Assembly (NCBI GenBank): GCA_018240025.1
Contig: JAFEGM010000062.1
Coordinates: forward strand, 11,907-75,906
Length of the DNA stretch: 64,000 bases
Source of the DNA: Verrucomicrobiota bacterium
GTDB taxonomy: Bacteria > Verrucomicrobiota > Verrucomicrobiia > Chthoniobacterales > SZAS-18
Direction of reading: 5' to 3'
Shown here: piece after piece, positions 1 through 64,000 of the stretch
Position numbering within the stretch: the first letter of the stretch is position 1
How the letters are laid out: each line of letters opens with the position of its first letter
Translations under genes and position numbers: made by a program
Notes under the pieces: model-generated
The model's database searches: none
The model's input: only the letters and a program-made list of their open reading frames with translations
What the model was told of the DNA's origin: nothing

Positions 1-1
1 C

Positions 2-843
<842 letters not shown>

Positions 844-847
<4 letters not shown>

Positions 848-1068
848 TCCGCACTCTCCGAGTGCGGCCGGCTGTCGGTGGAGCCAACGGAGTACCCTGC
901 GCGACCGCTGATAGCGTGCTACGCGGATCGGATGGGTCGTCCCCTCCTCTGCTCCTCGCTCGCATGCTCCTGCGCCAGCCAGCCGCACTCGGAGAGTGCG
1001 GACTACTCCTCCGCTCCTCCGCTCCCCCGCTCCTCACCAGCCAGCCGCACTCGGAGAGTGCGGACTAC
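844..1068. repeat. Three palindromic repeats between purD and xerD
   Basis: Copies lie at 844-874 (minus orientation), 975-1006 and 1037-1068 (plus orientation, 62 bp apart). The core is CCGCACTCGGAGAGTGCGG, which folds with 7-bp arms (CCGCACT/AGTGCGG) around a 5-nt loop. A CCAGCCAG lead and a GACTAC tail flank the two plus copies, and copy 1 begins with the reverse complement GTAGTCC. Short pyrimidine-rich CTCCGCTCCT spacers separate or follow the copies. The arrangement is REP-like. No gene is seen in 848-1080. Confidence 0.85.
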
Positions 1069-1080
1069 TTCTCCGCTCCG

Positions 1081-2013
1081 CTACGCGCGGGGATGAAACT
1101 TGCGGTGGACGGCGCGCAGGCGGGACTGATCGACGTGGGTGTAGATCTCGGTGGTGGAAACGTCGGCGTGCCCAAGCATTTCCTGGATGACGCGGAGGTC
1201 GGCGCCGCCGCCCAGCAGATGGGTGGCGAAAGAATGGCGCAGCAGGTGCGGATGAATGGGCGTCTCGATCCCGGCGCGTTTGGCGGCGTCGCGCACCAGC
1301 TCCCAGGCGCGATGCGTCGTCAGCTTCTGGCCGGTCTTGCGCGAGAGGAACACCTCCGAGCCGGTCCGTTGGCGGACCAGCTGGGGCCGCGCTTCGCGGA
1401 GATATTTCTCCAGCGCCGTGCGGGCGCTGCGACCGACCGGTACGAGCCGGGTCTTGTTGCCTTTGCCGGTCACGCGGATGAGCCCGCGCTCGAGGTCGAG
1501 GTGTTCGAGCCGCGCCTGACAAAGCTCCGAGACGCGGAGTCCGCTCGCGTAGGCCAGTTCGAGCAGCGCCCGATTGCGCAGCTCCAGGGCATCGCCGGAA
1601 TCCAGCGGCATGGCTTCGAGCAGGCGCTCGATTTCGGCTTGGTTCAGCGTCGCCGGCAGGTGCCGGTCGAGGCGCGGCAGCGAGAGTACTTCGGCCACAT
1701 CGTGCGGCAGATGTCCCCGGGCGTGGAGGAAGCGGACGAAGATCTTCAGCGCGATGATGAGCAGCTTCATCGAGCCCGGCGCGAGCCCGTCCTGCTTGCG
1801 GCGGGTCAGCCAGGCGGTGAGCAGTTCGTAGGTCAGCTCGTCGGGCCGGACGAGGTCGTGGATCGACTCCCCCCAGTCGAGGAAGTCCTCCAGCGCGAGG
1901 CGGGTATTGAGCTGGTATTTGTCCGAGAGCCCGCGCTCGGTCGCGAGATAGCGGATGAACTCCTCCAGTCGCTGGCGCAGCGGCGAGGCGGGCCGGGCGG
2001 GCTCGTCGATCAC
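1081..2013 (-). CDS. xerD: Site-specific tyrosine recombinase XerD
   Basis: A 310-residue tyrosine recombinase, the size expected for XerC/XerD, which resolves chromosome dimers at dif with FtsK. The N-terminal SAM-like core-binding domain covers about residues 10-100. The catalytic domain follows with ASGLRVSEL (Arg), TGKGNKTRLVPV (Lys in the beta-hairpin), HPHLLRHSFATHLL (His and Arg), and LGHADVSTTEIYTHV (His and the Tyr nucleophile). It is read on the minus strand 7 bp after the stop of a lipoprotein gene, so the two may share a transcript. XerD fits better than XerC by overall resemblance, but this was not tested. Confidence 0.9.
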   Translation of the reverse strand: MIDEPARPASPLRQRLEEFIRYLATERGLSDKYQLNTRLALEDFLDWGESIHDLVRPDELTYELLTAWLTRRKQDGLAPGSMKLLIIALKIFVRFLHARGHLPHDVAEVLSLPRLDRHLPATLNQAEIERLLEAMPLDSGDALELRNRALLELAYASGLRVSELCQARLEHLDLERGLIRVTGKGNKTRLVPVGRSARTALEKYLREARPQLVRQRTGSEVFLSRKTGQKLTTHRAWELVRDAAKRAGIETPIHPHLLRHSFATHLLGGGADLRVIQEMLGHADVSTTEIYTHVDQSRLRAVHRKFHPRA

Positions 2014-2020
2014 GGCGCGA

Positions 2021-2599
2021 TCAGGAAGCCGGACGCGGCGTCGGGGTGATGGGCGCGTGCTCTTCGAGCGTGGTGCGGATCATCTCCTCGACTTGCCGTG
2101 CCTCTTCCAGGTTTTCGGTCCGCACGCCGAACGAAATCCAGCGGCCCGGCTTCGTGCGGGTCACGAAATGCGTCAGGTAGTGGAGGATCTTCGAGCGGTC
2201 GCCGGTCGCGTGGCGGGCGTATTGAAAGGCCAGCACGCGATGCCCGCTCGTGCTCTCGAATTCCCAATGCGCGAGCGATTCCTTCTCCGCGCGTTCGTCG
2301 CTGTCGAAGACCTGCATGACCGTGGCGATGGCCTGGTCTTCGCGCAGCAGGTCGCCGAGCTGCACGACCTGGATCAGGCCGATCTTGCCCTGCAACACCG
2401 GCTGACAGACCACCACGCCGGGGATCTGGCGCGCCAGACGCGTGGTGTCCATCCGCAGCCAGTCGCGTCCCGGCTTGATCGAGAACGCGGCGCCCTGGAA
2501 ACGCACGCGCGAGTCTTCCGTGGTGCCGCCCGGATGCGGCTTGCAGGCCGCCAGGGCGAGCAGCGCCAGCAGGGGGAGGCAGCGCAGCATTCGAAACAT
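2021..2599 (-). CDS. Putative lipoprotein upstream of xerD
   Basis: The start chosen gives MFRMLRCLPLLALLALAAC, a lipoprotein signal peptide with an LAAC lipobox, so the mature protein is probably anchored by a lipidated Cys about 19 residues in. An alternative ATG lies at 2590. The frame stays open to 2755, but the extra upstream residues are Arg-rich and would bury the signal peptide. The mature part (about 170 residues) is a mixed soluble domain that I do not recognise. It ends 7 bp before xerD on the same strand. No catalytic motif is evident. Confidence 0.7.
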   Translation of the reverse strand: MFRMLRCLPLLALLALAACKPHPGGTTEDSRVRFQGAAFSIKPGRDWLRMDTTRLARQIPGVVVCQPVLQGKIGLIQVVQLGDLLREDQAIATVMQVFDSDERAEKESLAHWEFESTSGHRVLAFQYARHATGDRSKILHYLTHFVTRTKPGRWISFGVRTENLEEARQVEEMIRTTLEEHAPITPTPRPAS

Positions 2600-2753
2600 G
2601 CGCCAATGAAGCGGCGGATCGGCGCGGCGTAAATGGGCGGACTGCGGCAGGACGGAGCGCATTTCCGGGCATGACGCACGAGCCGGTGAAATCTTGGTCG
2701 CAAGTCGGCGGGTCGATTGCAAGCGCGGAGGCACGCGGCGAGCGTTCCGGCGC

Positions 2754-3713
2754 ATGCGCTACTTCATCGTCCACGCCCACCCCGAGCCGCAGAGTTTCAA
2801 CGGAGCGCTGACGCGGCACGCGGTCGCGACGCTGCGCGAGGCCGGTCACGAAGTGGAGGTCAGCGACCTCTGGGCCATGGGTTTCGACCCGGTTTCCGAT
2901 CGCCGCAATTTCACCACCGTGGCCGATCCCGCCTATCTCAAGCAGGGCGCGGAGGAGCGATACGCCAGCGAGCACGATGGCTTCGTGCCGGCGCTGCGCG
3001 CGGAGATGGAGAAGGTGGAACGCTGCGACGCGCTCGTTTTCCAATGTCCGCTCTGGTGGTTCGGACTGCCCGCCATCCTCAAGGGCTGGGTCGAACGCGT
3101 CTTCGCCGCGGGCCGGATGTACGGCGACGGCAAATGGTACGAAAACGGCGTGGGCCGCGGCAAACGCGCGCTCCTCTCGGTCACCACCGGCGGCGGCTCC
3201 GACATCTACGCAGACGACGGCCTCAACCCCAAGCTCTCGGCCGTGGTCGCGCCCATCCAGCACGGCATCTTCTGGTTCAATGGCTTCACGCCCATGCCGC
3301 CGTTCCTCGCCTGGGGCGTGAGCTGGTGCCCGCCGGAGCAGCGCGAGCGCTATCTGCAGGAATACGGCGAGCGCCTGCGGCGGCTCTTCGACGATCCCGC
3401 GCCGAGCTATCCGCCGGCCGCACAGTTCGACGCCGAGACGCATCGCGACCTCATCCCGCGCTTCATGGTCCATTGGGCGCGCACCGGCGGTGGCAACGGG
3501 CTCGACCCCGCGCTGCAACGGGCGCACGATGCCGCCGTGGCTGCGGCCAAGGACCGGCGCGAGGTTCTGTACGAATATGCGGCGGACGACCACAGCCAGG
3601 GCTGGATGCACGTGCGGGCGAAGGACGAGGAGAGTGCGCACCAGCTGGTGGAATCGCTCCCGCTGGGCTCACAGCGGCGGCACCGAGTCACTCGCCTGGC
3701 GCGTCCCCAATGA
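2754..3713 (+). CDS. NAD(P)H-quinone oxidoreductase-like flavoprotein with C-terminal ferredoxin-like extension
   Basis: A 319-residue flavodoxin-fold protein of the NQO1/MdaB/KefF group. MRYFIVHAHPEPQSFNGAL is the FMN/FAD phosphate-binding start, FQCPLWWFGLPAILKGWVER is the conserved segment near the cofactor, and SVTTGGGSD follows. The family domain is about 200-250 residues. The last 50 or so residues (around GWMHVRAKDEESAHQLVESL) resemble the small YciI/muconolactone-isomerase-like ferredoxin fold, so a fusion is likely. Start chosen because the catalytic-domain beta strand begins at once. It runs divergently from the xerD-lipoprotein pair. Likely role: two-electron reduction of quinones or other electrophiles in the cytoplasm. 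Confidence 0.8.
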   Translation: MRYFIVHAHPEPQSFNGALTRHAVATLREAGHEVEVSDLWAMGFDPVSDRRNFTTVADPAYLKQGAEERYASEHDGFVPALRAEMEKVERCDALVFQCPLWWFGLPAILKGWVERVFAAGRMYGDGKWYENGVGRGKRALLSVTTGGGSDIYADDGLNPKLSAVVAPIQHGIFWFNGFTPMPPFLAWGVSWCPPEQRERYLQEYGERLRRLFDDPAPSYPPAAQFDAETHRDLIPRFMVHWARTGGGNGLDPALQRAHDAAVAAAKDRREVLYEYAADDHSQGWMHVRAKDEESAHQLVESLPLGSQRRHRVTRLARPQ

Positions 3714-3797
3714 GCGTGCGAGACGCATTTTGCGCGTCGCTGGCCACGAAATTGCTTGCCCTGAGGCATTCATTCGCGGTCCAACAGCGATGCTCTC

Positions 3798-4415
3798 ATG
3801 ATGCGTGCGCCCCAAAAGCTCGCCAAGGCTGACGCAGCGTATTTCCGGAAATGGTATCGTGATCCGCGGCATCGGGTCAGCACGAAGGCCGCCGCGAAAC
3901 GCAAGGTCGCGCTCGTACTCGCGGTGGCCGAATACTACCTCGAACGGCCGGTGCGCAGCGTGCTCGATGTCGGCTGCGGCGAGGGCAACTGGTATCCGCT
4001 CCTCGCCGCGCTGCGCCCGGGCCTCCGCTATCTGGGGATCGACTCCAGCAAGTACGCCGTCCGCCGCCACGGCAAACGCCGCAATCTGCAGCTGGGCGAT
4101 TTCGACCAGCTCGGCGAAGCAGGGCTCGAGGGCCCCTACGACCTCATCATCTGCAGCGACGTGCTCTACTATCTCTCGCGCGCGACGCTCACCCGCGGAC
4201 TGCGTGCGCTCGTGCCGCACCTCGGCGGCGTGGCGTTCCTCGAGGCCTACGATCGACGCGAACCGCTCGAGGGCGACACGGCCCATCTGCAGCGCCTCAG
4301 CGCCGACGCCTACCGCCGCATCTTCCGGCAATGCGGCCTCATCGCCTGCGGCTCGCACTGCTACGTCGGCGCCGAACTGGCCCACCGCGTGACGGCGCTC
4401 GAGCGCGGGGGCTGA
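3798..4415 (+). CDS. Class I SAM-dependent methyltransferase
   Basis: A 205-residue Rossmann-fold methyltransferase. The SAM-binding motif I is SVLDVGCGEGNWYPLL near residues 54-69. LGIDSSKYAV gives the acidic end of strand 2, and DLIICSDVLYYLS is the motif IV region. The substrate cannot be deduced. The N-terminal 40 residues are basic (KWYRDPRHRVSTKAAAKRK). Two adjacent ATG codons (3798 and 3801) make the exact start ambiguous by one codon. It stands alone, with no obvious pathway partner on either side. Confidence 0.8.
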   Translation: MMRAPQKLAKADAAYFRKWYRDPRHRVSTKAAAKRKVALVLAVAEYYLERPVRSVLDVGCGEGNWYPLLAALRPGLRYLGIDSSKYAVRRHGKRRNLQLGDFDQLGEAGLEGPYDLIICSDVLYYLSRATLTRGLRALVPHLGGVAFLEAYDRREPLEGDTAHLQRLSADAYRRIFRQCGLIACGSHCYVGAELAHRVTALERGG

Positions 4416-4420
4416 GGGGC

Positions 4421-4648
4421 TCAGCCGTTAGAGCCCGCTTTCGACACCGGCCGCACCCATTCGTACTGGCCGCTCAAGCTGAGCGCTTCCCGAACCCGTT
4501 CCTCGACCGTCATCGCGTGCAGACGCGCCACTTCGGCGGCTAGGGACTGCGCAGCCGAAGCGCTCCGGCGCGGCAGGGGCGCGCGACGACGACGAGCTCG
4601 CTCGTGGGCAGGAATTCCCCAACCTCTGGAAGCCGGGCCTGAGCGCAA
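4421..4648 (-). pseudogene. Possible remnant of a small helical protein
   Basis: The last 45 residues or so (SLAAEVARLHAMTVEERVREA onward, ending at 4421) read like a genuine small protein with an amphipathic helix, and I associate this pattern with short uncharacterised proteins. The preceding 30 residues are Arg/Ala-rich and look like read-through of non-coding sequence. I see no proper start codon context. It may be the surviving 3' end of a decayed gene, or chance. Confidence 0.25.
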
Positions 4649-4676
4649 CTGTTCGCGCCTCTGCCAAAGGTCTCGC

Positions 4677-4711
4677 TTGACAGCACGACACTATTACTGT
4701 CTTACTGACGC
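4677..4711 (+). promoter_or_regulatory. Candidate promoter of the MerR-like gene
   Basis: A locally AT-rich patch starts with a consensus -35 hexamer TTGACA at 4677-4682. A weak -10 (TCTTAC, 4700-4705) lies 17 bp further, which would place transcription start at or next to the ATG at 4712, giving a leaderless message. GACAG and CTGTC form a short dyad (4679-4701), and TTACTG occurs twice 8 bp apart. The -10 match is poor, so this is tentative. Confidence 0.3.
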
Positions 4712-5203
4712 ATGGCCGCTGCTGCAGACCCTTATCCGATCTCCCTCGAGGCCCTGGCCGGGCGAGTGGACGAATGGTGCAGTGCGCACGACGTGGTGCC
4801 GGCGGCCGGACAGGCGGCGGAAGCGCTGAGCGATCGGACCGTGCGCTACTACCGCACGCTCGGGCTGATGGACGGCCCGGAGCCGGCCGGGGGATACGGT
4901 GAGAAGCACTTTCTGCAGCTGACCGCCGTGCGCGTCCTGCAGGCGCGCGGACTCGCGCTCCGCCGCATTCGCGAATTGCTCCATGGCCGCGGCCTGGCCG
5001 AGCTGCGCGAACTGCAGCGCCGCGCGCTCCGCGAGCAGGCCGCGCAGGCGGCGAACGCGTTGCCCCGACCGCTGCCGACGGCCACCGAGGAGCTTTGGCG
5101 CATGATTCCCCTCGACCCCGATTTCACCCTCGCCTCGCGCCGTGGCGAGCCCATCACCGAAGCCCAGCGCGCGGCCATCCTGCGCGTGCTGCGCGGCGCC
5201 TGA
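4712..5203 (+). CDS. MerR-family-like transcriptional regulator
   Basis: A 163-residue protein with a MerR-type winged helix. LSDRTVRYYRTLGLMDGP (about residues 40-57) is the typical first helix-turn-helix, GGYGEKHFLQLTAVRVLQ is the wing and second helix, and ALRRIRELLHGRG continues the helical part. A short coiled stretch (LAELRELQRRALREQAAQA) would serve dimerisation. No cysteine-rich effector-binding loop is present, so metal sensing is unlikely. It lies 13 bp upstream of the VIT-VWA gene on the same strand and probably regulates that unit. No Shine-Dalgarno is obvious at the ATG. Confidence 0.8.
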   Translation: MAAAADPYPISLEALAGRVDEWCSAHDVVPAAGQAAEALSDRTVRYYRTLGLMDGPEPAGGYGEKHFLQLTAVRVLQARGLALRRIRELLHGRGLAELRELQRRALREQAAQAANALPRPLPTATEELWRMIPLDPDFTLASRRGEPITEAQRAAILRVLRGA

Positions 5204-5216
5204 ACCCTCGCCCGCC

Positions 5217-7589
5217 ATGAAGATGCCTGTTCCCTCCCCCGCCTCCGATCTCTCCTTCGGGCTCATCGCCTGGCTGGAGCAAACCCGCGTCGTGCTCCCG
5301 CTGAAGCTGGTGGAATGCCGCTTCCGGGTCGACGGACCGTTCGCGCACGTCGAGATCGACCAGGTCTTTCGTCAGTCGCACGACCGGCCGCTCGATTGCC
5401 GCTACACCTTCCCGCTGCCCGACGCGGCGGCCGTCCATCGCTGCGAACTGCACGTGAACGAGCGGATCATCCGCGCCCGCGTCGAGGAACTGCAGAAAGC
5501 GCGCGCGGAGTTCGCCCGCGCCAAGGCCGACGGCCACCGTGCAGCGCTGGTCGAGAGCGAGCGGCCGAACCTTTTCACGCTCCAGCTCGGCAATCTCCAG
5601 CCGGGCGATCTGGCCATCGTGCGCCTCGCCTACGTGCAAACGCTGGAGCGCGTGGCCGGCGAACTGCGCCTGCGTCTGCCGCTCACGCCCGGCGTCCGCT
5701 ACCTGCCGGGGAAGCCGCTCCTGCGCTCGAATCGCGGCCCGGGCACGGCGGACGACACCGACCAGGTGCCCGACGCCTCGCGCCTCACGCCTCCACGGAT
5801 CGATGCGCTGCATCCCGACGCCGCCATCTTCGCCCTGCGCGGCGAGATCGTGGCCGCCGACGTCGCGCCCGATTCTCTCGGCTCGCCGACCCACCCGCTG
5901 TCGGTCGAGCGCCAGGCCGAGCACTACGTGGTCGAATGCGCCGACCGCGGGGCCACGCCCGACCGCGATGTGATCGTGCGCTGGGACGAACGCGAGGCCG
6001 AGCGCCTCGAGTCGCGCCTGCATCTGCTCCCCGCCCGCGGCGACCAACGCCAGGACTTCGCGCTCCTGCAGCTGCGTCCGCCGGCGGAAATGGCGGCCCC
6101 GGAGGCGACCGGCGGAGCGACCGACTTCTACTTCCTGCTCGACCGCTCGGGCTCCATGGACGGTCTGAAATGGACGCGCGCCTGCGCCGCCCTGCGCGGC
6201 TTTGTCGACCGGCTCGCGCCGCAGGATCGCGTCCAAGTCACGCTCTTCGAGTCCACCCACCAGGACTTCGCCGAGGCGCCGATGCCGGCAGCCACGCTGC
6301 GGCAGGATCGGAACTTCCGCACGCTCGAGCGCCTCGGCGTGGCCGGCGGCACCGAGCTCGTCCCGGCGGCCGAGCACCTGTTTGCGGTCAGCGCGCGGCA
6401 TTCGCGCGGGCGGCGCTGCAACTTCGTCATCCTGACCGACGGCCAGGTGGGCAACGAGGCCCAGGTGCTGGAGCTCTTCGCCGGGCACCCCGAGGTCATC
6501 GTTCACACGGTGGGCATCGATGACGCGGTCAACGATTCGCTCCTGCGTCGGCTGGCCCGGCGGCACCGCGGCGAATGCTGGCTGGTCACTCCGAACGAGG
6601 ACATCACTGGCGTGGTCAGCGCGCTCGGCGCCCGGCTCGGCCGCGCGCTCCTGGCCGATCTGCAGCTGCTCGGCGGGGACTGGCAGACGGTCGATCCGAA
6701 GATGCCGCTGCCCGACGTCTACCCCGGTCAGACGCGCGAGATCCTGCTCACCGCGCCGACCGGCGCGCGCCCGCCGCGGCTGCGCGCCGCGGGCGGCGCG
6801 GAGATCCAACCCGTGGTCACCCGCACTTCGAACGACGCCCTCCGACTCGCCTGGGTCCGCACGCGGATCGAAGAGCTGGAAGCCGTCGGCGACGACGCCG
6901 GGGCGCTGCAGCTCGCGCTCGCCCACAATCTGCTCTGTCGTGGCGCCGCCTTCCTGGCCTGGGACGAGGCGGAGAAGGCGCGCGTGGCCAGTGAGGAACT
7001 GTATCAGCCGAGCTTGCTGATGGAGGAGATGGAGTATGAACGCGGGATCGCCACGGGGGCGGGCGTCATGCAGGTCTCCTATCTGGCCATGCCGGCACCG
7101 TGTGTCGCGCCTCCGCCGCCGCCGAGCCCGTCGCCGATCAGCGCGCCGGGAGGCGCACGCTCGGCCAAGAAGACCGGGCTCATCGCGCGCTTCAAAAAGG
7201 CGCTCCGGCCGGCCGAACCCGCGGACGATCTCCACGGCGCGGGAATCGATTTCCTGCTCAGCTCGCGGCCCTCTTCCGACGAGTTGGTCGATCTGCTCCT
7301 CGCGGCCGACGCCGACACCCGCCTCGCAGCCTGGCTGTCCGAAGCGGCCCTCCCGCTCGACGCCGCCCGCGCTCTGGTCCCGCCGCTGCTCGTCTGGCTG
7401 CAGAGCGGCTCGTCCGCCGAGACCGCCGAGCGGCGGGCGCGCCTGCGCGACTGGCGGGAAGCGCTGCGGACCGCTGCGAACCCGCTGGCGCTCTGCCTCG
7501 ATTTCGTGCGGGTCGATCTCGCGGGCGTCGCAGGCGCGCTCGAGGCGCGGCGGGAGTTGACGCAGCTGCGGCGGAACTCGCCGGTTTGA
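5217..7589 (+). CDS. VIT and VWA domain-containing protein
   Basis: A 790-residue protein. An N-terminal VIT (vault/inter-alpha-trypsin) domain spans about residues 15-150 (DQVFRQSHDRPLDCRYTFPL, then FTLQLGNLQPGD). A von Willebrand A domain begins near residue 300 with the MIDAS DRSGSMDG. A linker with Pro-rich PPPPPSPSP follows, then a Lys-rich segment and a C-terminal helical domain of about 120 residues that I do not recognise. There is no signal peptide, sortase signal or TM anchor, so it should be cytoplasmic, unlike the secreted sortase-target relatives. The ATG at 5217 is used because VIT begins shortly after. Likely a metal-dependent protein-binding scaffold in a unit with the MerR-like gene. 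Confidence 0.85.
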   Translation: MKMPVPSPASDLSFGLIAWLEQTRVVLPLKLVECRFRVDGPFAHVEIDQVFRQSHDRPLDCRYTFPLPDAAAVHRCELHVNERIIRARVEELQKARAEFARAKADGHRAALVESERPNLFTLQLGNLQPGDLAIVRLAYVQTLERVAGELRLRLPLTPGVRYLPGKPLLRSNRGPGTADDTDQVPDASRLTPPRIDALHPDAAIFALRGEIVAADVAPDSLGSPTHPLSVERQAEHYVVECADRGATPDRDVIVRWDEREAERLESRLHLLPARGDQRQDFALLQLRPPAEMAAPEATGGATDFYFLLDRSGSMDGLKWTRACAALRGFVDRLAPQDRVQVTLFESTHQDFAEAPMPAATLRQDRNFRTLERLGVAGGTELVPAAEHLFAVSARHSRGRRCNFVILTDGQVGNEAQVLELFAGHPEVIVHTVGIDDAVNDSLLRRLARRHRGECWLVTPNEDITGVVSALGARLGRALLADLQLLGGDWQTVDPKMPLPDVYPGQTREILLTAPTGARPPRLRAAGGAEIQPVVTRTSNDALRLAWVRTRIEELEAVGDDAGALQLALAHNLLCRGAAFLAWDEAEKARVASEELYQPSLLMEEMEYERGIATGAGVMQVSYLAMPAPCVAPPPPPSPSPISAPGGARSAKKTGLIARFKKALRPAEPADDLHGAGIDFLLSSRPSSDELVDLLLAADADTRLAAWLSEAALPLDAARALVPPLLVWLQSGSSAETAERRARLRDWREALRTAANPLALCLDFVRVDLAGVAGALEARRELTQLRRNSPV

Positions 7590-7615
7590 TGGGCGTCCTT
7601 CGCTCTTTGGATAGG

Positions 7616-7645
7616 TTCTCGCGCGGAGCCGCGAGGCCGCGAAGA
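7616..7645 (+). repeat. Solitary copy of the CRCRAAGN-triplet repeat
   Basis: The 30-nt sequence can be written as TTCTCG followed by three 8-nt units CGCGGAGC, CGCGAGGC and CGCGAAGA. It matches the plan of the inverted pairs at 24290/24344 and 47647/48208 (GGCTCR plus three CRCRAAGN), with a few changes. It sits between the convergent VIT-VWA and S9 hydrolase genes, with no partner copy in inverse orientation nearby. Confidence 0.6.
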
Positions 7646-7691
7646 GTAGAAGGGAGATGAGGCCGAGGGGCTGGGGGATGCTCGGAAGCAT

Positions 7692-8798
7692 TCACCGCCA
7701 GCCGGGACCATCCAGTTCGGCCAGCTCGCGAAATGGCTTCTCCGGCCGCAGCTCGCGGGCCAGAAACTGGTAGATCTTCAGCTGAATCTGGCGCGAACTG
7801 CGGGTGTCGAGCCGGTCGAAGGAGTGCCCGCCGGGGATGTCCTGGAAGATCTCGTACTCGAACTTCTTCCCCGCCGCCTTGAGCGCGTGGATCAGCAGCT
7901 CCGCTTCGATGATCCGCACGTCGTCGTCGTTGGTGGCGGCATGGATCAGCACCGGCGCCTCCAGGCGGCCCACCTGCCAGAGCGGGGACCGCGCGCGGTA
8001 GGCGGCCGGATCCTCGCGCGGCGTCTTGCCGATATGCCCGGGCGCGGAAAAGATTTTCCGATACTGCTCGGTGGAGTATCCGAGCCGGGTCGTGAGTTCG
8101 CTGACCGGCTGGCCGGCGTAGGCGGCCCGATAGTCCTGCGGAAATCGGGTCAGGCAGAGCAGCGCGATCATGCCGCCATGACTCCAGCCGAAGACCCCGA
8201 CCCGCGTGCGATCGACCAGCGGGCAATTCTCGACCATGTGCTGCCGCAGCGCGTGCACGTCGTCGACCTCCAGGCCGCCGTAGTCGAGCGCCTCGGCGAG
8301 TTCCTTGCCGTAGCCGGTGCTGCCGCGGTACTCGGGTGCCGCCACGATGTAGCCCTGGCCGACGAGATGGCGCACGGCCCGCGCGTAGTAGGTGCTGAAG
8401 TTCGACTGCACGCCGCCGTGCGGGAAGAGGATGAGCGGATGCTTCTTGGAACGATCCAGGTCCTTCGGCAGAAAGACGTACGCGGGAAAGACGAGCCGAT
8501 TCTTCGCGCCCGGGTCAGCGGGGTTGGCGACCTTGGCCGGCGGGGGCCCACAGATGGAGATCTTGTCGATCCAGGCGAGGTCCCCCACGCGATCCTTCCA
8601 GCGCGCGTCGTCGATCTGTTTTTCCAACGCATCGAGCCTGACGTCGAGCGACTCCCACCTCGACGGACGCGCCTCTCCGACCGCAGCCGGTCCGGGCGTC
8701 GGTTCCGGGCCTTGCGCCGCCACCGGCAGCGAACTGAGCAACGATCCCACCAAAACGAGCGGACAGGAGAGCGAGGGATTTCCCATGAAATCCGGCAT
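7692..8798 (-). CDS. Exported S9-like alpha/beta-hydrolase (prolyl oligopeptidase family)
   Basis: A 368-residue protein, much shorter than full S9 peptidases because the beta-propeller is absent. The hydrolase domain shows LILFPHGGVQSNF (oxyanion region), AAPEYRGSTGYGK, the nucleophile elbow GWSHGGM, the acid in AATNDDDVRI, and the His in GGHSFDR. The N-terminus MPDFMGNPSLSCPLVLVG, continuing to PVAAQG, resembles a signal peptide, so it should be periplasmic. An ATG four codons later (8786) is an alternative start. Candidate role: cleavage of peptides or esters in the periplasm. It ends convergently with the VIT-VWA gene across a repeat. Confidence 0.8.
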   Translation of the reverse strand: MPDFMGNPSLSCPLVLVGSLLSSLPVAAQGPEPTPGPAAVGEARPSRWESLDVRLDALEKQIDDARWKDRVGDLAWIDKISICGPPPAKVANPADPGAKNRLVFPAYVFLPKDLDRSKKHPLILFPHGGVQSNFSTYYARAVRHLVGQGYIVAAPEYRGSTGYGKELAEALDYGGLEVDDVHALRQHMVENCPLVDRTRVGVFGWSHGGMIALLCLTRFPQDYRAAYAGQPVSELTTRLGYSTEQYRKIFSAPGHIGKTPREDPAAYRARSPLWQVGRLEAPVLIHAATNDDDVRIIEAELLIHALKAAGKKFEYEIFQDIPGGHSFDRLDTRSSRQIQLKIYQFLARELRPEKPFRELAELDGPGWR

Positions 8799-8932
8799 CG
8801 GGTGGATTCGAAGCACCGGCAAACTTCGGCAGGTGTCCGTTCGCGCACGAGACGGGTCCATTTGCGACAGGACCACCCCCCGGGCGCGACGGGGCAGACG
8901 TCGCGAGAAGCAGCACACCGGCTCGGTCCGCC

Positions 8933-9721
8933 TCAGCGGCATCGAACAAGTTCGCGCCGCAGCTCCGCCACCACCTCGGCGGCCGTGGTCGCAGCACTCG
9001 GCGTGAACTGAGTTTGCGAGCGGTCGAGGATGCAATTGGTGCGCACCTGTTGCAGCTGCAGTCGCTCCTGCGGCGCGGGCGGCGCGTGCGGGTCGACGGG
9101 CAGCCAGGTGCCGTGGCGGTCCACGCAGACTCGGCGATGCGAGAGGTAGAGCGATGGCACCGCCAGGCCCTCCCGGCAGATATACGACCAAATTTCGAGT
9201 TCGGACCACCCATGCAGCGGGAGGTGCGTCGCTTCGTCGCGTCGGGGCTCCTCGGGACCGTGCGACGAGCGGCACTCATCGGCGCGCCCGGCGCTCACCA
9301 ACGTCTCGATTCCGAGTTCCTGCTGCGCCAGCTTCAACGAGGTCGCTCGCAAGGCGGCCCGGCTCGCCTCGCTGTCCGCGGACAAGGCCCCCCGCACCAG
9401 CGCGGAGCCAAGGTGCCAGGCCTCCAGCCGAAAGCGCGAGCGACTCGCCCGGGCCGTGCGGAACTTCACCAGCTCTAGGAATTCTCGTCCGCTCTCGACG
9501 CAGAACAGGCGGAAGCGGGCGGACGAAAGGCCCGATTTTTCCAGCAAGCGAAGCAGACAAAGCGAACCCTTGCGGCCCGAAAAGTAGAGCGCGGGACAGG
9601 CGCATTCCCGCTCGACCGCGCGGAGTTGCCCGATGGCCCGATCCTCCAGCAAGTCCAGCCAGCCGGGCTCAGGCGTGTCCGGGCCACCGCCGGCAAACCT
9701 CGCTGGGGCGAACGCATCCAT
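8933..9721 (-). CDS. CysD-like PP-loop protein with degenerate active site
   Basis: A 262-residue protein that aligns end to end with sulfate adenylyltransferase subunit 2. Corresponding blocks are LLEDRAIGQLR, LFCVESGREFLELVKFR, LPLHGWSELEIWSYICREG, VPSLYLSHRR, and a C-terminal VRTNCILD...TTAAEVVAELRRE matching the CysD RTLGCWPLTG...EIIEEML part. The PP-loop, normally SxGKDS, is here FSGRKGS (residues 47-53) with the key Asp changed to Gly, and GARRDEE has become AGRADEC. No CysN or cysH gene is adjacent. It starts 3 bp after a histidine-kinase fragment on the same strand. It is either a pseudoenzyme or a decaying gene whose frame is still open; ATP sulfurylase activity is doubtful. Confidence 0.7.
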   Translation of the reverse strand: MDAFAPARFAGGGPDTPEPGWLDLLEDRAIGQLRAVERECACPALYFSGRKGSLCLLRLLEKSGLSSARFRLFCVESGREFLELVKFRTARASRSRFRLEAWHLGSALVRGALSADSEASRAALRATSLKLAQQELGIETLVSAGRADECRSSHGPEEPRRDEATHLPLHGWSELEIWSYICREGLAVPSLYLSHRRVCVDRHGTWLPVDPHAPPAPQERLQLQQVRTNCILDRSQTQFTPSAATTAAEVVAELRRELVRCR

Positions 9722-9724
9722 GGC

Positions 9725-9931
9725 TCAATGCGGCGTGGCAACGATCGGTAGAAGAACCGCGAAACGGCTGCCCCGACCGGCTTCGCGCTCGACCGAAATG
9801 CGGCCTTCCCCGCCGATCATGATGCGCCTGGCCGTCGAGAGGCCGAGACCCGTGCTGCGGTCGATGGATTCTGGCCGGAGCGGCACACCCGTCGCATTCG
9901 ACCGCACGGCTGACGGTAGGGAAACAGGCAT
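9725..9931 (-). pseudogene. Fragment of a sensor histidine kinase (end of the HATPase domain)
   Basis: Sixty-eight residues contain STGLGLSTARRIMIGGEGR then SVEREAGRGSRFAVLLP, the G2 box and last strands of a histidine-kinase ATPase domain, ending with a normal stop. The F-box and preceding N box are not recognisable; SNATGVPLRPES is a poor match for where they should be. No dimerisation or sensor domain is found upstream in this frame, so only the tail survives. It directly precedes the CysD-like gene, which suggests both are leftovers of a rearranged segment. Confidence 0.6.
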
Positions 9932-10142
9932 GATGAAACCGCGACCCTGCGGGAGGGCCTACTCGCCAGGCAACGGTGCGGACATGTCCGATCGCGACAA
10001 GCGAGTGCCAATTTGCGTCGGCGCGGGAACCCAGTGCATCCGCCGGCACGGCTGTCCGGGGCACGCAATGGAACCGCGTGCCCCCCGGTTCGTGCGACGG
10101 CAGGCGAACTTGCCATCGCCTGGATCTCTGCCCCTGTCCCTC

Positions 10143-10592
10143 ATGTCCGCCGTCCGCATTCTCGTCTCCGCTCTTTGGCTCGGGTTCATGGCGCTCGCCG
10201 GCGCGGCGGAGCCGGCCCAGCCAGCGCTGGTGGCCGAATTGACCCGCCAAGCCGACGCCTGGGACAAGGCCATCGTGCGCAAGGACCGCGCCGCCATCGA
10301 GGCGAACATGGCGGACGACTTTCGGCAGATCGATGGCGACGGCGATGTGGCCGACAAGGCTGCCTTCGTGCGCGATCTCGTCTCCGACGACCTGCGCATT
10401 CATCCCTACACGGTCGAGGATTTCGAGGTGCGCATCTACGGCGACACCGCCCTGCTTTCCGGCCGCACCCGCATGACGGGCGAATTCAAGAGCAAGCCGT
10501 TCACCTCGCACTATCGTTACCTCGATGTCTACGTCCGCCGCGGCGGCCAATGGCGGATCGTCAGCGTCCAGATCACCCGGCTGAAGTCGTAA
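10143..10592 (+). CDS. Exported SnoaL/DUF4440-type (NTF2-like) protein
   Basis: 149 residues. MSAVRILVSALWLGFMALAG, continuing AAEP, is a likely signal peptide, followed by an NTF2-like alpha+beta cone: ELTRQADAWDKAIVRKDRAA, MADDFRQIDGDGDV, YTVEDFEVRIYGDTALLSGR, YRYLDVYVRRGGQWRIVSVQ. This is the usual arrangement of DUF4440 proteins, which are small ligand-binding or isomerase-like proteins of unknown substrate. The frame is open further upstream, but only this ATG gives a signal peptide directly before the domain. No operon partner. Confidence 0.8.
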   Translation: MSAVRILVSALWLGFMALAGAAEPAQPALVAELTRQADAWDKAIVRKDRAAIEANMADDFRQIDGDGDVADKAAFVRDLVSDDLRIHPYTVEDFEVRIYGDTALLSGRTRMTGEFKSKPFTSHYRYLDVYVRRGGQWRIVSVQITRLKS

Positions 10593-10698
10593 CGCTCGGC
10601 ACAGAATTGCCCCTGCAAACCCCTCGGAACGCCCATCGGGCGATCCGATCTTTTCTGCGGTCGGTGAGTTCTTCGAGGCCGAGCCTTCCTCCCCAGCC

Positions 10699-11172
10699 CT
10701 AATCCGGCGGTCCACCGGCGGCCTTCGCGGCCAGGTTCTCGAGCCAGATCTGATGCCATTTCCCCATGCGTCGCGGCAGGAGGAGATGCCCGAGGCGGGC
10801 CAGCGCGCCGTATTGCGTCTCCTCCGTCAGCACCCAGCAGCCGCCGTTGCGCGCCTCGAGATACCAGGCGTGGTAGACATCGACCCCGGGGCCCAACGCG
10901 TACCAGCCGATGCGCTCGTGCGGCACGAACTCGCCGACCCGCGAGACGAGCGGGAGTCCGAAGGTGCGCCAGCGAAACTCCACGTCTTCGGAGAGATCGC
11001 GTACTCCGCCCTCAAGGCGGACGGAGTGCGCATTCGGATACCACTGCGGCCAGGCGGTCGCGCGGATCAGCCAGGCCCAGACCGCCTCGACCGGCGCGGA
11101 CATGGCGAGGTCGTTCCGCACGTGCACGGGAGCGACTCTCGGTTCGAAGCGCGCGGGCCAGCGGATGGACAT
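10699..11172 (-). CDS. SRPBCC (polyketide cyclase-like) family protein
   Basis: 157 residues with the START/Bet v1-like pattern: VHVRNDLAMSAPVEAVWAWL (first strand and helix), ATAWPQWYPNAHSVRLEGG, a central sheet (FRWRTFGLPLVSRVGEFVPH), and a long C-terminal amphipathic helix (GKWHQIWLENLAAKAAGG). Such proteins bind hydrophobic ligands, and the ligand here is unknown. It lies 104 bp downstream of the giant helicase gene on the same strand, so it could be the last gene of that transcript, though no terminator or promoter was identified between them. Confidence 0.75.
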   Translation of the reverse strand: MSIRWPARFEPRVAPVHVRNDLAMSAPVEAVWAWLIRATAWPQWYPNAHSVRLEGGVRDLSEDVEFRWRTFGLPLVSRVGEFVPHERIGWYALGPGVDVYHAWYLEARNGGCWVLTEETQYGALARLGHLLLPRRMGKWHQIWLENLAAKAAGGPPD

Positions 11173-11276
11173 GGGCGAAGGCAGGCTCGCGATGAGGAAC
11201 GGTCCGCGGCTGAGAAGAAGGCGCGAGTGAATCAGACCGGCCGTCAGGCGTCGAGCGTGCACCTCGACCGCCGGGC

Positions 11277-14200
11277 CTATTTCTCCTCGTAGCCCTTGGC
11301 CCGCTTCTCGGCCGCCAGCGCCTCGGCCTTGGCCCGCGCGGCCTCGGTGCTCGCGGATTGCTTCTCCTGCGTCTGCCCTGCGGTGCCCAGACGTCCGAAG
11401 CGCACGACGAGGCGTTCCTCGCGCACCGTCACTTCCCAGAACTTGCGCGATCCGTCGCCGACGAACTCGAGATAGCGGCGGTATTCCGAAACGGGGGCCG
11501 GCGGAGTTTCCGGAGCAGGCGGTGCCATCGAGGTGTCTGGGGCCGCCAGGGGCGCTGCGGCCGGGATTTGCTCCGCGGCAGGATCGATCTCTTCTTCCTC
11601 CGTCTCGCCCATCTCCTTCTCGGGCGAATCCTCCGCGGGGCTCGGTGTGGGCTCGCGCAGGGCGCGCTCGATCCGCTGCAGGACGCGCTCGGCGTCTTCG
11701 AACCAATCCTTCGCCATCACGTGCAGCACCCGCCAGCCGAAGGCCTCGAGCAGCCCCGGCCGCGTGCAATAGCGTTCCTGAATGTCGGGATTGGCGTAAT
11801 GCTGCGCGCCGTCGATCTGCACGGTCAGCGCGTAGGCCTCGCCACCCGGCGCAGCCAGGGCCAGATCGCAGCGGAAGCGGCTCTGCCCGACGGCCAGCCG
11901 CACGGTCTGTCCCCGCGCCCGCAACGCGGCCGCCAGTTGCTCGGCCACGATCTCGGCGCCTCCCCGGCCCGGCTCGTCCCGGCGCGCGCCGGTCTGCAGG
12001 CCGGCCAGCACGCCCGACGCCAGCTCGGGTTCACCGCGCGAGACGTGCTCGGCGTAGCGCAGAAAGTTCTTCAATGCGTTGGCGCCGTCGTTCCAGTCGT
12101 TCGTGATCTCGCCGTGGCCGATGCTCGCGACCACCGCCATGTGCCGCTTCGCGCGCGAGAAGATCACGTTCAACCGCTTCTCGCCACCGCGCTGATTGAT
12201 CGGGCCGAAGTTCATCAGCATGCGACCCTCCGGGCCCTTCGCGTAGCAGATGCTCAGGATGATGAGGTCGCGCTCGTCGCCCTGCACGTTCTCCAGATTC
12301 TTGAGGAAGAGGCCGCAGAACTGATCGTCCTCCTCGCGCCGTGTCTCCGCCTCGAAGCGCGCGGCGAAATCGGCATCGGCTTCGGCCAATTTCTCGATCG
12401 CCTCCTCGATGGCCGTCTGCTGCGCCTCGGAGAACGCGACCACGCCGATACTCTGCCCTGTCTCGCGCCGCAGCAGCGCCCGCACGAGCCGGGCGATGTA
12501 CTCGGCCTCCGCGAGATTGCGCCGGTCGAGATACCTCCCATGGGCGAGCCGGTGGTAGCTGATGCTGCGCGCCAGCAGCTCGTCCACGGCTCGCTCCGCC
12601 TCGTCCGCGCTCTGCAGCTCGAGCGCGCCCCGCCCACGCGGCGCCACGGTTCGATCCGGGATCGTCAGCAACTTGGCCTGGTAGAATGCGGCATTCGAAT
12701 ACGAGATGAGCGCCTCCGAGCGACTGCGGTAGTGCCAGGCGAGCAGCGTGGAAGGCAGGCTCACCGCGGCTTGCGTGAGGAAGCTGTCGGCCTCCAGCGC
12801 CAGCGCCACGCGTTCGCCGCCTTCCTCGACGATCAGCCCCTCCTCGTCCTCGTGCGCGGCGCCGAAGAAGGAGGTCGGCGGCAGCTGCATCTCGTCGCCC
12901 ACCACGATGACCTGCGGCGCGCGGAAGATCGCGGGAATCGCCTCCTCGAGCGGGATCTGGCTGGCCTCGTCGAAGACGACCACATCGAACCAGTCGGCCT
13001 CCAGCGGCAGCGTGTCGGAGACGCTGAGCGGGCTCATCAGCCAGACCGGCTTCAGATCGCGCAGCACGAGTCCGCTCGGCCCGGCGGCCAGCTCGCGAAT
13101 GGAGCGAAAACGCATGCTCTTGCCGAACTCGTGCTCCAACTCGCGCCGGCCGGCGGAGAATTCCTTCTTCAGCGCCTTTTCCTCCGCCGTGAGCTGCGCG
13201 GCAGGCAGGCCCGAGAGCCGGACGTGCTCGAGGAACCGCGCCCGCACGCCGTGACGCAGCGTCGCGGCATTCAGGCTGAGCAGCCGGCGCTGGCGGGCGT
13301 GAAAACGTTCCAGCCGCGCGTCGAGTTGCGCGCCGTCGAACCGCGCGGCTCGGCGGTCGTCGCGACCGCTGGCGAGGAAGGCCCTCCGCGCGCTGGCGAA
13401 CTCGAGGGCGTCCACCGACCGCGAGATCTCGCGCAGGGCGCGGGCGAACGTCGGATCGGTCCCCTGCAGCTCGCGCAGCAGCGGCGCAAATTCCGGCAGG
13501 AGATCGCTCGCCCGGCGCAACTCGGCCAATAGCGCGCCGAGTTCTCCGAAGGCCAGGCGGCTCGGCACGGGAAATGCGCCGAGCGCCCCGCGCAGTCGCT
13601 GGAAATCGGGCCAGAGGTCGCTCAGCCCGCTCGCCAGGTCCGCCGAGTCTTGCGCCAGCAATCGGCGCGCCCACGATCGCAAGGTCGACGGGCCGGCGGC
13701 AAGCCGCTCCCGCCAGGCGCTCACCTCCTGCAGCAGTCGGTCGGGATCCTCGTGCCGCCAGGCGCGCTGCGTCTCCGCGCGTAGCTCCGTCAGCGCGGCT
13801 TCGGCCCGCTGCCGGGCGACCAGCGCTTCCAGCAGGCGCACGAATGTCGGCGGCTGCTGGTGCCGCGAGAAATCGTAGCGCCGCTGCAGCTCGCCCCGCA
13901 GCCGCCACCACGCCGGAAGAACGAAGCGCAGCACGCTCTGCTCGCGCGCCTTGGCCAGCGCCAGCGCCTCCGCGGCGTCCTGCGGGTCGAAGGGATCGCT
14001 CCAACCCGCAGCCTTCTCCGTCGCCTTTTGCCAGGCTGCGGTGCGCACACCGGATTCGCGCTCGAACTGCTGCAAGGCTTTGCCCGCCGCGCTTTTCGGC
14101 TCCCACGCGCCCGACAGGCCGCAGCCGGCCAAACCTTGCGCCCAAGCCGAGAATTCCAGCACCGCGCCCAATTCGGACAGCGGCAGGGCTGTCAGCTCGG

Positions 14201-16811
14201 CGGGGTCGGCGAGCAATGCGAAGCCGTTCTCGACCGTCTCCAGAGCCTCCTCGACGGCCTCCAGCTGACGACGCAGTTCGGCCACCGGCCGCTCGGACTC
14301 GAGCACGCCCGGCGGCACGAGACGCAGCGGATGCCGCGCCAGGACCGGATTCTCTCCTGCCTCCCGCAGCGCCCGAGCCAGACGTCGCGCGAGGTCGCCG
14401 TGCTGCGGCCAGAGCGCGTAGGCCGGCAGCTGCTCCTCGTCTTCGGGCGGCAATGCCGCGACCTCACCGAGGTCGGAGCGCAGCGTGAGGAGTCGGTCGA
14501 GCAGCTCCCGCGGACTGCCGCCGGCCTCCGCGCGCGGCGTGGTCATGTGGGCGGAGAAGCGGCTCAGCGCCTCGATCTCCTGCTGCAGTTCGGCCGTCAG
14601 CTCGCACCGGGAGCGCTCCGCCTCGGCCAGCTCAGGCGCGGGCTGCAGGAATGCTTCGTAGGTCCCGCGCAGATTCTGCACGAATTCCTTCTTGTCGGTC
14701 TGCGAATCGTGAATGAGGCAACACAGTTCTCCCAGTCCCTGCTGCCGCAGCCGGTGGAAGACCACGTCGATGGCCGCCCGCTTCTCGCAGACGAAGAGCA
14801 CGCGACGACCCCGGGCGACGTAATCGGCGATGAGATTCGTGATGGTCTGCGACTTCCCCGTGCCCGGCGGGCCCTGGATGATGAAGCTGTCTCCGGCCCG
14901 CCCGCGCGCCACCGCGGAGGCCTGCGCGGCATCCGCCGGCACGACGAAATGCTGCTCCGGCAGCGGCAGCGGCGGCGGGGCGTCTCCGACCTGGCGCGGC
15001 GCGGGCGAGAAGATGGTCTCGAAGGCGGGACAGGCCGGCGCTTCGTCGAGCAGCGCGCCGTAGTCGTGCACCAGCGACATCTTCCGCGTGTTGAAATTCC
15101 CCAGCGTGAGCGCGCCCAGATCGAACTCCCAGACATACGGATTCCCCGCGGCGGAGCTCTGCCCGCCGATCTCCACCATCTGGCGCTCGGTCACGTGTTC
15201 GAGCCCGGCCGGCGCGTCGGCGGTAAGTTGCGCAGGCGGACCGAAGCCGACGGTCCCGCCGGCGGCGAGGCGCAGCGAAAGCGCCCGGGTTTGCACGTGC
15301 GCCCGAAAGAGCGCGAGGCCGAGCGGACGATAGTCGTCGGGCGCGTAGGAATGGCTGACCTTGGCCGCCCGCACGGGCTCGCCGCGCGCCTGCTGCCGCC
15401 GGCGATAGGCCTCGACGCGCAACCGCGCCCGTTCCTGCACGAGCCGGACCTGCGGCCGCTCGACCAGCCGCAGCGTGACCGCCGGCTCGCTGGCGTGGAT
15501 CTGCGCCTGCAGCTGCGCGTGCCAGTCGGCCAGCGTCTGACTGCGCAGATCGATCTCCTCCGGCAGTTCGAGCCGGTAGAGCTGGTGCAGATGGAAACGC
15601 AGCGCCGGATTGACCTGCGCCACGGTTCCCGCCGGCTCCAGCTCGTAGCTGTCGCGCACGCCCTTCTTTTTGCTCAGCTCGACGGGCAGCAGGAGGAGCG
15701 GCGATTCGATCAGCTCCGCGGGGTTCTCCCGCAGATTGTGCCAGCGGAGAAAGACGAGCACCAGCCGCAGCTGCTGGAAGCCGAACTCGTGCCGATCGCG
15801 CCGCGCCGCCGCGATCGCCTTATCGAGCGCCGGCGCGATGTAGGGATGATCCTCGAAACGCACGTATCGTCCGAGCGGCAGCGTCTCGCCGCGCGAGAGC
15901 GTCTCGGCCAGCTGCGCGTGCCAATAGCAGAGCTGCTCCGGACGGATGCTGCGGTGATCCAGCCTCAGCGGCACGGAGGCAATGGTCAGATTGACCGTCT
16001 GCTGGCTGGGCTTGAAGTAGATCAGGCGATTCCGCCGCGAGATCTCGAAGAGTCGATCGCGCAGGCGCCCGAGGATGAGCGGCGTGCGGGCCTTCGGCGC
16101 AGCTTGCGCAAGACCGGCGATGCGCCCGAGGTCGAAGTCAGCGGCGGGCTGCTCGCGAAAGTTCTCCAGCCGGAGGATGACCGTGCCGAGATCGCGCGCG
16201 CGCCGGTGCCGATTGAGTTCCGTCAATTCGCCGATGACTCCGGCGATGACCGGATGCAGCCGCGGCACGAGCTGAAACAGATTCTCGCGCTGCTCCACGA
16301 ACTCGCCAAGCTGCTCGCGCTGGGTGAAGTCGAGTCCTGTCGCCACGCTGGCCAGCAGCTGCCCGAGCAGGAAGAGATCCGTCAGTTCGTCGTGATGTCC
16401 GAGCGCCTGCTCCCAGCTGCGGTAGCCGGGTACGAAGATCGGGCGCTCCGGCAGGCCATCCTCTTCGGCCACGGCCAGATCGGTCCGCGCCACTCGACCA
16501 GCGGCGAGATCGTGCTCCTGCCGCGCGTGGCCGACGACCTCCAACGCGCTGCTCGCCTCGGCCTGACGCGCCTCGATCAGGTCGCGCGCCTGCCGCGGCG
16601 CCAGCGACGCCTTCGCGTCGAATCCGAGCGCCTGGGTGGCGGCGTCGAAATGAAGCTGCGCCGGCAGCAGCGGCGCGACCTGCCCGGCCGCGTGCACGTC
16701 CTGCACCGCGCGGAAGAGCGGCAGCACCACCGCCAGCAGCGCCTCGTTGCCCAGGCCCTGGCATTGCGGCTCGCACCGGAGCCAATCGAGGAACGGCGTG
16801 CGTGCGCTCAT
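11277..16811 (-). CDS. Giant SF1 helicase: pseudokinase-like, DUF4011, AAA_11/AAA_12, nuclease-like and WGR domains
   Basis: 1844 residues. Residues 1-210 look like a degenerate protein-kinase C-lobe (AVQDVHAAGQVAPLLP; PGYRSWEQALGHHDELTDLF). A DUF4011-type region follows (RLRDRLFEISRRNRLIYF). The SF1/UPF1-like motor has Walker A QGPPGTGKSQT near residue 650, DEAS near 1280, VVGDEMQLPPTS, AWHYRSRSEALI, and NVIFSRAKRHM. Near 1650-1750 is a Vsr/MTES_1575-type nuclease-like domain (FRCDLALAAP, VQIDGAQHY, EAFGWRVLHVMAKDW) in which the expected Glu after the sheet is Gln. The C-terminus is a WGR-type domain (VRFGRLGTAGQ). The start overlaps the M48 gene stop (ATGA), so translation is coupled. A nucleic-acid-remodelling, probably defence, role is inferred. 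Confidence 0.85.
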   Translation of the reverse strand: MSARTPFLDWLRCEPQCQGLGNEALLAVVLPLFRAVQDVHAAGQVAPLLPAQLHFDAATQALGFDAKASLAPRQARDLIEARQAEASSALEVVGHARQEHDLAAGRVARTDLAVAEEDGLPERPIFVPGYRSWEQALGHHDELTDLFLLGQLLASVATGLDFTQREQLGEFVEQRENLFQLVPRLHPVIAGVIGELTELNRHRRARDLGTVILRLENFREQPAADFDLGRIAGLAQAAPKARTPLILGRLRDRLFEISRRNRLIYFKPSQQTVNLTIASVPLRLDHRSIRPEQLCYWHAQLAETLSRGETLPLGRYVRFEDHPYIAPALDKAIAAARRDRHEFGFQQLRLVLVFLRWHNLRENPAELIESPLLLLPVELSKKKGVRDSYELEPAGTVAQVNPALRFHLHQLYRLELPEEIDLRSQTLADWHAQLQAQIHASEPAVTLRLVERPQVRLVQERARLRVEAYRRRQQARGEPVRAAKVSHSYAPDDYRPLGLALFRAHVQTRALSLRLAAGGTVGFGPPAQLTADAPAGLEHVTERQMVEIGGQSSAAGNPYVWEFDLGALTLGNFNTRKMSLVHDYGALLDEAPACPAFETIFSPAPRQVGDAPPPLPLPEQHFVVPADAAQASAVARGRAGDSFIIQGPPGTGKSQTITNLIADYVARGRRVLFVCEKRAAIDVVFHRLRQQGLGELCCLIHDSQTDKKEFVQNLRGTYEAFLQPAPELAEAERSRCELTAELQQEIEALSRFSAHMTTPRAEAGGSPRELLDRLLTLRSDLGEVAALPPEDEEQLPAYALWPQHGDLARRLARALREAGENPVLARHPLRLVPPGVLESERPVAELRRQLEAVEEALETVENGFALLADPAELTALPLSELGAVLEFSAWAQGLAGCGLSGAWEPKSAAGKALQQFERESGVRTAAWQKATEKAAGWSDPFDPQDAAEALALAKAREQSVLRFVLPAWWRLRGELQRRYDFSRHQQPPTFVRLLEALVARQRAEAALTELRAETQRAWRHEDPDRLLQEVSAWRERLAAGPSTLRSWARRLLAQDSADLASGLSDLWPDFQRLRGALGAFPVPSRLAFGELGALLAELRRASDLLPEFAPLLRELQGTDPTFARALREISRSVDALEFASARRAFLASGRDDRRAARFDGAQLDARLERFHARQRRLLSLNAATLRHGVRARFLEHVRLSGLPAAQLTAEEKALKKEFSAGRRELEHEFGKSMRFRSIRELAAGPSGLVLRDLKPVWLMSPLSVSDTLPLEADWFDVVVFDEASQIPLEEAIPAIFRAPQVIVVGDEMQLPPTSFFGAAHEDEEGLIVEEGGERVALALEADSFLTQAAVSLPSTLLAWHYRSRSEALISYSNAAFYQAKLLTIPDRTVAPRGRGALELQSADEAERAVDELLARSISYHRLAHGRYLDRRNLAEAEYIARLVRALLRRETGQSIGVVAFSEAQQTAIEEAIEKLAEADADFAARFEAETRREEDDQFCGLFLKNLENVQGDERDLIILSICYAKGPEGRMLMNFGPINQRGGEKRLNVIFSRAKRHMAVVASIGHGEITNDWNDGANALKNFLRYAEHVSRGEPELASGVLAGLQTGARRDEPGRGGAEIVAEQLAAALRARGQTVRLAVGQSRFRCDLALAAPGGEAYALTVQIDGAQHYANPDIQERYCTRPGLLEAFGWRVLHVMAKDWFEDAERVLQRIERALREPTPSPAEDSPEKEMGETEEEEIDPAAEQIPAAAPLAAPDTSMAPPAPETPPAPVSEYRRYLEFVGDGSRKFWEVTVREERLVVRFGRLGTAGQTQEKQSASTEAARAKAEALAAEKRAKGYEEK

Positions 16812-17989
16812 GCGATCTCCTCCTGCTCGGCCCGCTGCAGCAGCCCCGCCGCCTGTTCGCGGCGTTCCTTGAGATCGCGCTGCCGCACGCCCAGCTCGCG
16901 CGCGGCCAGACGGTCGAATTCCTTCGCCGCACCCAGCCGCTCGGAGACGCACAGCGCCTGGCCCAGCGGCAGCTCGCCGAGTTCGCGATCGCAGGTTACG
17001 AAATCGTAGAGCAGGGCCGCGAAGTAGTCGCGCACCGAAGCCGATCGCTCGGAAAGGGCGTCCGGCGCGAGTCGGTCGGAGCCGGGCGAATATGCCGGCG
17101 CGAACTCCTGCGCGTGCGCCAGCCGGGTCTCGCTCCGGCTCCAGGCCGGCGCGAAGAGCTCGTCGAAGAGCCGCAGCGTTTCGGCGCGGAGCGCGGCCTG
17201 TTCCAGCAAGTCGAGTTCGCCGACGGTTTCCGGGCCGAAGACGAGTCGGGCGATCTCTTCCTCCGCGGCCTCGCCCTGCTCATGCCACAGGGCGAGCGCC
17301 CGGGCACGGACGACGTCCTCGGGATGGGTCGCGCGCTCGCTCTTCGGCCGCAGCTTGGCCAGCACCTCGGCGGCCTGGCGCAGAAAGGCGGCGCCGCTGA
17401 CTTCGCGCAAACCCGTGCTGGCCTTGACCAGGGCGCCGACCGTGCCGGCGAGATCACCCGTGCACCGGAGCGCGCCGCGATCGGCGAACAGTTCGGTGCA
17501 GAGCCGCCAGCGCTGGGCGCTTTCGGCGAAGGCCCGATCGCTGGTCGGATCTGCGGCCGCCGTCGCCAGCAGTTCCGAGCTGATGTGCAGTTCGCCGCCT
17601 TCCAGGTTCCAAAAGAGGTGGTGATGCGCCAATTCGTGCCCGAGAACCGCGCGCAGCTCCGGACCGTTGAAGGTGTCGAGCAGCGGTCCGCAGAAGACGA
17701 TCATGATCCGCTCCGGTCGACTGAAGATCATCGCGTTGGCCGTCGGCGCGCCGACCTGCAGCAGTTCGAGCGGCACCTCGACGCCGAGAGCCAGCGCGGC
17801 GGCATCGGCCTCGGCGAAGACCGCCGGGTGCGTCTCGCGCTCGAGCCGATAGGCCTGGCTCAGCAGCTCGAGCCGCTGCTCCTCCGCGGCTGCCGCAGCC
17901 GAACTGGCCGCGGCAAAAAAGCGCCAGACCTCCGGCTCGTGCGAGCGGAGCCAGTCCCGCAGGGCGAGGTGGTAGGGCAGCGGCGACAC
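16808..17989 (-). CDS. Soluble M48-family metalloprotease paired with the giant helicase
   Basis: 393 residues. The zinc motif HELAH is at residues 118-122 in LRAVLGHELAHHH, preceded by MIVFCGPLLDTF, as in M48 peptidases. The third ligand is probably the Glu in LCTELFADRGAL. No transmembrane helix or signal peptide is seen, unlike HtpX or the second M48 protein of this window, so it should act in the cytoplasm. The C-terminal half is helical and charged (ERREQAAGLLQRAEQEEIA). Its stop overlaps the helicase start by 4 nt. Regulated proteolysis as an effector or activation step of a two-gene system is inferred. Confidence 0.8.
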   Translation of the reverse strand: MSPLPYHLALRDWLRSHEPEVWRFFAAASSAAAAAEEQRLELLSQAYRLERETHPAVFAEADAAALALGVEVPLELLQVGAPTANAMIFSRPERIMIVFCGPLLDTFNGPELRAVLGHELAHHHLFWNLEGGELHISSELLATAAADPTSDRAFAESAQRWRLCTELFADRGALRCTGDLAGTVGALVKASTGLREVSGAAFLRQAAEVLAKLRPKSERATHPEDVVRARALALWHEQGEAAEEEIARLVFGPETVGELDLLEQAALRAETLRLFDELFAPAWSRSETRLAHAQEFAPAYSPGSDRLAPDALSERSASVRDYFAALLYDFVTCDRELGELPLGQALCVSERLGAAKEFDRLAARELGVRQRDLKERREQAAGLLQRAEQEEIA

Positions 17990-18078
17990 CGGCGGCCATT
18001 GCCGCAGACCGGGCCGGGTTGCAAGAAGACCCCGCAGTTGCTTGAGCGCGGCGGCATCCGCGGCACCTTCCGCGGCAC

Positions 18079-18738
18079 GTGCTGACCCAACTTCTCGAGA
18101 ACAACCGCCGCTGGTCCGAGCGGGTGAATGCGCTGGAACCGGACTTCTTCCCCAGCCTCGCCCGCCAGCAGTCGCCGGCCTACCTGTGGATCGGCTGTTC
18201 CGACAGTCGCGTGCCCGCCAACCAGATCTGCGGCCTGCTCCCGGGCGAGATCTTCGTGCATCGGAATGTGGCCAATGTGGTGGTGCATTCCGACCTCAAC
18301 TTCCTCTCGGTGCTGCAGTTCGCGGTCGACCACCTGCACGTGAAGCACATCATCGTCTGCGGCCACCACGGCTGCGGCGGCGTGCGCGCGGCCTGGGAGG
18401 ATCGGAGCCTCGGCCTGGCCGACAACTGGTTGCGCCACGTGCAGGACGTGCGCCACAAGCACATCGGCCGGCTGGCCAAGCTCGCGCCCGAGCTCTGCCA
18501 GGTCGACCACCTCTGCAAGCTCAACGCCATCGAGCAGGCCGCCAACGTCTGCCAGACGACCGTCGTGCGCGACGCCTGGCGCCGCGGACAGAAGGTCGCC
18601 GTCCACGCCTGGGTCTACCGCCTGACCGATGGACTGGTCGAAGACCTCCAGTTCTCCGTCGACAGCGAAGACGGCCTCGCGCCGGTGCTGGAGCGCGCGC
18701 TGTCGCGGCTGGACGCCTTGGGGAAGGAAGAAGGGTGA
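18079..18738 (+). CDS. Beta-class carbonic anhydrase
   Basis: 219 residues. Zinc ligands and the active site are intact: CSDSR (Cys with the Asp-Arg dyad) and CGHHGCGG (His and Cys). PGEIFVHRNVANVV and FAVDHLHVKHIIV are typical. It interconverts CO2 and bicarbonate in the cytoplasm. A GTG start at 18079 is used because the family helix LTQLLENNRRW begins immediately. It is divergent from the M48-helicase unit (89 bp between). The last residues (LGKEEG and stop) fall inside an inverted repeat that starts at 18721. Confidence 0.9.
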   Translation: MLTQLLENNRRWSERVNALEPDFFPSLARQQSPAYLWIGCSDSRVPANQICGLLPGEIFVHRNVANVVVHSDLNFLSVLQFAVDHLHVKHIIVCGHHGCGGVRAAWEDRSLGLADNWLRHVQDVRHKHIGRLAKLAPELCQVDHLCKLNAIEQAANVCQTTVVRDAWRRGQKVAVHAWVYRLTDGLVEDLQFSVDSEDGLAPVLERALSRLDALGKEEG

Positions 18739-18806
18739 AGGAGGAAGGACGAAAGGGGCGCGCCTGGGTCGCCTGCCCCTTCTTCCTTGCGCCATCCTCC
18801 TTCCCA
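18721..18806. repeat. Long imperfect inverted repeat between carbonic anhydrase and tyrS
   Basis: A purine-rich left arm begins GGGAAGGAAGAAGG (18721) and runs through AAGGAGGAAGG to GGGGC near 18759. The right arm, read in reverse from 18806, begins GGGAAGGAGGATGG and runs through AAGGAAGAAGG to GGGGC. The arms pair apart from a six-base insertion in the left arm. The carbonic anhydrase stop codon (18736-18738) lies in the left arm. It could act as a hairpin at the transcript end. I do not call it a classic terminator because no T tract follows. Confidence 0.65.
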
Positions 18807-18828
18807 GCGGACCTCTCCGGCCCGATTT

Positions 18829-20007
18829 ATGAACGCCCCGTCCGTCTCGCCCGAGGAAGCGCTGGAGCAACTCAAGCGCGGTGCCGCCCATTTGGTCAGC
18901 GATGCCGAGTTGCTCGCCCGACTGCAGAAGGGGCAGAAGCTGCGGGTCAAGCTGGGCGTCGATCCGACCTCGCCCGATCTGCATCTGGGCCACTCGCTGC
19001 CCCTGGCCAAGCTGGCGCAGTTCCAGGAGATGGGTCACCAGGCCGTGCTGATCATCGGCGGCTTCACCGCGTTGATCGGCGATCCCTCGGGCCGCACCAG
19101 CACGCGTCCGCCGCTCACGCGGGAGCAAATTGAGGCGAATGCGGAAACCTATCGCAAGCAGGCCTTCAAGATGCTCGACCCGGAGCGCACGGAGATCGTC
19201 AACAACGCCGACTGGCTCGGGCAGCTCAACTTCGAGCAGGTCATCCGCCTGAACAGCCGCGTGACGCTGCAGCAGATGCTCCAGCGCGAGGACTTCAAGG
19301 CGCGCATCGCCAACGACCAGCCGGTCCGGGTGCACGAGATCCAGTACCCGATCATGCAGGGCTGGGATTCCGTCATGGTCCGCGCCGACGTCGAGCTGGG
19401 CGGCAGCGACCAGCTCTTCAACTGCCTCGTCGGCCGCGACTTCCAGGTCCAGGAAGGCCAGGCGCCGCAGATCGTGCTGACCACGCCGATCCTCGAAGGC
19501 CTCGACGGCGTGAAGAAGATGTCGAAGAGCCTGCAGAACTACATCGGCCTGACCGACGCGCCCGGCGACATGTTCGGAAAGGCCATGAGCATTACGGACG
19601 AGCTGATGGCGCGCTACTACGAGCTCCTCTTCCACGAGCAGCTCGACGCGGCGATGCACCCGATGGAGGCGAAGAAGCAGCTGGCCGCGCGCCTCGTCGC
19701 CCGCTTCCACAGCGCCGCGGAGGCGAAGAGCGCGCGGGAGGAATTCGAGGCGCGGTTCAGCAAGAAGGACCTCGAGAGCGCGGATCTGCCGGTCGTGACG
19801 CTCGGGTCAGTCGATGCCGTCAGCGCCGTGGTGAACGCCTTCCTGCAGGGCTTCCAGGTGACCAAGTCGCGCGGCGACGCCCGCCGGCTGATCGAAGGCG
19901 GCGGCGTCACCTGGCGCGGCGAGAAGCTGACCGATCCCAAGGCGGTGGTCGCCTTCGAGAGCCCCGGCATTCTCAAGCTCGACAAGCGGCACGCGGTCAA
20001 GGTCTGA
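18829..20007 (+). CDS. tyrS: Tyrosine-tRNA ligase
   Basis: 392 residues. Class I synthetase signatures: the HIGH-like LHLGHS after VDPTSPD, KKMSKS near residue 230, and a C-terminal S4 RNA-binding domain (LIEGGGVTWRGEKLTD). The tyrosine/ATP-pocket segment IIGGFTALIGDPSGR is normal. Charges tRNA-Tyr in the cytoplasm. The ATG at 18829 precedes the family start. It ends convergently with the AAA ATPase gene, overlapping by 11 bp. Housekeeping gene. Confidence 0.96.
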   Translation: MNAPSVSPEEALEQLKRGAAHLVSDAELLARLQKGQKLRVKLGVDPTSPDLHLGHSLPLAKLAQFQEMGHQAVLIIGGFTALIGDPSGRTSTRPPLTREQIEANAETYRKQAFKMLDPERTEIVNNADWLGQLNFEQVIRLNSRVTLQQMLQREDFKARIANDQPVRVHEIQYPIMQGWDSVMVRADVELGGSDQLFNCLVGRDFQVQEGQAPQIVLTTPILEGLDGVKKMSKSLQNYIGLTDAPGDMFGKAMSITDELMARYYELLFHEQLDAAMHPMEAKKQLAARLVARFHSAAEAKSAREEFEARFSKKDLESADLPVVTLGSVDAVSAVVNAFLQGFQVTKSRGDARRLIEGGGVTWRGEKLTDPKAVVAFESPGILKLDKRHAVKV

Positions 20008-21523
20008 CCTCGCCGGCCGCCCGTGGCGGGAGCAGCCCGAGCAACTCCAGCACCACCGCGCGACGTTCGGGCGCCAGGCGGTGGAGGTGATCCACATCGG
20101 CATGCGCGCGGAAGGCATCGGCCAGCGTGGCGCAACGCGGCGGGCCCGGCAGCGCCGCGAGAGCGTCGACTGCCTCCGCAACCGTAGTCAGGCGGGCGTG
20201 AGCGAGCAGAGCGGCGCTGAGGCGGATGGGGGCATCGGCCGCAGCGCGCACGCGCTGGGTGGAGGCAATGACTGCCGCGGCCGCGGGAGCCGCTGACTTC
20301 CGCGAGTTCGAGCCGACGTCCCGCGGCGAGCCGAGCTTGGACTCGCCGTGGGCTGGATGCAGCGCGCCCAGGACCTGCACGAATTCCTCAAGCCGGACGC
20401 GGGCCGCTCCGCCGTGGCGCAGCAGGTAGTGCAGATTGGCGGGTCGGTCCGCCAGCAGGTAGGACTTCCGTCCACCCGGCGGCTGAGTCTCCACGATCAC
20501 GCCCCGGCGCGTCAGTTCCTTCAGCACCGCGCTGACCAGGTTGCTGGCGAGCCGCGTGCGGGCGGCGAGTTGCGCGGTTCCGACGGGGTCCCAGGCCAGC
20601 GCCACCGCCGCGTAGACGCGCTGCTGCTGCGCCGAGAGCGCGGCCATGGCGGCTTCGAACTCGGGTGCCGCAGCATCGAGCAGCGACCAAAGCAGCGCCT
20701 GCAAGTCGAGGCGCGGATGTTCCACCGACGCGCGGAAGGCCAGCTTCAGCAGGCGCGGACGCCCGGCGGTGAGGAGATGGAGCGCAGGGCCCCATCCGGT
20801 GCCGTGCTCGGCGGACCGGAACAGACGCGCCGACCCATGGATTCGAGCCAGCGCCTGCCAGCTCTTGACCGTCTCCGCCGGCGTCAGCGGCGCCAGCGGA
20901 AAGACGCGAAAGAGATCGAAGAGCGGCTGGTCCACGTGGGCCACCTCCTCGAACTGCTCTCCGGCGGTACCCACCCACACGACGCGGGGATCACGCAGCA
21001 GGAACTCGCGCAGTCGCTGCTGCGCGCGGCCGTCGAAGGCAGCGAGGAGGTCGTTCATCTCGTCCACCAGCAGCAGCGCGCGCCGGCCGGATCGGTCGAT
21101 GCGCTCCAGCAGCGCGTGTCTGGCGGACGCCTCCAGTTCGGCCTCGGGCTGCGCGAGCAGACGCTCGAACTCTTCCTCGGTGGCGCCGGTCGCCTCGTGC
21201 CAGCGCCGGAGCGCCTCCAGCCAGAAGCCTGCGAGGTCTCCCACCCGGTGGCTCGCCGTGCTCAGCACCAGCGGTAGCCACTGGCTTCGCAGTTTGCCGT
21301 CGCTCTCCACCCGCCGCGCCAGCGCCCACAGCATGGTCGTCTTGCCGAGTCCGCGGCCGCCGACCAGCAGCACATGCTGTGGCGGCTTCCCGGGCGCATT
21401 GCCGCGCACGAGGCCGACCAGCGTGTCGAGCAGCGGCCCGCGCGCGACGCATTCCGCCAGCAACGTTTCGGGCGCGAGCAGTCCCGGCAGCTGGATCAAT
21501 ATCGGTGCGGACGCGCGCATCAC
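19997..21523 (-). CDS. AAA ATPase with winged-helix region, second gene of a two-ATPase unit
   Basis: 508 residues. P-loop LLVGGRGLGKTTML near residue 53, Walker B ALLLVDEMNDLL near 150, a sensor-like WVGTAGEQ, then a winged-helix segment (MAALSAQQQRVYAAVALAWD; LVSAVLKELTRRGVIVE). The final 150 residues are low in recognisable structure. This is the ORC/STAND-like ATPase style found in many archaeal and bacterial stress or defence proteins. Its start overlaps the stop of the upstream ATPase by 4 nt (ATGA), giving coupled translation. Function unknown. Confidence 0.75.
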   Translation of the reverse strand: MMRASAPILIQLPGLLAPETLLAECVARGPLLDTLVGLVRGNAPGKPPQHVLLVGGRGLGKTTMLWALARRVESDGKLRSQWLPLVLSTASHRVGDLAGFWLEALRRWHEATGATEEEFERLLAQPEAELEASARHALLERIDRSGRRALLLVDEMNDLLAAFDGRAQQRLREFLLRDPRVVWVGTAGEQFEEVAHVDQPLFDLFRVFPLAPLTPAETVKSWQALARIHGSARLFRSAEHGTGWGPALHLLTAGRPRLLKLAFRASVEHPRLDLQALLWSLLDAAAPEFEAAMAALSAQQQRVYAAVALAWDPVGTAQLAARTRLASNLVSAVLKELTRRGVIVETQPPGGRKSYLLADRPANLHYLLRHGGAARVRLEEFVQVLGALHPAHGESKLGSPRDVGSNSRKSAAPAAAAVIASTQRVRAAADAPIRLSAALLAHARLTTVAEAVDALAALPGPPRCATLADAFRAHADVDHLHRLAPERRAVVLELLGLLPPRAAGEVRP

Positions 21524-22692
21524 GGGTGGCGCCGCCAGTAGTCGCGCAGGATGTGGGAGGCGAAGCGGTAGCGGCGTTCCGCCGTCTGGTCGCGGACGAC
21601 ATAGCCGTCGTGCTCGAGGGTCTCCAGCACCGTGTGGCGATCGCCTTCCACCTGCGCGCGATGCAACGGATCGGGGACGAGTTCCGCGTGGACGCGCTCC
21701 ACCTCCTCGGCCGTCAGTCCGGCCGGCGCCTCCAGCCGCCGCAGCACCGCCTGCGCAAGCAGCAGTTCGGCGGGCGTGAAGATCGCGCGCAGCCGTTCGC
21801 GCATGTTCCGACAGAACTCGTTCCGCGAGCTGGTGATCTCCTCCTCGTAGAGCCGCGCCAGATGCGCCTTCTCGCCCGTGACGGCATCGCGCGGATGCTG
21901 CTGCAGCGCGGCGACGAAGAGCTGGAGGAAATACGGCCAGGTGCTGCCGAGCAGCGCGATCACCTCCCGGCGGCCTTCCGCCGAGAGGGCGATGCCGTTG
22001 TCGCGCGTCAGGCGTTCGAGGAAGGACTCCGCTTCCGCCGACGAGAGCGGCGTGATGCGGATCTGCTCGAGGTCGTTGACGGTCGAGCCGAGGCCGAGCC
22101 GCCGCACCACGCCCGCCAGGCCGATGGAGCCGGTGAGGACGAAGCGGACCGGCCGGCGCACCGCCTCGATGCGCAGCTGCCGGAACCAGGAGAGAAACTG
22201 CCGCGCTGGCTCGGGCGCGAGGTTCTGCACGAACCAGGGAAACTCATCGAGCAGGAACGCCAGCGGCACCTCCGACTCCCGCAGCAGGCGGGCGAATTCT
22301 TCGCCCAGCGCGCGAAAATCCGGCGTCGGCGCGGGTGCCAGTTCGGCCGAGGCACCGAGGATGGTGAATTTGCGCACCCGCACGGCGAAGGCGTCCCACA
22401 GCCGGCGGAGCTGCTTCGCCGCCGCGCCGCCCTGCTCGAGGCGCGCGCTGCTCGCCTCCAGCACGGCCAGCAGCCACTGCTCGGGCGTGAAGCAATGCTC
22501 CACGTCGCAGTAGACCGGCAAAAACTTCCCCGGCGCGGCCGCCAGCGCGAGCAGCTGCGAGGTCTTGCCGGTGCGGCGCGGGCCCAGAAAGGCGACCGAA
22601 CCCCGCGTCAGCGCCGCCTGCAGTTGGGCCGTCAGCTCCGGTCGTTCGAAGTGGTCGGCATCGACCACCGGCGGACCCACGCGGATTTCCAT
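21520..22692 (-). CDS. AAA ATPase (archaeal-ATPase-like), first gene of a two-ATPase unit
   Basis: 390 residues. FLGPRRTGKTSQLLAL (Walker A, near 35), LAFLLDEFPWFVQ (Walker B), RFVLTGSIGLAGVVRR (sensor), then a helical lid and a C-terminal winged helix (HTVLETLEHDGYVVRDQTAERRYRF; SHILRDYWRR). This combination is characteristic of the archaeal-type ATPases that often lie in accessory regions. It is the promoter-proximal gene of the pair. The start is preceded by nested palindromes (22705-22754). Partner or substrate is not evident. Confidence 0.8.
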   Translation of the reverse strand: MEIRVGPPVVDADHFERPELTAQLQAALTRGSVAFLGPRRTGKTSQLLALAAAPGKFLPVYCDVEHCFTPEQWLLAVLEASSARLEQGGAAAKQLRRLWDAFAVRVRKFTILGASAELAPAPTPDFRALGEEFARLLRESEVPLAFLLDEFPWFVQNLAPEPARQFLSWFRQLRIEAVRRPVRFVLTGSIGLAGVVRRLGLGSTVNDLEQIRITPLSSAEAESFLERLTRDNGIALSAEGRREVIALLGSTWPYFLQLFVAALQQHPRDAVTGEKAHLARLYEEEITSSRNEFCRNMRERLRAIFTPAELLLAQAVLRRLEAPAGLTAEEVERVHAELVPDPLHRAQVEGDRHTVLETLEHDGYVVRDQTAERRYRFASHILRDYWRRHP

Positions 22693-22704
22693 GACCTCAG
22701 TTTA

Positions 22705-22754
22705 GGCAATGATTGCGCTGCGCAATAAAAACATTGCGCAATGACACCATTGCC
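22705..22754. promoter_or_regulatory. Nested palindromes upstream of the ATPase pair (candidate operator)
   Basis: In the 81 bp between der and the ATPase start there are GGCAAT (22705-22710) and its complement ATTGCC (22749-22754) enclosing ATTGCGC-T-GCGCAAT (22712-22726) and the perfect palindrome ATTGCGCAAT (22733-22742). The AT content is much higher than in the surroundings. No T tract follows on the minus strand, so it is not a der terminator. It may be the binding site of a dimeric regulator, possibly one of the winged-helix ATPases themselves. Confidence 0.55.
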
Positions 22755-22773
22755 AAAGACCGAAGCGAGGACG

Positions 22774-24216
22774 TCACTCCGCCTTCGCCCGACCCCGCAG
22801 CCGGATGCTGAGCGGCAGGCCGGCGAAGCCGTATTCCTCGCGGATCTTCATCTCGAGGTACCGACGGTAGCTGTCGGTCAGCAGGGCCGGGTCATTGCAG
22901 AAGAAGATGAACCGCGGGATGGGCACGGGCGTGGCCGCGGCCTCGTCCGGGGCGCGGGTCACGTAGAGCAGCTTGAACCGCTTCAGCGCCACGGTGGGCG
23001 GCGGCTGGCGCTCGATCGCCTGCTGCAGCAGCCGGTTGAGCGGCCCGGTCGGCGTGGGCGTAGCGGCCGACGCGCGCAGGTTCTCGACCGCCTGGAAGAC
23101 CTTGCCCGCGCCGCGCTTCTCGATGGCCGTGGTCGCCACGATGGGCGCGTGGGCCAGGAAGAAGAGGTCGGCGCTGGCGGCCTCGAGGAACTCCTTGCGG
23201 AACTCGCGCATGGCCTTCTCGCCGCGCCCCTTCTCGACCAGGTCCCACTTGTTCACCACCAGGACGACGGGTTTGCCGGCCTTCTGCACCAGGCCGCCGA
23301 TGGTGCGGTCCATGCGTGTGACGCCCTCGGCGCCGTCGATCACCAGCACGCAGACGTCGGCGCGCTCGATGCTCTTCTCCGAGCGCATCACGCTGAAGAC
23401 CTCGGCCGACGTCTTGTGCCGGCCGCGATGGCGAATGCCCGCGGTGTCGATGAGCACGTAGCGCTTGCCGTTGAAGACGTGCGGGATGTCGATGGCGTCG
23501 CGCGTCGTGCCCGAGATCTCGCTCACGATGGTGCGGTCGTCCTTGAGGATGGCGTTGGTCAGCGACGACTTGCCGACGTTCGGCCGCCCGATGATGGCCA
23601 CGCGCGGCACGCGGCGCTTCTTCGGCCGGCCTTTGGCATCGAGTTCCTCCGCGTCCTCGTCCGTCTCCTCGACCTCAACCGGCTCCGGCAGCTGGGCCTC
23701 GACCCGCGCCACGAGTTCCGGAATGCCGCGTCCGTGGGCCGCACTGACGCTGACGGGATTGTCGAACCCAAGTCGCGCGAAATCGGCCACCAGCGGATTG
23801 TGCTTCGACTGATCGAGCTTGTTGACCACCAGCAGCACCGGCACGTCCTGGCGGCGCAGGTATTTGGCGAGGTCCGCGTCCGCGTTCTGCAGCCCGGCGC
23901 GTCCGTCCACCACGAGCAGCACGAGCGAGGCCGCGGCCACCGCCAGTTCCGCCTCGCTGCGCACGCGGTCGGCGAACTGCTCGTCGGCCACCTCGCCGAT
24001 GCCGCCCGTGTCGATGATGTCGAACGGCGCCGCCCCCAGCCGGCATTCGGCCACGATGCGGTCGCGCGTGATGCCGGGCTGGTCATGGACGATGGCGATG
24101 AACTCGCCGGCCAGACGGTTGAAGAGCGCGGACTTGCCGACGTTCGGTCGGCCCACGATGGCCACCGTCCGCGGGTTGGCGGTGGCGGGAGGATCGGCGC
24201 GACGGTCGGAAGGCAT
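22774..24216 (-). CDS. der: Ribosome biogenesis GTPase Der (EngA)
   Basis: 480 residues with the diagnostic tandem GTPase domains: G1 VGRPNVGKSALFNRL near residue 21 and IGRPNVGKSSLTNAI near 215, with switch and G3/G4 motifs in each (DTGG, NKLD; DTAG, NKWD). They are joined by an acidic linker (EETDEDAEELD) and followed by a KH-like C-terminal domain. Acts in 50S subunit maturation. It is upstream of the ATPase pair but separated from it by a palindrome-rich intergenic region. Confidence 0.96.
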   Translation of the reverse strand: MPSDRRADPPATANPRTVAIVGRPNVGKSALFNRLAGEFIAIVHDQPGITRDRIVAECRLGAAPFDIIDTGGIGEVADEQFADRVRSEAELAVAAASLVLLVVDGRAGLQNADADLAKYLRRQDVPVLLVVNKLDQSKHNPLVADFARLGFDNPVSVSAAHGRGIPELVARVEAQLPEPVEVEETDEDAEELDAKGRPKKRRVPRVAIIGRPNVGKSSLTNAILKDDRTIVSEISGTTRDAIDIPHVFNGKRYVLIDTAGIRHRGRHKTSAEVFSVMRSEKSIERADVCVLVIDGAEGVTRMDRTIGGLVQKAGKPVVLVVNKWDLVEKGRGEKAMREFRKEFLEAASADLFFLAHAPIVATTAIEKRGAGKVFQAVENLRASAATPTPTGPLNRLLQQAIERQPPPTVALKRFKLLYVTRAPDEAAATPVPIPRFIFFCNDPALLTDSYRRYLEMKIREEYGFAGLPLSIRLRGRAKAE

Positions 24217-24289
24217 CCCTTCCTTTCGCCCGCGCGGGAGTCAGCGGCAACCGGTTCGATTCCCTGGCAGAGATGCGAAGGCGGAGGAA

Positions 24290-24372
24290 GGCTCACACAA
24301 AGACACAAAGTCACGAAGGATTGAAAGGGCTGCGGTGGTTCCGCTTCGTGCCTTTGTGCCTTCGTGTGAGCC
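24290..24372. repeat. Inverted pair of CRCRAAGN-triplet repeats (no gene between)
   Basis: The left arm 24290-24319 reads GGCTCA then CACAAAGA, CACAAAGT, CACGAAGG. The right arm 24344-24372, reversed, reads GGCTCA then CACGAAGG, CACAAAGG, CACGAAG. The arms match at 26 of 29 positions and enclose 24 nt. It is the same architecture as the arms around the GxxExxY gene (47647-48237), but with A at most of the R positions. It lies between der and the ECF sigma gene and could form a long hairpin. Confidence 0.8.
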
Positions 24373-24443
24373 TCCCCGCGCCAGTGATGGCTTCGCTGCG
24401 ATTTTCCCAGACAAATCCGGGGCATCCGGCGTCTCATCTCCGC

Positions 24444-24938
24444 ATGCCCTCCACCGCGCGCCTGGCCGAGATCTACGACGCGCATGCGGCTGCTCTCTAC
24501 GCCCACCTGCTGAATCTGCTGCGCGACGAGGCGGCGGTGCAGGACGTGCTGCAGGAGGTCTTCCTCCGGCTGGCGCGTGATTCCGCGCCGCTGGATCGGG
24601 CGGCGAACCGCCGCGCCTACCTGCTGCGGCTGGCCCACAATCTGGCGGTCGACACGTTTCGCCGACGCGAAACCCGGACCCGGCGCGAGGCCGATTTCGC
24701 CGCCGTGGCCCTGCTCGAGACACCGGACGACGCCGAAGAAGCTGTGAAGCTCGCGGCCGGAGCCTTGGACGGATTGCCCGAGGAACAGCGCCTGGTCGTG
24801 CAGCTGAAAATCTGGGACGAGCTGACCTTCGCCGAGATCGCCGAGGTCCTCGGCATTTCGCCCAACACTGCCGCCAGCCGCTGGCGTTACGCGCTCGAAA
24901 AACTGCGGGCCGCGCTCGGCGGCGAAACGATTTCGTGA
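24444..24938 (+). CDS. ECF-type RNA polymerase sigma factor (unit 1)
   Basis: 164 residues. The sigma-2 region has AVQDVLQEVFLRLARD and RAYLLRLAHNLAVDTFRRR (-10 recognition). The sigma-4 region has LPEEQRLVVQLKIWDELTFA and IAEVLGISPNTAASRWRYAL (helix-turn-helix for -35). Upstream in-frame residues to 24273 derive from the CACAAAG repeat and are not coding; the ATG at 24444 begins the domain. A small membrane protein follows after 49 bp and probably acts as its anti-sigma factor. Confidence 0.85.
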   Translation: MPSTARLAEIYDAHAAALYAHLLNLLRDEAAVQDVLQEVFLRLARDSAPLDRAANRRAYLLRLAHNLAVDTFRRRETRTRREADFAAVALLETPDDAEEAVKLAAGALDGLPEEQRLVVQLKIWDELTFAEIAEVLGISPNTAASRWRYALEKLRAALGGETIS

Positions 24939-24987
24939 ATCCGCAGACAAATTCGCGCCCCACCGCGTCTTCCCCAAAACGCCGCCC

Positions 24988-25365
24988 ATGACCGACAACG
25001 AAATCGCCCAACGCCTGCGCGCGCTGCCGCGCCGCACACCGCCCGCCGCCTGGCGTCGCGAGATTCTGGCGGCGGTCGAGGCCGCGGCGGAACGGCCGGA
25101 GCCGCTGGGTTGGTGGGCCCGCCTTTTTCAGCCGCGGCCTTTCGGCTGGGCGCTGCTCGCGCTGACCTGGCTCGGGATCATCGTGCTGCAATCGCCCTAT
25201 CGTCCGCCCCGGCCAGCGCACCTCGCGGTGCCGACCGACACCAAGCAACTGCGGGAGCTGCTCCTCGCCCGCCAGCGGCTGGTGCCCGACTTCGATTCGC
25301 CCACGCCCTCGCCGCCGACCAGTCAGCGTTCTGCGCCGCACGGCCGGGCATCTCATTCCACATGA
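24988..25365 (+). CDS. Small one-TM protein, probable non-zinc anti-sigma factor (unit 1)
   Basis: 125 residues. A cytoplasmic N-terminus of about 50 residues (DNEIAQRLRALPRRTPPAAW) precedes one transmembrane helix (WALLALTWLGIIVL, about 52-66). A periplasmic Pro-rich tail follows. There is no HxxxCxxC zinc anti-sigma motif. The position directly after an ECF gene and the topology suggest anti-sigma function, which is inference. The stop overlaps the next start (ATGA). Confidence 0.6.
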   Translation: MTDNEIAQRLRALPRRTPPAAWRREILAAVEAAAERPEPLGWWARLFQPRPFGWALLALTWLGIIVLQSPYRPPRPAHLAVPTDTKQLRELLLARQRLVPDFDSPTPSPPTSQRSAPHGRASHST

Positions 25366-26798
25366 AGAAACTCGTTCGCTTCGCCTACCTCGCAGCCATC
25401 CTCGTCACCGCCGCGGCGCTGCTCTTTTCCGTCGGCCGCTGGTGGGCGCGCCGTCATTGGCTGGCCGAAAAGGCCCGGATGCTGGCCTCCGGAGAGATTT
25501 CTACGTTGGCGGCGGCGATCCCGCCGCCGCTGCCGGAGGCGGACAACTTCGCGGCCATCCCGCGGCTGCGCGCTCAGTGGGTGGAGATCGAGAAGGAACG
25601 CGGGCCGCTCGAGATTTTCCCTGACGCGGCGTTCGATCCGATTCCCGAGTTGAATCTGACCCGGAGCAGCAAGAATGGCGTCGGATACAGGATGGCGGTC
25701 TATCCAGAGGCCCCGGATTTGGCCGAAGCCTTGCGCGACGTCCGGCATCTCGATCCGCTGCCAGGCGAAGCTCCCGCCGCGACCATTCTGCGCACGCTGG
25801 AGCCGTTGCAGGAAATCTTGGGCGATCTGGCGGACGGCCTGCGTCGTCCGGGCTGCCGCTTCCCGGTGCAATACGCCAGGAGCTACTTCGCGGTGCAGCC
25901 AAGCTCGGCGTTCTTCCGGCGGTTGGGGCAGCTCTTCGGGCTGCGCGCGGCCGCCCGGCTGGAGTTGGGACAAATCGATGCCGCAGCCGAGGATGTTGCG
26001 GCGATGCTCCGACTCGGTCGGCATTTTCGACAGGATCCCGGACTGCTGCGCCTCGGGATCGGTGCGGCGGTCACGACCGACGGCACCCGCATGGTCTGGC
26101 TCGGTTTGAGCCGGAACCTCTGGCGCGCCGAGCACCTCCAGTCCTTCTCGCGCATTCTCGACGGCACGGACTACTTCGCCGATTTCGCGCGCGCGGCCCG
26201 CCTCGAATTCGTCGTCGCGGCGGACCTCTGGGAGCAGGCGCTCGAGGAAGGCACGCGTTTCCGCGACCTGCGAAATCTGGCCTCCGTGGTGAGCGACCGA
26301 ACAGTTCGCTTCGCCGTGGGCGACGCGATGTACTACGCGGGCTTGACGGCCTTCGCGCGTGCTTCAGCCGACCTGCAGAAGTCGCTGCCTGCGACCCGAC
26401 CGACGCAATTTCAACCCGCGGCCTTTGAGGCTGCCATGGGCGAGATCGAGCGCCGCAGCGCACGCTGGGACGGCACGCTGATCAGCCTGTCACTGCCCAA
26501 ATACGAGCGCAGCCTGCAGCGCTATCTCATGGCTCAAGCGAAGGTCGAACTCTGCCAAAGCGCGCTGCAGCTGGAGGCGCTGCGCCTCGTCGACGGACGC
26601 TATCCGGCCCAGCCGCCCGCCGGAATGCCGAACGATTTCATGAGCGGCCGACCACGCGTCTATGAGGCGTCGGCCGATGGCCAGCGCTTCCGTCTCCGGG
26701 GGACGCCTTGGCGGCGCGAGGGGGATCCCGAGCTCCCAGCGAAGGACAACCCGTGGGAGTGGTATTCGAATCTCGGCGGTCCCGCGGCTTGGGAATGA
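25362..26798 (+). CDS. Membrane-anchored protein of unknown function (unit 1)
   Basis: 478 residues. MKKLVRFAYLAAILVTAAAL then LLFSVGRWW is one N-terminal membrane segment, with the rest outside the cytoplasm. The body is mostly helical, with a segment around LGQLFGLRAAARLELGQIDA that resembles TPR-like packing, and a C-terminal part (LQLEALRLVDGRYPAQ) like that of large uncharacterised Verrucomicrobia/Planctomycete proteins. No catalytic motif is seen. It is translationally coupled to the preceding small TM protein, so it may be the effector or sensor of the sigma unit. Confidence 0.65.
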   Translation: MKKLVRFAYLAAILVTAAALLFSVGRWWARRHWLAEKARMLASGEISTLAAAIPPPLPEADNFAAIPRLRAQWVEIEKERGPLEIFPDAAFDPIPELNLTRSSKNGVGYRMAVYPEAPDLAEALRDVRHLDPLPGEAPAATILRTLEPLQEILGDLADGLRRPGCRFPVQYARSYFAVQPSSAFFRRLGQLFGLRAAARLELGQIDAAAEDVAAMLRLGRHFRQDPGLLRLGIGAAVTTDGTRMVWLGLSRNLWRAEHLQSFSRILDGTDYFADFARAARLEFVVAADLWEQALEEGTRFRDLRNLASVVSDRTVRFAVGDAMYYAGLTAFARASADLQKSLPATRPTQFQPAAFEAAMGEIERRSARWDGTLISLSLPKYERSLQRYLMAQAKVELCQSALQLEALRLVDGRYPAQPPAGMPNDFMSGRPRVYEASADGQRFRLRGTPWRREGDPELPAKDNPWEWYSNLGGPAAWE

Positions 26799-26862
26799 AA
26801 CGGACTCCGCGATCCACGCTGGCCATCTGCCACTGAGCCGCCCATAAACGGCGGCTCACCTC

Positions 26863-27693
26863 ATGGTTCTGGAATCTTCGACCCGCGCAGCTTCGCCCGC
26901 GCTCGCCTGCAGCTATCGCCTCGAAACGCTGGAGGCGCTCGCCTCGCCGCAACTCGGCAACACGCGCGACGTGATCCTGGCCCATCCCGGCACGCCGGGG
27001 CCGCATCCGCTTTTGGTGCTCAACGACGGGCAGGATCTGGCGGCGCTGCGCGCGCTGGCCACGCTGGAGGCGCTGGGCGCGGCGGGCCGGATCGCGCCGC
27101 CGGTGGTGGTCGCGATTCCGACCAACGCGGCGCGGAAGATGGAATACGGACTCTCGCACGCGGCCGATTACGCCGGCCGCGGCGCGCGCGCGGCGGCGTA
27201 TCGGAACTTCGTCGTCGAGCAGGTGCTGCCGGCCGTGCGCGCCCGCTGCGGCGCGCTGCGTGGACGTCATGCCACGGCCATCCTCGGCGCGTCGCTGGGC
27301 GGACTCTCGGCCTTCGATCTGGCCTGGCACGAGCCCGAGATCTTCGGCCTTTGCGGCGTCTTCAGCGGCTCGTTCTGGTGGCGCAGCGATGACTCCGGAC
27401 CGGCCGCGGAGCAGGCTTCGCGTCTGGCGCATCGGCTCGTGCGCGAGTGGGCTGCGCCGCTGCCGCCGGTGCGTTTCTGGTTCCAGGCGGGCACGGAGGA
27501 CGAGACGGACGATCGCGACGGCAACGGCGTCATCGATGCCATCCAGGACACGACCGAGCTGATCGACGAACTGGCACTGCGCGGCTGGCAGCGCGGGCGC
27601 GACGCCATCTATCGGGAAGTCGCCGGCGGCCGCCACGACACCGAGACCTGGGCCGGCGTGCTGGGCGAGTTCGCGCAATTCGCCTTCCGGTAA
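26863..27693 (+). CDS. Esterase-D/enterochelin-esterase-like alpha/beta-hydrolase
   Basis: 276 residues. Nucleophile elbow ILGASLGGLSAF, acid in the AGTEDETDDRDGNG segment, and His in the C-terminal EVAGGRHDTETW. LLVLNDGQDLAALR and VVVAIPTNAARKMEYG are typical of the esterase family that includes Fes and IroE. No signal peptide, so cytoplasmic. The substrate is not evident; no siderophore genes are near. A DxDGNGVIDA motif resembling an EF-hand loop lies in the acid region. Confidence 0.75.
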   Translation: MVLESSTRAASPALACSYRLETLEALASPQLGNTRDVILAHPGTPGPHPLLVLNDGQDLAALRALATLEALGAAGRIAPPVVVAIPTNAARKMEYGLSHAADYAGRGARAAAYRNFVVEQVLPAVRARCGALRGRHATAILGASLGGLSAFDLAWHEPEIFGLCGVFSGSFWWRSDDSGPAAEQASRLAHRLVREWAAPLPPVRFWFQAGTEDETDDRDGNGVIDAIQDTTELIDELALRGWQRGRDAIYREVAGGRHDTETWAGVLGEFAQFAFR

Positions 27694-27974
27694 CGACGCG
27701 TACTGACACAGCCGCGGGGGAAATTTCTGCTTGACCTTTCGGTCTGGCTCGCTCCATTCCGCCCCACGTCGGCGACCACCCAGGTTTTTTCGGGGGTCGT
27801 TCCGGCCAGGCAAACTGGGCGCCTTTCAAGCCCTCAACTTGGCGCGGCCGTCCGCGCAGTCTTCTCGGAACTGAAGACGCCGGCCGGAACATGAAGCCCA
27901 CTCTGTCGGTGTTCGACAGGTGCTTTCTGCCCGCAGGCCCGCCCTCGCTAGAACGAGCCATTGAACGTACCCGC

Positions 27975-28523
27975 ATGCCTTTGACCAACTTGACCCTCGC
28001 GCGCTGCCTGCCCGCGTTCGCCATCTTGGCCCTCACCGCCCTCCTCCACCCCGGGACCGCTTCGGCCGGGCAAAACCTCCAGAATCCGGCGGCTGGACAA
28101 CCCACGCGCATCCGCGCCATCGCGACCGCCTATGGCAGCGGTCCGGGCTGCAACGCCCAATGGGCGGGCCGCACCGCCATCGGCACCCGCCTGCGCTCCG
28201 GCGCGATCACCAGCGCGGCGGCCGACTGGTCCAAATTCCCGCTCGGCACCCGCTTCCGCGTGGTCGAGACGGGCCGCATCTACGAAGTCGACGACTACGG
28301 CTCGGCCATGGTCGGGAAGATGAAAGTGGATCTCTATACGGCCCATGGCGCCCTCAGCAAATGGGGTGTCCGGAACGTGACCCTCGAAATCCTCAGCTGG
28401 GGCAGCCGCGAGCGCAGTCTCGCCCTGCTCAGCTCGCGCAAGGCCACCCGCTACGCGCACATCCGCAAGATGGTCGCCAACCTGCGCGATCAGCTCGCGG
28501 TGGCCGCGCCGAAGAACTCCTGA
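27975..28523 (+). CDS. Exported 3D-domain (double-psi beta-barrel) protein
   Basis: 182 residues. MPLTNLTLARCLPAFAILAL then TALLHPGTASA is a signal peptide. IRAIATAYGSGPGC followed by VDDYGSAMVGKMKVDLY are hallmarks of the 3D domain shared with MltA and Gram-positive resuscitation/stationary-phase proteins, where Asp residues act on peptidoglycan. Length is close to the minimal domain plus a short tail. Function in cell-wall turnover is inferred. It is followed by a strong terminator. The preceding 281 bp hold no gene; a TTGACC (27734-27739) could be a -35, but no clear -10 follows. Confidence 0.75.
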   Translation: MPLTNLTLARCLPAFAILALTALLHPGTASAGQNLQNPAAGQPTRIRAIATAYGSGPGCNAQWAGRTAIGTRLRSGAITSAAADWSKFPLGTRFRVVETGRIYEVDDYGSAMVGKMKVDLYTAHGALSKWGVRNVTLEILSWGSRERSLALLSSRKATRYAHIRKMVANLRDQLAVAAPKNS

Positions 28524-28529
28524 GCCCGC

Positions 28530-28605
28530 GCCCGGCAGCGTCCGGGCCGCGCTTTCCCCGGCCGGGACCGGCAGACTCGCTCTGCCGCTCCCGGCCGCTT
28601 CTTTT
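28530..28605 (+). terminator. Intrinsic terminator after the 3D-domain gene
   Basis: The main hairpin is 28560-28596. GGCCGGGA and CGGCAGA, split by a single C, pair with TCTGCCG and TCCCGGCC around loop CTCGC, giving 15 pairs with one C-C mismatch. It is followed by GCTTCTTTT (28597-28605). A smaller hairpin, GCCCGG-CAGCGT-CCGGGC (28530-28547), lies before it. The stem is the strongest in the window. Confidence 0.85.
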
Positions 28606-28661
28606 GCGGCGGACGAAACTCCTTTCTGCCGCCCGCGGTCCGTGGTTTCGTGCCGGTCCGC

Positions 28662-30407
28662 ATGAACGCCGACGAGATCTCCACCATTCTCGAGAACATC
28701 GCCCGCCTGCTGGCGTTGAAGGGGGAGAATCCGTTCAAGACGCGCGCCTATCTCAACGGCGCGCGGGCGATCGAGATGTTCGCCGGCAGCCTGCGCGAGG
28801 CCGCGGAGAAGAATCAGCTGGGCCAGGTCGAGGGCATCGGCAAGGCGCTGGCCGAGAAGATCTCGGAGCTGATCCTGACGGGGAAGATGGAGTACTACGA
28901 GCGGCTGCGGGAGGAGTTCCCGGCCGGCATTCTCGAACTCTTCGAACTGCCCGGGCTGGGCGAAAAGAAGATCAAGGTCCTGCACGAGCAGCTCAAGATC
29001 ACCGGCATTCCCAAGCTCGAGGAGGCCTGCCGCGACGGCCGCATCGCGGCTCTGCCGGGCTTCGGCGAGAAGACGGCGCTCAAGCTGCTGGCGGCGATCG
29101 AGACGCGCCGCTCGACGGCCGATCTCTTCACCTTCGGCAGCATCGCCAGCGATGCCCGGGCCGTGCACCAGGCGCTGCGCGATCACCCGGCGGTCGGCCA
29201 GGTCAGCCCGGCCGGCAGCTATCGGCGTCGGAAGGAGATCGTGCACGACCTCGATTTCGTGGCCAGCACGCGCGAGCCCGAGGCGGTGGGCGAATACTTC
29301 GCCAGCCTGCCCGAGGTCACGGGCATCATCGCGCAGGGCAAGACCAAGGTCAGCGTGCGCCTGCGCAGCGGCGTGCCCTGCGATCTGCGCCTCGTCTCGG
29401 ACGCGGAGTTCCCCTTCGCGCTGCAATATTTCACCGGCAGCAAGGAGCACAATGTGGCCCTGCGGCAGCGGGCCATGGCGCGCGGCTGGACGCTGAACGA
29501 ATACCGCATCGCGCCGACCCGCGAGGACGCCGATCCCATTCCGCCGATGCAGGAGGAGCGCGAGGTCTACCGCGCGCTGGGGCTGGACTACATCGAGCCC
29601 GAGCTGCGCGAGAACCACGGCGAGCTCGAGGCCGCCGAAGCGCATACGCTGCCGGAGTTGGTCCAGCTGGAGCACCTGCGCGGCACGTTCCACAATCACA
29701 CCACGGCGAGCGACGGCCGCGACTCCCTCCGCGCCATGGCCGAGGCCGCGCAGGAACTCGGACTGCAGTATCTCGGCATCGCCGACCACTCCAAGAGTTC
29801 CGTCATCGCCAACGGCCTGAACGAGCAGCGGCTGGAGGCGCAGCTGAAGGAGATCGATGCGCTCAACGCGGAGTACCGCGGCCAATTTCGGATCTTCGCG
29901 GGCACCGAGTGCGACATCCACAAGGACGGCACGCTCGACTTCGACGACAGCCTGCTGGCGCAGCTCGATTACGTGGTGGCCAGCGTGCACGTCAACTTCA
30001 CCCTCAGCGAAGCGGAGCAGACCGCGCGCATCGTCCGGGCGCTGGAGAATCCGCACGTCACCATGCTCGGCCACGTCACCGGGCGGCTCCTGCTGCAGCG
30101 GAGCGCTTACGAGGTCAACATCCCCGCCATCATCGACGCAGCCGCGCGCACCGGCACGATCATCGAACTCAACGCCAACCCGCGCCGGCTCGATCTCGAT
30201 TGGCGCTGGTGGAAGAACGCCCGGGACAAGGGCGTGCTCTGCTCCATCAATCCGGATGCCCATCGCACCGAGGCTTTGCAGGATCTCTGGTTCGGCGTCG
30301 GCGCGGCGCGCAAGGGCTGGCTGCGACGGGAAGATGTTCTCAATTGCCTGCCGCTGAATCAGGTCATCCGCGCGCTGGCTAAAAAGCGGAAAGCCGCGCA
30401 GGCTTAG
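28662..30407 (+). CDS. polX: DNA polymerase/3'-5' exonuclease PolX
   Basis: 581 residues. An N-terminal family X polymerase domain has helix-hairpin-helix segments (VEGIGKALAEKI; LPGLGEKKIKVL; LPGFGEKTALKLL) and the catalytic Asp pair in HDLDFVAS. A C-terminal PHP domain (FHNHTTASDG; IADHSKSS; AGTECDI; INPDAHR) provides the Mn-dependent exonuclease. Acts in DNA repair synthesis. ATG at 28662 preferred over the upstream in-frame GTG at 28650. It stands behind a terminator as its own unit. Confidence 0.95.
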   Translation: MNADEISTILENIARLLALKGENPFKTRAYLNGARAIEMFAGSLREAAEKNQLGQVEGIGKALAEKISELILTGKMEYYERLREEFPAGILELFELPGLGEKKIKVLHEQLKITGIPKLEEACRDGRIAALPGFGEKTALKLLAAIETRRSTADLFTFGSIASDARAVHQALRDHPAVGQVSPAGSYRRRKEIVHDLDFVASTREPEAVGEYFASLPEVTGIIAQGKTKVSVRLRSGVPCDLRLVSDAEFPFALQYFTGSKEHNVALRQRAMARGWTLNEYRIAPTREDADPIPPMQEEREVYRALGLDYIEPELRENHGELEAAEAHTLPELVQLEHLRGTFHNHTTASDGRDSLRAMAEAAQELGLQYLGIADHSKSSVIANGLNEQRLEAQLKEIDALNAEYRGQFRIFAGTECDIHKDGTLDFDDSLLAQLDYVVASVHVNFTLSEAEQTARIVRALENPHVTMLGHVTGRLLLQRSAYEVNIPAIIDAAARTGTIIELNANPRRLDLDWRWWKNARDKGVLCSINPDAHRTEALQDLWFGVGAARKGWLRREDVLNCLPLNQVIRALAKKRKAAQA

Positions 30408-30453
30408 GCCGCCGCGCCCTCGGCACCCGCTGTGGGTCGGCGGCTTGCCGCCC

Positions 30454-32343
30454 ATGAATCGGGAAACCTATCACGCTCTCGTCGAATCGCTGACCGCCCG
30501 CGCGGCGGCCAACCCCGCCGGCTACCGGCGCAAAGTCGCGCTCCTGGCGGGCGGAGGCTACGCCTACTTGCTCGCGCTGCTCCTGCTGGTCGTGGCGCTG
30601 TTCTGGCTCTGCTACTGGATCTATCAGCACACGCGCCTGAGCGGAGGCTCGGTCAAGCTGATGCTCGTCATCGGCATCTTCGCCGGCGTGCTCGCCTGGG
30701 CCATCCTGCGCGGCATCTTTACCCGCCTGCCCCCGCCGGACGGAGTGCGGGTCAGCCGCGAGGAGGCGCCCGAACTGCACGCGGTGGTGGACGAACTCAG
30801 CCGCCAGCTGGGGGTCAAGCCGGTCTCCCGCATCTACCTCGACAACGACTTCAACGCCGCCGCCGTGCAGCGACCGCTCTTTGGCCTCTTCGGTCCGGTC
30901 CGGAACTGGCTGGTGCTCGGCGTGCCGCTGATGGACGCGCTCTCGCGCGACGAACTGCGCTCGGTCATCGCCCACGAGTTCGGCCATTTCGGTGGGCAAC
31001 ACGGCCGCTTCTCGGGCTGGATCTACCGCATGCGCGCAGCCTGGGGCTCGCTCCTGCAGGCCGCCTCGGGCGGTTCGTCGGCGCTCGATCTGCTCATCAC
31101 GCCTTTCCTCAAGTGGTATGTCCCGCGGCTCAATGCCTGGACCTTCGTGCTCGTGCGGGCGCAGGAGTTCGAGGCCGATGCCGCCGGCGCGCGCGCGGCG
31201 GGGCCCGAGGTGGCGGGTCGCGCGCTGGTCAAGGCCTCGGTGCTCGGCCGCCTCTGCGCCGAGATCGGCTGGAAAGGCATCTTCCGGCAGGCCGCCACGG
31301 AGGCGGCGCCGCCGCGCGATACGGTCGAACGCTTCCGCACGCTGCTCCGCGCCGGCCCCGAGCCAACCCTCGGCCAGCGCTGGCTGGGCGCGGCGCTGCA
31401 GGCACACACAACGCTCGACGACACGCATCCCTGTCTGCGCGAGCGGCTGGCCGGCCTGGGCGTCCCCCAGGTGGCCAGCGAGGTGCCTTCCGCGGCCCAG
31501 CCGCCGTCGTCGGAACTGCTCGGGCCGCGCGCCGCCGAGTTGCGCGCGCGGGTGGAGGCGGAATGGAGCGAACGCTTCCGCTCCGTTTGGATGATGCGGC
31601 ATTTCGAGCTGCAGCAGGTGCGCGAGCGGCTGGCGGAGGTCGAGTCGCACCCCGCGCCGCGTCCGCCGGAGGAGGAATTGCAGCGCGCCTCGCTGCTCCT
31701 CGATCTGCAGGACGACGAACGGGCGCAGGCGGTGCTTTCAGCGCTCCTGACGACTCCGGATCTCCCCAGCGGCCTGCACGCCAGCGCCGCCTTTCTGCTC
31801 GGTTCGCTCCGCCTGCGCGACGACGACCCGGCCGGCGTCCCGCTGGTCGAGGAGGCCATGCGGCTCGATCCCGTCCTGACCTCGGACGCCCTCGAGAACC
31901 TCCGCGCCTTCCACGAGCGCAACGGCCGCATCGGCGAGGCGCGTTCGCTCTACGAGCAGCTGGATCGGGAGGACGCGCAGCTGGAGCTGGCCGGGAAGGA
32001 ACGCAACGAATTGACCAATCGCGACACCCTCGAACCGCATCGGCTCTCCGCCGCCGAGCTGACCGGTCTGCTCGAGCAGCTCGCCCGGCACCCGCGCATT
32101 CGCCAGGCCTGGCTGGCCCGCAAGCAGGTCCAGCACTACGCGACGCGCCCGTTGTACGTCCTGCTGCTGGAGGCCGACGGCACCTGGCTCGATTCCTCCA
32201 AATCCGAGTTCGCCGGGGAGATCGTGGCCGGCACGTCGTTCCCCGGCGAGACCCTCGTGCTGGTGGGCAAGGCGGAGCCGAAGAAGCTGCTGCAGCGGCT
32301 GCGCGAGGATGTGTCCGCCCGCATCTACGCCCGCCCCGGCTGA
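30454..32343 (+). CDS. Membrane M48-family peptidase with long C-terminal helical region
   Basis: 629 residues. Two TM segments at about 30-55 and 68-90 (LLALLLLVVALFWLCYWIY; LMLVIGIFAGVLAWAIL), then HEFGH near residue 173 in SVIAHEFGHFGGQHGR. The third-ligand region is QEFEADAAGARAA. After the protease core comes a roughly 300-residue soluble part with TPR-like pattern (ASAAFLLGSLRLRDDDPAGV; EAMRLDPVLTSDALENLR). Membrane-protein quality control, HtpX/LoiP-like, is inferred. It is a different subgroup from the soluble M48 protein at 16.8-18 kb. Confidence 0.85.
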   Translation: MNRETYHALVESLTARAAANPAGYRRKVALLAGGGYAYLLALLLLVVALFWLCYWIYQHTRLSGGSVKLMLVIGIFAGVLAWAILRGIFTRLPPPDGVRVSREEAPELHAVVDELSRQLGVKPVSRIYLDNDFNAAAVQRPLFGLFGPVRNWLVLGVPLMDALSRDELRSVIAHEFGHFGGQHGRFSGWIYRMRAAWGSLLQAASGGSSALDLLITPFLKWYVPRLNAWTFVLVRAQEFEADAAGARAAGPEVAGRALVKASVLGRLCAEIGWKGIFRQAATEAAPPRDTVERFRTLLRAGPEPTLGQRWLGAALQAHTTLDDTHPCLRERLAGLGVPQVASEVPSAAQPPSSELLGPRAAELRARVEAEWSERFRSVWMMRHFELQQVRERLAEVESHPAPRPPEEELQRASLLLDLQDDERAQAVLSALLTTPDLPSGLHASAAFLLGSLRLRDDDPAGVPLVEEAMRLDPVLTSDALENLRAFHERNGRIGEARSLYEQLDREDAQLELAGKERNELTNRDTLEPHRLSAAELTGLLEQLARHPRIRQAWLARKQVQHYATRPLYVLLLEADGTWLDSSKSEFAGEIVAGTSFPGETLVLVGKAEPKKLLQRLREDVSARIYARPG

Positions 32344-32390
32344 CAGCCGGCGGGCTTGCCACGACTCTCCCGCTGCGCTGGGATGCGGGC

Positions 32391-32711
32391 ATGCCCCTCG
32401 TCTATCGCCATCTCGATTACGTCAACGTCGCGCAGGTGCAGTCGTGGCTGCAGTCGCAGGGGATCGCCACCGAGCTGCGCAACTACAACATTTCCTCGCT
32501 CGCCGGCGAGGTGCCGCAGGGCAACGCCGCCGCCGAGCTGTGGGTGGAGGACGATGCCGAGGTCGGTCGGATCGAGGAGTTGCTGCGGGAACTGCGCCAG
32601 GCGCCAGTCGAGGCTGGGCCCGACTGGACCTGCCCGGCCTGCCGGGAAGTGGTGCCCGGCACCATGGGCGAGTGTTGGAAATGCAGCGGCCCGCGGCCGG
32701 AGCAAATTTGA
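32391..32711 (+). CDS. Small DUF2007-like protein with zinc ribbon
   Basis: 106 residues. The N-terminus (LVYRHLDYVNVAQVQSWLQS then GIATELRN) is the DUF2007 pattern of proteins resembling PII-like signal domains. The C-terminus has CPACREVV...CWKC, a zinc ribbon with two CxxC pairs. It follows the M48 gene by 47 bp on the same strand. Role unknown. Confidence 0.7.
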   Translation: MPLVYRHLDYVNVAQVQSWLQSQGIATELRNYNISSLAGEVPQGNAAAELWVEDDAEVGRIEELLRELRQAPVEAGPDWTCPACREVVPGTMGECWKCSGPRPEQI

Positions 32712-32764
32712 GCCACGCGACCGATTTTCCGTAACCCGCGGGCGTCCACCGGTTAGCAGGCGGC

Positions 32765-33337
32765 ATGTCCACGTTTGACGTCCCGTTTCGCGGCGAAGTC
32801 CCGCCCCAGTTTCCCGATCTCTGCGTCGGCTGCGAGCGCGAGCAACCGCAGCACACCGCCCGCATCTCGGTCATCGGCGCTCGCTCCACCTTCGGCTGGG
32901 CGATCGACACCACGCTGCTGGTCGCAGGCCAGCCGGTGCAGGGCACCAACGTGACCGTGGAGCTGCAGGTGCCGTGCTGTCCGCAGTGCGCCCCGGCGCT
33001 GGCCCGGCACCACACGTTGAAGAAGATCTTCCTCTACGTCAGCGGGCTCGGCGCCGCCGCCGTGATGGTCGCGCTCATCGCGCTCGGCTCGTCCCGCGGT
33101 TGGCCGCAGGGGCTGACCGTCACCCTCGCGCTGCTGGCCTGCCTCGCCTGCCTCGCGCTCCCGGTGATCTGGGAAATGCGGCGCCCGCCGGCCTTCACGC
33201 TCACGCCGCGCTCCGACGACGTCGTCTTCGAGTTCCGCTCCGAGAAGTGCGCCGCCATTTTCCGGGCGCTCAATCGCGCCGCCACGCCGAAGACCGGGGT
33301 GGAGTCGATCCCCCGCCCGACCGCCCCGGCCCGCTGA
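32765..33337 (+). CDS. Hypothetical two-TM protein with CxxC motifs
   Basis: 190 residues. N-terminal CVGCERE and CCPQC could form a zinc-binding knuckle around a beta-rich region. Two adjacent TM helices follow (IFLYVSGLGAAAVMVALIAL; LTVTLALLACLACLALPVI), then a cytoplasmic tail with FTLTPRSDDVVFEF. I do not recognise a family. The next gene begins 4 bp after the stop, and together with 32391-32711 they may form an operon. Confidence 0.6.
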   Translation: MSTFDVPFRGEVPPQFPDLCVGCEREQPQHTARISVIGARSTFGWAIDTTLLVAGQPVQGTNVTVELQVPCCPQCAPALARHHTLKKIFLYVSGLGAAAVMVALIALGSSRGWPQGLTVTLALLACLACLALPVIWEMRRPPAFTLTPRSDDVVFEFRSEKCAAIFRALNRAATPKTGVESIPRPTAPAR

Positions 33338-33341
33338 GCGC

Positions 33342-33680
33342 ATGCCCCCTCCTCCGCTCGACCCTTCCCTGCCCGCCGGACAACGCGCCCTGCGGGCGTT
33401 CGGGGGCGCCGCTCTCCTGCTCTGCGCGGCGGGCGCCGCCTGGGGCCTGGTGCAATTCATCGCTGCGGTCGTGGCCACCGGCCGCAACCTCCAGGAACTG
33501 CTCGGTTACCAGGCCCTGGTCACGTCGCCCGCCGCCGCCTTGGCCGGAGGACTGGCCGGCGCCGTGCTCGGCTGGATGGCGCCGCGCGGCCGCCTGCGTT
33601 GGCGCCTGACCGGGGCGCTGGTCATCTTTGCCGTTCTCGGTGCGGTCTGGGCAGGCTACCTCGCCTTCACCGCGAAGTAG
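33342..33680 (+). CDS. Small three-TM membrane protein
   Basis: 112 residues, very hydrophobic: AFGGAALLLCAAGAAWGLV, SPAAALAGGLAGAVLGWM and TGALVIFAVLGAVWAGYLA are three predicted helices. No motif is recognised. It lies 4 bp after the preceding gene, so the two are probably co-translated. It ends convergently 12 bp from the sulfotransferase-like gene. Confidence 0.6.
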   Translation: MPPPPLDPSLPAGQRALRAFGGAALLLCAAGAAWGLVQFIAAVVATGRNLQELLGYQALVTSPAAALAGGLAGAVLGWMAPRGRLRWRLTGALVIFAVLGAVWAGYLAFTAK

Positions 33681-33692
33681 GGCGCCGAACTC

Positions 33693-34358
33693 TCAACGAC
33701 CGGCCGTCTCCGCCTCCGGCAACGCTTCGGGATTGACCGGCGTCTGGCTGGCCGGCGGGGGCGTCCCGGCCGGGATGGTGTGCTGGCTCAGCCGGTAGAT
33801 GCCGAGCCCGATGAAGATGGCCGCGAGCAGGCCGACCGCGGCCTGCTGTAGTTGCTGCCGCCGCCGCTGGCGCCGACGCGCGGCCTGAGCCAGGGCGGGC
33901 GTGCGGCGGACGATGACCGCATACTGGCCGGCGTGGGCCGTGTCCGGAAAGGCGTGGGCGACCCGACGATGCACGAGCTCGAAGCCCCCTCTGTCGCGCT
34001 CGCCCAGCACGGGCCTCAGCCGCTGCCAGGCGTAGTCGGCGTCCTGCGCGAAACGGGGAAATTCCACCAGCGTGAAGGGAACCTCACAGCGAACCAGCGT
34101 GTGCAGCAGGGCATGAAATCCCTCCGCCACAGCGAAGTGCCGGTCTTCGGTCGTCACGGCTGCCGGGGCTTCCGTTCCGTCCTTCGAGTCGAGCAGTTCG
34201 CGCGCGGCCACTCCGCCGGGCGACGTCTCCAGATACTCGTACCTCCACGCCTCGGCACCCGAGCTGGGGTCCGGCAGCCGGAGCTCGCCGAAGAGTCGGT
34301 GCAGCAGCCGGGTGCCGGCCAGGCCGGTGCCGGTGATGAGAACCTGAGGAGACATCAC
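33693..34358 (-). CDS. Sulfotransferase-like protein with C-terminal TM helix
   Basis: 221 residues. The N-terminus VLITGTGLAGTRLLHRLF is like the P-loop-like PAPS-binding turn of sulfotransferases, and CEVPFTLVEFPRFAQDADYAW matches the later ypfv-EFPR segment of divergent family members. The usual core is short here, and the last 60 residues contain a basic stretch (RRRQRRRQQLQQ) and one TM helix (VGLLAAIFIGLGIYRL), an unusual tail. Divergent from the Spy-like gene at 34469. Activity is uncertain. Confidence 0.5.
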   Translation of the reverse strand: MMSPQVLITGTGLAGTRLLHRLFGELRLPDPSSGAEAWRYEYLETSPGGVAARELLDSKDGTEAPAAVTTEDRHFAVAEGFHALLHTLVRCEVPFTLVEFPRFAQDADYAWQRLRPVLGERDRGGFELVHRRVAHAFPDTAHAGQYAVIVRRTPALAQAARRRQRRRQQLQQAAVGLLAAIFIGLGIYRLSQHTIPAGTPPPASQTPVNPEALPEAETAGR

Positions 34359-34468
34359 GGAACGACGGAGGTTGGCCGCGCCGGAGAGCCTGCGCGCATT
34401 ACGATTTCGAAAATCGGCGCCAAAAAAGCTGTGACCTGCGCTGCACGACCGCCGTCTGGGGGAGCGTT

Positions 34469-34948
34469 ATGCAAATCGCGTCCAAATGGTTCCTTGGCCT
34501 CGCCCTCGGGGCGGCGGCCCTCGTCGCAACTCCCGCAAGCGTCCCCGCGGCGACCGGTGAGTCGCCCGCGCGCGACGAAATGCGCACGCTCATCCGCAGC
34601 CGGCTCACCGAGGCCGGCTTCACCACCGCGCAGAAAATCGAGGCCGGTCGCATCGTCCGCCGCCACGCTCCCACGGTTCTGCCGCTGGTCCGGCAGTGGC
34701 TCCAGGAGCGGCGCAGTCTGCGTGACCTGATGCAGGCGGAGCGTCTCGACGAAGCCGCCCTGCGGGCCCAGTCCACGCGGCTCGGCCAGGTGCAGACCGA
34801 ACTCCACCTGCAGGCGGCGCGGGCCTTCCAGGATCTCCGGCGCGTGGCCACGCCCGAGCAGCAGGCCAAGCTCCGGCAGCTCGAGCGCGAGGTGCGCGCC
34901 AAGGTGGACAGCCGCCTCGAGCGCCTGGGCGCGTGGTTGACCTCGTGA
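34469..34948 (+). CDS. Exported Spy/CpxP-like helical protein (unit 2)
   Basis: 159 residues. MQIASKWFLGLALGAAALV then ATPASVPAAT is a signal peptide. The remainder is alpha-helical, with the repeat-like TPEQQAKLRQLEREVRAKVD as in periplasmic chaperone/metal-sensor proteins. A good Shine-Dalgarno (GGGGGAG) lies 8 nt before the ATG, unlike most genes here. It precedes the ECF sigma factor of unit 2 by 29 bp, so it may be a periplasmic input to that regulator. Confidence 0.7.
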   Translation: MQIASKWFLGLALGAAALVATPASVPAATGESPARDEMRTLIRSRLTEAGFTTAQKIEAGRIVRRHAPTVLPLVRQWLQERRSLRDLMQAERLDEAALRAQSTRLGQVQTELHLQAARAFQDLRRVATPEQQAKLRQLEREVRAKVDSRLERLGAWLTS

Positions 34949-34977
34949 CAGCCGCGCCAGCATGCCGAGTTTCCGCA

Positions 34978-35541
34978 ATGCAACCCCCGCCCGGACAGGA
35001 GGACGATACCGCGCTGGTCCGGGCGGTGCAGGGAGGTGATGCCGATGCCTTCTCCGAACTGGTCCGACGCTACAAGTCCCGCGTCTTCGGCATCGCCTCG
35101 CGCTTCGCGCGCGGCCTGCACGAACTGGAGGACCTGGCCCAGGACATCTTCCTGCGGGCCTTCCGGAAAATCGGCGCATTCCGCAGCGAGGCGCCCTTCG
35201 AGCACTGGCTCTCCACCGTGGCGGTGCGGCGCTGCTACGACCACCTCCGGCGCACCAAGCACGAACGCACGGAGGAGTCGCTGGAGGCCATCGAGTTCGC
35301 CGCGGCCGACGACGAGCCCGAGCGCCGACGGGCCGCCCGCGAGGCGCACGAGGTCGTGCATCGCGCGCTGCAGCGCCTGCCAGCCGACATGCGGCTCGTG
35401 CTCACTCTGCTCGAGCTGGAGGACCGGAGCGTGCGCGAAATCGCCTCGCTCACCGGCTGGAGCGAAGGCAACGTCAAAACGCGGGCCCTGCGCGCTCGCG
35501 CCCGTTTGAAGGAAATCCTGCAAGCCCAGCGCCATGAATGA
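34978..35541 (+). CDS. ECF-type RNA polymerase sigma factor (unit 2)
   Basis: 187 residues. LVRRYKSRVFGIASRFAR and LEDLAQDIFLRAFRKIG (sigma-2), FEHWLSTVAVRRCYDHLRR (-10), then PADMRLVLTLLELEDRSVRE and IASLTGWSEGNVKTRALRA (sigma-4). ATG at 34978 chosen because upstream residues are not part of the fold and overlap the previous gene. It overlaps the following small TM gene by 8 bp, strong evidence that they are a sigma/anti-sigma pair. Confidence 0.9.
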   Translation: MQPPPGQEDDTALVRAVQGGDADAFSELVRRYKSRVFGIASRFARGLHELEDLAQDIFLRAFRKIGAFRSEAPFEHWLSTVAVRRCYDHLRRTKHERTEESLEAIEFAAADDEPERRRAAREAHEVVHRALQRLPADMRLVLTLLELEDRSVREIASLTGWSEGNVKTRALRARARLKEILQAQRHE

Positions 35542-35827
35542 TGCCCGCCCGCCCGTGACCGATGCCGAGCTCGATGCGCTCTTCGCCGCCGCCCGCTCGG
35601 TGCACGCCGAGACCAGCCGGCTCGAATACGCCTTCGAGATGCGTTTGGCCGCCCGCCTGCGCGCGGAGTCGTCCCTCGGCGCCTGGAGCTGGCGCCTGCT
35701 CCCGTGGTTCGCGGCCGTGACCGTGGCGGTGAGCGCCCTCAGCTACTCGACCCTCTTCGCCGACGGCCTGCCCACCCCGAACAATTTCGCCGAGTGGGTG
35801 CTCGTCCGCTTCCTGCCCCCGGTTTGA
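35534..35827 (+). CDS. Small one-TM protein, probable non-zinc anti-sigma factor (unit 2)
   Basis: 97 residues. A cytoplasmic segment of about 50 residues (TDAELDALFAAARSVHAETS), one TM helix (RLLPWFAAVTVAVSALSYS), and a short tail. No zinc anti-sigma motif. The start lies inside the sigma gene, 8 bp overlap. Same layout as the partners of units 1 and 3. Confidence 0.65.
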   Translation: MNDARPPVTDAELDALFAAARSVHAETSRLEYAFEMRLAARLRAESSLGAWSWRLLPWFAAVTVAVSALSYSTLFADGLPTPNNFAEWVLVRFLPPV

Positions 35828-35835
35828 GATCCCGC

Positions 35836-36243
35836 ATGTCGCGCCTCCGCTCCATCCTCAGCGTCACCGCCATCTTCGTGCTCGGCATGATCGTGGGCGG
35901 ACTGCTCGCCTTCGGCCTGGTCGACCGCATCCAGCGCCGGGCTTTCGTGGAAGGCGGCGGCGGCGCCGTGGCCGACCTGATGGCCCGCCGATTGTCGTAC
36001 CGTCTGCGGGCCGACAAGACCCAACGCGAGCAATTCCGGCAGATCTATCGCGAAGCCGCCGGCGACCTCGAGGTCGTGCGCCGCAAGGTGGCCCCCGACC
36101 TGCGCGAGATCTTCGAGCGCTCGGAGAAGAAATTCCGCGCCATCCTGCGGCCCGAGCAATTGGCGGAATTCGACCGCATCACCGCCCAACTACGCGCCAC
36201 CTGGGAGCGGGACAATCTGGTCGACCCGCCCCCGGCGAAGTGA
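35836..36243 (+). CDS. Membrane-anchored Spy/heavy-metal-sensor-like protein (unit 2)
   Basis: 135 residues. An N-terminal TM helix (ILSVTAIFVLGMIVGGLLAF) anchors a helical periplasmic domain with REQFRQIYREAAGDLEVV and FRAILRPEQLAEFDRITAQL, as in Spy/CpxP-like and metal-sensor proteins. It follows the probable anti-sigma gene by 8 bp. The set Spy-like, sigma, anti-sigma, Spy-like (34469-36243) reads as one envelope-stress unit; this is inference from order and topology. Confidence 0.7.
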   Translation: MSRLRSILSVTAIFVLGMIVGGLLAFGLVDRIQRRAFVEGGGGAVADLMARRLSYRLRADKTQREQFRQIYREAAGDLEVVRRKVAPDLREIFERSEKKFRAILRPEQLAEFDRITAQLRATWERDNLVDPPPAK

Positions 36244-36294
36244 CGGACCCCAGCGCCGGCTGGACAGGCGCGATTTTGGGTCCTCAATGACCGC

Positions 36295-36630
36295 ATGAGC
36301 GCGCAACCTTCCCGGTTCGTTCCGCTGCTGCGGGGACTGGCGGTGCTTTCGGCCGTCACCCTGCTCGGCCTCTACGTCGTGCAGGCCCAGCAGCAGGGCC
36401 AGAGCGCCGACAAGAAGAAACCCACCATGGCACCGGGCTCGAAGGCGCTGGCGCCGGAAACGAGCAAGGAAGTCCTGGCCGGCTCGAGCAAGAGCGGGAT
36501 GATCTTCAAACCCGCGCCTTCTCCGGGCCCGCAGCCGGCGGTCAAGGCCCCGGTCACGCCCACCCCCACGCCGGCGGTCACGACCACACCGGGTCCGACG
36601 CCCACGCCGACGCCAGTGCCGCCGAAATGA
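36295..36630 (+). CDS. Membrane-anchored protein with Thr-Pro repeat tail
   Basis: 111 residues. One N-terminal TM helix (LLRGLAVLSAVTLLGLYVV), a Gln/Lys-rich linker, then a low-complexity Pro/Thr tail (PVTPTPTPAVTTTPGPTPTP) that would extend into the periplasm or across the wall. No domain is recognised. The stop overlaps the start of the sterol-desaturase-like gene (ATGA), so the two are co-translated. Confidence 0.6.
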   Translation: MSAQPSRFVPLLRGLAVLSAVTLLGLYVVQAQQQGQSADKKKPTMAPGSKALAPETSKEVLAGSSKSGMIFKPAPSPGPQPAVKAPVTPTPTPAVTTTPGPTPTPTPVPPK

Positions 36631-37439
36631 GCCCGGTCGCGCTCCTGCTCAGCACGGGGGCCAGCCTGCTCTTTCTCGCCCTGATGTTCATCCCGTTGGA
36701 GCGCGCCTTCCCGGCGCGGCGCCAGCCGATCCTCCGACCCGCCTGGCGGACCGATCTGGCGTTTTTCCTTGGGCAATACCTGCTTTGGAGTGGCCTCGTG
36801 CTCGGCGTACTCAGCTACTTCCGCGAAGCGCTGACGTCGGTCGTGCCGGCCTGGTTCCGCGCCGCGGTGGCGGAGCAGCCTTGGTGGCTGCAGGCCATCG
36901 AAGTGGTGCTGCTCTCCGACCTGCTCATCTACTGGGGCCACCGGCTGCAGCACCGGGTGGACTTCCTCTGGCGCTTCCATGCGGTGCACCACAGCGCCGA
37001 GCATCTCGACTGGCTGGCGGCGCATCGCGAGCATCCGCTCGATTCCGTCTACACCATCGGCCTGATCAATCTGCCGGCCTTCGTGCTCGGCTTCCCACTC
37101 GAGACGCTGGCCGGCTTCCTGGCGTTCCGCGGGCTTTGGGCCATCTACATCCATTCGAATGTGCGCCTACCCACCGGCCCGCTGCGCTGGCTGCTGGGAG
37201 CGCCCGAATTGCACCACTGGCACCACGCGCGCGAACGCTTCGCCGGCAACTACGCCAACGTTTCGCCGCTGATGGATCTGCTCTTCGGCACCTACCGCTG
37301 TCCGGCCGAAGAGCCGGCGGCGCTGGGTCTGACGGAGCCATATCCGCAGAGCTATCTCGGACAACTCTCCCGCCCATTCAGCGGGCGTGGCTCCCGGGCC
37401 GAGCCGACCGCCTCGGACCAGCCGCCCGCGGCGCCGTAG
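36627..37439 (+). CDS. Sterol desaturase/fatty acid hydroxylase-type membrane enzyme
   Basis: 270 residues with 4-5 hydrophobic helices. The family di-iron His clusters are intact: HRLQH, HAVHHS, and HHWHHARERF late in the protein. Oxidises an aliphatic lipid using O2; substrate unknown, perhaps a hopanoid, sterol or fatty acid. Its start overlaps the previous gene by 4 bp. It ends 7 bp from the convergent TPR gene. Confidence 0.85.
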   Translation: MSPVALLLSTGASLLFLALMFIPLERAFPARRQPILRPAWRTDLAFFLGQYLLWSGLVLGVLSYFREALTSVVPAWFRAAVAEQPWWLQAIEVVLLSDLLIYWGHRLQHRVDFLWRFHAVHHSAEHLDWLAAHREHPLDSVYTIGLINLPAFVLGFPLETLAGFLAFRGLWAIYIHSNVRLPTGPLRWLLGAPELHHWHHARERFAGNYANVSPLMDLLFGTYRCPAEEPAALGLTEPYPQSYLGQLSRPFSGRGSRAEPTASDQPPAAP

Positions 37440-37446
37440 CCCGCCG

Positions 37447-39669
37447 TCAGGATTGTTTTTCCAGGATGCGCTGGACGATGTCCTTCTCCTCGCGACGGAG
37501 GTTGGATTTCCCGAGGACCTCGGCCAGCTGCCGCGCTTCGGCCATCTGGTCCGAGGCCGCCAGCACCGCGGCCACCACGACGAGTTGGGAGGGCGTGAAG
37601 GACTTACCGTCGAGCTTCTTCAGGTCGCCCAGCGGCGTGGAGGCGAGTGCGTTGCGAGCCTCGTCGGGCTTCCCTTGCCGCACGCAGATGAGGGCCAGGG
37701 TCAGGTTCGGCAGGCCGTTGTTCGCGCCCTCGGCGTTCAGACCCTCCACCACGCGGCGGGCCTCCTCGAGGTCGCGGCCGATGAGCGCGGTGGCGTGCGC
37801 CCAATTGAGGCGCATCTGCCGGTCGTTCGGCAGAGCCCGGCGCGCGGCGCTGAGCACCGCCACCAACTCGGCCGTGTCGTTGCGCGCCTCGGTTAGGCGC
37901 AGCAGCCCGTCCCAGCCGCCGCGCAGGAGCGGCGCGAGCTTGGTGGCATCGCGGTACAGCGGCTCGGCCACGTCGGGCGCGCCGCTCTCCTCGGCCGTGC
38001 GGGCCAGCGCCACCACCGCCTGGGCATTGCCGGACACCGCGTCGGACAGTTTCTTCCAGCGCCGGGCGGCGGCAGTCTGCTCGCCCAGCCGCGACGTGGC
38101 GATGGCCATCTGCAGCTCGGCCTCGTAGGCGCTGAGCGGGATGCGCTCGCCCTGAATCAGCTGGCGGATTTCCTTCCATTTCCCCAGCCCGCGCAGCGCA
38201 CTGACGTGGATGGAGGCCAGTTCCGTCCGGCGGGCCGCCACCTCCTGCGGCACCACTTCAAGGGCGCGGTCGTGCTCGCCCAGCGCCACCAGCCAGCGCG
38301 CCAGCACAGCCGTGTCGGGCGACTCCGGATCGCGTCCGAACTTGGCCAGCGCGGCGTCCACCGCCGACTCCCGCGAAAGCCCGAGGTGGCGGATGCTGAG
38401 GTTGGAAGCCAGCAACCAGGCCTGGATGCCGCCCTTCGGATGCGCCTTCAGCAGTTGAATCAGGCGCTCGACCTCCGGCTTGGTTGCGGCTTCGTCGCCG
38501 AGAGCGCGCCGACTCAGCTGGGTCAAGGCGGCCAGCCCGCGCTCGTCGGTCGCCTCCACGTGCTTCTGCAGTTCAGTCCAACCCTCGTCCTGGAACGGTG
38601 GCACCGTGAAATCCGTCAGCAGGGCCGCAATGTTCACCCGCTCGGCGGGAGTCGCGCGGGCGTCGGCAAGCAATTGCTGGCCGATCTGACCGGCGCGTTC
38701 CCGCTCGCCGCGCAGGGCCAGCACCCACAGCTCGGCGGTGCGGTCGGCGATCGAACCTCCCGTGGGACGCGCCAAAAGCTCGCGAAGCAGCGTCTCCGCC
38801 TGTGCCAGGCGTCCGGTGGAGGAGGCCAGGCCGGCGTAGCGCCGCAGGTCCTCGTCGGTCAGCTCTTTGCGCTCCTGCAGCTGCTGCCAAAGCTCGAGTC
38901 CGCGTGCGTCCTTCTGCTGGGTCATCCAACGGGCGTTGACGCGAATGACGGCGGACTCGGTGGGGCGCAGTTGATAGGCCGCCACGGCCCGCTCGGAGCC
39001 CTCGGTCCATTGCCCCGCGTCCATCAGGTTGCTCGCAGCGGAAGCCAGCCGATTGGCCTGGACGGTGCGCAACACCCGCAGTGCCGGCCGGGCGCTGAGC
39101 GCGCCCAGGACCAGCAGCACGACCAGCACGGCCGCCAGCTTGACCCGGAAGTAGATCTTGGCGGCTCGGATCGTCTCCTCGCGTGGACTGAGCAGATCGG
39201 TCGGCTTGATGAAGCGCTCCAGCCACTTCGGCGGCATGGGCGGCAGATCGCCCGGCGGCAGCTGCAGCATGGGGTCGTCCATCGCCCCGGTGGGCACCAG
39301 AGCGCGCTGCCGACGTCGCTCGCGCCGCTCCTCGTCGGTCAGCTCCGGCTCGGCCGGGGCCTCCGGCGTCTCGGCCGACTTTTCCGTTCCCTCCGTTGCC
39401 TCGGACTTGGTGGCCTGGCCGGATTCCGCGGTTTTCGCGGCGTCTGCGGCCGGCTTCGCCTCGCCCTGCGATCCTTCAGCGGCCCGCTGCGAGGCCAGGG
39501 CCAGCGCCTCGGCGGCCCGGGCCAGCGCCGCCGCCGCCTCGCCCAGGGCGCGGGCGCTGTCGACATCGGGCAGCGGATGCTTGGTCGGCACCTGGGCAGC
39601 CTCGAAAACGGCCGCCGCAGCGTCAGCCAGGGCTTTGGAAGGTTGGGGTACCGGGGCGGGGTCGGACAT
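37447..39669 (-). CDS. TM-anchored TPR protein
   Basis: About 740 residues. A long Ala/Glu-rich cytoplasmic N-terminus (SRALGEAAAALARAAEAL style; EATEGTEKSAETPEAPAEPE) leads to one TM helix (LAAVLVVLLVLGALSARPAL). Then come about 10 TPR-like helical repeats (GQWTEGSERAVAAYQLRPTE; GRLAQAETLLRELLARP) to a C-terminal RILEKQS. An ATG six codons upstream (39687) is an alternative start. It resembles the second TPR protein at 41854-43329 in layout (N-terminal soluble, TM, TPR), though on the other strand. Probably a scaffold in the periplasm. Confidence 0.8.
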   Translation of the reverse strand: MSDPAPVPQPSKALADAAAAVFEAAQVPTKHPLPDVDSARALGEAAAALARAAEALALASQRAAEGSQGEAKPAADAAKTAESGQATKSEATEGTEKSAETPEAPAEPELTDEERRERRRQRALVPTGAMDDPMLQLPPGDLPPMPPKWLERFIKPTDLLSPREETIRAAKIYFRVKLAAVLVVLLVLGALSARPALRVLRTVQANRLASAASNLMDAGQWTEGSERAVAAYQLRPTESAVIRVNARWMTQQKDARGLELWQQLQERKELTDEDLRRYAGLASSTGRLAQAETLLRELLARPTGGSIADRTAELWVLALRGERERAGQIGQQLLADARATPAERVNIAALLTDFTVPPFQDEGWTELQKHVEATDERGLAALTQLSRRALGDEAATKPEVERLIQLLKAHPKGGIQAWLLASNLSIRHLGLSRESAVDAALAKFGRDPESPDTAVLARWLVALGEHDRALEVVPQEVAARRTELASIHVSALRGLGKWKEIRQLIQGERIPLSAYEAELQMAIATSRLGEQTAAARRWKKLSDAVSGNAQAVVALARTAEESGAPDVAEPLYRDATKLAPLLRGGWDGLLRLTEARNDTAELVAVLSAARRALPNDRQMRLNWAHATALIGRDLEEARRVVEGLNAEGANNGLPNLTLALICVRQGKPDEARNALASTPLGDLKKLDGKSFTPSQLVVVAAVLAASDQMAEARQLAEVLGKSNLRREEKDIVQRILEKQS

Positions 39670-39701
39670 CGACGGAGGCGGATGCATAGCTGGGAATCCC
39701 C

Positions 39702-39779
39702 AAGTCCGAAATCCGAAATCCGCCGAGGCCCGGCCGGCGGAGGGCCCCAGGCCGCATTTTCGCATTCCGAAAACGGAAT
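39702..39779. repeat. GAAATCCG direct repeat and small palindrome before ECF unit 3
   Basis: AGTCCGAAATCCGAAATCCG lies at about 39703-39722, with two GAAATCCG units. The inverse form occurs at 41809-41830, so copies bracket the sigma/PDZ unit. Separately ATTCCG-AAAA-CGGAAT (39764-39779) is a perfect 6-bp hairpin or dyad and may be regulatory for the sigma gene. Confidence 0.5.
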
Positions 39780-39852
39780 TTCGGGCGATGCGAGCAACGT
39801 GCAGACGGAATCCCCTCGCGGCGGCGTTGAGCAGGTGAATGACGCCTCGCCG

Positions 39853-40401
39853 ATGGTTGCCGTGATGTCCCTGCCGGAGATCGAATCGCCCGCCGCTGCC
39901 ACGGCCGGCGAGCCGTGGCGCGAATTGTTCCGCAGCCAGGCGCCCCGCCTGCTGCTCTACGCCCGGCAGTTCGCCCATGAGGCCGCCGGCGCCGAGGACA
40001 TCGTACAGGAGGCGTTCGTGCGCTGCTGGCAAAGGTATGGCGAGGGCGGACGGACCACGCCCGCGCTGCTCTTTTCGGCCGCCCGGACGATCGGCCTCGA
40101 CCACCTCCGCGCCCGGGCCCGCCGCCAGCAGCGCGAGGCGGCGGTCGCGCCCGACCCCGCCGCGGCGGAGTGGTTCGCCTGCCCGGCCGAGGAGGCGGAA
40201 CGGGCTGAGGCCATCGCGCTCGCCCTGCAGCGCCTGCCTTCGGCCCAGCGCGAAGTCGTGGTCCTCCGCATCTGGGGCGATCTGCGCTTTGCCGAGATCG
40301 CCTCCGTCCTCGCCATTCCCGAGGACACCGCCTCTTCCCGCTTTCGCTACGCCCTGGCCGCCCTGCGCGACCTGCTGCCGGCCTCGTTGCTCCGCCCCTG
40401 A
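39853..40401 (+). CDS. ECF-type RNA polymerase sigma factor (unit 3)
   Basis: 182 residues. LFRSQAPRLLLYARQFAHEA then AEDIVQEAFVRCWQRYG (sigma-2), LLFSAARTIGLDHLRARARR, and PSAQREVVVLRIWGDLRFAE with IASVLAIPEDTASSRFRYAL (sigma-4). The start could also be GTG 39835 or ATG 39865; 39853 is a compromise. The downstream small TM protein begins 12 bp after the stop. Similar in length and arrangement to unit 1. Confidence 0.85.
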   Translation: MVAVMSLPEIESPAAATAGEPWRELFRSQAPRLLLYARQFAHEAAGAEDIVQEAFVRCWQRYGEGGRTTPALLFSAARTIGLDHLRARARRQQREAAVAPDPAAAEWFACPAEEAERAEAIALALQRLPSAQREVVVLRIWGDLRFAEIASVLAIPEDTASSRFRYALAALRDLLPASLLRP

Positions 40402-40413
40402 TTTTCGCCAGCC

Positions 40414-40866
40414 ATGAATGCACCTGAACTTCCGCCCGATCTCGCCGAACTCGAGGCCCGGCTGCGCGCCCTGGCGCCCGCCCCGGCCCCGCGGGCTCTG
40501 GAGCAGGCCACGGCCACCCGACTGCAGCGCCCGGCCGTGGCCGCCTTCCCCCGCCGATCGCACTACGCGCTCGGCGGCCTGCTCGCGGCGGCGGCCGCAG
40601 TGGCGCTGCTGGTTTCCGTCGCGCCGCCTCCGGCGCCCTCCCCGGCCGACTCGTCGCTTCCGCGCTGGACCCGGGCCGGCAGCGAGACGCAGGAGGTGGG
40701 CGAGTCCGACGACGGCCTCGTCGTCTCGGCCGACGGCAGCTGGCTGCGCCGCGTGCGGCTGGATTATGTCGATACCGTGCGCTGGGCCGACCCGGCCACC
40801 GGTGCCCAGCTCGTCGTCACCACCCCGCGCCAGGAGATTTTCGTCGAACCCATCCGACCTTTCTGA
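40414..40866 (+). CDS. Small one-TM protein, probable non-zinc anti-sigma factor (unit 3)
   Basis: 150 residues. The cytoplasmic N-terminus (LPPDLAELEARLRALAPAPA) is followed by a TM helix (YALGGLLAAAAAVALLVSV) and a periplasmic domain of about 70 residues with beta pattern (DGSWLRRVRLDYVDTVRWAD). No HxxxCxxC. Position and layout suggest anti-sigma; the periplasmic domain could sense the signal with the PDZ protein that follows after 35 bp. Confidence 0.6.
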   Translation: MNAPELPPDLAELEARLRALAPAPAPRALEQATATRLQRPAVAAFPRRSHYALGGLLAAAAAVALLVSVAPPPAPSPADSSLPRWTRAGSETQEVGESDDGLVVSADGSWLRRVRLDYVDTVRWADPATGAQLVVTTPRQEIFVEPIRPF

Positions 40867-40901
40867 CGGTCGCCGCCATTCACTCTCTATCCGATTCAGC
40901 C

Positions 40902-41798
40902 ATGCGTTACCTCCTCGTTCCCCTGCTCGCCGCTTCCGCGCTCGCCCAGCCGGCTCCGCCCAAGGCCCCCGCCCCGCCGACCCCGCCCAGTCCTCCGTCC
41001 CGCACCGCGATCGCGCGTGAGCCGGTGTCGTTCCTCGGAGTGGTGACCGTACCCGCCGCCGGCGCGCTTTCCGAGCAGCTCGGCCTGCCACCCGGTTTCG
41101 GCTTGGTGGTCGAGAATGTGGTGCCGGACAGCCCGGCGGCCGCGGCGGGGCTGAAGCGCTACGACATTCTCAAGACGGCCGGCGACCAGAAGCTGGTCTC
41201 GCCCGACCAACTGGCCGCCCTCGTGCGTGCCACGAAAGACGGCGAGGAGATGACGCTCACCCTGCTGCGCAAGGGCAAGGAGGAGAAAGTGACCGCGAAG
41301 CTGGTCAAGCGTGCGCCCGAGGAACGGGAAACGCGCCGCTTCCGTCTGCGCGATCTCCTTGGCGGCAGCGTGCCGGAGGATGTCATGATCGAATCCGGCC
41401 CGGGTGAGAACATGCGCAAGCGCGTCATCATTCGCCCCGGTCGCGACGGCGAGGCGCGGGTCAGCGCGCGCGGCCTGCAAAGCGGGCGTGTCCAGTTCAA
41501 GGACGACAAGGGGGAAATCGACCTCGAGATGCGCGAGGGCAAGACCACCCTGAAGGTTCGCAAAGCCGACGGCACGCTCGTCTTCGAGGGCCCGATCAAC
41601 ACCGATGAGGAGCGCAAGAAGGTGCCCGCGGAATGGCTCGAGCGGGTCGAACGCATCGAACGCGAACGGTCCAGCGGCCGGGAGACCGGCGCCACCGGCC
41701 CGGAAATCGATTTCTGGATCGACGACGGCGAAGGCGAGGGTCTGCCGCCCGTGCCGCCGATCCCACCGCGCCCGGCGGCGTCGGCCGAGCGCATCTAG
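40902..41798 (+). CDS. Exported PDZ-domain protein (unit 3)
   Basis: 298 residues. Signal peptide MRYLLVPLLAASALAQ, a Pro-rich linker, and a PDZ domain at about 45-135 (FGLVVENVVPDSPAAAAGLK then RYDILKTAGDQKLVSPDQLA). The second half is charged and repeats beta strands (RVQFKDDKGEIDLEMREGKT), ending in an acidic, Pro-rich tail. No protease domain, so it may bind envelope-protein C-termini as a sensor for the sigma unit. Confidence 0.75.
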   Translation: MRYLLVPLLAASALAQPAPPKAPAPPTPPSPPSRTAIAREPVSFLGVVTVPAAGALSEQLGLPPGFGLVVENVVPDSPAAAAGLKRYDILKTAGDQKLVSPDQLAALVRATKDGEEMTLTLLRKGKEEKVTAKLVKRAPEERETRRFRLRDLLGGSVPEDVMIESGPGENMRKRVIIRPGRDGEARVSARGLQSGRVQFKDDKGEIDLEMREGKTTLKVRKADGTLVFEGPINTDEERKKVPAEWLERVERIERERSSGRETGATGPEIDFWIDDGEGEGLPPVPPIPPRPAASAERI

Positions 41799-41808
41799 CC
41801 GAGGCCTT

Positions 41809-41830
41809 CGGATTTCGGATTTCCGATCCG
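41809..41830. repeat. Inverse copy of the GAAATCCG repeat after the PDZ gene
   Basis: CGGATTTCGGATTTCCGATCCG (41809-41830, broken here for clarity as CGGATTTCGGATTTC then CGATCCG) is the reverse complement of the GAAATCCGAAATCCG core at 39708-39722, within one or two bases. The pair brackets the ECF unit 3 region. Confidence 0.45.
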
Positions 41831-41853
41831 TCAGAACTCGCTAGGGTCGGGGC

Positions 41854-43329
41854 GTGTCGAGCCTCAAAAAAGATCGCGCGGACTACTGGGCCGGCCGGGC
41901 ACCCGGCTACGGGCCGGAGGTGCCCACGACGACCGATACCGCCAAGCCCCAGGGCTGGTTCATCCGTCTGCGCAATCGGTATCCCTCGATCGTTTATCTC
42001 TTCACGCCGCGGATCTGGAACGATCCCGACCATTTCCTCCCCACCGACGTCGAGCAGGAAATCTACTTTCGTCGGCGCAAGATCAAGATCGTCCTGGTCC
42101 TGCTGCTGCTGGTGGCTGGGGCCATCTTTCTGCCGGATCGGATACGCTCGACGATGGAGGTCTACCGCGCCCGCGAGCGGGCGAAGGAGGCGCTGACGCT
42201 GTTGGAGAAAGGCGAGGCAGCGGCCGCCTGGGACAAGGCGCAGGTGGCCAAGACGATCCGCCCCCGCGAGCCGGTGGTGTTGCGCGCCCTGGCGCTCTCG
42301 GCAGGCAAGGCCGGCCGACCGGAGGAAGCCGTCGAAGCTTGGCGGACGTACGCCAGCGTGAAAGGTGAGTTTACGCCTCAGGACCGCTTGGAGCGCGCCG
42401 AGGCGCTGGCTGCCACCGGCCGCTATTCGGCCGCCCGCACGATCCTGAAAGAAGTACCAGCGGGGGCGGCCGACGGCCCGGGCGAGAGCCTCCTTTCGGC
42501 CCGCCTGAACCTTGGCTTGGGTGACAAGGACGAGGCGGCGCGCCTTCTCGGCGAGATGCTCGCCCGCCCGCAGTTGCCGTTCGGCGTCCGCCTGGAGGCC
42601 ATTCGGGTCGCGCTGGAGTCGTTGCCTCCGGAGGCGCCGGCCCGCACCGCGGCACAGACGGCGCTGGCTCGCTTCGTCGCCGAGCCCCTCGAGGCCCATG
42701 CCCCGGCGGTGGAGTATGCGGCGAAACGACTCGCGCTCGGCGAGTTGTCGCCGGAGGCCATCTCCCCGGAAACGGTGCGCGCCCGGCTCAATGCCCTGCC
42801 GCTCAATCTGGAGCGTCGCCTGCTCGCGTTCGATCTGGAAATTCAGGCCCAGCCAGGCCGGCTGGCCGACTGCGTGCAGGACGCGCAGGTGGTGTACAAC
42901 CGGCAGCCCACGCGCGAGTCGCTGGCCTTGCTGGCCAACTGGCTCCTCAAGCATCGCGAATGGGCGCGGGTCCTCACGCTGCTGCCGCCGGTGCGGGCCA
43001 AGGAATCGACCGCGCTGGCCCTAGCGCGGCTGAATGCGCTCTCCGGCAGCGGCCAACTGCGCGAAGCGAAGCTCGAGATCACCAGCCAGCGCTACCAACT
43101 CGACCCGCTCACCCAGCAGGTGCTGCTGGCCCAGATCGTCGGCGCGGCCGGCGACAAGGCCGCGGCGGACAGCCGTTGGAACAGCGCCATCAATCTGGCC
43201 GGCGACGATCGGGCCAAGCTGCGCCAGGTGGAGTCCGCCGCTCTCGCCGCCGGCTCCGAAGTGACGGCCAAGCGGGCCGCCTCGCTCGCCAGCGCCTCGG
43301 AAGCGGCACTGATGCTGGCCCAGCCCTGA
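41854..43329 (+). CDS. Second TM-anchored TPR protein
   Basis: 491 residues from a GTG start. A cytoplasmic N-terminus of about 75 residues (IWNDPDHFLPTDVEQEIYF), one TM helix (IKIVLVLLLLVAGAIFL), then TPR-like repeats (ALTLLEKGEAAAAWDKAQVA; GRPEEAVEAWRTYASVKGEF; REWARVLTLLPP). It has the same arrangement as the minus-strand protein at 37447-39669 and could be a distant paralogue. Convergent with pdxA, 9 bp apart. Confidence 0.8.
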   Translation: MSSLKKDRADYWAGRAPGYGPEVPTTTDTAKPQGWFIRLRNRYPSIVYLFTPRIWNDPDHFLPTDVEQEIYFRRRKIKIVLVLLLLVAGAIFLPDRIRSTMEVYRARERAKEALTLLEKGEAAAAWDKAQVAKTIRPREPVVLRALALSAGKAGRPEEAVEAWRTYASVKGEFTPQDRLERAEALAATGRYSAARTILKEVPAGAADGPGESLLSARLNLGLGDKDEAARLLGEMLARPQLPFGVRLEAIRVALESLPPEAPARTAAQTALARFVAEPLEAHAPAVEYAAKRLALGELSPEAISPETVRARLNALPLNLERRLLAFDLEIQAQPGRLADCVQDAQVVYNRQPTRESLALLANWLLKHREWARVLTLLPPVRAKESTALALARLNALSGSGQLREAKLEITSQRYQLDPLTQQVLLAQIVGAAGDKAAADSRWNSAINLAGDDRAKLRQVESAALAAGSEVTAKRAASLASASEAALMLAQP

Positions 43330-43338
43330 GCTGCTCCT

Positions 43339-44259
43339 TCAGAGCGTCCCCTCCGCCGCCAGGCGCTCGCGCAAGCGGACGAGCCGGGTGGCCTCGCGGA
43401 TCGCCGCCACCATGCTGGCCGGACTGGCCTCGCCCTTGCCGGCCAGCTCGAAGGCCGTGCCGTGATCCGGGCTCGTGCGCACGAAGGGGAGGCCGAGCGT
43501 GACATTGACGCCCTCTTCGAAGCCGACCGTCTTGAGGGGGATGAGTCCCTGGTCGTGATACATGCAGAGGACCGCGTCGTAGGCGCCCCGGCGGGCCTGC
43601 CAGAAAACAGTATCGGGCGCGTGCGGTCCGCTGATCTCCACGCCGCGCGGACTCCAGGCCGCGCGGAGGGTCTCGACCGCCGGACCGATCAACTCGATCT
43701 CCTCGCGCCCCATCTTGCCATCCTCCCCAGCATGCGGATTCAGCCCCGCCACCGCCACGCGGGCTCCGCGGGGCTTGCCGGCTCGTACGTGCGCCGCCAG
43801 CAGCATGCCCACCCGCACGATCTCCCGCGTGCGCAGAAACTGCAGGGCCCGCCGCAAAGGCACATGCACGGTCACCAGGGCCACCGTCAGCCCGCCGCCG
43901 GTCAGCAGCATGGCGAAATCGCGCACCCCGGCGCGGTCCGCAAAGAACTCGGTCTGGCCGGGGAAATCGAAACCGATCTCGTACATCCGTGCCTTGTGGA
44001 TCGGTCCGGTCACGACCGCCGCCGCCCGACCGTCGAGACATCGCGCGGCCGCCTCCTCCATCGCCTGCAGGGCAAAGCGGGCGCCCTCGGGCGAGGGCCG
44101 TCCTGGGGTGAAGGCGGCGCAGTCTCCGCCCACGAGTTCGTAGCGGAATTCAGGGTCGAGCGAGGCCTCGCTCAGCGCGGCGCGCGCGATCTCGGGACCG
44201 ATCCCGGCAGGGTCTCCGGGGGTCAGCAGAATCGTGCGGTCGCGGGCGGCCATGCCCAT
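43339..44259 (-). CDS. pdxA: 4-hydroxythreonine-4-phosphate dehydrogenase
   Basis: 306 residues. TPGDPAGIGPEIARAAL start, VVTGPIHKARMYE and FPGQTEFFADRAG (substrate phosphate and metal site), a His in LVTVHVPLRRAL, GLNPHAGEDGKMGREE, and MYHDQGLIPLK. Oxidises 4-phosphohydroxy-threonine in vitamin B6 synthesis. Starts MGM or, two codons later, MAARDR. No other pdx gene is adjacent. Confidence 0.93.
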   Translation of the reverse strand: MGMAARDRTILLTPGDPAGIGPEIARAALSEASLDPEFRYELVGGDCAAFTPGRPSPEGARFALQAMEEAAARCLDGRAAAVVTGPIHKARMYEIGFDFPGQTEFFADRAGVRDFAMLLTGGGLTVALVTVHVPLRRALQFLRTREIVRVGMLLAAHVRAGKPRGARVAVAGLNPHAGEDGKMGREEIELIGPAVETLRAAWSPRGVEISGPHAPDTVFWQARRGAYDAVLCMYHDQGLIPLKTVGFEEGVNVTLGLPFVRTSPDHGTAFELAGKGEASPASMVAAIREATRLVRLRERLAAEGTL

Positions 44260-44345
44260 GCATGGCGCAGGGGCTGCGAGAGCGAAAGCCCCAATCCTGT
44301 CTCAGCGGTGAGGCTCCAACACCGGCCAGGTCCCAGCCGCGACCG

Positions 44346-46475
44346 TCAGTGCGGCTTGTCGCCCACTTCGGCCAATCCGATCGCCGCAAAGCCGAAGGCG
44401 TACTCGGCCGCGACCTCCTTCAGGCGATCGAATCGACCCGAGGCGCCACCGTGGCCGGCGTCGAGATTGATCCGGCAGATGACCGCGTTCGCGTCGGTCT
44501 TGGTGGCACGCAGGCGGGCGGCATATTTGGTCGCCTCCCAATACGGCACCTGGCTGTCGTTGAGCGAGGTGAAGAGCATGACATGCGGGTAAGCCTTGGC
44601 CGCCAGATTGTCGTAGGGGCTGTAGGTCTTCATGTACTCGTACTCGGCCTTCACATTCGGATTGCCCCACTCGATGTACTCCGAGGTGGTCAGCGGCAAC
44701 GAGGCGTCGGCCATGGTGTTGAGCACGTCGACGAACGGCACCTGCAGGATGGCCGCACGCGCGAAGTCGGGTCGCAGGTTGAGCACCGCGCCGATCAGCA
44801 GCCCGCCCGCGCTGCCGCCCTGGATGACCATCTTTTCCCGCGCGCCGTATTTCTTTTCCACGAGGTAGTCGCCGGCCGCGATGAAGTCGGTGAACGTGTT
44901 CATCTTCTTCAGCATCCGTCCGTCCGCACGCCAGCGTTCGCCGAGTTCGCCGCCGCCGCGGATGTGCGCGAGGGCATAGACCACGCCGCGGTCGAGCAGC
45001 GCGAGCCGGCTGGCGGAGAAGGTCGCATCGAGCGAAATGCCGTAGGAGCCGTAGCCGTAGAGCCAGAGCGGAGCTTTGCCATCGAGCGCCACGTCCTTGC
45101 GGCGCACGACCGTGACCGGCACGCTCACGCCGTCCTTGGCCGGCGCTTCGAGTCGCTCGACCACGTACTTCGAGGGCTCGTACCCGCCCAGCACCTCGAC
45201 CTGCTTCACCACCTCGCGGGTGCGTTTGGCCAGGTCGTAGTCGATCGTCGACGGGGAGGTGATCGGCGACTGATACCGGAAGCGGAACTTCGTCGTCTTG
45301 TATTCGAGGTTTGCACCCACCTCCGCCTCGTAGCTCGGCTCCGGGAACGTGATGCGATGAGCCTCGCGCGTCTTCACATCCACCACGCGGAACTGCGGCA
45401 GACCGCCTGAGCGCTCCGAGAGCACCAGGTGGTCGGCGAAGGTCTGCAGGCCCGTGATCTTCGTGCCCTCCTCGCCCTTGATGAGCTCCTGCCAATGCTC
45501 GCGCTCCGGCTTGGCCAGCGAGGCGGTGAGCACGCGGAACTCCTTCGCACCGTCATTGGTGCGGAAGTAAAGCGTGTCGCCGCGGGCGTCGACGGTGGTC
45601 TCGATGCTCTCCCGCCGCGGCACGATGAGGCGCGGGGGCGTCTGCGGCGCCTTGGCCGGCACCACGCTGATCTCGGTCGTCCGGCTGCTGGCGCTCATCA
45701 GGATGACGAGCGCGTCGTCCGACGACCGGCTGACGCGCAGATCGAAGAGCTCGTCCTTCTCCTCGGCCAGCAGCACCGGCTCCTTCTCGCCGAGCGTGTA
45801 GCGCCAAACGCGATAGTCCCGCTTGGCCGCATTCTCCGTCGTGTAGAAGAGCGTGCGATGATCGCCCGCCCAGGTGAATCCGGCCACCTTGCCGATGGGC
45901 GTGGGGACGTCCTGCCCGTCGCTGAGGCGCTTCACCTTGAGGTCGAAATCGCGGTGTCCGTCGGAATCGACGAGGTAGGCCAGCAGTTGGTCGTCGTCGC
46001 TCACGTTCCAATCCGCCACGGCCATGAACTTCTTGCCGACGGCCATCTGGTTGACGTCGAGCAGCACCTCCTCGCGCCCGTCGCGCCCCTTCTTCCGGCA
46101 GATGATCGGGTACTGCTTCCCTTCCTCCGTGCGGGTGTAGAAGAACCAATCTCCGCGCGGCGCCGGCGCGGAGGCGTCCGTCTGCTTCAGCCGGCCCAGC
46201 ATTTCCTGGTACAGCCGTTCCTCGAACTTCTTGAACGGGCGCATGACCGCGTCGGCGTAGGCATTCTCCGCCTGCAGATGCGCCAGCACCTCCGGATTGC
46301 CCTTTTCGCGCATCCAGAAGTAGGGGTCCTCCAACTGGTCGCCGTGCAGGCCGACGATCTTCGGTTTGCGAGCGGCCTTGGGCGGCGCCGCGGCATCGGG
46401 CTGGAGTTGTCCGAAGGCGGCGGCAGCGGCGAGCAGGCTCATGACGGCGGCGAGGGCGGGTCGGGAGGGGAGCAT
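44346..46475 (-). CDS. S9 family oligopeptidase (oligopeptidase B type), exported
   Basis: 709 residues. A signal peptide MLPSRPALAAVMSLLAAAA ends near FGQ. EDPYFWMREK and the beta-propeller follow, then the catalytic domain: GYGSYGISLDATF, HIRGGGELGERW, nucleophile VIQGGSAGGLLIG, acid in TSLNDSQVPYWEA, His in DAGHGGASGR. This matches oligopeptidase B/prolyl oligopeptidases, normally cytosolic; here a signal peptide suggests the periplasm. ATG at 46475 selected because the signal starts there. Divergent from the Amuc_1099-like gene. Confidence 0.9.
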   Translation of the reverse strand: MLPSRPALAAVMSLLAAAAAFGQLQPDAAAPPKAARKPKIVGLHGDQLEDPYFWMREKGNPEVLAHLQAENAYADAVMRPFKKFEERLYQEMLGRLKQTDASAPAPRGDWFFYTRTEEGKQYPIICRKKGRDGREEVLLDVNQMAVGKKFMAVADWNVSDDDQLLAYLVDSDGHRDFDLKVKRLSDGQDVPTPIGKVAGFTWAGDHRTLFYTTENAAKRDYRVWRYTLGEKEPVLLAEEKDELFDLRVSRSSDDALVILMSASSRTTEISVVPAKAPQTPPRLIVPRRESIETTVDARGDTLYFRTNDGAKEFRVLTASLAKPEREHWQELIKGEEGTKITGLQTFADHLVLSERSGGLPQFRVVDVKTREAHRITFPEPSYEAEVGANLEYKTTKFRFRYQSPITSPSTIDYDLAKRTREVVKQVEVLGGYEPSKYVVERLEAPAKDGVSVPVTVVRRKDVALDGKAPLWLYGYGSYGISLDATFSASRLALLDRGVVYALAHIRGGGELGERWRADGRMLKKMNTFTDFIAAGDYLVEKKYGAREKMVIQGGSAGGLLIGAVLNLRPDFARAAILQVPFVDVLNTMADASLPLTTSEYIEWGNPNVKAEYEYMKTYSPYDNLAAKAYPHVMLFTSLNDSQVPYWEATKYAARLRATKTDANAVICRINLDAGHGGASGRFDRLKEVAAEYAFGFAAIGLAEVGDKPH

Positions 46476-46641
46476 GGGGAGGCAGGTAGGAAAGAGGATT
46501 TGCCGCGGTATTCCACCGCGACGGCGGACTGACGGGCAAATACGCAGGTTTCGCCCCCGACGGCTCAGCGGAACGCGATTTCGCCTCCGGGCTTGCACCG
46601 TGGGGCGGACACGCCAATCTCTCCGGTCCCCTCGCCTGCGC

Positions 46642-47634
46642 ATGGAAAGCCTCAAGGAAAACTACGAACACGCGCTCCTCGGCGCGGCCGCCCTAGCCCT
46701 GCTGGCGGTGGCTGGCTGGCTCATTCTCTCGGCCAACAGCTTCAACGAGGCCTTCGCCGACCTGCGCAATCCGCCGGCGCGCAACGACAAGATCCCCGCC
46801 TTCGACGTCGCCGCCTACACCACGGCCAAAACCAGGCTGGCGGGCAAGCAGGAATGGGAACCGCGCCGCCTGGAAGGTGGACGCGAGATCCCTCTCTTCG
46901 TTTCCGTGCCCTACATTTCGAAACTCGAGAACAAGGACGGCAAGACGGTGGAAACCCTGGTCGATCCCGCGCGCGGAACGGAAGCGCTGCATCCGCCCGT
47001 GCCCAATGCCTGGCTCCTGGCGAACAAGCTGCCGCTGCTCGATCCCCGCGTGCTGCAGGACGACCCCGACGGCGACGGCTTCACCAATCTCGACGAGTTT
47101 CTCGGCAAGACCGACCCCAACGACAAGGCCTCGCACCCGCCCTATTTGAGCAAGCTGTTCCTCAAGCGTTTCATTCAGAAGCCCTTCCGCCTGATGTTTG
47201 TCGCGCGGGTCGGCGAGACCGTGCAGATCAACATGATCGACCGCGACGCGCCCACCCAGTTCCTGAAGGTCGGCAGCCCCATCAGCGGGACGAAGTTCAA
47301 GATCGTGGACTTCAAGCCCATCGAGGAGATGGACACCGCCGTCGGCATCAAACGCGACCGCTCCGAAGTGACCCTCGAGAACACCGAGAACGGCGAGCGC
47401 ATCGTCCTGGTGAAGGAGAAGGAAGTGAATTCGCCCGACTCCCTCGCGTTGCTGAACTACGCGTGGGAAGGCCGCGACATGCAGTTGAAGAAGAACGACG
47501 AGTTCACCCTCAAGCCCGAGAACATCAAGTATCGCCTGCTCGACGTGACCCAGGCCGGCGCGACCATCGTGGACGTGGCCAAGCCCGAGGTCAAAATCAC
47601 CGTCCCCCCCATGCCCGCAGGCGCGGTGCGGTAG
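46642..47634 (+). CDS. Amuc_1099-like pilus-system-related protein
   Basis: 330 residues. One N-terminal TM helix (ALLGAAALALLAVAGWLIL) and a periplasmic part with a calcium-type loop DDPDGDGFTNLDEF followed by KTDPNDKASHPPYLSKLF, the marker by which I relate it to the Verrucomicrobia Amuc_1099 proteins. These sit with Amuc_1098 (secretin) and Amuc_1100-1102 in a pilus-like locus in Akkermansia. None of those partners is next to this gene. Family membership is from memory and not tested. Confidence 0.55.
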   Translation: MESLKENYEHALLGAAALALLAVAGWLILSANSFNEAFADLRNPPARNDKIPAFDVAAYTTAKTRLAGKQEWEPRRLEGGREIPLFVSVPYISKLENKDGKTVETLVDPARGTEALHPPVPNAWLLANKLPLLDPRVLQDDPDGDGFTNLDEFLGKTDPNDKASHPPYLSKLFLKRFIQKPFRLMFVARVGETVQINMIDRDAPTQFLKVGSPISGTKFKIVDFKPIEEMDTAVGIKRDRSEVTLENTENGERIVLVKEKEVNSPDSLALLNYAWEGRDMQLKKNDEFTLKPENIKYRLLDVTQAGATIVDVAKPEVKITVPPMPAGAVR

Positions 47635-47646
47635 TCAACCCGAGGA

Positions 47647-48237
47647 GGCTCGCGCGAAGCCGCGAAGCCGCGAAGGAGGGGGAAAAAGAGTTTAGGATTC
47701 CCCGTCTGGCGCTGGCGTTTAACTCTTCAGTTTGGGGAAGCGTGGTCTCGGTACAGCCTAAGCAGAGAGTTTTGGGTCTGAGTGTGCCGATTGACCACAC
47801 GCCGGACTCCCTGTTTGAACGTGGCAGCGCCAAAGTTGATGAGCAGGCCCAAGGGGAGATTAAGGAGTCGGAGGTAGGTGTTGACCTGTTTAAGATGCAC
47901 CGGTGCGATTTGTTCCACCGATTTTAACTCCACGACGAGTCGCGAGTTGACGAGGAGATCGACGCGGAAGGCATCTTCGATCAGGAGACCTGCCATGGTG
48001 AGAGGGACTTGCACCTGCCTCGTCACCTGCAGTCCCCGGTCAGAGAGCATTCGCTCCAACGTAAGTTCGTAAACGACCTCCAGCATACCGGGCCCGGCCT
48101 CGACATGAAGACGGAAAGCGCAGTCAACCACGATCGCAGACAGCTGTTTCTCATCCAGTTCATCAATCATAAGCTTAGATATCTCTCTTGTCGTATTTTG
48201 CAACCTTTCTTCGCGGCTTCGCGTCTTCGCGCGAGCC
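47647..48237. mobile_element. Putative minimal element: GxxExxY gene between inverted repeats
   Basis: The arms are 47647-47676 and 48208-48237 (30 nt each, inverse orientation): GGCTCG followed by CGCGAAGC, CGCGAAGC, CGCGAAGG on the left, and GGCTCG, CGCGAAGA, CGCGAAGC, CGCGAAGA on the right when reversed. They match at 28 of 30 positions. Between them is only the GxxExxY gene. GC content inside the gene is clearly below that of the neighbours. Related but gene-free arms occur at 24290-24372 and a single copy at 7616. No transposase and no obvious target-site duplication were seen by eye. Confidence 0.6.
47727..48170 (-). CDS. GxxExxY protein (PD-(D/E)XK nuclease-like)
   Basis: 147 residues. 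G28-xx-E31-xx-Y34 (GPGMLEVVYEL) names the family. The nuclease core continues with D71 in FRVDLLVNSR and E81-L-K83 in VVELKSVE, as in PD-(D/E)XK enzymes, and YLRLLNLPLGLLINFG follows. ATG at 48170 chosen because the family fold starts there; an in-frame TTG at 48203 lies 4 nt from the right inverted repeat. The tail NRHTQTQNSLLRLYRDHASP is not typical. Cellular role is unknown for the family; the repeat context suggests it acts on or moves with these repeats. Confidence 0.85.
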   Translation of the reverse strand: MIDELDEKQLSAIVVDCAFRLHVEAGPGMLEVVYELTLERMLSDRGLQVTRQVQVPLTMAGLLIEDAFRVDLLVNSRLVVELKSVEQIAPVHLKQVNTYLRLLNLPLGLLINFGAATFKQGVRRVVNRHTQTQNSLLRLYRDHASPN

Positions 48238-48322
48238 CCCTGCTTTCAATCCGGCACTGATGACACTTCTGGCGCGGAACTCGGGCTTGCTTCCCCGGCT
48301 GGCTCCCTCAGGGTTGTCGTTT

Positions 48323-49174
48323 ATGAAGAAGTCGCTGTTCGCGGTTCTCTCGGCTCTGGCCTTCGCGCTCCCGGCGGGAGCGCAGTCGAATCCTCGGGAT
48401 GTCAATTTCGCGCTCAGCGCCGATGCGCTGCGCGACAACGGGGCGCTCGCGCCTTACGAGAACCTCCTGCGGGCGCCGGCGCTGCTCGGGCTCTCCACGG
48501 TGCCGGGCGGAGCGGTCTTCGCCAACCTGCGCTCGCTGGGGCTGGGCAATTCGCTCGTCCTCATCAACGGGCGCCGCGCCTTCGGCTTCTCCAACCTGAA
48601 TGCACTGCCGCTGGCGGCGATCAGCCGGGTGGAGGTCATGAAGGACAGCCTTGGCGCCATTTACGGCGATGGCGCGGTCGGCGGCGTGCTGAACTTCGTC
48701 ACTTTCAACGGCCCGGGCGAACCGCGCTACACGGGGACTGAAATCGATCTCGTCTACGGAGTCGGCAAGCGCGGCGGCGACTTCCGCTCGGCTTCCTTCG
48801 TCACCGGCTTCGCCAACGAGAAGGTCTCCATCCTCGTTGCTGCCGGCTACTCTTCGCAGGACCGCTTCACGGTGGGCGGCTTCACCTCGCCCAAGGTCGA
48901 GCGCAGGAGCGTCTATGCCGCCTTCGAGGCGCCGGTCTCGGGCCGCGCGGCACGCATCTACGGCGACGTGCTCCAGACCAACACCCGCGTCGGCGCGGGC
49001 ACGGCCTACTCGCCGCTGGCCGGCGGATACTTCGAAAACCGCCCCTACGACGTCCGCAGCACGCGCGTCGCGGCCGGCCTGCGCGGCGACCTCGGCGGCC
49101 GCGGCAGCGTTCTGTCCGGCATCAGCTACGATATCGGCGCGGTGGTGGAGCAGTCCCGCTTCGGCCGGGATTGA
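48323..49174 (+). pseudogene. Truncated TonB-dependent receptor (signal, plug and first strands only)
   Basis: 283 residues with signal peptide MKKSLFAVLSALAFALPAGA and a plug domain (LRSLGLGNSLVLINGRRAFG, then AISRVEVMKDSLGAIYGDGA, GGVLNFVTF). Then 4-6 strands of a barrel (SFVTGFANEKVSILVAAGYS; RAARIYGDVLQTNTRVGAG) end at an in-frame stop. Full receptors in this phylum have 700-1100 residues, so most of the barrel is missing. Repeats begin immediately after. I call it a broken gene, not a functional receptor. Confidence 0.7.
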
Positions 49175-49467
49175 TCCGGCCAGTCTCTCGCGGAATTAAT
49201 CCAGGCGGCCGAGGGGTCTCGGCCGCGCAACGCTGCCCGGAGGGAAGCGCGGCGGTGGGCTGGAAATCGCAGCGATTTCTTCACCACCGAAAACGCAGAA
49301 GGCTCAAAAAGCCCCGGCGCGAGCCTGTCGAAGCCATCACTCGCAATATCCGCCCCGCCGGTCCCCTCCTGTCTCGTTGAGTCGGTGCGTCCGCTCTCGA
49401 GTCTCCGATCTCCTGTCTCCTGTCTCCGATCTCCAGTCTCCAGTCTCCAGTCTGGCGCAGCACGCCG
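49175..49467. repeat. Gene-free repeat island after the receptor fragment
   Basis: There is no protein-coding gene here. A perfect hairpin GCGGCCGAG-GGGT-CTCGGCCGC lies at 49205-49226. A CACCACCGAAAACGCAGAAGG stretch near 49280 resembles the (A)CCAC-GAAxACxCxGAAGG repeats common in this phylum. At 49401-49454 a tandem array of GTCTCCA/GTCTCCT/GATCTCC units occurs, with about eight degenerate 6-8-bp periods. The three together suggest a place where short repeats accumulate after insertion or deletion. Confidence 0.6.
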
Positions 49468-49806
49468 CTACTTCCCCTGCTGGTGCAGTGATGCGCGCTG
49501 GCGGAACGCTTCGTCGAGTTCACGCAGCTGAGTCACGATCTGGCCGCCCTTTTCGCTCACCACCTGGGTCAGACGCTTGCCGTGGTCGGGGTTGCGCTGC
49601 GTCATTTCCCCGAGGGCGAGGATGATGGCCAAAGCGTTGTTGGTCGCATGCTTGAACTCGCGGAAACGCTTGTGCAATTCCTCGAAGGTCGGGCCTTCGG
49701 CCGGATTCGAGGGCGGGGTTCCGTTCATAATGCGAATAGGTCTGACGGGCCGAAAATTCTCCAGTCCTGCGGGATCGTATTTTGGTGGCAGCGTCGGGGT
49801 GACCAT
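49468..49806 (-). CDS. Standalone DHp (HisKA)-like domain protein
   Basis: 112 residues. The C-terminal 60 form two helices with RFREFKHATNNALAIILALG resembling the H-box of histidine kinases or Hpt-like proteins (His in FKHATNN), then GKRLTQVVSEKGGQIVTQLR. No ATPase domain follows, so it could only receive a phosphate or dimerise. Start at 49806 with GGAGG 14 nt upstream. Divergent from uvrA with 58 bp between. The role is unclear. Confidence 0.55.
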   Translation of the reverse strand: MVTPTLPPKYDPAGLENFRPVRPIRIMNGTPPSNPAEGPTFEELHKRFREFKHATNNALAIILALGEMTQRNPDHGKRLTQVVSEKGGQIVTQLRELDEAFRQRASLHQQGK

Positions 49807-49864
49807 GGTTGTTTCCGCTTTGGCCTCCTGATCAAGCAATAACCGGGCCGCGCCCAAAAAATCC

Positions 49865-52747
49865 ATGCCGGAGATTCGCGTCGAAGGTGCCCGCCATCAT
49901 AATCTCCAGAACCTTTCCCTGACCCTCCCACGGGACCGTATCACGGTCGTTACCGGGGTCAGCGGCTCGGGGAAGTCGTCTCTCGCTTTTGATACCCTCT
50001 ACGCGGAGGGCCGCCGGCGTTACGTCGAGAGCCTTTCGGCCAGCGCACGCCAGCATCTCGACCAGCTGGAGAAGCCGGATGTCGACCGCATCGACGGTCT
50101 CGCGCCTGCCATCGCGGTCGAGCAGCGCGATGCCACGGCCAATCCCCGTGCCACCGTCGCCACGCTGACGGAGATCGCCGACTACCTGCGCCTCATCTTC
50201 GCCGCGGCCGGCGTGCCGCACGATCCGCAGACCGGGCGGGCGCTGCGTCGGCAGACGCCCGCGGAGATCGTCGATGCCCTGCTGCGCCTGCCCGAGGGCA
50301 CGCGCGTCCAGTTGTTGGCGCCCATCGTCCGCCGCACCAAAGGGACGCACGAGGAGGTGTTCGAGCGCATCCGCCGGGACGGTTTCACCAGGGCGCGCAT
50401 CGACGGCGAAATCACCGATCTCTCGCTCTCTCCCACTCCGCCGAAGCTGGCCAAATCGAAGCCGCACGATCTCGACCTGGTGATCGATCGCCTCGTGCTC
50501 CGCGCCGGCTTGCAGGCGCGCCTGGCCGATTCCGTCGAAACCGCGCTGCGCTGGGGCCAGGGCACGCTTGGCGCGCTGGTGCAGGCGCCCGGCACCGAGA
50601 GTTGGACCGAGCAGGCGTATTCGACCGATTTTCGTGACCCCGTCACCGGCTGGACGCGCTCCGCACCCACCCCGCGCCATTTCAATTTCAACAGCCCGCA
50701 CGGCGCCTGTCCGCACTGCCACGGCCTTGGGACCGAGCTGGCGGGCGACCCGGCGCGCATCGTGCCGGATCCGACCCTGCCGTTGCGCGAAGCCGTCGCG
50801 CCCTGGGCCGATGCGCCCCCGCGCATGCAGCCGTTCTACCAATCCCAGTTGCGCGATCTGGCGGCGCACTACGGGGCGAAAGTCGACACGCCCTTCGAGC
50901 GCCTGCCGGGCGCGCTGCGGGACGCGGTCGTTTTCGGCTCGGGGCAGGAGGTGATCGCCTTTCAGAAATCGGCCGCCCAGCCGTTCGAAGGCGTGGCTGC
51001 GCAACTGCAGGCGCGCTGGCTCGAAGCGACGAGCGAAGCGGTCAAGGCGCGGCTCCGGCGCTACCTCTCCGCGCGGCCCTGTCCCGTCTGCGGCGGCGCG
51101 CGGCTGAAGGCGGAATCGCTCGCCGTGACGGTCACCGACGCGACCGGCCGGGCCCTCAATCTGCCCGGCTTCTGTGCGCTGACGGTGGCGGAGGCGGTGG
51201 ACTACCTCGCTCAGCTCGCCCTCGGGCCGGTCGAGTCGAAGCTGGTGGCCGAACCGCGCCGGCAGATCGCCACGCGACTCGAGTTCCTGCGCGAGGTCGG
51301 GCTCGATTACCTGACGCTCGATCGCGAGGCCGCCACGCTGTCCGGCGGCGAAGCCCAGCGCGTGCGCCTTGCGACGCAGATCGGCGGCGGGCTCTCGGGC
51401 GTGCTCTACGTGCTCGACGAACCCAGCATCGGCCTGCATCCCCGCGACCATACCCGGCTCCTCGCCACGCTGCGCCGGCTGCGCGACCTCGGGAACACGC
51501 TCGTGGTGGTCGAGCATGACGAGGACACGATTCGCGCGGCGGATCACGTCATCGAGATCGGCCCTGGGCCAGGCGTGGAGGGCGGCCGGCTCATCGCCCA
51601 GGGCAACGTGGAGGATCTGCTGGCCGAGCCAGAATCCGTTACGGGCGCGTTCCTCAGCGGACGGCGACGTCTGCCCACGTTCGAGCGCCGATTGCCCGGC
51701 GCGCGGGCCGACTGGCTGACCATCCGCGGCGCGCGGGCCCACAACCTGCAGAATCTGCACGTCCGCCTGCCGCTCGGCTCGCTGACCTGCGTGACGGGCG
51801 TGTCGGGCAGCGGCAAGTCGACGCTCGTCGACGACATCCTGCGCCGCGCGCTCTTCGCGCATTTCCACGGCGCAAAGGAGAAGGTCGGCGCCCACGACGG
51901 CATCGACGGTCTGGAGAAGTTTGAGCGCGTGGTGGTGGTCGACCAGACGCCGATCGGCCGCAGTCCGCGCTCGAATCCGGCCACGTATGCCGGCCTGCTC
52001 GGGCCGATCCGCGAGCTCTTCGCGCAGCTGCCGGCGGCGCGGGCGCGCGGCTTCACGGCCTCGCGCTTCAGCTTCAACGTCGCCGGCGGACGCTGCGAGC
52101 GCTGCGGCGGCGACGGGCAGATCGAGGTGGAGATGCAGTTCCTGCCCGATGTCTTCGTCACCTGCGATGCCTGCGACGGCCAGCGCTTCAATCGCGAAAC
52201 ACTGGAGGTCACCTTCAAGGGCCGCAACATCGCCGACGTCCTGGCCATGCCGATCGCCGAGGCCGCGAGCTTTTTCCGCGCCGTCTCCACGCTGGCGCCA
52301 AAGCTGGACGTGCTGGTCGAGGTCGGCCTCGGCTACCTCGCGCTGGGTCAGGCGGCCAACACGCTTTCCGGCGGCGAGGCCCAGCGCCTCAAGCTCGGCG
52401 CCGAGCTGATGAAGACCGCCGCCAGCGGACGCGCGCTCTACCTGCTCGACGAGCCGACCACGGGCCTGCATCTCGCGGACATCGAGCGGCTCGTGCGCGT
52501 GCTCTTCCGCCTGCGCGACGCCGGCCACACCCTCATCGTGGTGGAGCATCACCTCGATTTCATCGCCCTGGCCGACTGGGTCGTCGATCTCGGTCCGGGC
52601 CCGGGCTTGGCCGGGGGCCGCATCGTGGTCGAGGGGACCGTGGATCAGCTGACCGCCAAGGCCGAGAGCCACACGGGATTGGCGTTGCGTGCGCATCTCG
52701 CCGCCGCTGCCCGCCGGGTGCAGGCAAGTCTGGTGAAATCGGTTTGA
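49865..52747 (+). CDS. uvrA: Excinuclease ABC subunit A
   Basis: 960 residues. ABC domain I Walker A GVSGSGKSSLAFD near 33, signature LSGGEAQR; domain II GVSGSGKSTLVDD near 640, second LSGGEAQRLKLG and LYLLDEPTTGLH. The UvrB-binding part (about 125-230) is present, so this is not the short UvrA2 class. The first zinc module is odd: the second Cys pair (ACPHCHGLG near 281) is there, but the first pair, expected about 25 residues before, reads FRDPVTG. The second zinc module (CERCGG...CDACDG) is complete. Nucleotide excision repair. Confidence 0.93.
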   Translation: MPEIRVEGARHHNLQNLSLTLPRDRITVVTGVSGSGKSSLAFDTLYAEGRRRYVESLSASARQHLDQLEKPDVDRIDGLAPAIAVEQRDATANPRATVATLTEIADYLRLIFAAAGVPHDPQTGRALRRQTPAEIVDALLRLPEGTRVQLLAPIVRRTKGTHEEVFERIRRDGFTRARIDGEITDLSLSPTPPKLAKSKPHDLDLVIDRLVLRAGLQARLADSVETALRWGQGTLGALVQAPGTESWTEQAYSTDFRDPVTGWTRSAPTPRHFNFNSPHGACPHCHGLGTELAGDPARIVPDPTLPLREAVAPWADAPPRMQPFYQSQLRDLAAHYGAKVDTPFERLPGALRDAVVFGSGQEVIAFQKSAAQPFEGVAAQLQARWLEATSEAVKARLRRYLSARPCPVCGGARLKAESLAVTVTDATGRALNLPGFCALTVAEAVDYLAQLALGPVESKLVAEPRRQIATRLEFLREVGLDYLTLDREAATLSGGEAQRVRLATQIGGGLSGVLYVLDEPSIGLHPRDHTRLLATLRRLRDLGNTLVVVEHDEDTIRAADHVIEIGPGPGVEGGRLIAQGNVEDLLAEPESVTGAFLSGRRRLPTFERRLPGARADWLTIRGARAHNLQNLHVRLPLGSLTCVTGVSGSGKSTLVDDILRRALFAHFHGAKEKVGAHDGIDGLEKFERVVVVDQTPIGRSPRSNPATYAGLLGPIRELFAQLPAARARGFTASRFSFNVAGGRCERCGGDGQIEVEMQFLPDVFVTCDACDGQRFNRETLEVTFKGRNIADVLAMPIAEAASFFRAVSTLAPKLDVLVEVGLGYLALGQAANTLSGGEAQRLKLGAELMKTAASGRALYLLDEPTTGLHLADIERLVRVLFRLRDAGHTLIVVEHHLDFIALADWVVDLGPGPGLAGGRIVVEGTVDQLTAKAESHTGLALRAHLAAAARRVQASLVKSV

Positions 52748-52770
52748 TCTGGGATCTTGGCGCTCGCTCC

Positions 52771-54096
52771 GTGAAGGTCCTCCGGTCCATCCCGCTTCTC
52801 GCCGCGGCCGTGCTCACGGCTGTGCCGCTCGCTGCGCAGCCGGCGCTGACCCGGCAGGCCGCTCACGCCGAGGCACTGGCCATGATCCGCTCCGGAGACG
52901 AAGAGAGCGGCGCGGCGCTGGCGCGACTTTACGAGGCGCAATTCGGGCGCGACGAGCAGGGCGGCGAACTGCTGCTCGAAATCGCGCTGGCCCGCTGCTC
53001 CAAGGCTTGGCCGGCGCTCGAAGCCGAGGCGCTGGAACGGGCCGTGACGGCCCTGCGCGACTTCCGCCGGAGCTATCGGCGGCATCCGCGCGCGGCCGAA
53101 GCGTACCTCGCCCAGGCCGAGCTGGCGCTGCTCTCCCCCGAGCCCGACTACGATTTGGCGCGCAATGCCGCTCGCCTCGCCCGCGGCGCCTCACCCTCGC
53201 CCAAGGTGCAGGAGCGGCTCGACCGCTTCGCCATCCAGCTGGCCCTCCTGGCCGAGTCGGGAGAAGACCCGGAGCAGGACATCCAGGCCTTTCTCCGCCG
53301 CTGGCCGGATTCCACCCTGGCACCCGAGGTGCGCTTCGAGGCCGCCACCCTGGCTTGGCGGCGCGGACAGATCGAACTCGCACGCCGCCGCTGGGAGTCC
53401 CTGGCCGACGACCTGCCCGGCCACCCACTGGCCGCAGCGGCGCTGCGTTGGGCCGCCGAAGCGAGTCTCGCCGAAGGCACGACGGCGAGCGCGCGGGCGG
53501 CCGTCGATTTCTTCGGCTCGGCTGCGTTCCTCGCCGGCAGCAGCGAGCCGCTGCGCGGCCAGGCCGAGCGAGGTCGAATTCGGGCGCTCCTGCGGCTCGG
53601 CCGCGATGCCGAAGCCGCCTCGCTGGCGGAGGCCCGCCTGGCGCAGAAATGGGAAGGCGACACGCTCCTGCTGGAGGCGCAGTCCCGGCTGGCCGAGGCC
53701 ATGCGCGATCCGTCGCGCCGGGTGGAGACCCTAGTGGAACTCGATTCCGCCGTGACCGATCCGACGCTCTCGCCCGCCGCCCGGCGCGCGCTGCTGACCA
53801 GCCTCGCCGAGCTGCAAGGGTTGTCGGCCACCGATGCGCTCCGCGACGCGCTCGCCATTCAGGAGGGCCCCGGACTCGTCTGGCGATTCCGCGCCGGCTT
53901 CCTGCTGGCCGAGCGCCTGCAGACCGAGGCCCGCTGGGAGGAAGCGGCCCGGGTCTTCGCCCAACTCGCACAACTCGGCGGTCCCCTGGCGGGCGAAGCG
54001 GCGGCCCGCCTGTCCCGCGGGCGGCTCGAACACTTCATCTGGGCCCCGGAGACGCCGGAGCCCACGCCGGAACCGTCCCCTGGCTCAGCGGAATGA
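52771..54096 (+). CDS. Exported TPR-like protein
   Basis: 441 residues from a GTG start that gives the signal peptide VKVLRSIPLLAAAVLTAVPL with AAQ cleavage. The rest is alpha-helical with TPR-like spacing (DEQGGELLLEIALARCSKAW; FRRSYRRHPRAAEAYLAQAE; RRRWESLADDLPGHPLAAAA), ending in a Pro/Glu tail. An upstream TTG at 52744 is possible but breaks the signal. Follows uvrA by 23 bp; overlaps the convergent lipoprotein gene by 12 bp. Confidence 0.75.
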   Translation: MKVLRSIPLLAAAVLTAVPLAAQPALTRQAAHAEALAMIRSGDEESGAALARLYEAQFGRDEQGGELLLEIALARCSKAWPALEAEALERAVTALRDFRRSYRRHPRAAEAYLAQAELALLSPEPDYDLARNAARLARGASPSPKVQERLDRFAIQLALLAESGEDPEQDIQAFLRRWPDSTLAPEVRFEAATLAWRRGQIELARRRWESLADDLPGHPLAAAALRWAAEASLAEGTTASARAAVDFFGSAAFLAGSSEPLRGQAERGRIRALLRLGRDAEAASLAEARLAQKWEGDTLLLEAQSRLAEAMRDPSRRVETLVELDSAVTDPTLSPAARRALLTSLAELQGLSATDALRDALAIQEGPGLVWRFRAGFLLAERLQTEARWEEAARVFAQLAQLGGPLAGEAAARLSRGRLEHFIWAPETPEPTPEPSPGSAE

Positions 54097-54534
54097 TCGC
54101 TTCCAATAGCTGCCTTCCGCGCTCAGGAACTCGGCCCCGAGCTTCCACGTGAGCAGCTTGCGCCCCGGGACCAGCGAAGCGTAGCCGGCGGCCGGTACGA
54201 GCGAGAAGCGCTTGGCCAGCGCGATGCCGCCCGGAATGCGCCGCTGCGCGACGTTGTCGCCGTCGATCCGGCGGTAGTCGAGCGGAGCCGGTGCGGCGAA
54301 GTACTCGTATTCATCATCCTCGGCCTCGAGCCGATACGGCCCCGGCGGAAACGCGATGTGCCGCGACATGGTGAGATTGGTCGCCTCCGCCAGGCGCAGC
54401 ACCGTCAGCACCCGGCTCGGATTCGAGACTGCGCGCACGGTGCGCTCCTCCGACGTGGTGGCCTCGGTCAGCGCAGCGCAGCCGCTCAGCCATCCAGCGA
54501 GAGCGCAGACGAGGAGAAGGCCGAAGGATCTCAT
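54085..54534 (-). CDS. Putative lipoprotein
   Basis: 149 residues. Lipoprotein signal MRSFGLLLVCALAGWLSGC with Cys in an LSGC lipobox. The mature part is beta-rich with an acidic loop EAEDDEYEYFAAP. No family is recognised. It ends in the last codons of the TPR gene on the other strand and starts 15 bp before the ABC ATPase stop, so it may be the last gene of the importer transcript. Confidence 0.65.
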   Translation of the reverse strand: MRSFGLLLVCALAGWLSGCAALTEATTSEERTVRAVSNPSRVLTVLRLAEATNLTMSRHIAFPPGPYRLEAEDDEYEYFAAPAPLDYRRIDGDNVAQRRIPGGIALAKRFSLVPAAGYASLVPGRKLLTWKLGAEFLSAEGSYWKRSFR

Positions 54535-54549
54535 GCAGGGCTGGGCCTA

Positions 54550-55290
54550 CTAGTAGCGCAGAATCTTGGCGAGAAACCGCTGTGTCACTTCCTCGCGCGG
54601 TTGGGTGAAGATCTCCTCGGCCGGCCCGGTTTCGACGATGCGGCCGCCCGCCAGCAGCGCGACCTGCACGCCCAGGCGCCGGGCGAAGCCCATCTCGTGA
54701 GTCACGAGCACGAAGTCCTTCCCCTCCTCCTTGATTTCCTCGATCACCTCCAGCACCTCACCCGTCATCTCCGGGTCGAGCGCGGACGTCGGCTCGTCGA
54801 AGAAGAGCATGCTCGGTTTGATCGCGATGGCCCGCGCGATGGCCACGCGCTGTCGCTGCCCGCCCGACAACTCGGCCGGCCGTTTGTGGCAATGCTGGTC
54901 GAGATGGAAACGCTCCAGGGCTTCCATCGCCATGGCCTTGGCGGTGGCCGGCGAATGTCCATGCACATGCACCAGCGGCAGGGTTACATTCTCCAGCGCC
55001 GTGAAATGCGGAAAGAGATTGTAGGCCTGGAAAACCGTGCCGACGCCGCGCCGATGCTCCCGCAGCGAGGTCTCGTGGTGGAAATCCAGCGGACGCCCAT
55101 CGAAGGCGACCGGGCCGCTGCCGAGATCCGGCCGTTCCAGCGCCGCCAGGATGCGCAGGAGGGTGGACTTGCCGCCGCCCGAGGGGCCGATCAGCACGAG
55201 CCCCTGCGCGTCGCGCAGGGTGAGCGAGATATCGTCCAGCACCTTGTGCGGGCCGAAGGACTTGTGGATGTGCTCGAGGGTGAGGTTCAT
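54550..55290 (-). CDS. ABC transporter ATP-binding protein, polar amino acid type
   Basis: 246 residues. Walker A GPSGGGKST, signature LSGGQRQRVAI, Walker B FFDEPTSALDPEM, His in VTHEMGFA. HisP/GlnQ-type subunit that powers import of a polar solute. It is 12 bp after the permease gene in the minus-strand operon (binding protein, small gene, permease, ATPase). Confidence 0.9.
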   Translation of the reverse strand: MNLTLEHIHKSFGPHKVLDDISLTLRDAQGLVLIGPSGGGKSTLLRILAALERPDLGSGPVAFDGRPLDFHHETSLREHRRGVGTVFQAYNLFPHFTALENVTLPLVHVHGHSPATAKAMAMEALERFHLDQHCHKRPAELSGGQRQRVAIARAIAIKPSMLFFDEPTSALDPEMTGEVLEVIEEIKEEGKDFVLVTHEMGFARRLGVQVALLAGGRIVETGPAEEIFTQPREEVTQRFLAKILRY

Positions 55291-55302
55291 CGGCGGACGC
55301 GC

Positions 55303-56094
55303 TCAGGTGTCGAATTTCGCGCGACCTTCCAGCCAGCGCGTCCATAGAGAAATGGGCAGCGTGAGGAGCAGGTACCCCACCGCCAGCATCAGATAGCATT
55401 CCAGCGTGCTGTAGGTGATCGAACTGACCTCCTGCGCATTCTTGGCGAACTCGTTGACCGAGATGACGCTGAGCAGCGACGAGTCCTTGATCAGCGAGAC
55501 AAACTGCCCAGCCAGCGGCGGCAGGGACTGGCGCAGCGCCTGCGGGAAGATGACGAAGCGGTACGTCTGGACCGTCGTCAGCCCGATGGCCCGGGCTGAC
55601 TCGAGCTGCGACTTGCCGATGCTCTCGATGCCCGCCCGGACGATCTCCGCGATGTAGGCGCCGGTGAAGAACGAGAGCGTGAGCACGCCGACCACGTAGC
55701 GGTCCGTGATGCCCATGGCCGGGGTCACGACGTAGAAGAAGAGGAGAATCTGCGACAGGAGCGGTGTGCCGCGGACGAATTCCACGTACACCTTGGTCAG
55801 ATAGCGCAGCGGCAGGAAATCCGCCCGTCCTAGTAGGGCAAAGAAGATGCCGGCCAGTGTGCTGAGGACGAGCGAGGCCAGCGAGATCAGGATGGTGACC
55901 CAAAACCCCTGCAGAAACTTCTCGCGGTATTTCCAGATCGGCTCCCACACCCAGGTCATCTCCAGGCGGAGGAACGCGAACGTGAAGGCCCCGGCCAGGA
56001 GCAGGACCGCGAGCAGCACGGAAACCGCCCGGGCCACCCAAGGAATGGTGGGATCGGCCCCCGGCGGCGGAGTGAAGAAGAGTCGGCGAAACAC
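55303..56094 (-). CDS. ABC transporter permease, His/Glu/Gln/Arg/opine family
   Basis: 263 residues. TM helices include VSVLLAVLLLAGAFTFAF, FWVTILISLASLVLSTLAG, and a C-terminal YLMLAVGYLLLTLPISLW. The EAA loop is ESARAIGLTTVQTYRFVIFP; FVRGTPLLSQI is the family N-terminal mark. It has the fold used with HisJ/GlnH-type binding proteins, yet the operon binding protein is of another class. Confidence 0.9.
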   Translation of the reverse strand: MFRRLFFTPPPGADPTIPWVARAVSVLLAVLLLAGAFTFAFLRLEMTWVWEPIWKYREKFLQGFWVTILISLASLVLSTLAGIFFALLGRADFLPLRYLTKVYVEFVRGTPLLSQILLFFYVVTPAMGITDRYVVGVLTLSFFTGAYIAEIVRAGIESIGKSQLESARAIGLTTVQTYRFVIFPQALRQSLPPLAGQFVSLIKDSSLLSVISVNEFAKNAQEVSSITYSTLECYLMLAVGYLLLTLPISLWTRWLEGRAKFDT

Positions 56095-56217
56095 GCGCGC
56101 CTAGTGGCCGCTATTTCCGCCTTTCTGGCAAGGGCTGGTCTTGCCAGCGGCTCGGCGGAAGAGCGAGGGGACGGCGCAGAGGGGTGGTCAACAACCGCCG
56201 ATGCACGCCGCCATTTT

Positions 56218-56439
56218 TCAGGCTGCGGCCGTGTCGGGCACCTCCAGCGCGGTGATCAGGAACACGTCGATCTGGATCATCACTTCGTCCGTGACGTACA
56301 CGATCAACGTTCGTCCGCTGGGCGAAAGAAACGCGAAGTCCGGGTGCGGAATCCGGTATCGCTCGCCATCGCCGGTGCGAACCGCGAAGGGTACGAACGG
56401 ACGAGTCTGCAGTTGTTGGCGCAGGACGTCAGGCAGCAT
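56218..56439 (-). CDS. Small hypothetical protein within the transporter operon
   Basis: 73 residues. MLPDVLRQQLQTRPFVPFAV, RIPHPDFAFLSPSGRTLIVY. I know this pattern from short unannotated proteins in many bacteria (start LPDxLRQxLxxxPFxPFxV, then HPDFAF), possibly beta-sheet domains. It sits between binding protein and permease genes. No function known. Confidence 0.65.
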   Translation of the reverse strand: MLPDVLRQQLQTRPFVPFAVRTGDGERYRIPHPDFAFLSPSGRTLIVYVTDEVMIQIDVFLITALEVPDTAAA

Positions 56440-56491
56440 GCCAGATGCTGCCCGACCTCCGCCCAGTTGTCAATGACTATAAACGCAAAGA

Positions 56492-57451
56492 CTACTTTGC
56501 GCCCAGCGTCTTCTTCGCCTCCTCGAGCAGGTCGAGGCGCACGAAGTCCGTCGCCTTGGGCGGATTGGCCATGCGGCCGATGCCGAACTTCACCATGTAG
56601 TCGGTGGTGATCTGGATGTGCTCGACGGTCACATCGTACGTGAAAGGCGAGTTGCTGATGGCGTCCTTGTACTCCTCGGAGGTGTACTGGTTCTTGAACA
56701 TGCTCTCGCGGACGTATTTCTCCGCCACCTCCGGCTTCTCGATGAAGAGTTTGGTCGCCTCGACGAAGCATTTCAGCACGCGCAGGGCGACCTCGCGCTT
56801 GGCATAGAGCTTCTCGGTCATGACCAAGGTCCGGACCGGCTCGCCCATCGGCGTGTCGTAGGGCTTGAGCAGTTCCTTGCCGAAGCCCTTGGCGATGGCC
56901 TGCGTGCTCTGCGGCTCGCTCTGGCACATGGCATCGATCTGCTTCTGCGCCAGGGCCTGGTTCAGATCGGCGAAGGCGAGGTAGACGATCTGCACGTCCT
57001 TGTCGCCCTTGTCGCTCCAGGTCAGGCCTTCCTTGGCCAACTCGGCCGCGAGCGCCAGCTCCTGGGCGCCGCCACGGGCCACGCCGACCTTCTTGCCCTT
57101 GAACTCCTTGATCGACTTGATGCCGGAGTCCGCGCCCACCACGATGCGCGCACCGCCCTTGGCGAAACCAGCCACGATGAAGATGGGCGTGCCGGCGGCA
57201 CGGCCCGCGATAGCGCCGTCGGCCGCGCTGGCGGAGAGGTCGACCTCGCCCGCCTGCAGGGCGGGAATGATGTCCACGCCCTTGGCGAACATGCGTTCCT
57301 CGATCTTCAGATTGTACTTCGGCCCCAGCTCCTTCATGTAGGAAACCGCGCCGTAGTGGGCGAACTTGAGATTGCCGAGCCGGATGACGTCCTGCGCGGA
57401 CACGGTGGAGGCCAGGGCGAGGAGAGAGGCGGCGAGGAGGAGCTTCTTCAT
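56492..57451 (-). CDS. Periplasmic solute-binding protein, NMT1/SsuA-like
   Basis: 319 residues. Signal peptide MKKLLLAASLLALASTVSAQ; then LGNLKFAHYGAVSYMKELGP, GVDIIPALQAGEVDLSASAA, and IKEFKGKKVGVARGGAQELA are the NitT/TauT (NMT1-THI5) binding-protein pattern. Such proteins usually go with SsuC-type permeases; here a HisM-type permease and HisP-type ATPase follow. The first gene of the operon. Substrate may be a sulfonate, nitrate-like anion, pyrimidine or aromatic compound. Confidence 0.85.
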   Translation of the reverse strand: MKKLLLAASLLALASTVSAQDVIRLGNLKFAHYGAVSYMKELGPKYNLKIEERMFAKGVDIIPALQAGEVDLSASAADGAIAGRAAGTPIFIVAGFAKGGARIVVGADSGIKSIKEFKGKKVGVARGGAQELALAAELAKEGLTWSDKGDKDVQIVYLAFADLNQALAQKQIDAMCQSEPQSTQAIAKGFGKELLKPYDTPMGEPVRTLVMTEKLYAKREVALRVLKCFVEATKLFIEKPEVAEKYVRESMFKNQYTSEEYKDAISNSPFTYDVTVEHIQITTDYMVKFGIGRMANPPKATDFVRLDLLEEAKKTLGAK

Positions 57452-57580
57452 GAGCTGCGGAAACGGAGTTTGGGAGGGCTTGCGGGCGCGTTCCTGCCTT
57501 CCTGGTCACGGCCAGCGCACCCCAACCGGCCGGAGCGCCAATCGGCCAAGAATGCGGCGTCCCGTCAACCTGAAGTTCCG

Positions 57581-57602
57581 AAAAAGACCGGCCGCGGCGG
57601 TC
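57581..57602 (-). terminator. Intrinsic terminator after the DUF4159 gene
   Basis: On the minus strand, GACCG-CCGCGGC-CGGTC (57602 to 57586) forms a 5-bp stem with a GC-rich loop and is followed by TTTTT (57585-57581). It lies 22 bp beyond the DUF4159 stop. Confidence 0.65.
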
Positions 57603-57623
57603 CCGTCGGGTTCCGGGCTGGGC

Positions 57624-58898
57624 CTAGAGCCCGGTCGGCACCGTACGCAGCTTGTCCTCCCAGCGGGTCAGCAGGTGCACGACGATGTTGATGCCAAACT
57701 TGTACGTCTGCTCGATCGCCTTCGGCTCGAGGTTGCGCACGTAATTGTGCCGCCGCTTCCAAAGCTCTTCGTTGAGGGCGACGAAGTTGTTGAATTCGTC
57801 CCGCCGGAAGTCGACCTCGCCGCGCTCGTTCAGCCCGATCTGCCACATGTCGCCGTAGTTGTTGGCGGTGTAGATGATGGCCACCTCGCCGAAGATCTTC
57901 AGCGCATAGACCGGCTCCGCGTAGTAGTTCACGCCGGGCGGAACGCCCCGCACTTCGGTGAAGTACGTGCGGGTGTAGATCGGGTGATCCGGCGGCAGCG
58001 GCTCGAACTCCTTGTTCACGTCCGGCACGACCCGCTTCATCTCGCGGCGGAAGGCGATATCGAAGCGGGACCGGCGTCCGGCCAGGGTCGAGTCGCCCCA
58101 GACGCAGCCGCCGAGCTGGATGTACTTCCGCAGATTCTCCACTTCCTTGTCGGTCAGGACGAAGTCGCGCCGGCCGGTCATGAAGATGAAGGGCGGCTTG
58201 ACCGCGAAGATCTCGTCGCTGGCGAGGTCCAGCGGCACCGCGTCGGCCTTGGCCTGGATGCGGTCGCGCGACCATTTGTTCATGATGTAGAGCAGATTGG
58301 GCAGGCTGCCGAAGTCGATCGTCTTGCCGTCGCGCATGCGCACGGTCGAGTTCCAGTCCCCGCCCGCGTACTTGGCCAGATAGGCCGTGAACTTGAACTG
58401 CCGGTCCTTGCCCACGCCGCTGCCGCCGGAGCCCGAGCCCCAGCCGCCGGTGAAGGCCTTCATCGCCTTGGCCTGCGCCATCGTCATGCCGCCCGCGATG
58501 CTCTGCTGCGGCGCGGCCGCAGCCACGGGATCGATGGTGCGGGCCATCGACTGCGGCAACTCCGGCGCGGCGGCGGGCAGCTCGAACGCATTCGAGAGCG
58601 TGCTGGTCGTCGTGATGGCCGTGAGCGACTGCGTGGGGGTGCTCGGCGTGGCCACCTGATACTGCTGCTGGGGCTGGACCTGCTGCGGCGTGTCCGGCGG
58701 ACTCTGCGGCGCGGATTGCTGCACGAGGCCAGCCCCGCCGGGGTCCGAGTCGAAGTCCGACTGCTTGAGCGCGGCCTTGAAGAGGATGGTGCCTCCGAAG
58801 AGCAGGATGAAGATGAGGTGCAGCAGCGCCGAGATCGTAAAGAACCGCGACTTACGCAGCCGGGCCACGAACTCGTTGATCCGCGAGGAGGGACTCAT
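57624..58898 (-). CDS. DUF4159 protein with TolA/TonB-type N-terminal TM helix
   Basis: 424 residues. A basic start (NEFVARLRKSR) is followed by the TM helix ISALLHLIFILLFGGTILF, with S23-xxx-H27, the Ser/His pair of TonB and TolA that couples to ExbB/ExbD or TolQ/TolR. A Gln/Pro-rich and Thr/Ser-rich linker (about 50-150) is next, then DUF4159 (FKFTAYLAKYAGGDWNST; PPFIFMTGRRDFVLTDKE; LRKYIQLGGCVWGDS). An alternative start is 58910. No exb or tol gene is beside it. Possible energy-coupled envelope function. Confidence 0.8.
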   Translation of the reverse strand: MSPSSRINEFVARLRKSRFFTISALLHLIFILLFGGTILFKAALKQSDFDSDPGGAGLVQQSAPQSPPDTPQQVQPQQQYQVATPSTPTQSLTAITTTSTLSNAFELPAAAPELPQSMARTIDPVAAAAPQQSIAGGMTMAQAKAMKAFTGGWGSGSGGSGVGKDRQFKFTAYLAKYAGGDWNSTVRMRDGKTIDFGSLPNLLYIMNKWSRDRIQAKADAVPLDLASDEIFAVKPPFIFMTGRRDFVLTDKEVENLRKYIQLGGCVWGDSTLAGRRSRFDIAFRREMKRVVPDVNKEFEPLPPDHPIYTRTYFTEVRGVPPGVNYYAEPVYALKIFGEVAIIYTANNYGDMWQIGLNERGEVDFRRDEFNNFVALNEELWKRRHNYVRNLEPKAIEQTYKFGINIVVHLLTRWEDKLRTVPTGL

Positions 58899-59052
58899 GG
58901 ACGCCAACATCCGCGACCCCGCCCCCGACGCGCAAGCTGCGACACTGGAAATAGCGAACTTTGTTTGACCGCACCGCGGGGTGCACCTAGCCTCGATTGT
59001 GAAAGTTTTCACAAGCCCTCGGAGCCCCCAGCCCGACGTGCAGGGACGGGAT

Positions 59053-60036
59053 ATGAAGGACATCCTCGCGTTGGTGGAGCCCCACCTGCGGGAGGTCGAT
59101 GCCGCCATCCACCGGCAATGCGAGGCCTTTGACCCCGCCATCTCCGGCTACGTCGCCTACGCGCTCGGCTCCAGCGGCAAGCGCTTGCGCCCCGCGCTGG
59201 CGCTGCTGGTCGGCGGCGCCACGGTCGGCGTCACCTCGCGGCACGTCGATCTGGCGGTCATCCTCGAGATGATCCATCTGGCCACGCTGGTGCACGACGA
59301 CATCATGGACGGGGCCGACACCCGCCGCGGCCAGCCGACGCCCAACGCGCGCTGGGGCAATGCCATCACGGTACTGCTGGGCGACTGTCTGTTCGCGCAT
59401 GCGCTCGATCTGGCCACGAATTTCGACGATGCCGAGATCAGCCGGAAGATCGCGCGCGCGGCCACGGCAGTCTGCACCGGAGAGATCCTGCAGACGCAGC
59501 GGCGGTTCGATTTGAACCTCAGCCACGCCGATTACTTCCGGATCATCGAGCTCAAGACCGCCGCGCTCTTCGCCTGCGCGGCCGAACTCGGAGTGCTGGT
59601 CGGCAAGGGCGACCCGGCCGTGGCCGAGAACCTGCGCCAGTTCGGGCTCAAGCTCGGCACGGCCTACCAGATTTACGACGACTGTCTCGATCTCGCCGGC
59701 GACGAGGACAAGGCCGGCAAGACGCTCGGCACCGACCTCAAGAAGGGAAAGCTGACCCTGCCGCTGCTCGACCTCCTCCGGGATGCGCCGCCGGCCGATC
59801 TCGCGGTGTACAGCCAGATGATCCTGCGGGCCGAGGATCCTGAGTCGATCGCCCTGACCGCCGCCGTCCGTCGCAGCGGTTCGCTCAAGCGTGCGATCGC
59901 CACGGCCGTGGAACTGATCGAGGACGCCCGCGTCCAGCTCGCGGTGCTGCCGCCGAGTCCCTATGGCGAGGCGCTGCATGCCATCGCGCAGAAAGTCAGT
60001 GAGATGATCCAGCGCTTCGGCGAGCGGCCGGCCTGA
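59053..60036 (+). CDS. Polyprenyl diphosphate synthase
   Basis: 327 residues. FARM LVHDDIMDGAD and SARM YDDCLDLAGDEDKAGK are complete; SSGKRLRPALALLVGG and RRGQPTPNARWGN complete the isoprenyl site. Trans-type synthase, probably octaprenyl or related chain length for quinones; chain length was not tested. ATG at 59053 preferred (GGGACGGG nearby); a GTG at 58999 would add 18 residues. With ispD elsewhere in the window, isoprenoid genes recur. Confidence 0.9.
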   Translation: MKDILALVEPHLREVDAAIHRQCEAFDPAISGYVAYALGSSGKRLRPALALLVGGATVGVTSRHVDLAVILEMIHLATLVHDDIMDGADTRRGQPTPNARWGNAITVLLGDCLFAHALDLATNFDDAEISRKIARAATAVCTGEILQTQRRFDLNLSHADYFRIIELKTAALFACAAELGVLVGKGDPAVAENLRQFGLKLGTAYQIYDDCLDLAGDEDKAGKTLGTDLKKGKLTLPLLDLLRDAPPADLAVYSQMILRAEDPESIALTAAVRRSGSLKRAIATAVELIEDARVQLAVLPPSPYGEALHAIAQKVSEMIQRFGERPA

Positions 60037-60144
60037 TTCGAAGCCCGAGGCTCGCGCTTCAGCGGACGAGACTCAGGTCTAAAATAGAGAAGATTTTTCG
60101 ATTGATGTGACGTCTGGGCGAGGTATGGACGCGGCTGTTCGTCC

Positions 60145-60837
60145 ATGACCCAGAACCTTAAACTGCTCCCCGCGCACGAACGCCCCCGGGAACGACTCGT
60201 GGCCCAGGGCGCCGCGGCTTTGCAGGATGCCGAGCTGCTCGCGATCCTCCTCGGCACCGGCGTGCGGGGGACCAATGCCGTCGAGCTGGGGCGCGCGCTG
60301 CTGCAGAAATTCGGCGGCCTGAGCGGCCTGGCGCGCTGCACCGTGGCGGAACTCGCCGGCCAACGCGGGATCGGCCCGGCCAAGGCGGTGCAATTGGCCG
60401 CCGCTTTCGGTCTCGGGGCCCGCTTCGCCCGCGGGGAGGCGGAGAGCGCCCGACTCGACTCGCCGGCCGCCATCTACGGCCTGCTGCAGGCGGAGATGCG
60501 GCTGCTCAGCCGCGAATGTCTCCGCGTGGTCCTGCTCAACGCCCAACTGCGGCTGCAACGGGTGGTGGAGGTCTCCTCGGGGACGGTCAACGAAACCGTG
60601 GCCCATCCGCGCGACGTCCTGCAGCCGGTCATCCAGCAGGGCGCCTACGCCTTTGCCCTCGTCCACAACCATCCGAGCGGTCAGGCCGATCCGAGCGAAG
60701 CCGATCGCCGCTTCACGGTGCGGCTGGCCGAAGCCGCCTCCCTGCTGCAGGTCAAGCTGGTCGACCACGTGATCATCGGCGCTCCCAGCCCCGGTCGCAG
60801 CGGCTACTTCAGCTTTCGCGAAGCCGGGTTGCTTTGA
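60145..60837 (+). CDS. radC: RadC family protein
   Basis: 230 residues. N-terminal helix-hairpin-helix (LAGQRGIGPAKAVQL) and a JAB1/MPN-type zinc site VHNHPSGQADPSEAD. Named for DNA repair, but the molecular activity of RadC is unresolved. The 108 bp upstream contain TAAAAT (60080-60085), a candidate -10 with a poor -35. Ends 25 bp before the convergent membrane gene. Confidence 0.92.
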   Translation: MTQNLKLLPAHERPRERLVAQGAAALQDAELLAILLGTGVRGTNAVELGRALLQKFGGLSGLARCTVAELAGQRGIGPAKAVQLAAAFGLGARFARGEAESARLDSPAAIYGLLQAEMRLLSRECLRVVLLNAQLRLQRVVEVSSGTVNETVAHPRDVLQPVIQQGAYAFALVHNHPSGQADPSEADRRFTVRLAEAASLLQVKLVDHVIIGAPSPGRSGYFSFREAGLL

Positions 60838-60862
60838 CCGCTCCGGCGGACCGCCTCGGCCG

Positions 60863-61375
60863 TCACGGCCGCTGGAAGGCCCGCCAGACAGCGCCGCCGA
60901 TCAGACCGCCCAAGCCGAAGATGGTGCCGAGCGCGAACACGGCCACCCGGCGTCCATGGCCGGCCTCGGAGAGCGAGTAATCGTGCTTCGCGTTCGGGGC
61001 CTGGATTTCGATCAGGTATTCGCCCGGGCGGGAGAATTGCAGATCGCCCACCGCATAGCGGCGGCTTTGGCGTTGCGAAACAAAATGCGCGCCCGACGTC
61101 GGCACGAACGGCACTTCCTCACCGCTGACCGAGCGGGTCCGGACCGTCACCCGCGGCGCGGGAGGGAAGCGTCCGTAGGCGGCCGGATCGGACCGCACGT
61201 GCACCCAGAGCGTCCGCGGCTCGCCACGGCGTACCTCCAGCCGCGTCTCTCCCGGCCCGACGAAGAACTGCGGCTCCGCCTCGCGGAACAGGGACCAACC
61301 GGCGGCGAGCCCGAAGACCAACGCCACGGCGCCAGCCAGCAGGAAGACCGAGGCGGCAAGGCGAGGCAGAGTCAT
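60863..61375 (-). CDS. Hypothetical two-TM protein
   Basis: 170 residues. An N-terminal helix (AASVFLLAGAVALVFGLAAG), an extracytoplasmic domain of about 100 residues with beta pattern (FVGPGETRLEVRRGEPRTLW; YAVGDLQFSRPGEYLIEIQA), and a C-terminal helix (VAVFALGTIFGLGGLIGGAV). An Ig-like domain between two helices is likely. It starts 69 bp after the iron-ADH-like gene on the same strand. No family known. Confidence 0.6.
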   Translation of the reverse strand: MTLPRLAASVFLLAGAVALVFGLAAGWSLFREAEPQFFVGPGETRLEVRRGEPRTLWVHVRSDPAAYGRFPPAPRVTVRTRSVSGEEVPFVPTSGAHFVSQRQSRRYAVGDLQFSRPGEYLIEIQAPNAKHDYSLSEAGHGRRVAVFALGTIFGLGGLIGGAVWRAFQRP

Positions 61376-61444
61376 GGCGAGGAGCGCGGCGACGAAAGCG
61401 GCGCACTTTCCCGCTTCTTTTCCTTCCTTCCTCTTTTTCCTCTG

Positions 61445-62605
61445 TCACCAGGCTTCGCGGTACAGCCCCACGATCTCCTCCGCCGATGGCACCACCGGAT
61501 TGTGCTGCGCCGCCGGGTTCAGCATGGCGTCCGCCGCGAGACGCGGCAGGAGGGCGTCGAAGACGTCGCGTTCCAGACCGGGGTGCTCCCGCAGCTTCGG
61601 CAGATGCAGCGAGCGGTTCAACTCCTCCAGCGCGAGCACGAGCTTGGCCGCGCTCACGCCGTCGCTGTCCGCATCCTTGGCCGCTCCGAACGCGTGGCTG
61701 GCGGCGGCGTAGCGGGGAATCGAGCCGCGCAGCGAGAACTTGGTCACGATGGGCAGCAGGACCGCGCTCGCCACGCCCTGCGGCACCCCGAGCTGGGCGC
61801 TGAGCGGCTGACTCATCGCCTGCACCAGGCCGCCGCTGGCGTTGGAAGTCGCCATCCCACCCTGACACGCGGCCAGCGACATGCCGGCACGCGCGAAGCG
61901 CTGATTGGGCTCGCTGTAGGCGGTGACGAGGTGTTGACCCACCAGCTTCACGCAGGCCAGCGCCAGTGGGTTGGTCAGACCGTTGGCGCGGCGCGAGACA
62001 TAGGCCTCGATGCCGTGGGCCAGCGTTTCGAGTCCGACCGATGCGGTCAGCGGCGAAGGCTGGGTCAGCGTGAGTTCGTAGTCGACGATCGCCGCCGCCG
62101 CCACGCAGTGCGGACTGGCCACCTCGAGTCGCTCCTTCCGCTGCCGATCCTCCAGCACGAACGAGCGCGTCACCTCGCTCCCGGAACCCGAAGTCGTGGG
62201 CAGGGCAATGAGCGGCGCCGCAGGCACCAGGACCTTGTTCTCCCCCACGAAATCGCGAGCCACGCCGTGGTTCGTAGCAAACACGGCGATGGCCTTGGCG
62301 GAATCGATGACACTCCCTCCGCCCACCGCGACCACGCAGTCCGCGTCGGCGCTGCGCATGGCCGCATTGCCCTCCACCACCTTTTGCTCCGAGGAGGAAC
62401 CGCAGTCGATGCAATGCACCGCCGTGACCACTCCGGCGGCCGTGAGTTGGCTGACAAAGTGCTGCGAGACACCCTCCTCCATGAGGGTCGCATCGGTGAC
62501 GAGCAGCGCGCGAGTACCGCCCAGCCTCCGCACCACGGGGACGAGTTCCTGCCGCGATCCTCCACCGATCAGCAGCGTCGGCGGAACATGAAAACTGGCG
62601 AACAT
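61445..62605 (-). CDS. Iron-containing alcohol dehydrogenase fold, metal ligands replaced
   Basis: 386 residues, fits the type III (iron) ADH family over its full length, with the NAD-binding VVAVGGGSVIDSAKAIAV and LPTTSGSGSEVTRSFV. But in comparison with FucO (Asp196, His200, His263, His277, plus His267), the matching residues are E193, H197, Q262, Q276 and Q266 (GLETLAHGIEAY and GLVQAMSQPLSAQLGVPQGV), with spacing unchanged. Only one metal His remains. Either a metal-free activity or a non-catalytic role. Next to ispD on the same strand (87 bp gap). The fold call is firm, the function not. Confidence 0.8.
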   Translation of the reverse strand: MFASFHVPPTLLIGGGSRQELVPVVRRLGGTRALLVTDATLMEEGVSQHFVSQLTAAGVVTAVHCIDCGSSSEQKVVEGNAAMRSADADCVVAVGGGSVIDSAKAIAVFATNHGVARDFVGENKVLVPAAPLIALPTTSGSGSEVTRSFVLEDRQRKERLEVASPHCVAAAAIVDYELTLTQPSPLTASVGLETLAHGIEAYVSRRANGLTNPLALACVKLVGQHLVTAYSEPNQRFARAGMSLAACQGGMATSNASGGLVQAMSQPLSAQLGVPQGVASAVLLPIVTKFSLRGSIPRYAAASHAFGAAKDADSDGVSAAKLVLALEELNRSLHLPKLREHPGLERDVFDALLPRLAADAMLNPAAQHNPVVPSAEEIVGLYREAW

Positions 62606-62692
62606 ACCGCACCTTGAAGCAAGGCCCCTGCCATTGGCGAGTCGGGAATGCGGGCTGCCGCGGAAGTCAGCCCCCGAGCCTCGGCTCGCCGC

Positions 62693-63385
62693 TCATCGGC
62701 CGGTGCGCCGTGCCGCCAGCACCCACTCGGCCAGGGGCAGATCGCGCGGGAAGGTGATCTTCACGTTCCAGTCGTCGTTCGGCACGATCTGCACAGGCTC
62801 GCCCAAAGCGGCCACGGCGGAGGTTTCGTCGGTCACGATCTCGCCGCGGCTGAGCACGGCCTCATAAGCGCGGCGGAGCAACGGGACGGCGAAGACCTGC
62901 GGCGTCTGCATGGCCCAGAGCGCGGTGCGATCGACCGAGTCGACGATGCGTCCGGCGGGCTCGGCGCGCTTGAGGGTATCGGTCACCGGCGCCGCGGCCG
63001 AGGCGGCTCCGTGCGCCTGGGCCGCGGCGAGGCACCGGCTGATCAAGGCCGGCGTGGCCAGCGCCCGGGCGCCATCATGCACGGCGACGAAGGCGGCATC
63101 GGGCGAGAGCGAGCGGAGCCCGTTCCAGACGGACAGATGCCGCTCCGCCCCGCCTTCAACGATGGCCGTGACCTTGCGCGCGCCGCGCAGGAAATCGGCC
63201 ACCTCCTCCCGCGCCGCGCTGGCCGTGACGATGTGGATGGCGCGAATGTCGTCGCATTCCTCGAAGGCTCGGACGGTGTGTCGCAGCACCGGCTCCCCCG
63301 CGAGCAGGGCCGTCATCTTGTCGAAGCCCATGCGGCGGCCCGACCCTGCGGCCACGATGACCGCATCGCAGGGTTTCGTCGTCAT
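62693..63385 (-). CDS. ispD: 2-C-methyl-D-erythritol 4-phosphate cytidylyltransferase
   Basis: 230 residues. CTP-binding VIVAAGSGRRMGFDK, FVAVHDGARALATP, DSVDRTALWAMQTPQVF and a C-terminal NVKITFPRDLPLAE are the IspD series. Third step of the MEP isoprenoid route. Its ATG overlaps the stop of the alkaline-phosphatase-like gene (ATGA), so they are co-translated. No ispF follows. Confidence 0.93.
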   Translation of the reverse strand: MTTKPCDAVIVAAGSGRRMGFDKMTALLAGEPVLRHTVRAFEECDDIRAIHIVTASAAREEVADFLRGARKVTAIVEGGAERHLSVWNGLRSLSPDAAFVAVHDGARALATPALISRCLAAAQAHGAASAAAPVTDTLKRAEPAGRIVDSVDRTALWAMQTPQVFAVPLLRRAYEAVLSRGEIVTDETSAVAALGEPVQIVPNDDWNVKITFPRDLPLAEWVLAARRTGR

Positions 63386-64000
63386 AGCTCCCGCTTGAGA
63401 ATCTCGAACAGCTCCGTGGCCTCCAGCACGCCGTGGACGGACTCGGCCGCTTCGCCCTCCGCCAGCACCAGCGCATCGGAAACGGTCGCGACCGCATTGG
63501 ACGCGAAGGTCGCCGCCGGATCCGGCTTCAGCGCCTGACCCGGGCTGCGTCCGTTGGGCCCGGAAGCCCAGGTGAAGGCCGGCAGATTCGACGTCGGATT
63601 CGTGCCGAGCAAGGCCACGCTCCGATCCGAACGCAGGGGGTAGCCGTTCATGGCCAGGCCGCCCGTCTCCTGCAAACCGGCCACCACGAGAAAGGCCTTC
63701 GGACCCGCATAATTCCAGGCAGCCGCGACGGCCCGATCGAGTTCGACGGTTTGGCGCAGCACGCGCTCGGCGTCGTTGGCGCGCGCCGCGGTCTCGATCT
63801 GCGAGACATCGACCACCAGCAGATACCCACCCGGGCCTTTCTCGAGATACTGGATGGCCCGTTTCACCAGTTCGGCCAGTTCCACATTTTCCGGCACCGC
63901 CTCATCGCCCAGCAGCCCGAAAACCCGCGGGAGCTGCCAGGGCGCGGCGGCATCGAGATCGGCCAGCGACTTCGCCAGCACGTAGCCGCTGTTCTGCAGC
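63382..64000 (-). CDS. Alkaline-phosphatase-like protein, C-terminal part, metal site altered (5' end outside window)
   Basis: About 206 residues to the window edge. It follows the alkaline phosphatase scheme: SGYVLAKSLADLDAAAPW, VFGLLGDEAVPENVELAEL, LLVVDVSQIETAARANDAER, VVAGLQETGGL, and a C-terminal ATELFEIL. The active-site series MVEGSQIDWAGHAND and TADHETGGL has become VVDVSQIETAARAND and VAGLQETGGL: Glu322, Asp327, His331, Asp369 and His370 (E. coli numbering) are all replaced. A phosphatase with normal zinc/magnesium centres is unlikely. The stop overlaps the ispD start. Confidence 0.75.
   Translation of the reverse strand, partial: LQNSGYVLAKSLADLDAAAPWQLPRVFGLLGDEAVPENVELAELVKRAIQYLEKGPGGYLLVVDVSQIETAARANDAERVLRQTVELDRAVAAAWNYAGPKAFLVVAGLQETGGLAMNGYPLRSDRSVALLGTNPTSNLPAFTWASGPNGRSPGQALKPDPAATFASNAVATVSDALVLAEGEAAESVHGVLEATELFEILKREL

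Follow-up and report, generated by a model that had tools for sequence, protein, structure and literature searches.

A GxxExxY nuclease gene between inverted tandem-unit arms: a candidate enzyme-repeat system resembling REP-RAYT

The window analysed here, i.e. the whole 64-kb stretch of DNA from a Verrucomicrobiota genome, harbors a compact element in which a single gene on the minus strand, coding for a GxxExxY protein, lies between two inverted arms built of tandem units (Table 1). The arm cores are identical at 28 of 29 nt, and ungapped extension to 38 nt (47643-47680/48204-48241) leaves 89% identity. The first-pass annotation of this DNA had described near-identical inverted arms enclosing nothing but a GxxExxY gene, and this is indeed what we find, the gene product exceeding the cut-offs of both TIGR04256 (118.5 bits; cut-off 35) and PF13366 (122.2 bits; cut-off 22). 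The interval of 37 bp given there between arm end and ATG was accurate to within a base (38 bases from the inner end of the right arm at 48209 to the ATG at 48170), and the reduced GC content was confirmed as well, the values being 0.56 (element) and 0.54 (gene) versus 0.64 and 0.69 for the neighbors.

Table 1. Coordinates of the element and of a related gene-less repeat pair in the window.
Feature	Position	Strand	Description
Left arm	47643..47680	+	Downstream of the GxxExxY gene; core GGCTCGCGCGAAGCCGCGAAGCCGCGAAG at 47647-47675; three 8-nt units CGCGAAGN
Right arm	48204..48241	-	Upstream of the GxxExxY gene; core GGCTCGCGCGAAGACGCGAAGCCGCGAAG at 48209-48237; inverted match to the left arm
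GxxExxY gene	47727..48203	-	158 aa from TTG at 48203, 147 aa from ATG at 48170; PD-(D/E)XK nuclease
Gene-less inverted pair	24290..24372		Same family as the window arms; arms 24290-24318 and 24344-24372

The gene-less pair of Table 1, with units of the form CACRAAGN, a leader GGCTCACA and a 25-nt loop, is placed between der (minus strand) and a sigma-factor gene (plus strand). Exact CGCGAAGNCGCGAAG occurs in the 64-kb window only in the two arms; allowing three mismatches gave 47 matches versus 42 +/- 7 expected by chance, so that the non-random part is the exact, phased and inverted arrangement of the window arms. Searching the 6.3-Mb source genome for three consecutive CRCRAAG units with up to two mismatches yielded 93 matches (51 + 42), i.e. 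about 90 beyond the window arms, and 0 matches with the reversed-pattern control. The same genome encodes three further GxxExxY genes, each between its own, different inverted arms (CCGCAGATT...ACGCAGATTA; CCAAAAAGCCAAAAGGCTAGAG; GGCCTCAAAGAACTCAAAGAACACAAAA), of which no dispersed copies were seen in about 170 kb of source genome, a sample biased to the CGCGAAG type. A different repeat, composed of 7-nt GTCTCCN units (TCTCCTGTCTCCGATCTCCAGTCTCCAGTC...), occupies window positions 49388-49454 and recurs at dozens of similar places in the source genome; it may represent an arm that belongs to a further system.

Four residues of the GxxExxY protein (E42, D82, E92 and K94) are invariant in 62 relatives, in the layout E42, D82, E92-x-K94. 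The structure was predicted with a pLDDT of 93, and Foldseek returned Cas4 SSO0001, MGME1 and the alkaline and lambda exonucleases among the closest solved folds, at a best E-value of only 0.015; the predicted fold would thus be nearest to Cas4-like PD-(D/E)XK nucleases. TnsA was absent from the 50 listed Foldseek matches. Sequence comparison with the PDB gave no match, and a profile search with the window protein retrieved TIGR04256 and PF13366 only, and no HUH Y1 transposase.

The association of arms and gene is not a peculiarity of this locus. In a phylum survey, 289 genomes were searched, 164 of which were GxxExxY-positive, and further loci were added, among them 80 named loci that were drawn from about 85,000 species genomes with a narrow alignment and represent one subfamily; a single narrow motif retrieved more than 570 GxxExxY loci from species genomes. 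Arms were called by score rather than by eye, based on local alignment of 450 bp upstream against the reverse complement of 450 bp downstream. At a score of at least 30, inverted arms flanked 85% of 197 GxxExxY genes with usable flanks versus 4.4% of 271 other genes at the same loci, the loci being mostly best-scoring family-profile matches, which may favor intact units. At a score of at least 38, the fractions were 70% and 1.8%. Random positions reached 1-4% at the lower threshold and 0-0.6% at the higher one, where the GxxExxY sets reach 66-78%. About 15% of the GxxExxY genes were armless by this test. Within seven genomes of the source family, inverted arms were evident at 18 of 20 GxxExxY genes. 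Both the arrangement and its generality are thus direct observations. Each arm is a tandem array of two to four units following the plan C-R-C-N-N-A-K, with a unit length of 8 or 9 nt at 127 of 156 loci, and in 130 of 131 cases the upstream arm has its units pointing toward the gene. According to record titles, arm-bearing loci are found in Verrucomicrobiota, Pseudomonadota, Desulfobacterota, Planctomycetota, Cyanobacteriota, Chloroflexota, Bacteroidota, Gemmatimonadota, SAR324, KSB1, Sumerlaeota and Armatimonadota. Matching inverted arms at many loci, as the first-pass annotation had proposed to look for, are therefore a reality, whereas one shared arm sequence (CRCRAAGN) everywhere is not, since each protein type has its own unit.

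Some loci are arranged differently. Fourteen of the 197 GxxExxY genes (L101, L126, L124, L165, L197 and L236 among them) lie between long direct repeats of up to 370 bp which are themselves whole gene-less hairpins ('hairpins - gene - hairpins'), with a tandem array in L236. Such loci go beyond a simple terminal-repeat model and appear reminiscent of RAYTs beside REPIN clusters. Genome G057 (L144, L141, L147) has a pair of neighboring GxxExxY genes in the glnA-recG interval, and at another locus a decayed, 95%-identical copy (L144/L147) with an internal deletion of about 210 bp. The family is absent from sister species of this genus, and no empty glnA-recG site was available for comparison, the two genes not being neighbors in sister Akkermansia-like genomes.

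The identity of the arm unit goes with the type of protein encoded between the arms. Proteins of the TEKIIGCAIEVHRxLGPGLLES type go with the unit CACAGAGNN or CACGAAGNN, SYxIIGACMEVHNELG proteins with CACGAATTN, YAIQGAVFEVYxEMG proteins with CACGAAANA, TEKIIxCxYxVYNKMGFG proteins with ACAGGATNN and xIVDxAxxxHxxLGPGLLESVYE proteins with CGCRNAGN. Across 14,679 pairs from different host families, arm similarity correlated with protein identity (Spearman 0.50, ancestry being only partly corrected for in this covariation as in the genome counts below), a value that none of 300 permutations reached (maximum 0.10). Arms of genes residing in one genome were no more alike than those of random pairs (0.29 vs 0.28), whereas similarity to the arms of the best-matching foreign protein amounted to 0.47 (39 wins, 19 losses, p = 0.012). 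The arm unit thus tracks the protein type, not the genome, across at least 10 phyla. By mutual information with the unit letters, the protein positions T128, D77/A78, T109 and R112 stood out; ancestry confounds this signal, and they are no more than leads to recognition residues.

Arms also depend on the gene at the level of whole genomes. Exact three-unit arms of the 8-nt or 9-nt pattern were present in 101 of 164 GxxExxY-positive but only 5 of 125 negative genomes (odds ratio 38, p = 4e-27), and, at the genus level, in 72 of 104 genera with versus 5 of 48 without the gene (p = 4e-12); shared ancestry inflates these p-values, yet the genus-level effect is still large. The five gene-negative, arm-bearing genomes are drafts in which the gene may have been overlooked. 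The converse picture of armless homologues, with arms equally common elsewhere, which the first-pass annotation had named as speaking against a link, is contradicted by this 38-fold genome odds ratio and by the 85% versus 4.4% at gene level. Exact arms add up to more than 600 copies per pattern, including those of the gene-carrying units themselves, which is far above two per gene. Sphingomonas genomes contain about 5-65 exact three-unit arms each, most of them in inverted pairs that lack a gene and are spaced by about 100-130 bp, while GxxExxY is single-copy in 9 of 12 of these genomes (up to 13 copies occur in other genomes). In two of three Sphingomonas genomes the commonest dispersed 23-mer equals the arm at the fab locus described below, the exception being S. 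albertensis (G314), whose own arm is not the dominant one. Most spacers of gene-less pairs show no relationship to one another or to the gene, and an Rfam search gave no match.

In most of 25 Sphingomonadales genomes an element is located between fabD and fabG, and in 9 of 12 examined this copy is the sole GxxExxY gene of the genome. The arm word at this site is CGCGGAG, CGCGAAG or CGCAGAG depending on the species, for example CGCGGAG in S. aquatilis and CGCGAAG in S. faeni, with both arms in agreement. On the GxxExxY tree, arm type changed three times, compared with a mean of 8.9 after shuffling (P < 0.001); on the FabD+FabG tree it changed eight times, with a mean of 8.8 after shuffling (P = 0.33). 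FabD/FabG are 97% identical between S. faeni and S. albertensis, in contrast to 69% for GxxExxY, and the two species have different arms, which means that gene and arms were replaced together; a second such joint replacement was found for L294/L302. Since arms and gene are linked at the fab site, a cassette swap alone would make them agree, a point that speaks against the enzyme-repeat reading given below. The gene itself is under purifying selection, as indicated by dN/dS values of 0.11-0.18. In S. canadensis (L301) the arms are kept with the gene mostly deleted internally, and two genomes (L309, L306) have no element between fabD and fabG. The Blastomonas gap (L306/L313) contains another inverted repeat, GAGCTTGTCGAAGGCC...GGCCTTCGACAGGCTCAGG, and in Sphingopyxis HIX (L303/L312) the fabD-side CGCAGAG arm has a second arm set (CGCGGAG) next to it, together with an insertion of about 2 kb.

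Gene-less units turn over fast, and the arms of a pair change in concert at orthologous sites. This was evident from direct sequence comparison of close relatives, which does not tell gain from loss. Comparing S. aquatilis with a relative of 95% identity, we found one unit to be missing, with about 8 bp left from stop codon to next gene; a second unit, of the CGCAGAG type, sits inside the loop of an older CGCGAAG hairpin, and a third has three repeats per arm in one of the species but two per arm in the other. In the pair S. faeni/S. albertensis, one site has retained its spacer with both arms switched between CGCGAAG and CGCGGAG, and two more sites carry different units. Empty sites in relatives, another point raised at the outset, hence exist in close Sphingomonas species as well as at fabD-fabG. 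Concentric nesting, with arm pairs of one word inside those of another, was seen among further Sphingomonas loci (L345-L384; e.g., L347, L350 and L366).

Some of these features are what one would expect if the arms were host regulatory or terminator hairpins, kept symmetric by palindrome correction, into which GxxExxY genes land or which they use for their expression: arms adjoin stop codons and fill short intergenic gaps, both arms change unit number together, and sister species have different elements at the same intergenic site. Matched arms can indeed stay identical by ordinary palindrome correction during replication without any enzyme. Such an origin leaves unexplained, however, why the unit matches the protein type across phyla, why arms are nearly confined to gene-positive genomes and why their orientation to the gene is constant, and we regard it as quite improbable.

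An unlikely, though somewhat better, candidate is a conventional transposon with the arms as terminal inverted repeats, GxxExxY as the transposase and the gene-less pairs as MITEs. Arms bound the unit at most loci, a near-identical second copy exists in G057 (L144/L147, 95%), the S. canadensis case (L301) looks like a gene-less derivative by internal deletion, and some repeats have homologous interiors. Against this, target duplications of 3-6 nt were not clearly more frequent at 156 loci than in shuffled pairs, and longer matches were rare (one or two loci); GxxExxY was found in 0 of 50,697 phage records and in 8 of 72,556 plasmid records, mostly large second replicons. Absent target duplication, absence from phages and rarity on plasmids argue that this is not an ordinary insertion sequence. 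Moreover, most Sphingomonas genomes have one old, vertically kept copy, most gene-less spacers are related neither to one another nor to the gene, and the arm sequence varies widely among loci of one genome. Four loci (L348, L351, L357 and L358) had been considered as recent copies of one gene-less unit; they turned out to be copies of an S. aquatilis MITE of 258 bp that has ends of its own (AGGACCGATCGACATTC) and such a hairpin as its interior, and they provide no evidence for arm-driven movement. Of the initial proposal of a minimal mobile or repeat-processing element akin to REP and its RAYT, the repeat-processing half fits best, while the self-transposing cassette does not hold up against the lack of target duplication, the absence from phages and a gene that is mostly single-copy and old in Sphingomonadales.

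A third alternative is that the nuclease polices hairpins, restraining or removing them or reading them as self/non-self marks in defence, without spreading them. The Cas4/RecB-like predicted fold would suit such a role, nested and truncated arms and the gene-less 8-bp site could be removal products, and the gene is chromosomal, vertically kept and under purifying selection. Yet arm copy number is higher, not lower, when the gene is present, and the gene sits inside the repeat pair, as expected of a repeat-dependent enzyme; we consider this the least probable of the three.

We infer instead, with a probability of about 0.7, that the GxxExxY gene and its arms form an enzyme-repeat system of the REP/RAYT kind that employs a non-homologous nuclease, which would bind and cleave the arms and drive their turnover. 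GxxExxY proteins would then be the cognate enzymes for a large class of repeats scattered through intergenic DNA, with two forms of unit: a complete one, in which the PD-(D/E)XK nuclease gene lies between two inverted tandem-unit arms, and a gene-less one of two arms and a short spacer that could fold into a long hairpin. The nuclease may recognize the tandem units, probably in single-stranded or hairpin form given that the nearest solved folds belong to Cas4, MGME1 and the RecB/lambda-exonuclease group, and may cut or trim at the arms. Subsequent repair, either with another unit as template or by switching templates across the hairpin, would seed arms at new intergenic sites, keep paired arms identical and rewrite arm types. 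The gene-carrying copy would be kept vertically while gene-less copies turn over, as for RAYTs and their REPINs. A bolder version, which we put forward tentatively and would not wager on, is that these nucleases write and rewrite hairpins, each lineage with its own 8-9-nt word, by seeding paired arms and converting existing ones. If true, repeats would here be edited by an enzyme-driven system that relies on neither transposases nor CRISPR; it would occur in at least 10 phyla, in one of them in roughly every second genome sampled, and would account for a large part of the tandem-unit hairpin DNA found in environmental bacteria.

The GxxExxY family is widespread, with members in 164 of the 289 genomes sampled in the phylum, and has no known role. 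Its link to its own repeats offers a testable substrate for the family and a candidate maker for unexplained intergenic repeats, and the matched protein/arm pairs constitute a natural set for reading a DNA-recognition code. In the open-access literature, we found no publication on the GxxExxY-arm system; searches with arm sequences returned chance matches only, two papers mention GxxExxY in passing, in one of them merely to label a gene beside a reverse transcriptase, and PF13366 appears in one paper. To our knowledge, no other system combines a PD-(D/E)XK nuclease with dispersed tandem-unit hairpins.

Partial likenesses to other known systems nevertheless exist. With MITEs and DDE transposons (Correia-type, IS630/Tc1-type) the units share shortness, lack of genes, terminal inverted repeats, dispersal and nesting, but differ in having neither target duplication nor a DDE enzyme, in internally tandem arms and in mostly unrelated spacers. 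Cas4, MGME1 and lambda exonuclease resemble the GxxExxY protein in predicted fold and catalytic layout, whereas the latter has only 158 aa, no cas genes beside it in the window and a tie to dispersed repeats. TnsA of Tn7 is a PD-(D/E)XK subunit, and the inverted ends of this transposon contain several repeated sites. GxxExxY units likewise pair such an enzyme with inverted ends of multiple sites; no TnsB/C partner, however, was noted at annotated GxxExxY loci.

The closest parallel is REP-RAYT. There, the enzyme gene lies between inverted repeats, repeat and protein co-vary, repeat abundance follows the gene, gene-less inverted doublets with a spacer form intergenic hairpins without target duplication, and the enzyme is absent from plasmids, often single-copy and vertically inherited (PMC2817692, PMC3116915, PMC8049555). 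Most of this has its counterpart here: the GxxExxY gene lies between two inverted repeats (at 85% of 197 genes, against 4.4% for controls), arm unit and protein vary together, arm abundance follows the enzyme, and gene-less inverted hairpin doublets occur without target duplication. In copy number the match is partial, with a single gene in 9 of 12 Sphingomonas genomes and near-absence from plasmids, but up to 13 copies elsewhere and cassette swaps at the fab site. The differences concern the enzyme, a PD-(D/E)XK nuclease (TIGR04256) rather than an HUH Y1 (TnpA-REP) transposase, and the repeat, where a GT(A/G)G-headed palindrome is replaced by tandem 8-9-nt units; our arm tables contain no common GTRG head, the arms beginning with AACC, TCACGC or GGCTCRC. 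Furthermore, the GxxExxY unit varies between loci of one genome, Verrucomicrobia-like genomes with several genes having different arm types. Two unrelated enzymes, an HUH transposase and a PD-(D/E)XK nuclease, would then have converged on one arrangement, one enzyme with scattered hairpins. Because the enzyme is not of the RAYT type and no other known system matches, we class the GxxExxY system as a new kind; if kinds are defined by logic and not by homology, it could equally be listed as a REP-RAYT variant. By this analogy, the GxxExxY system appears to work like REP-RAYT without belonging to it, using an unrelated enzyme and a different repeat architecture.
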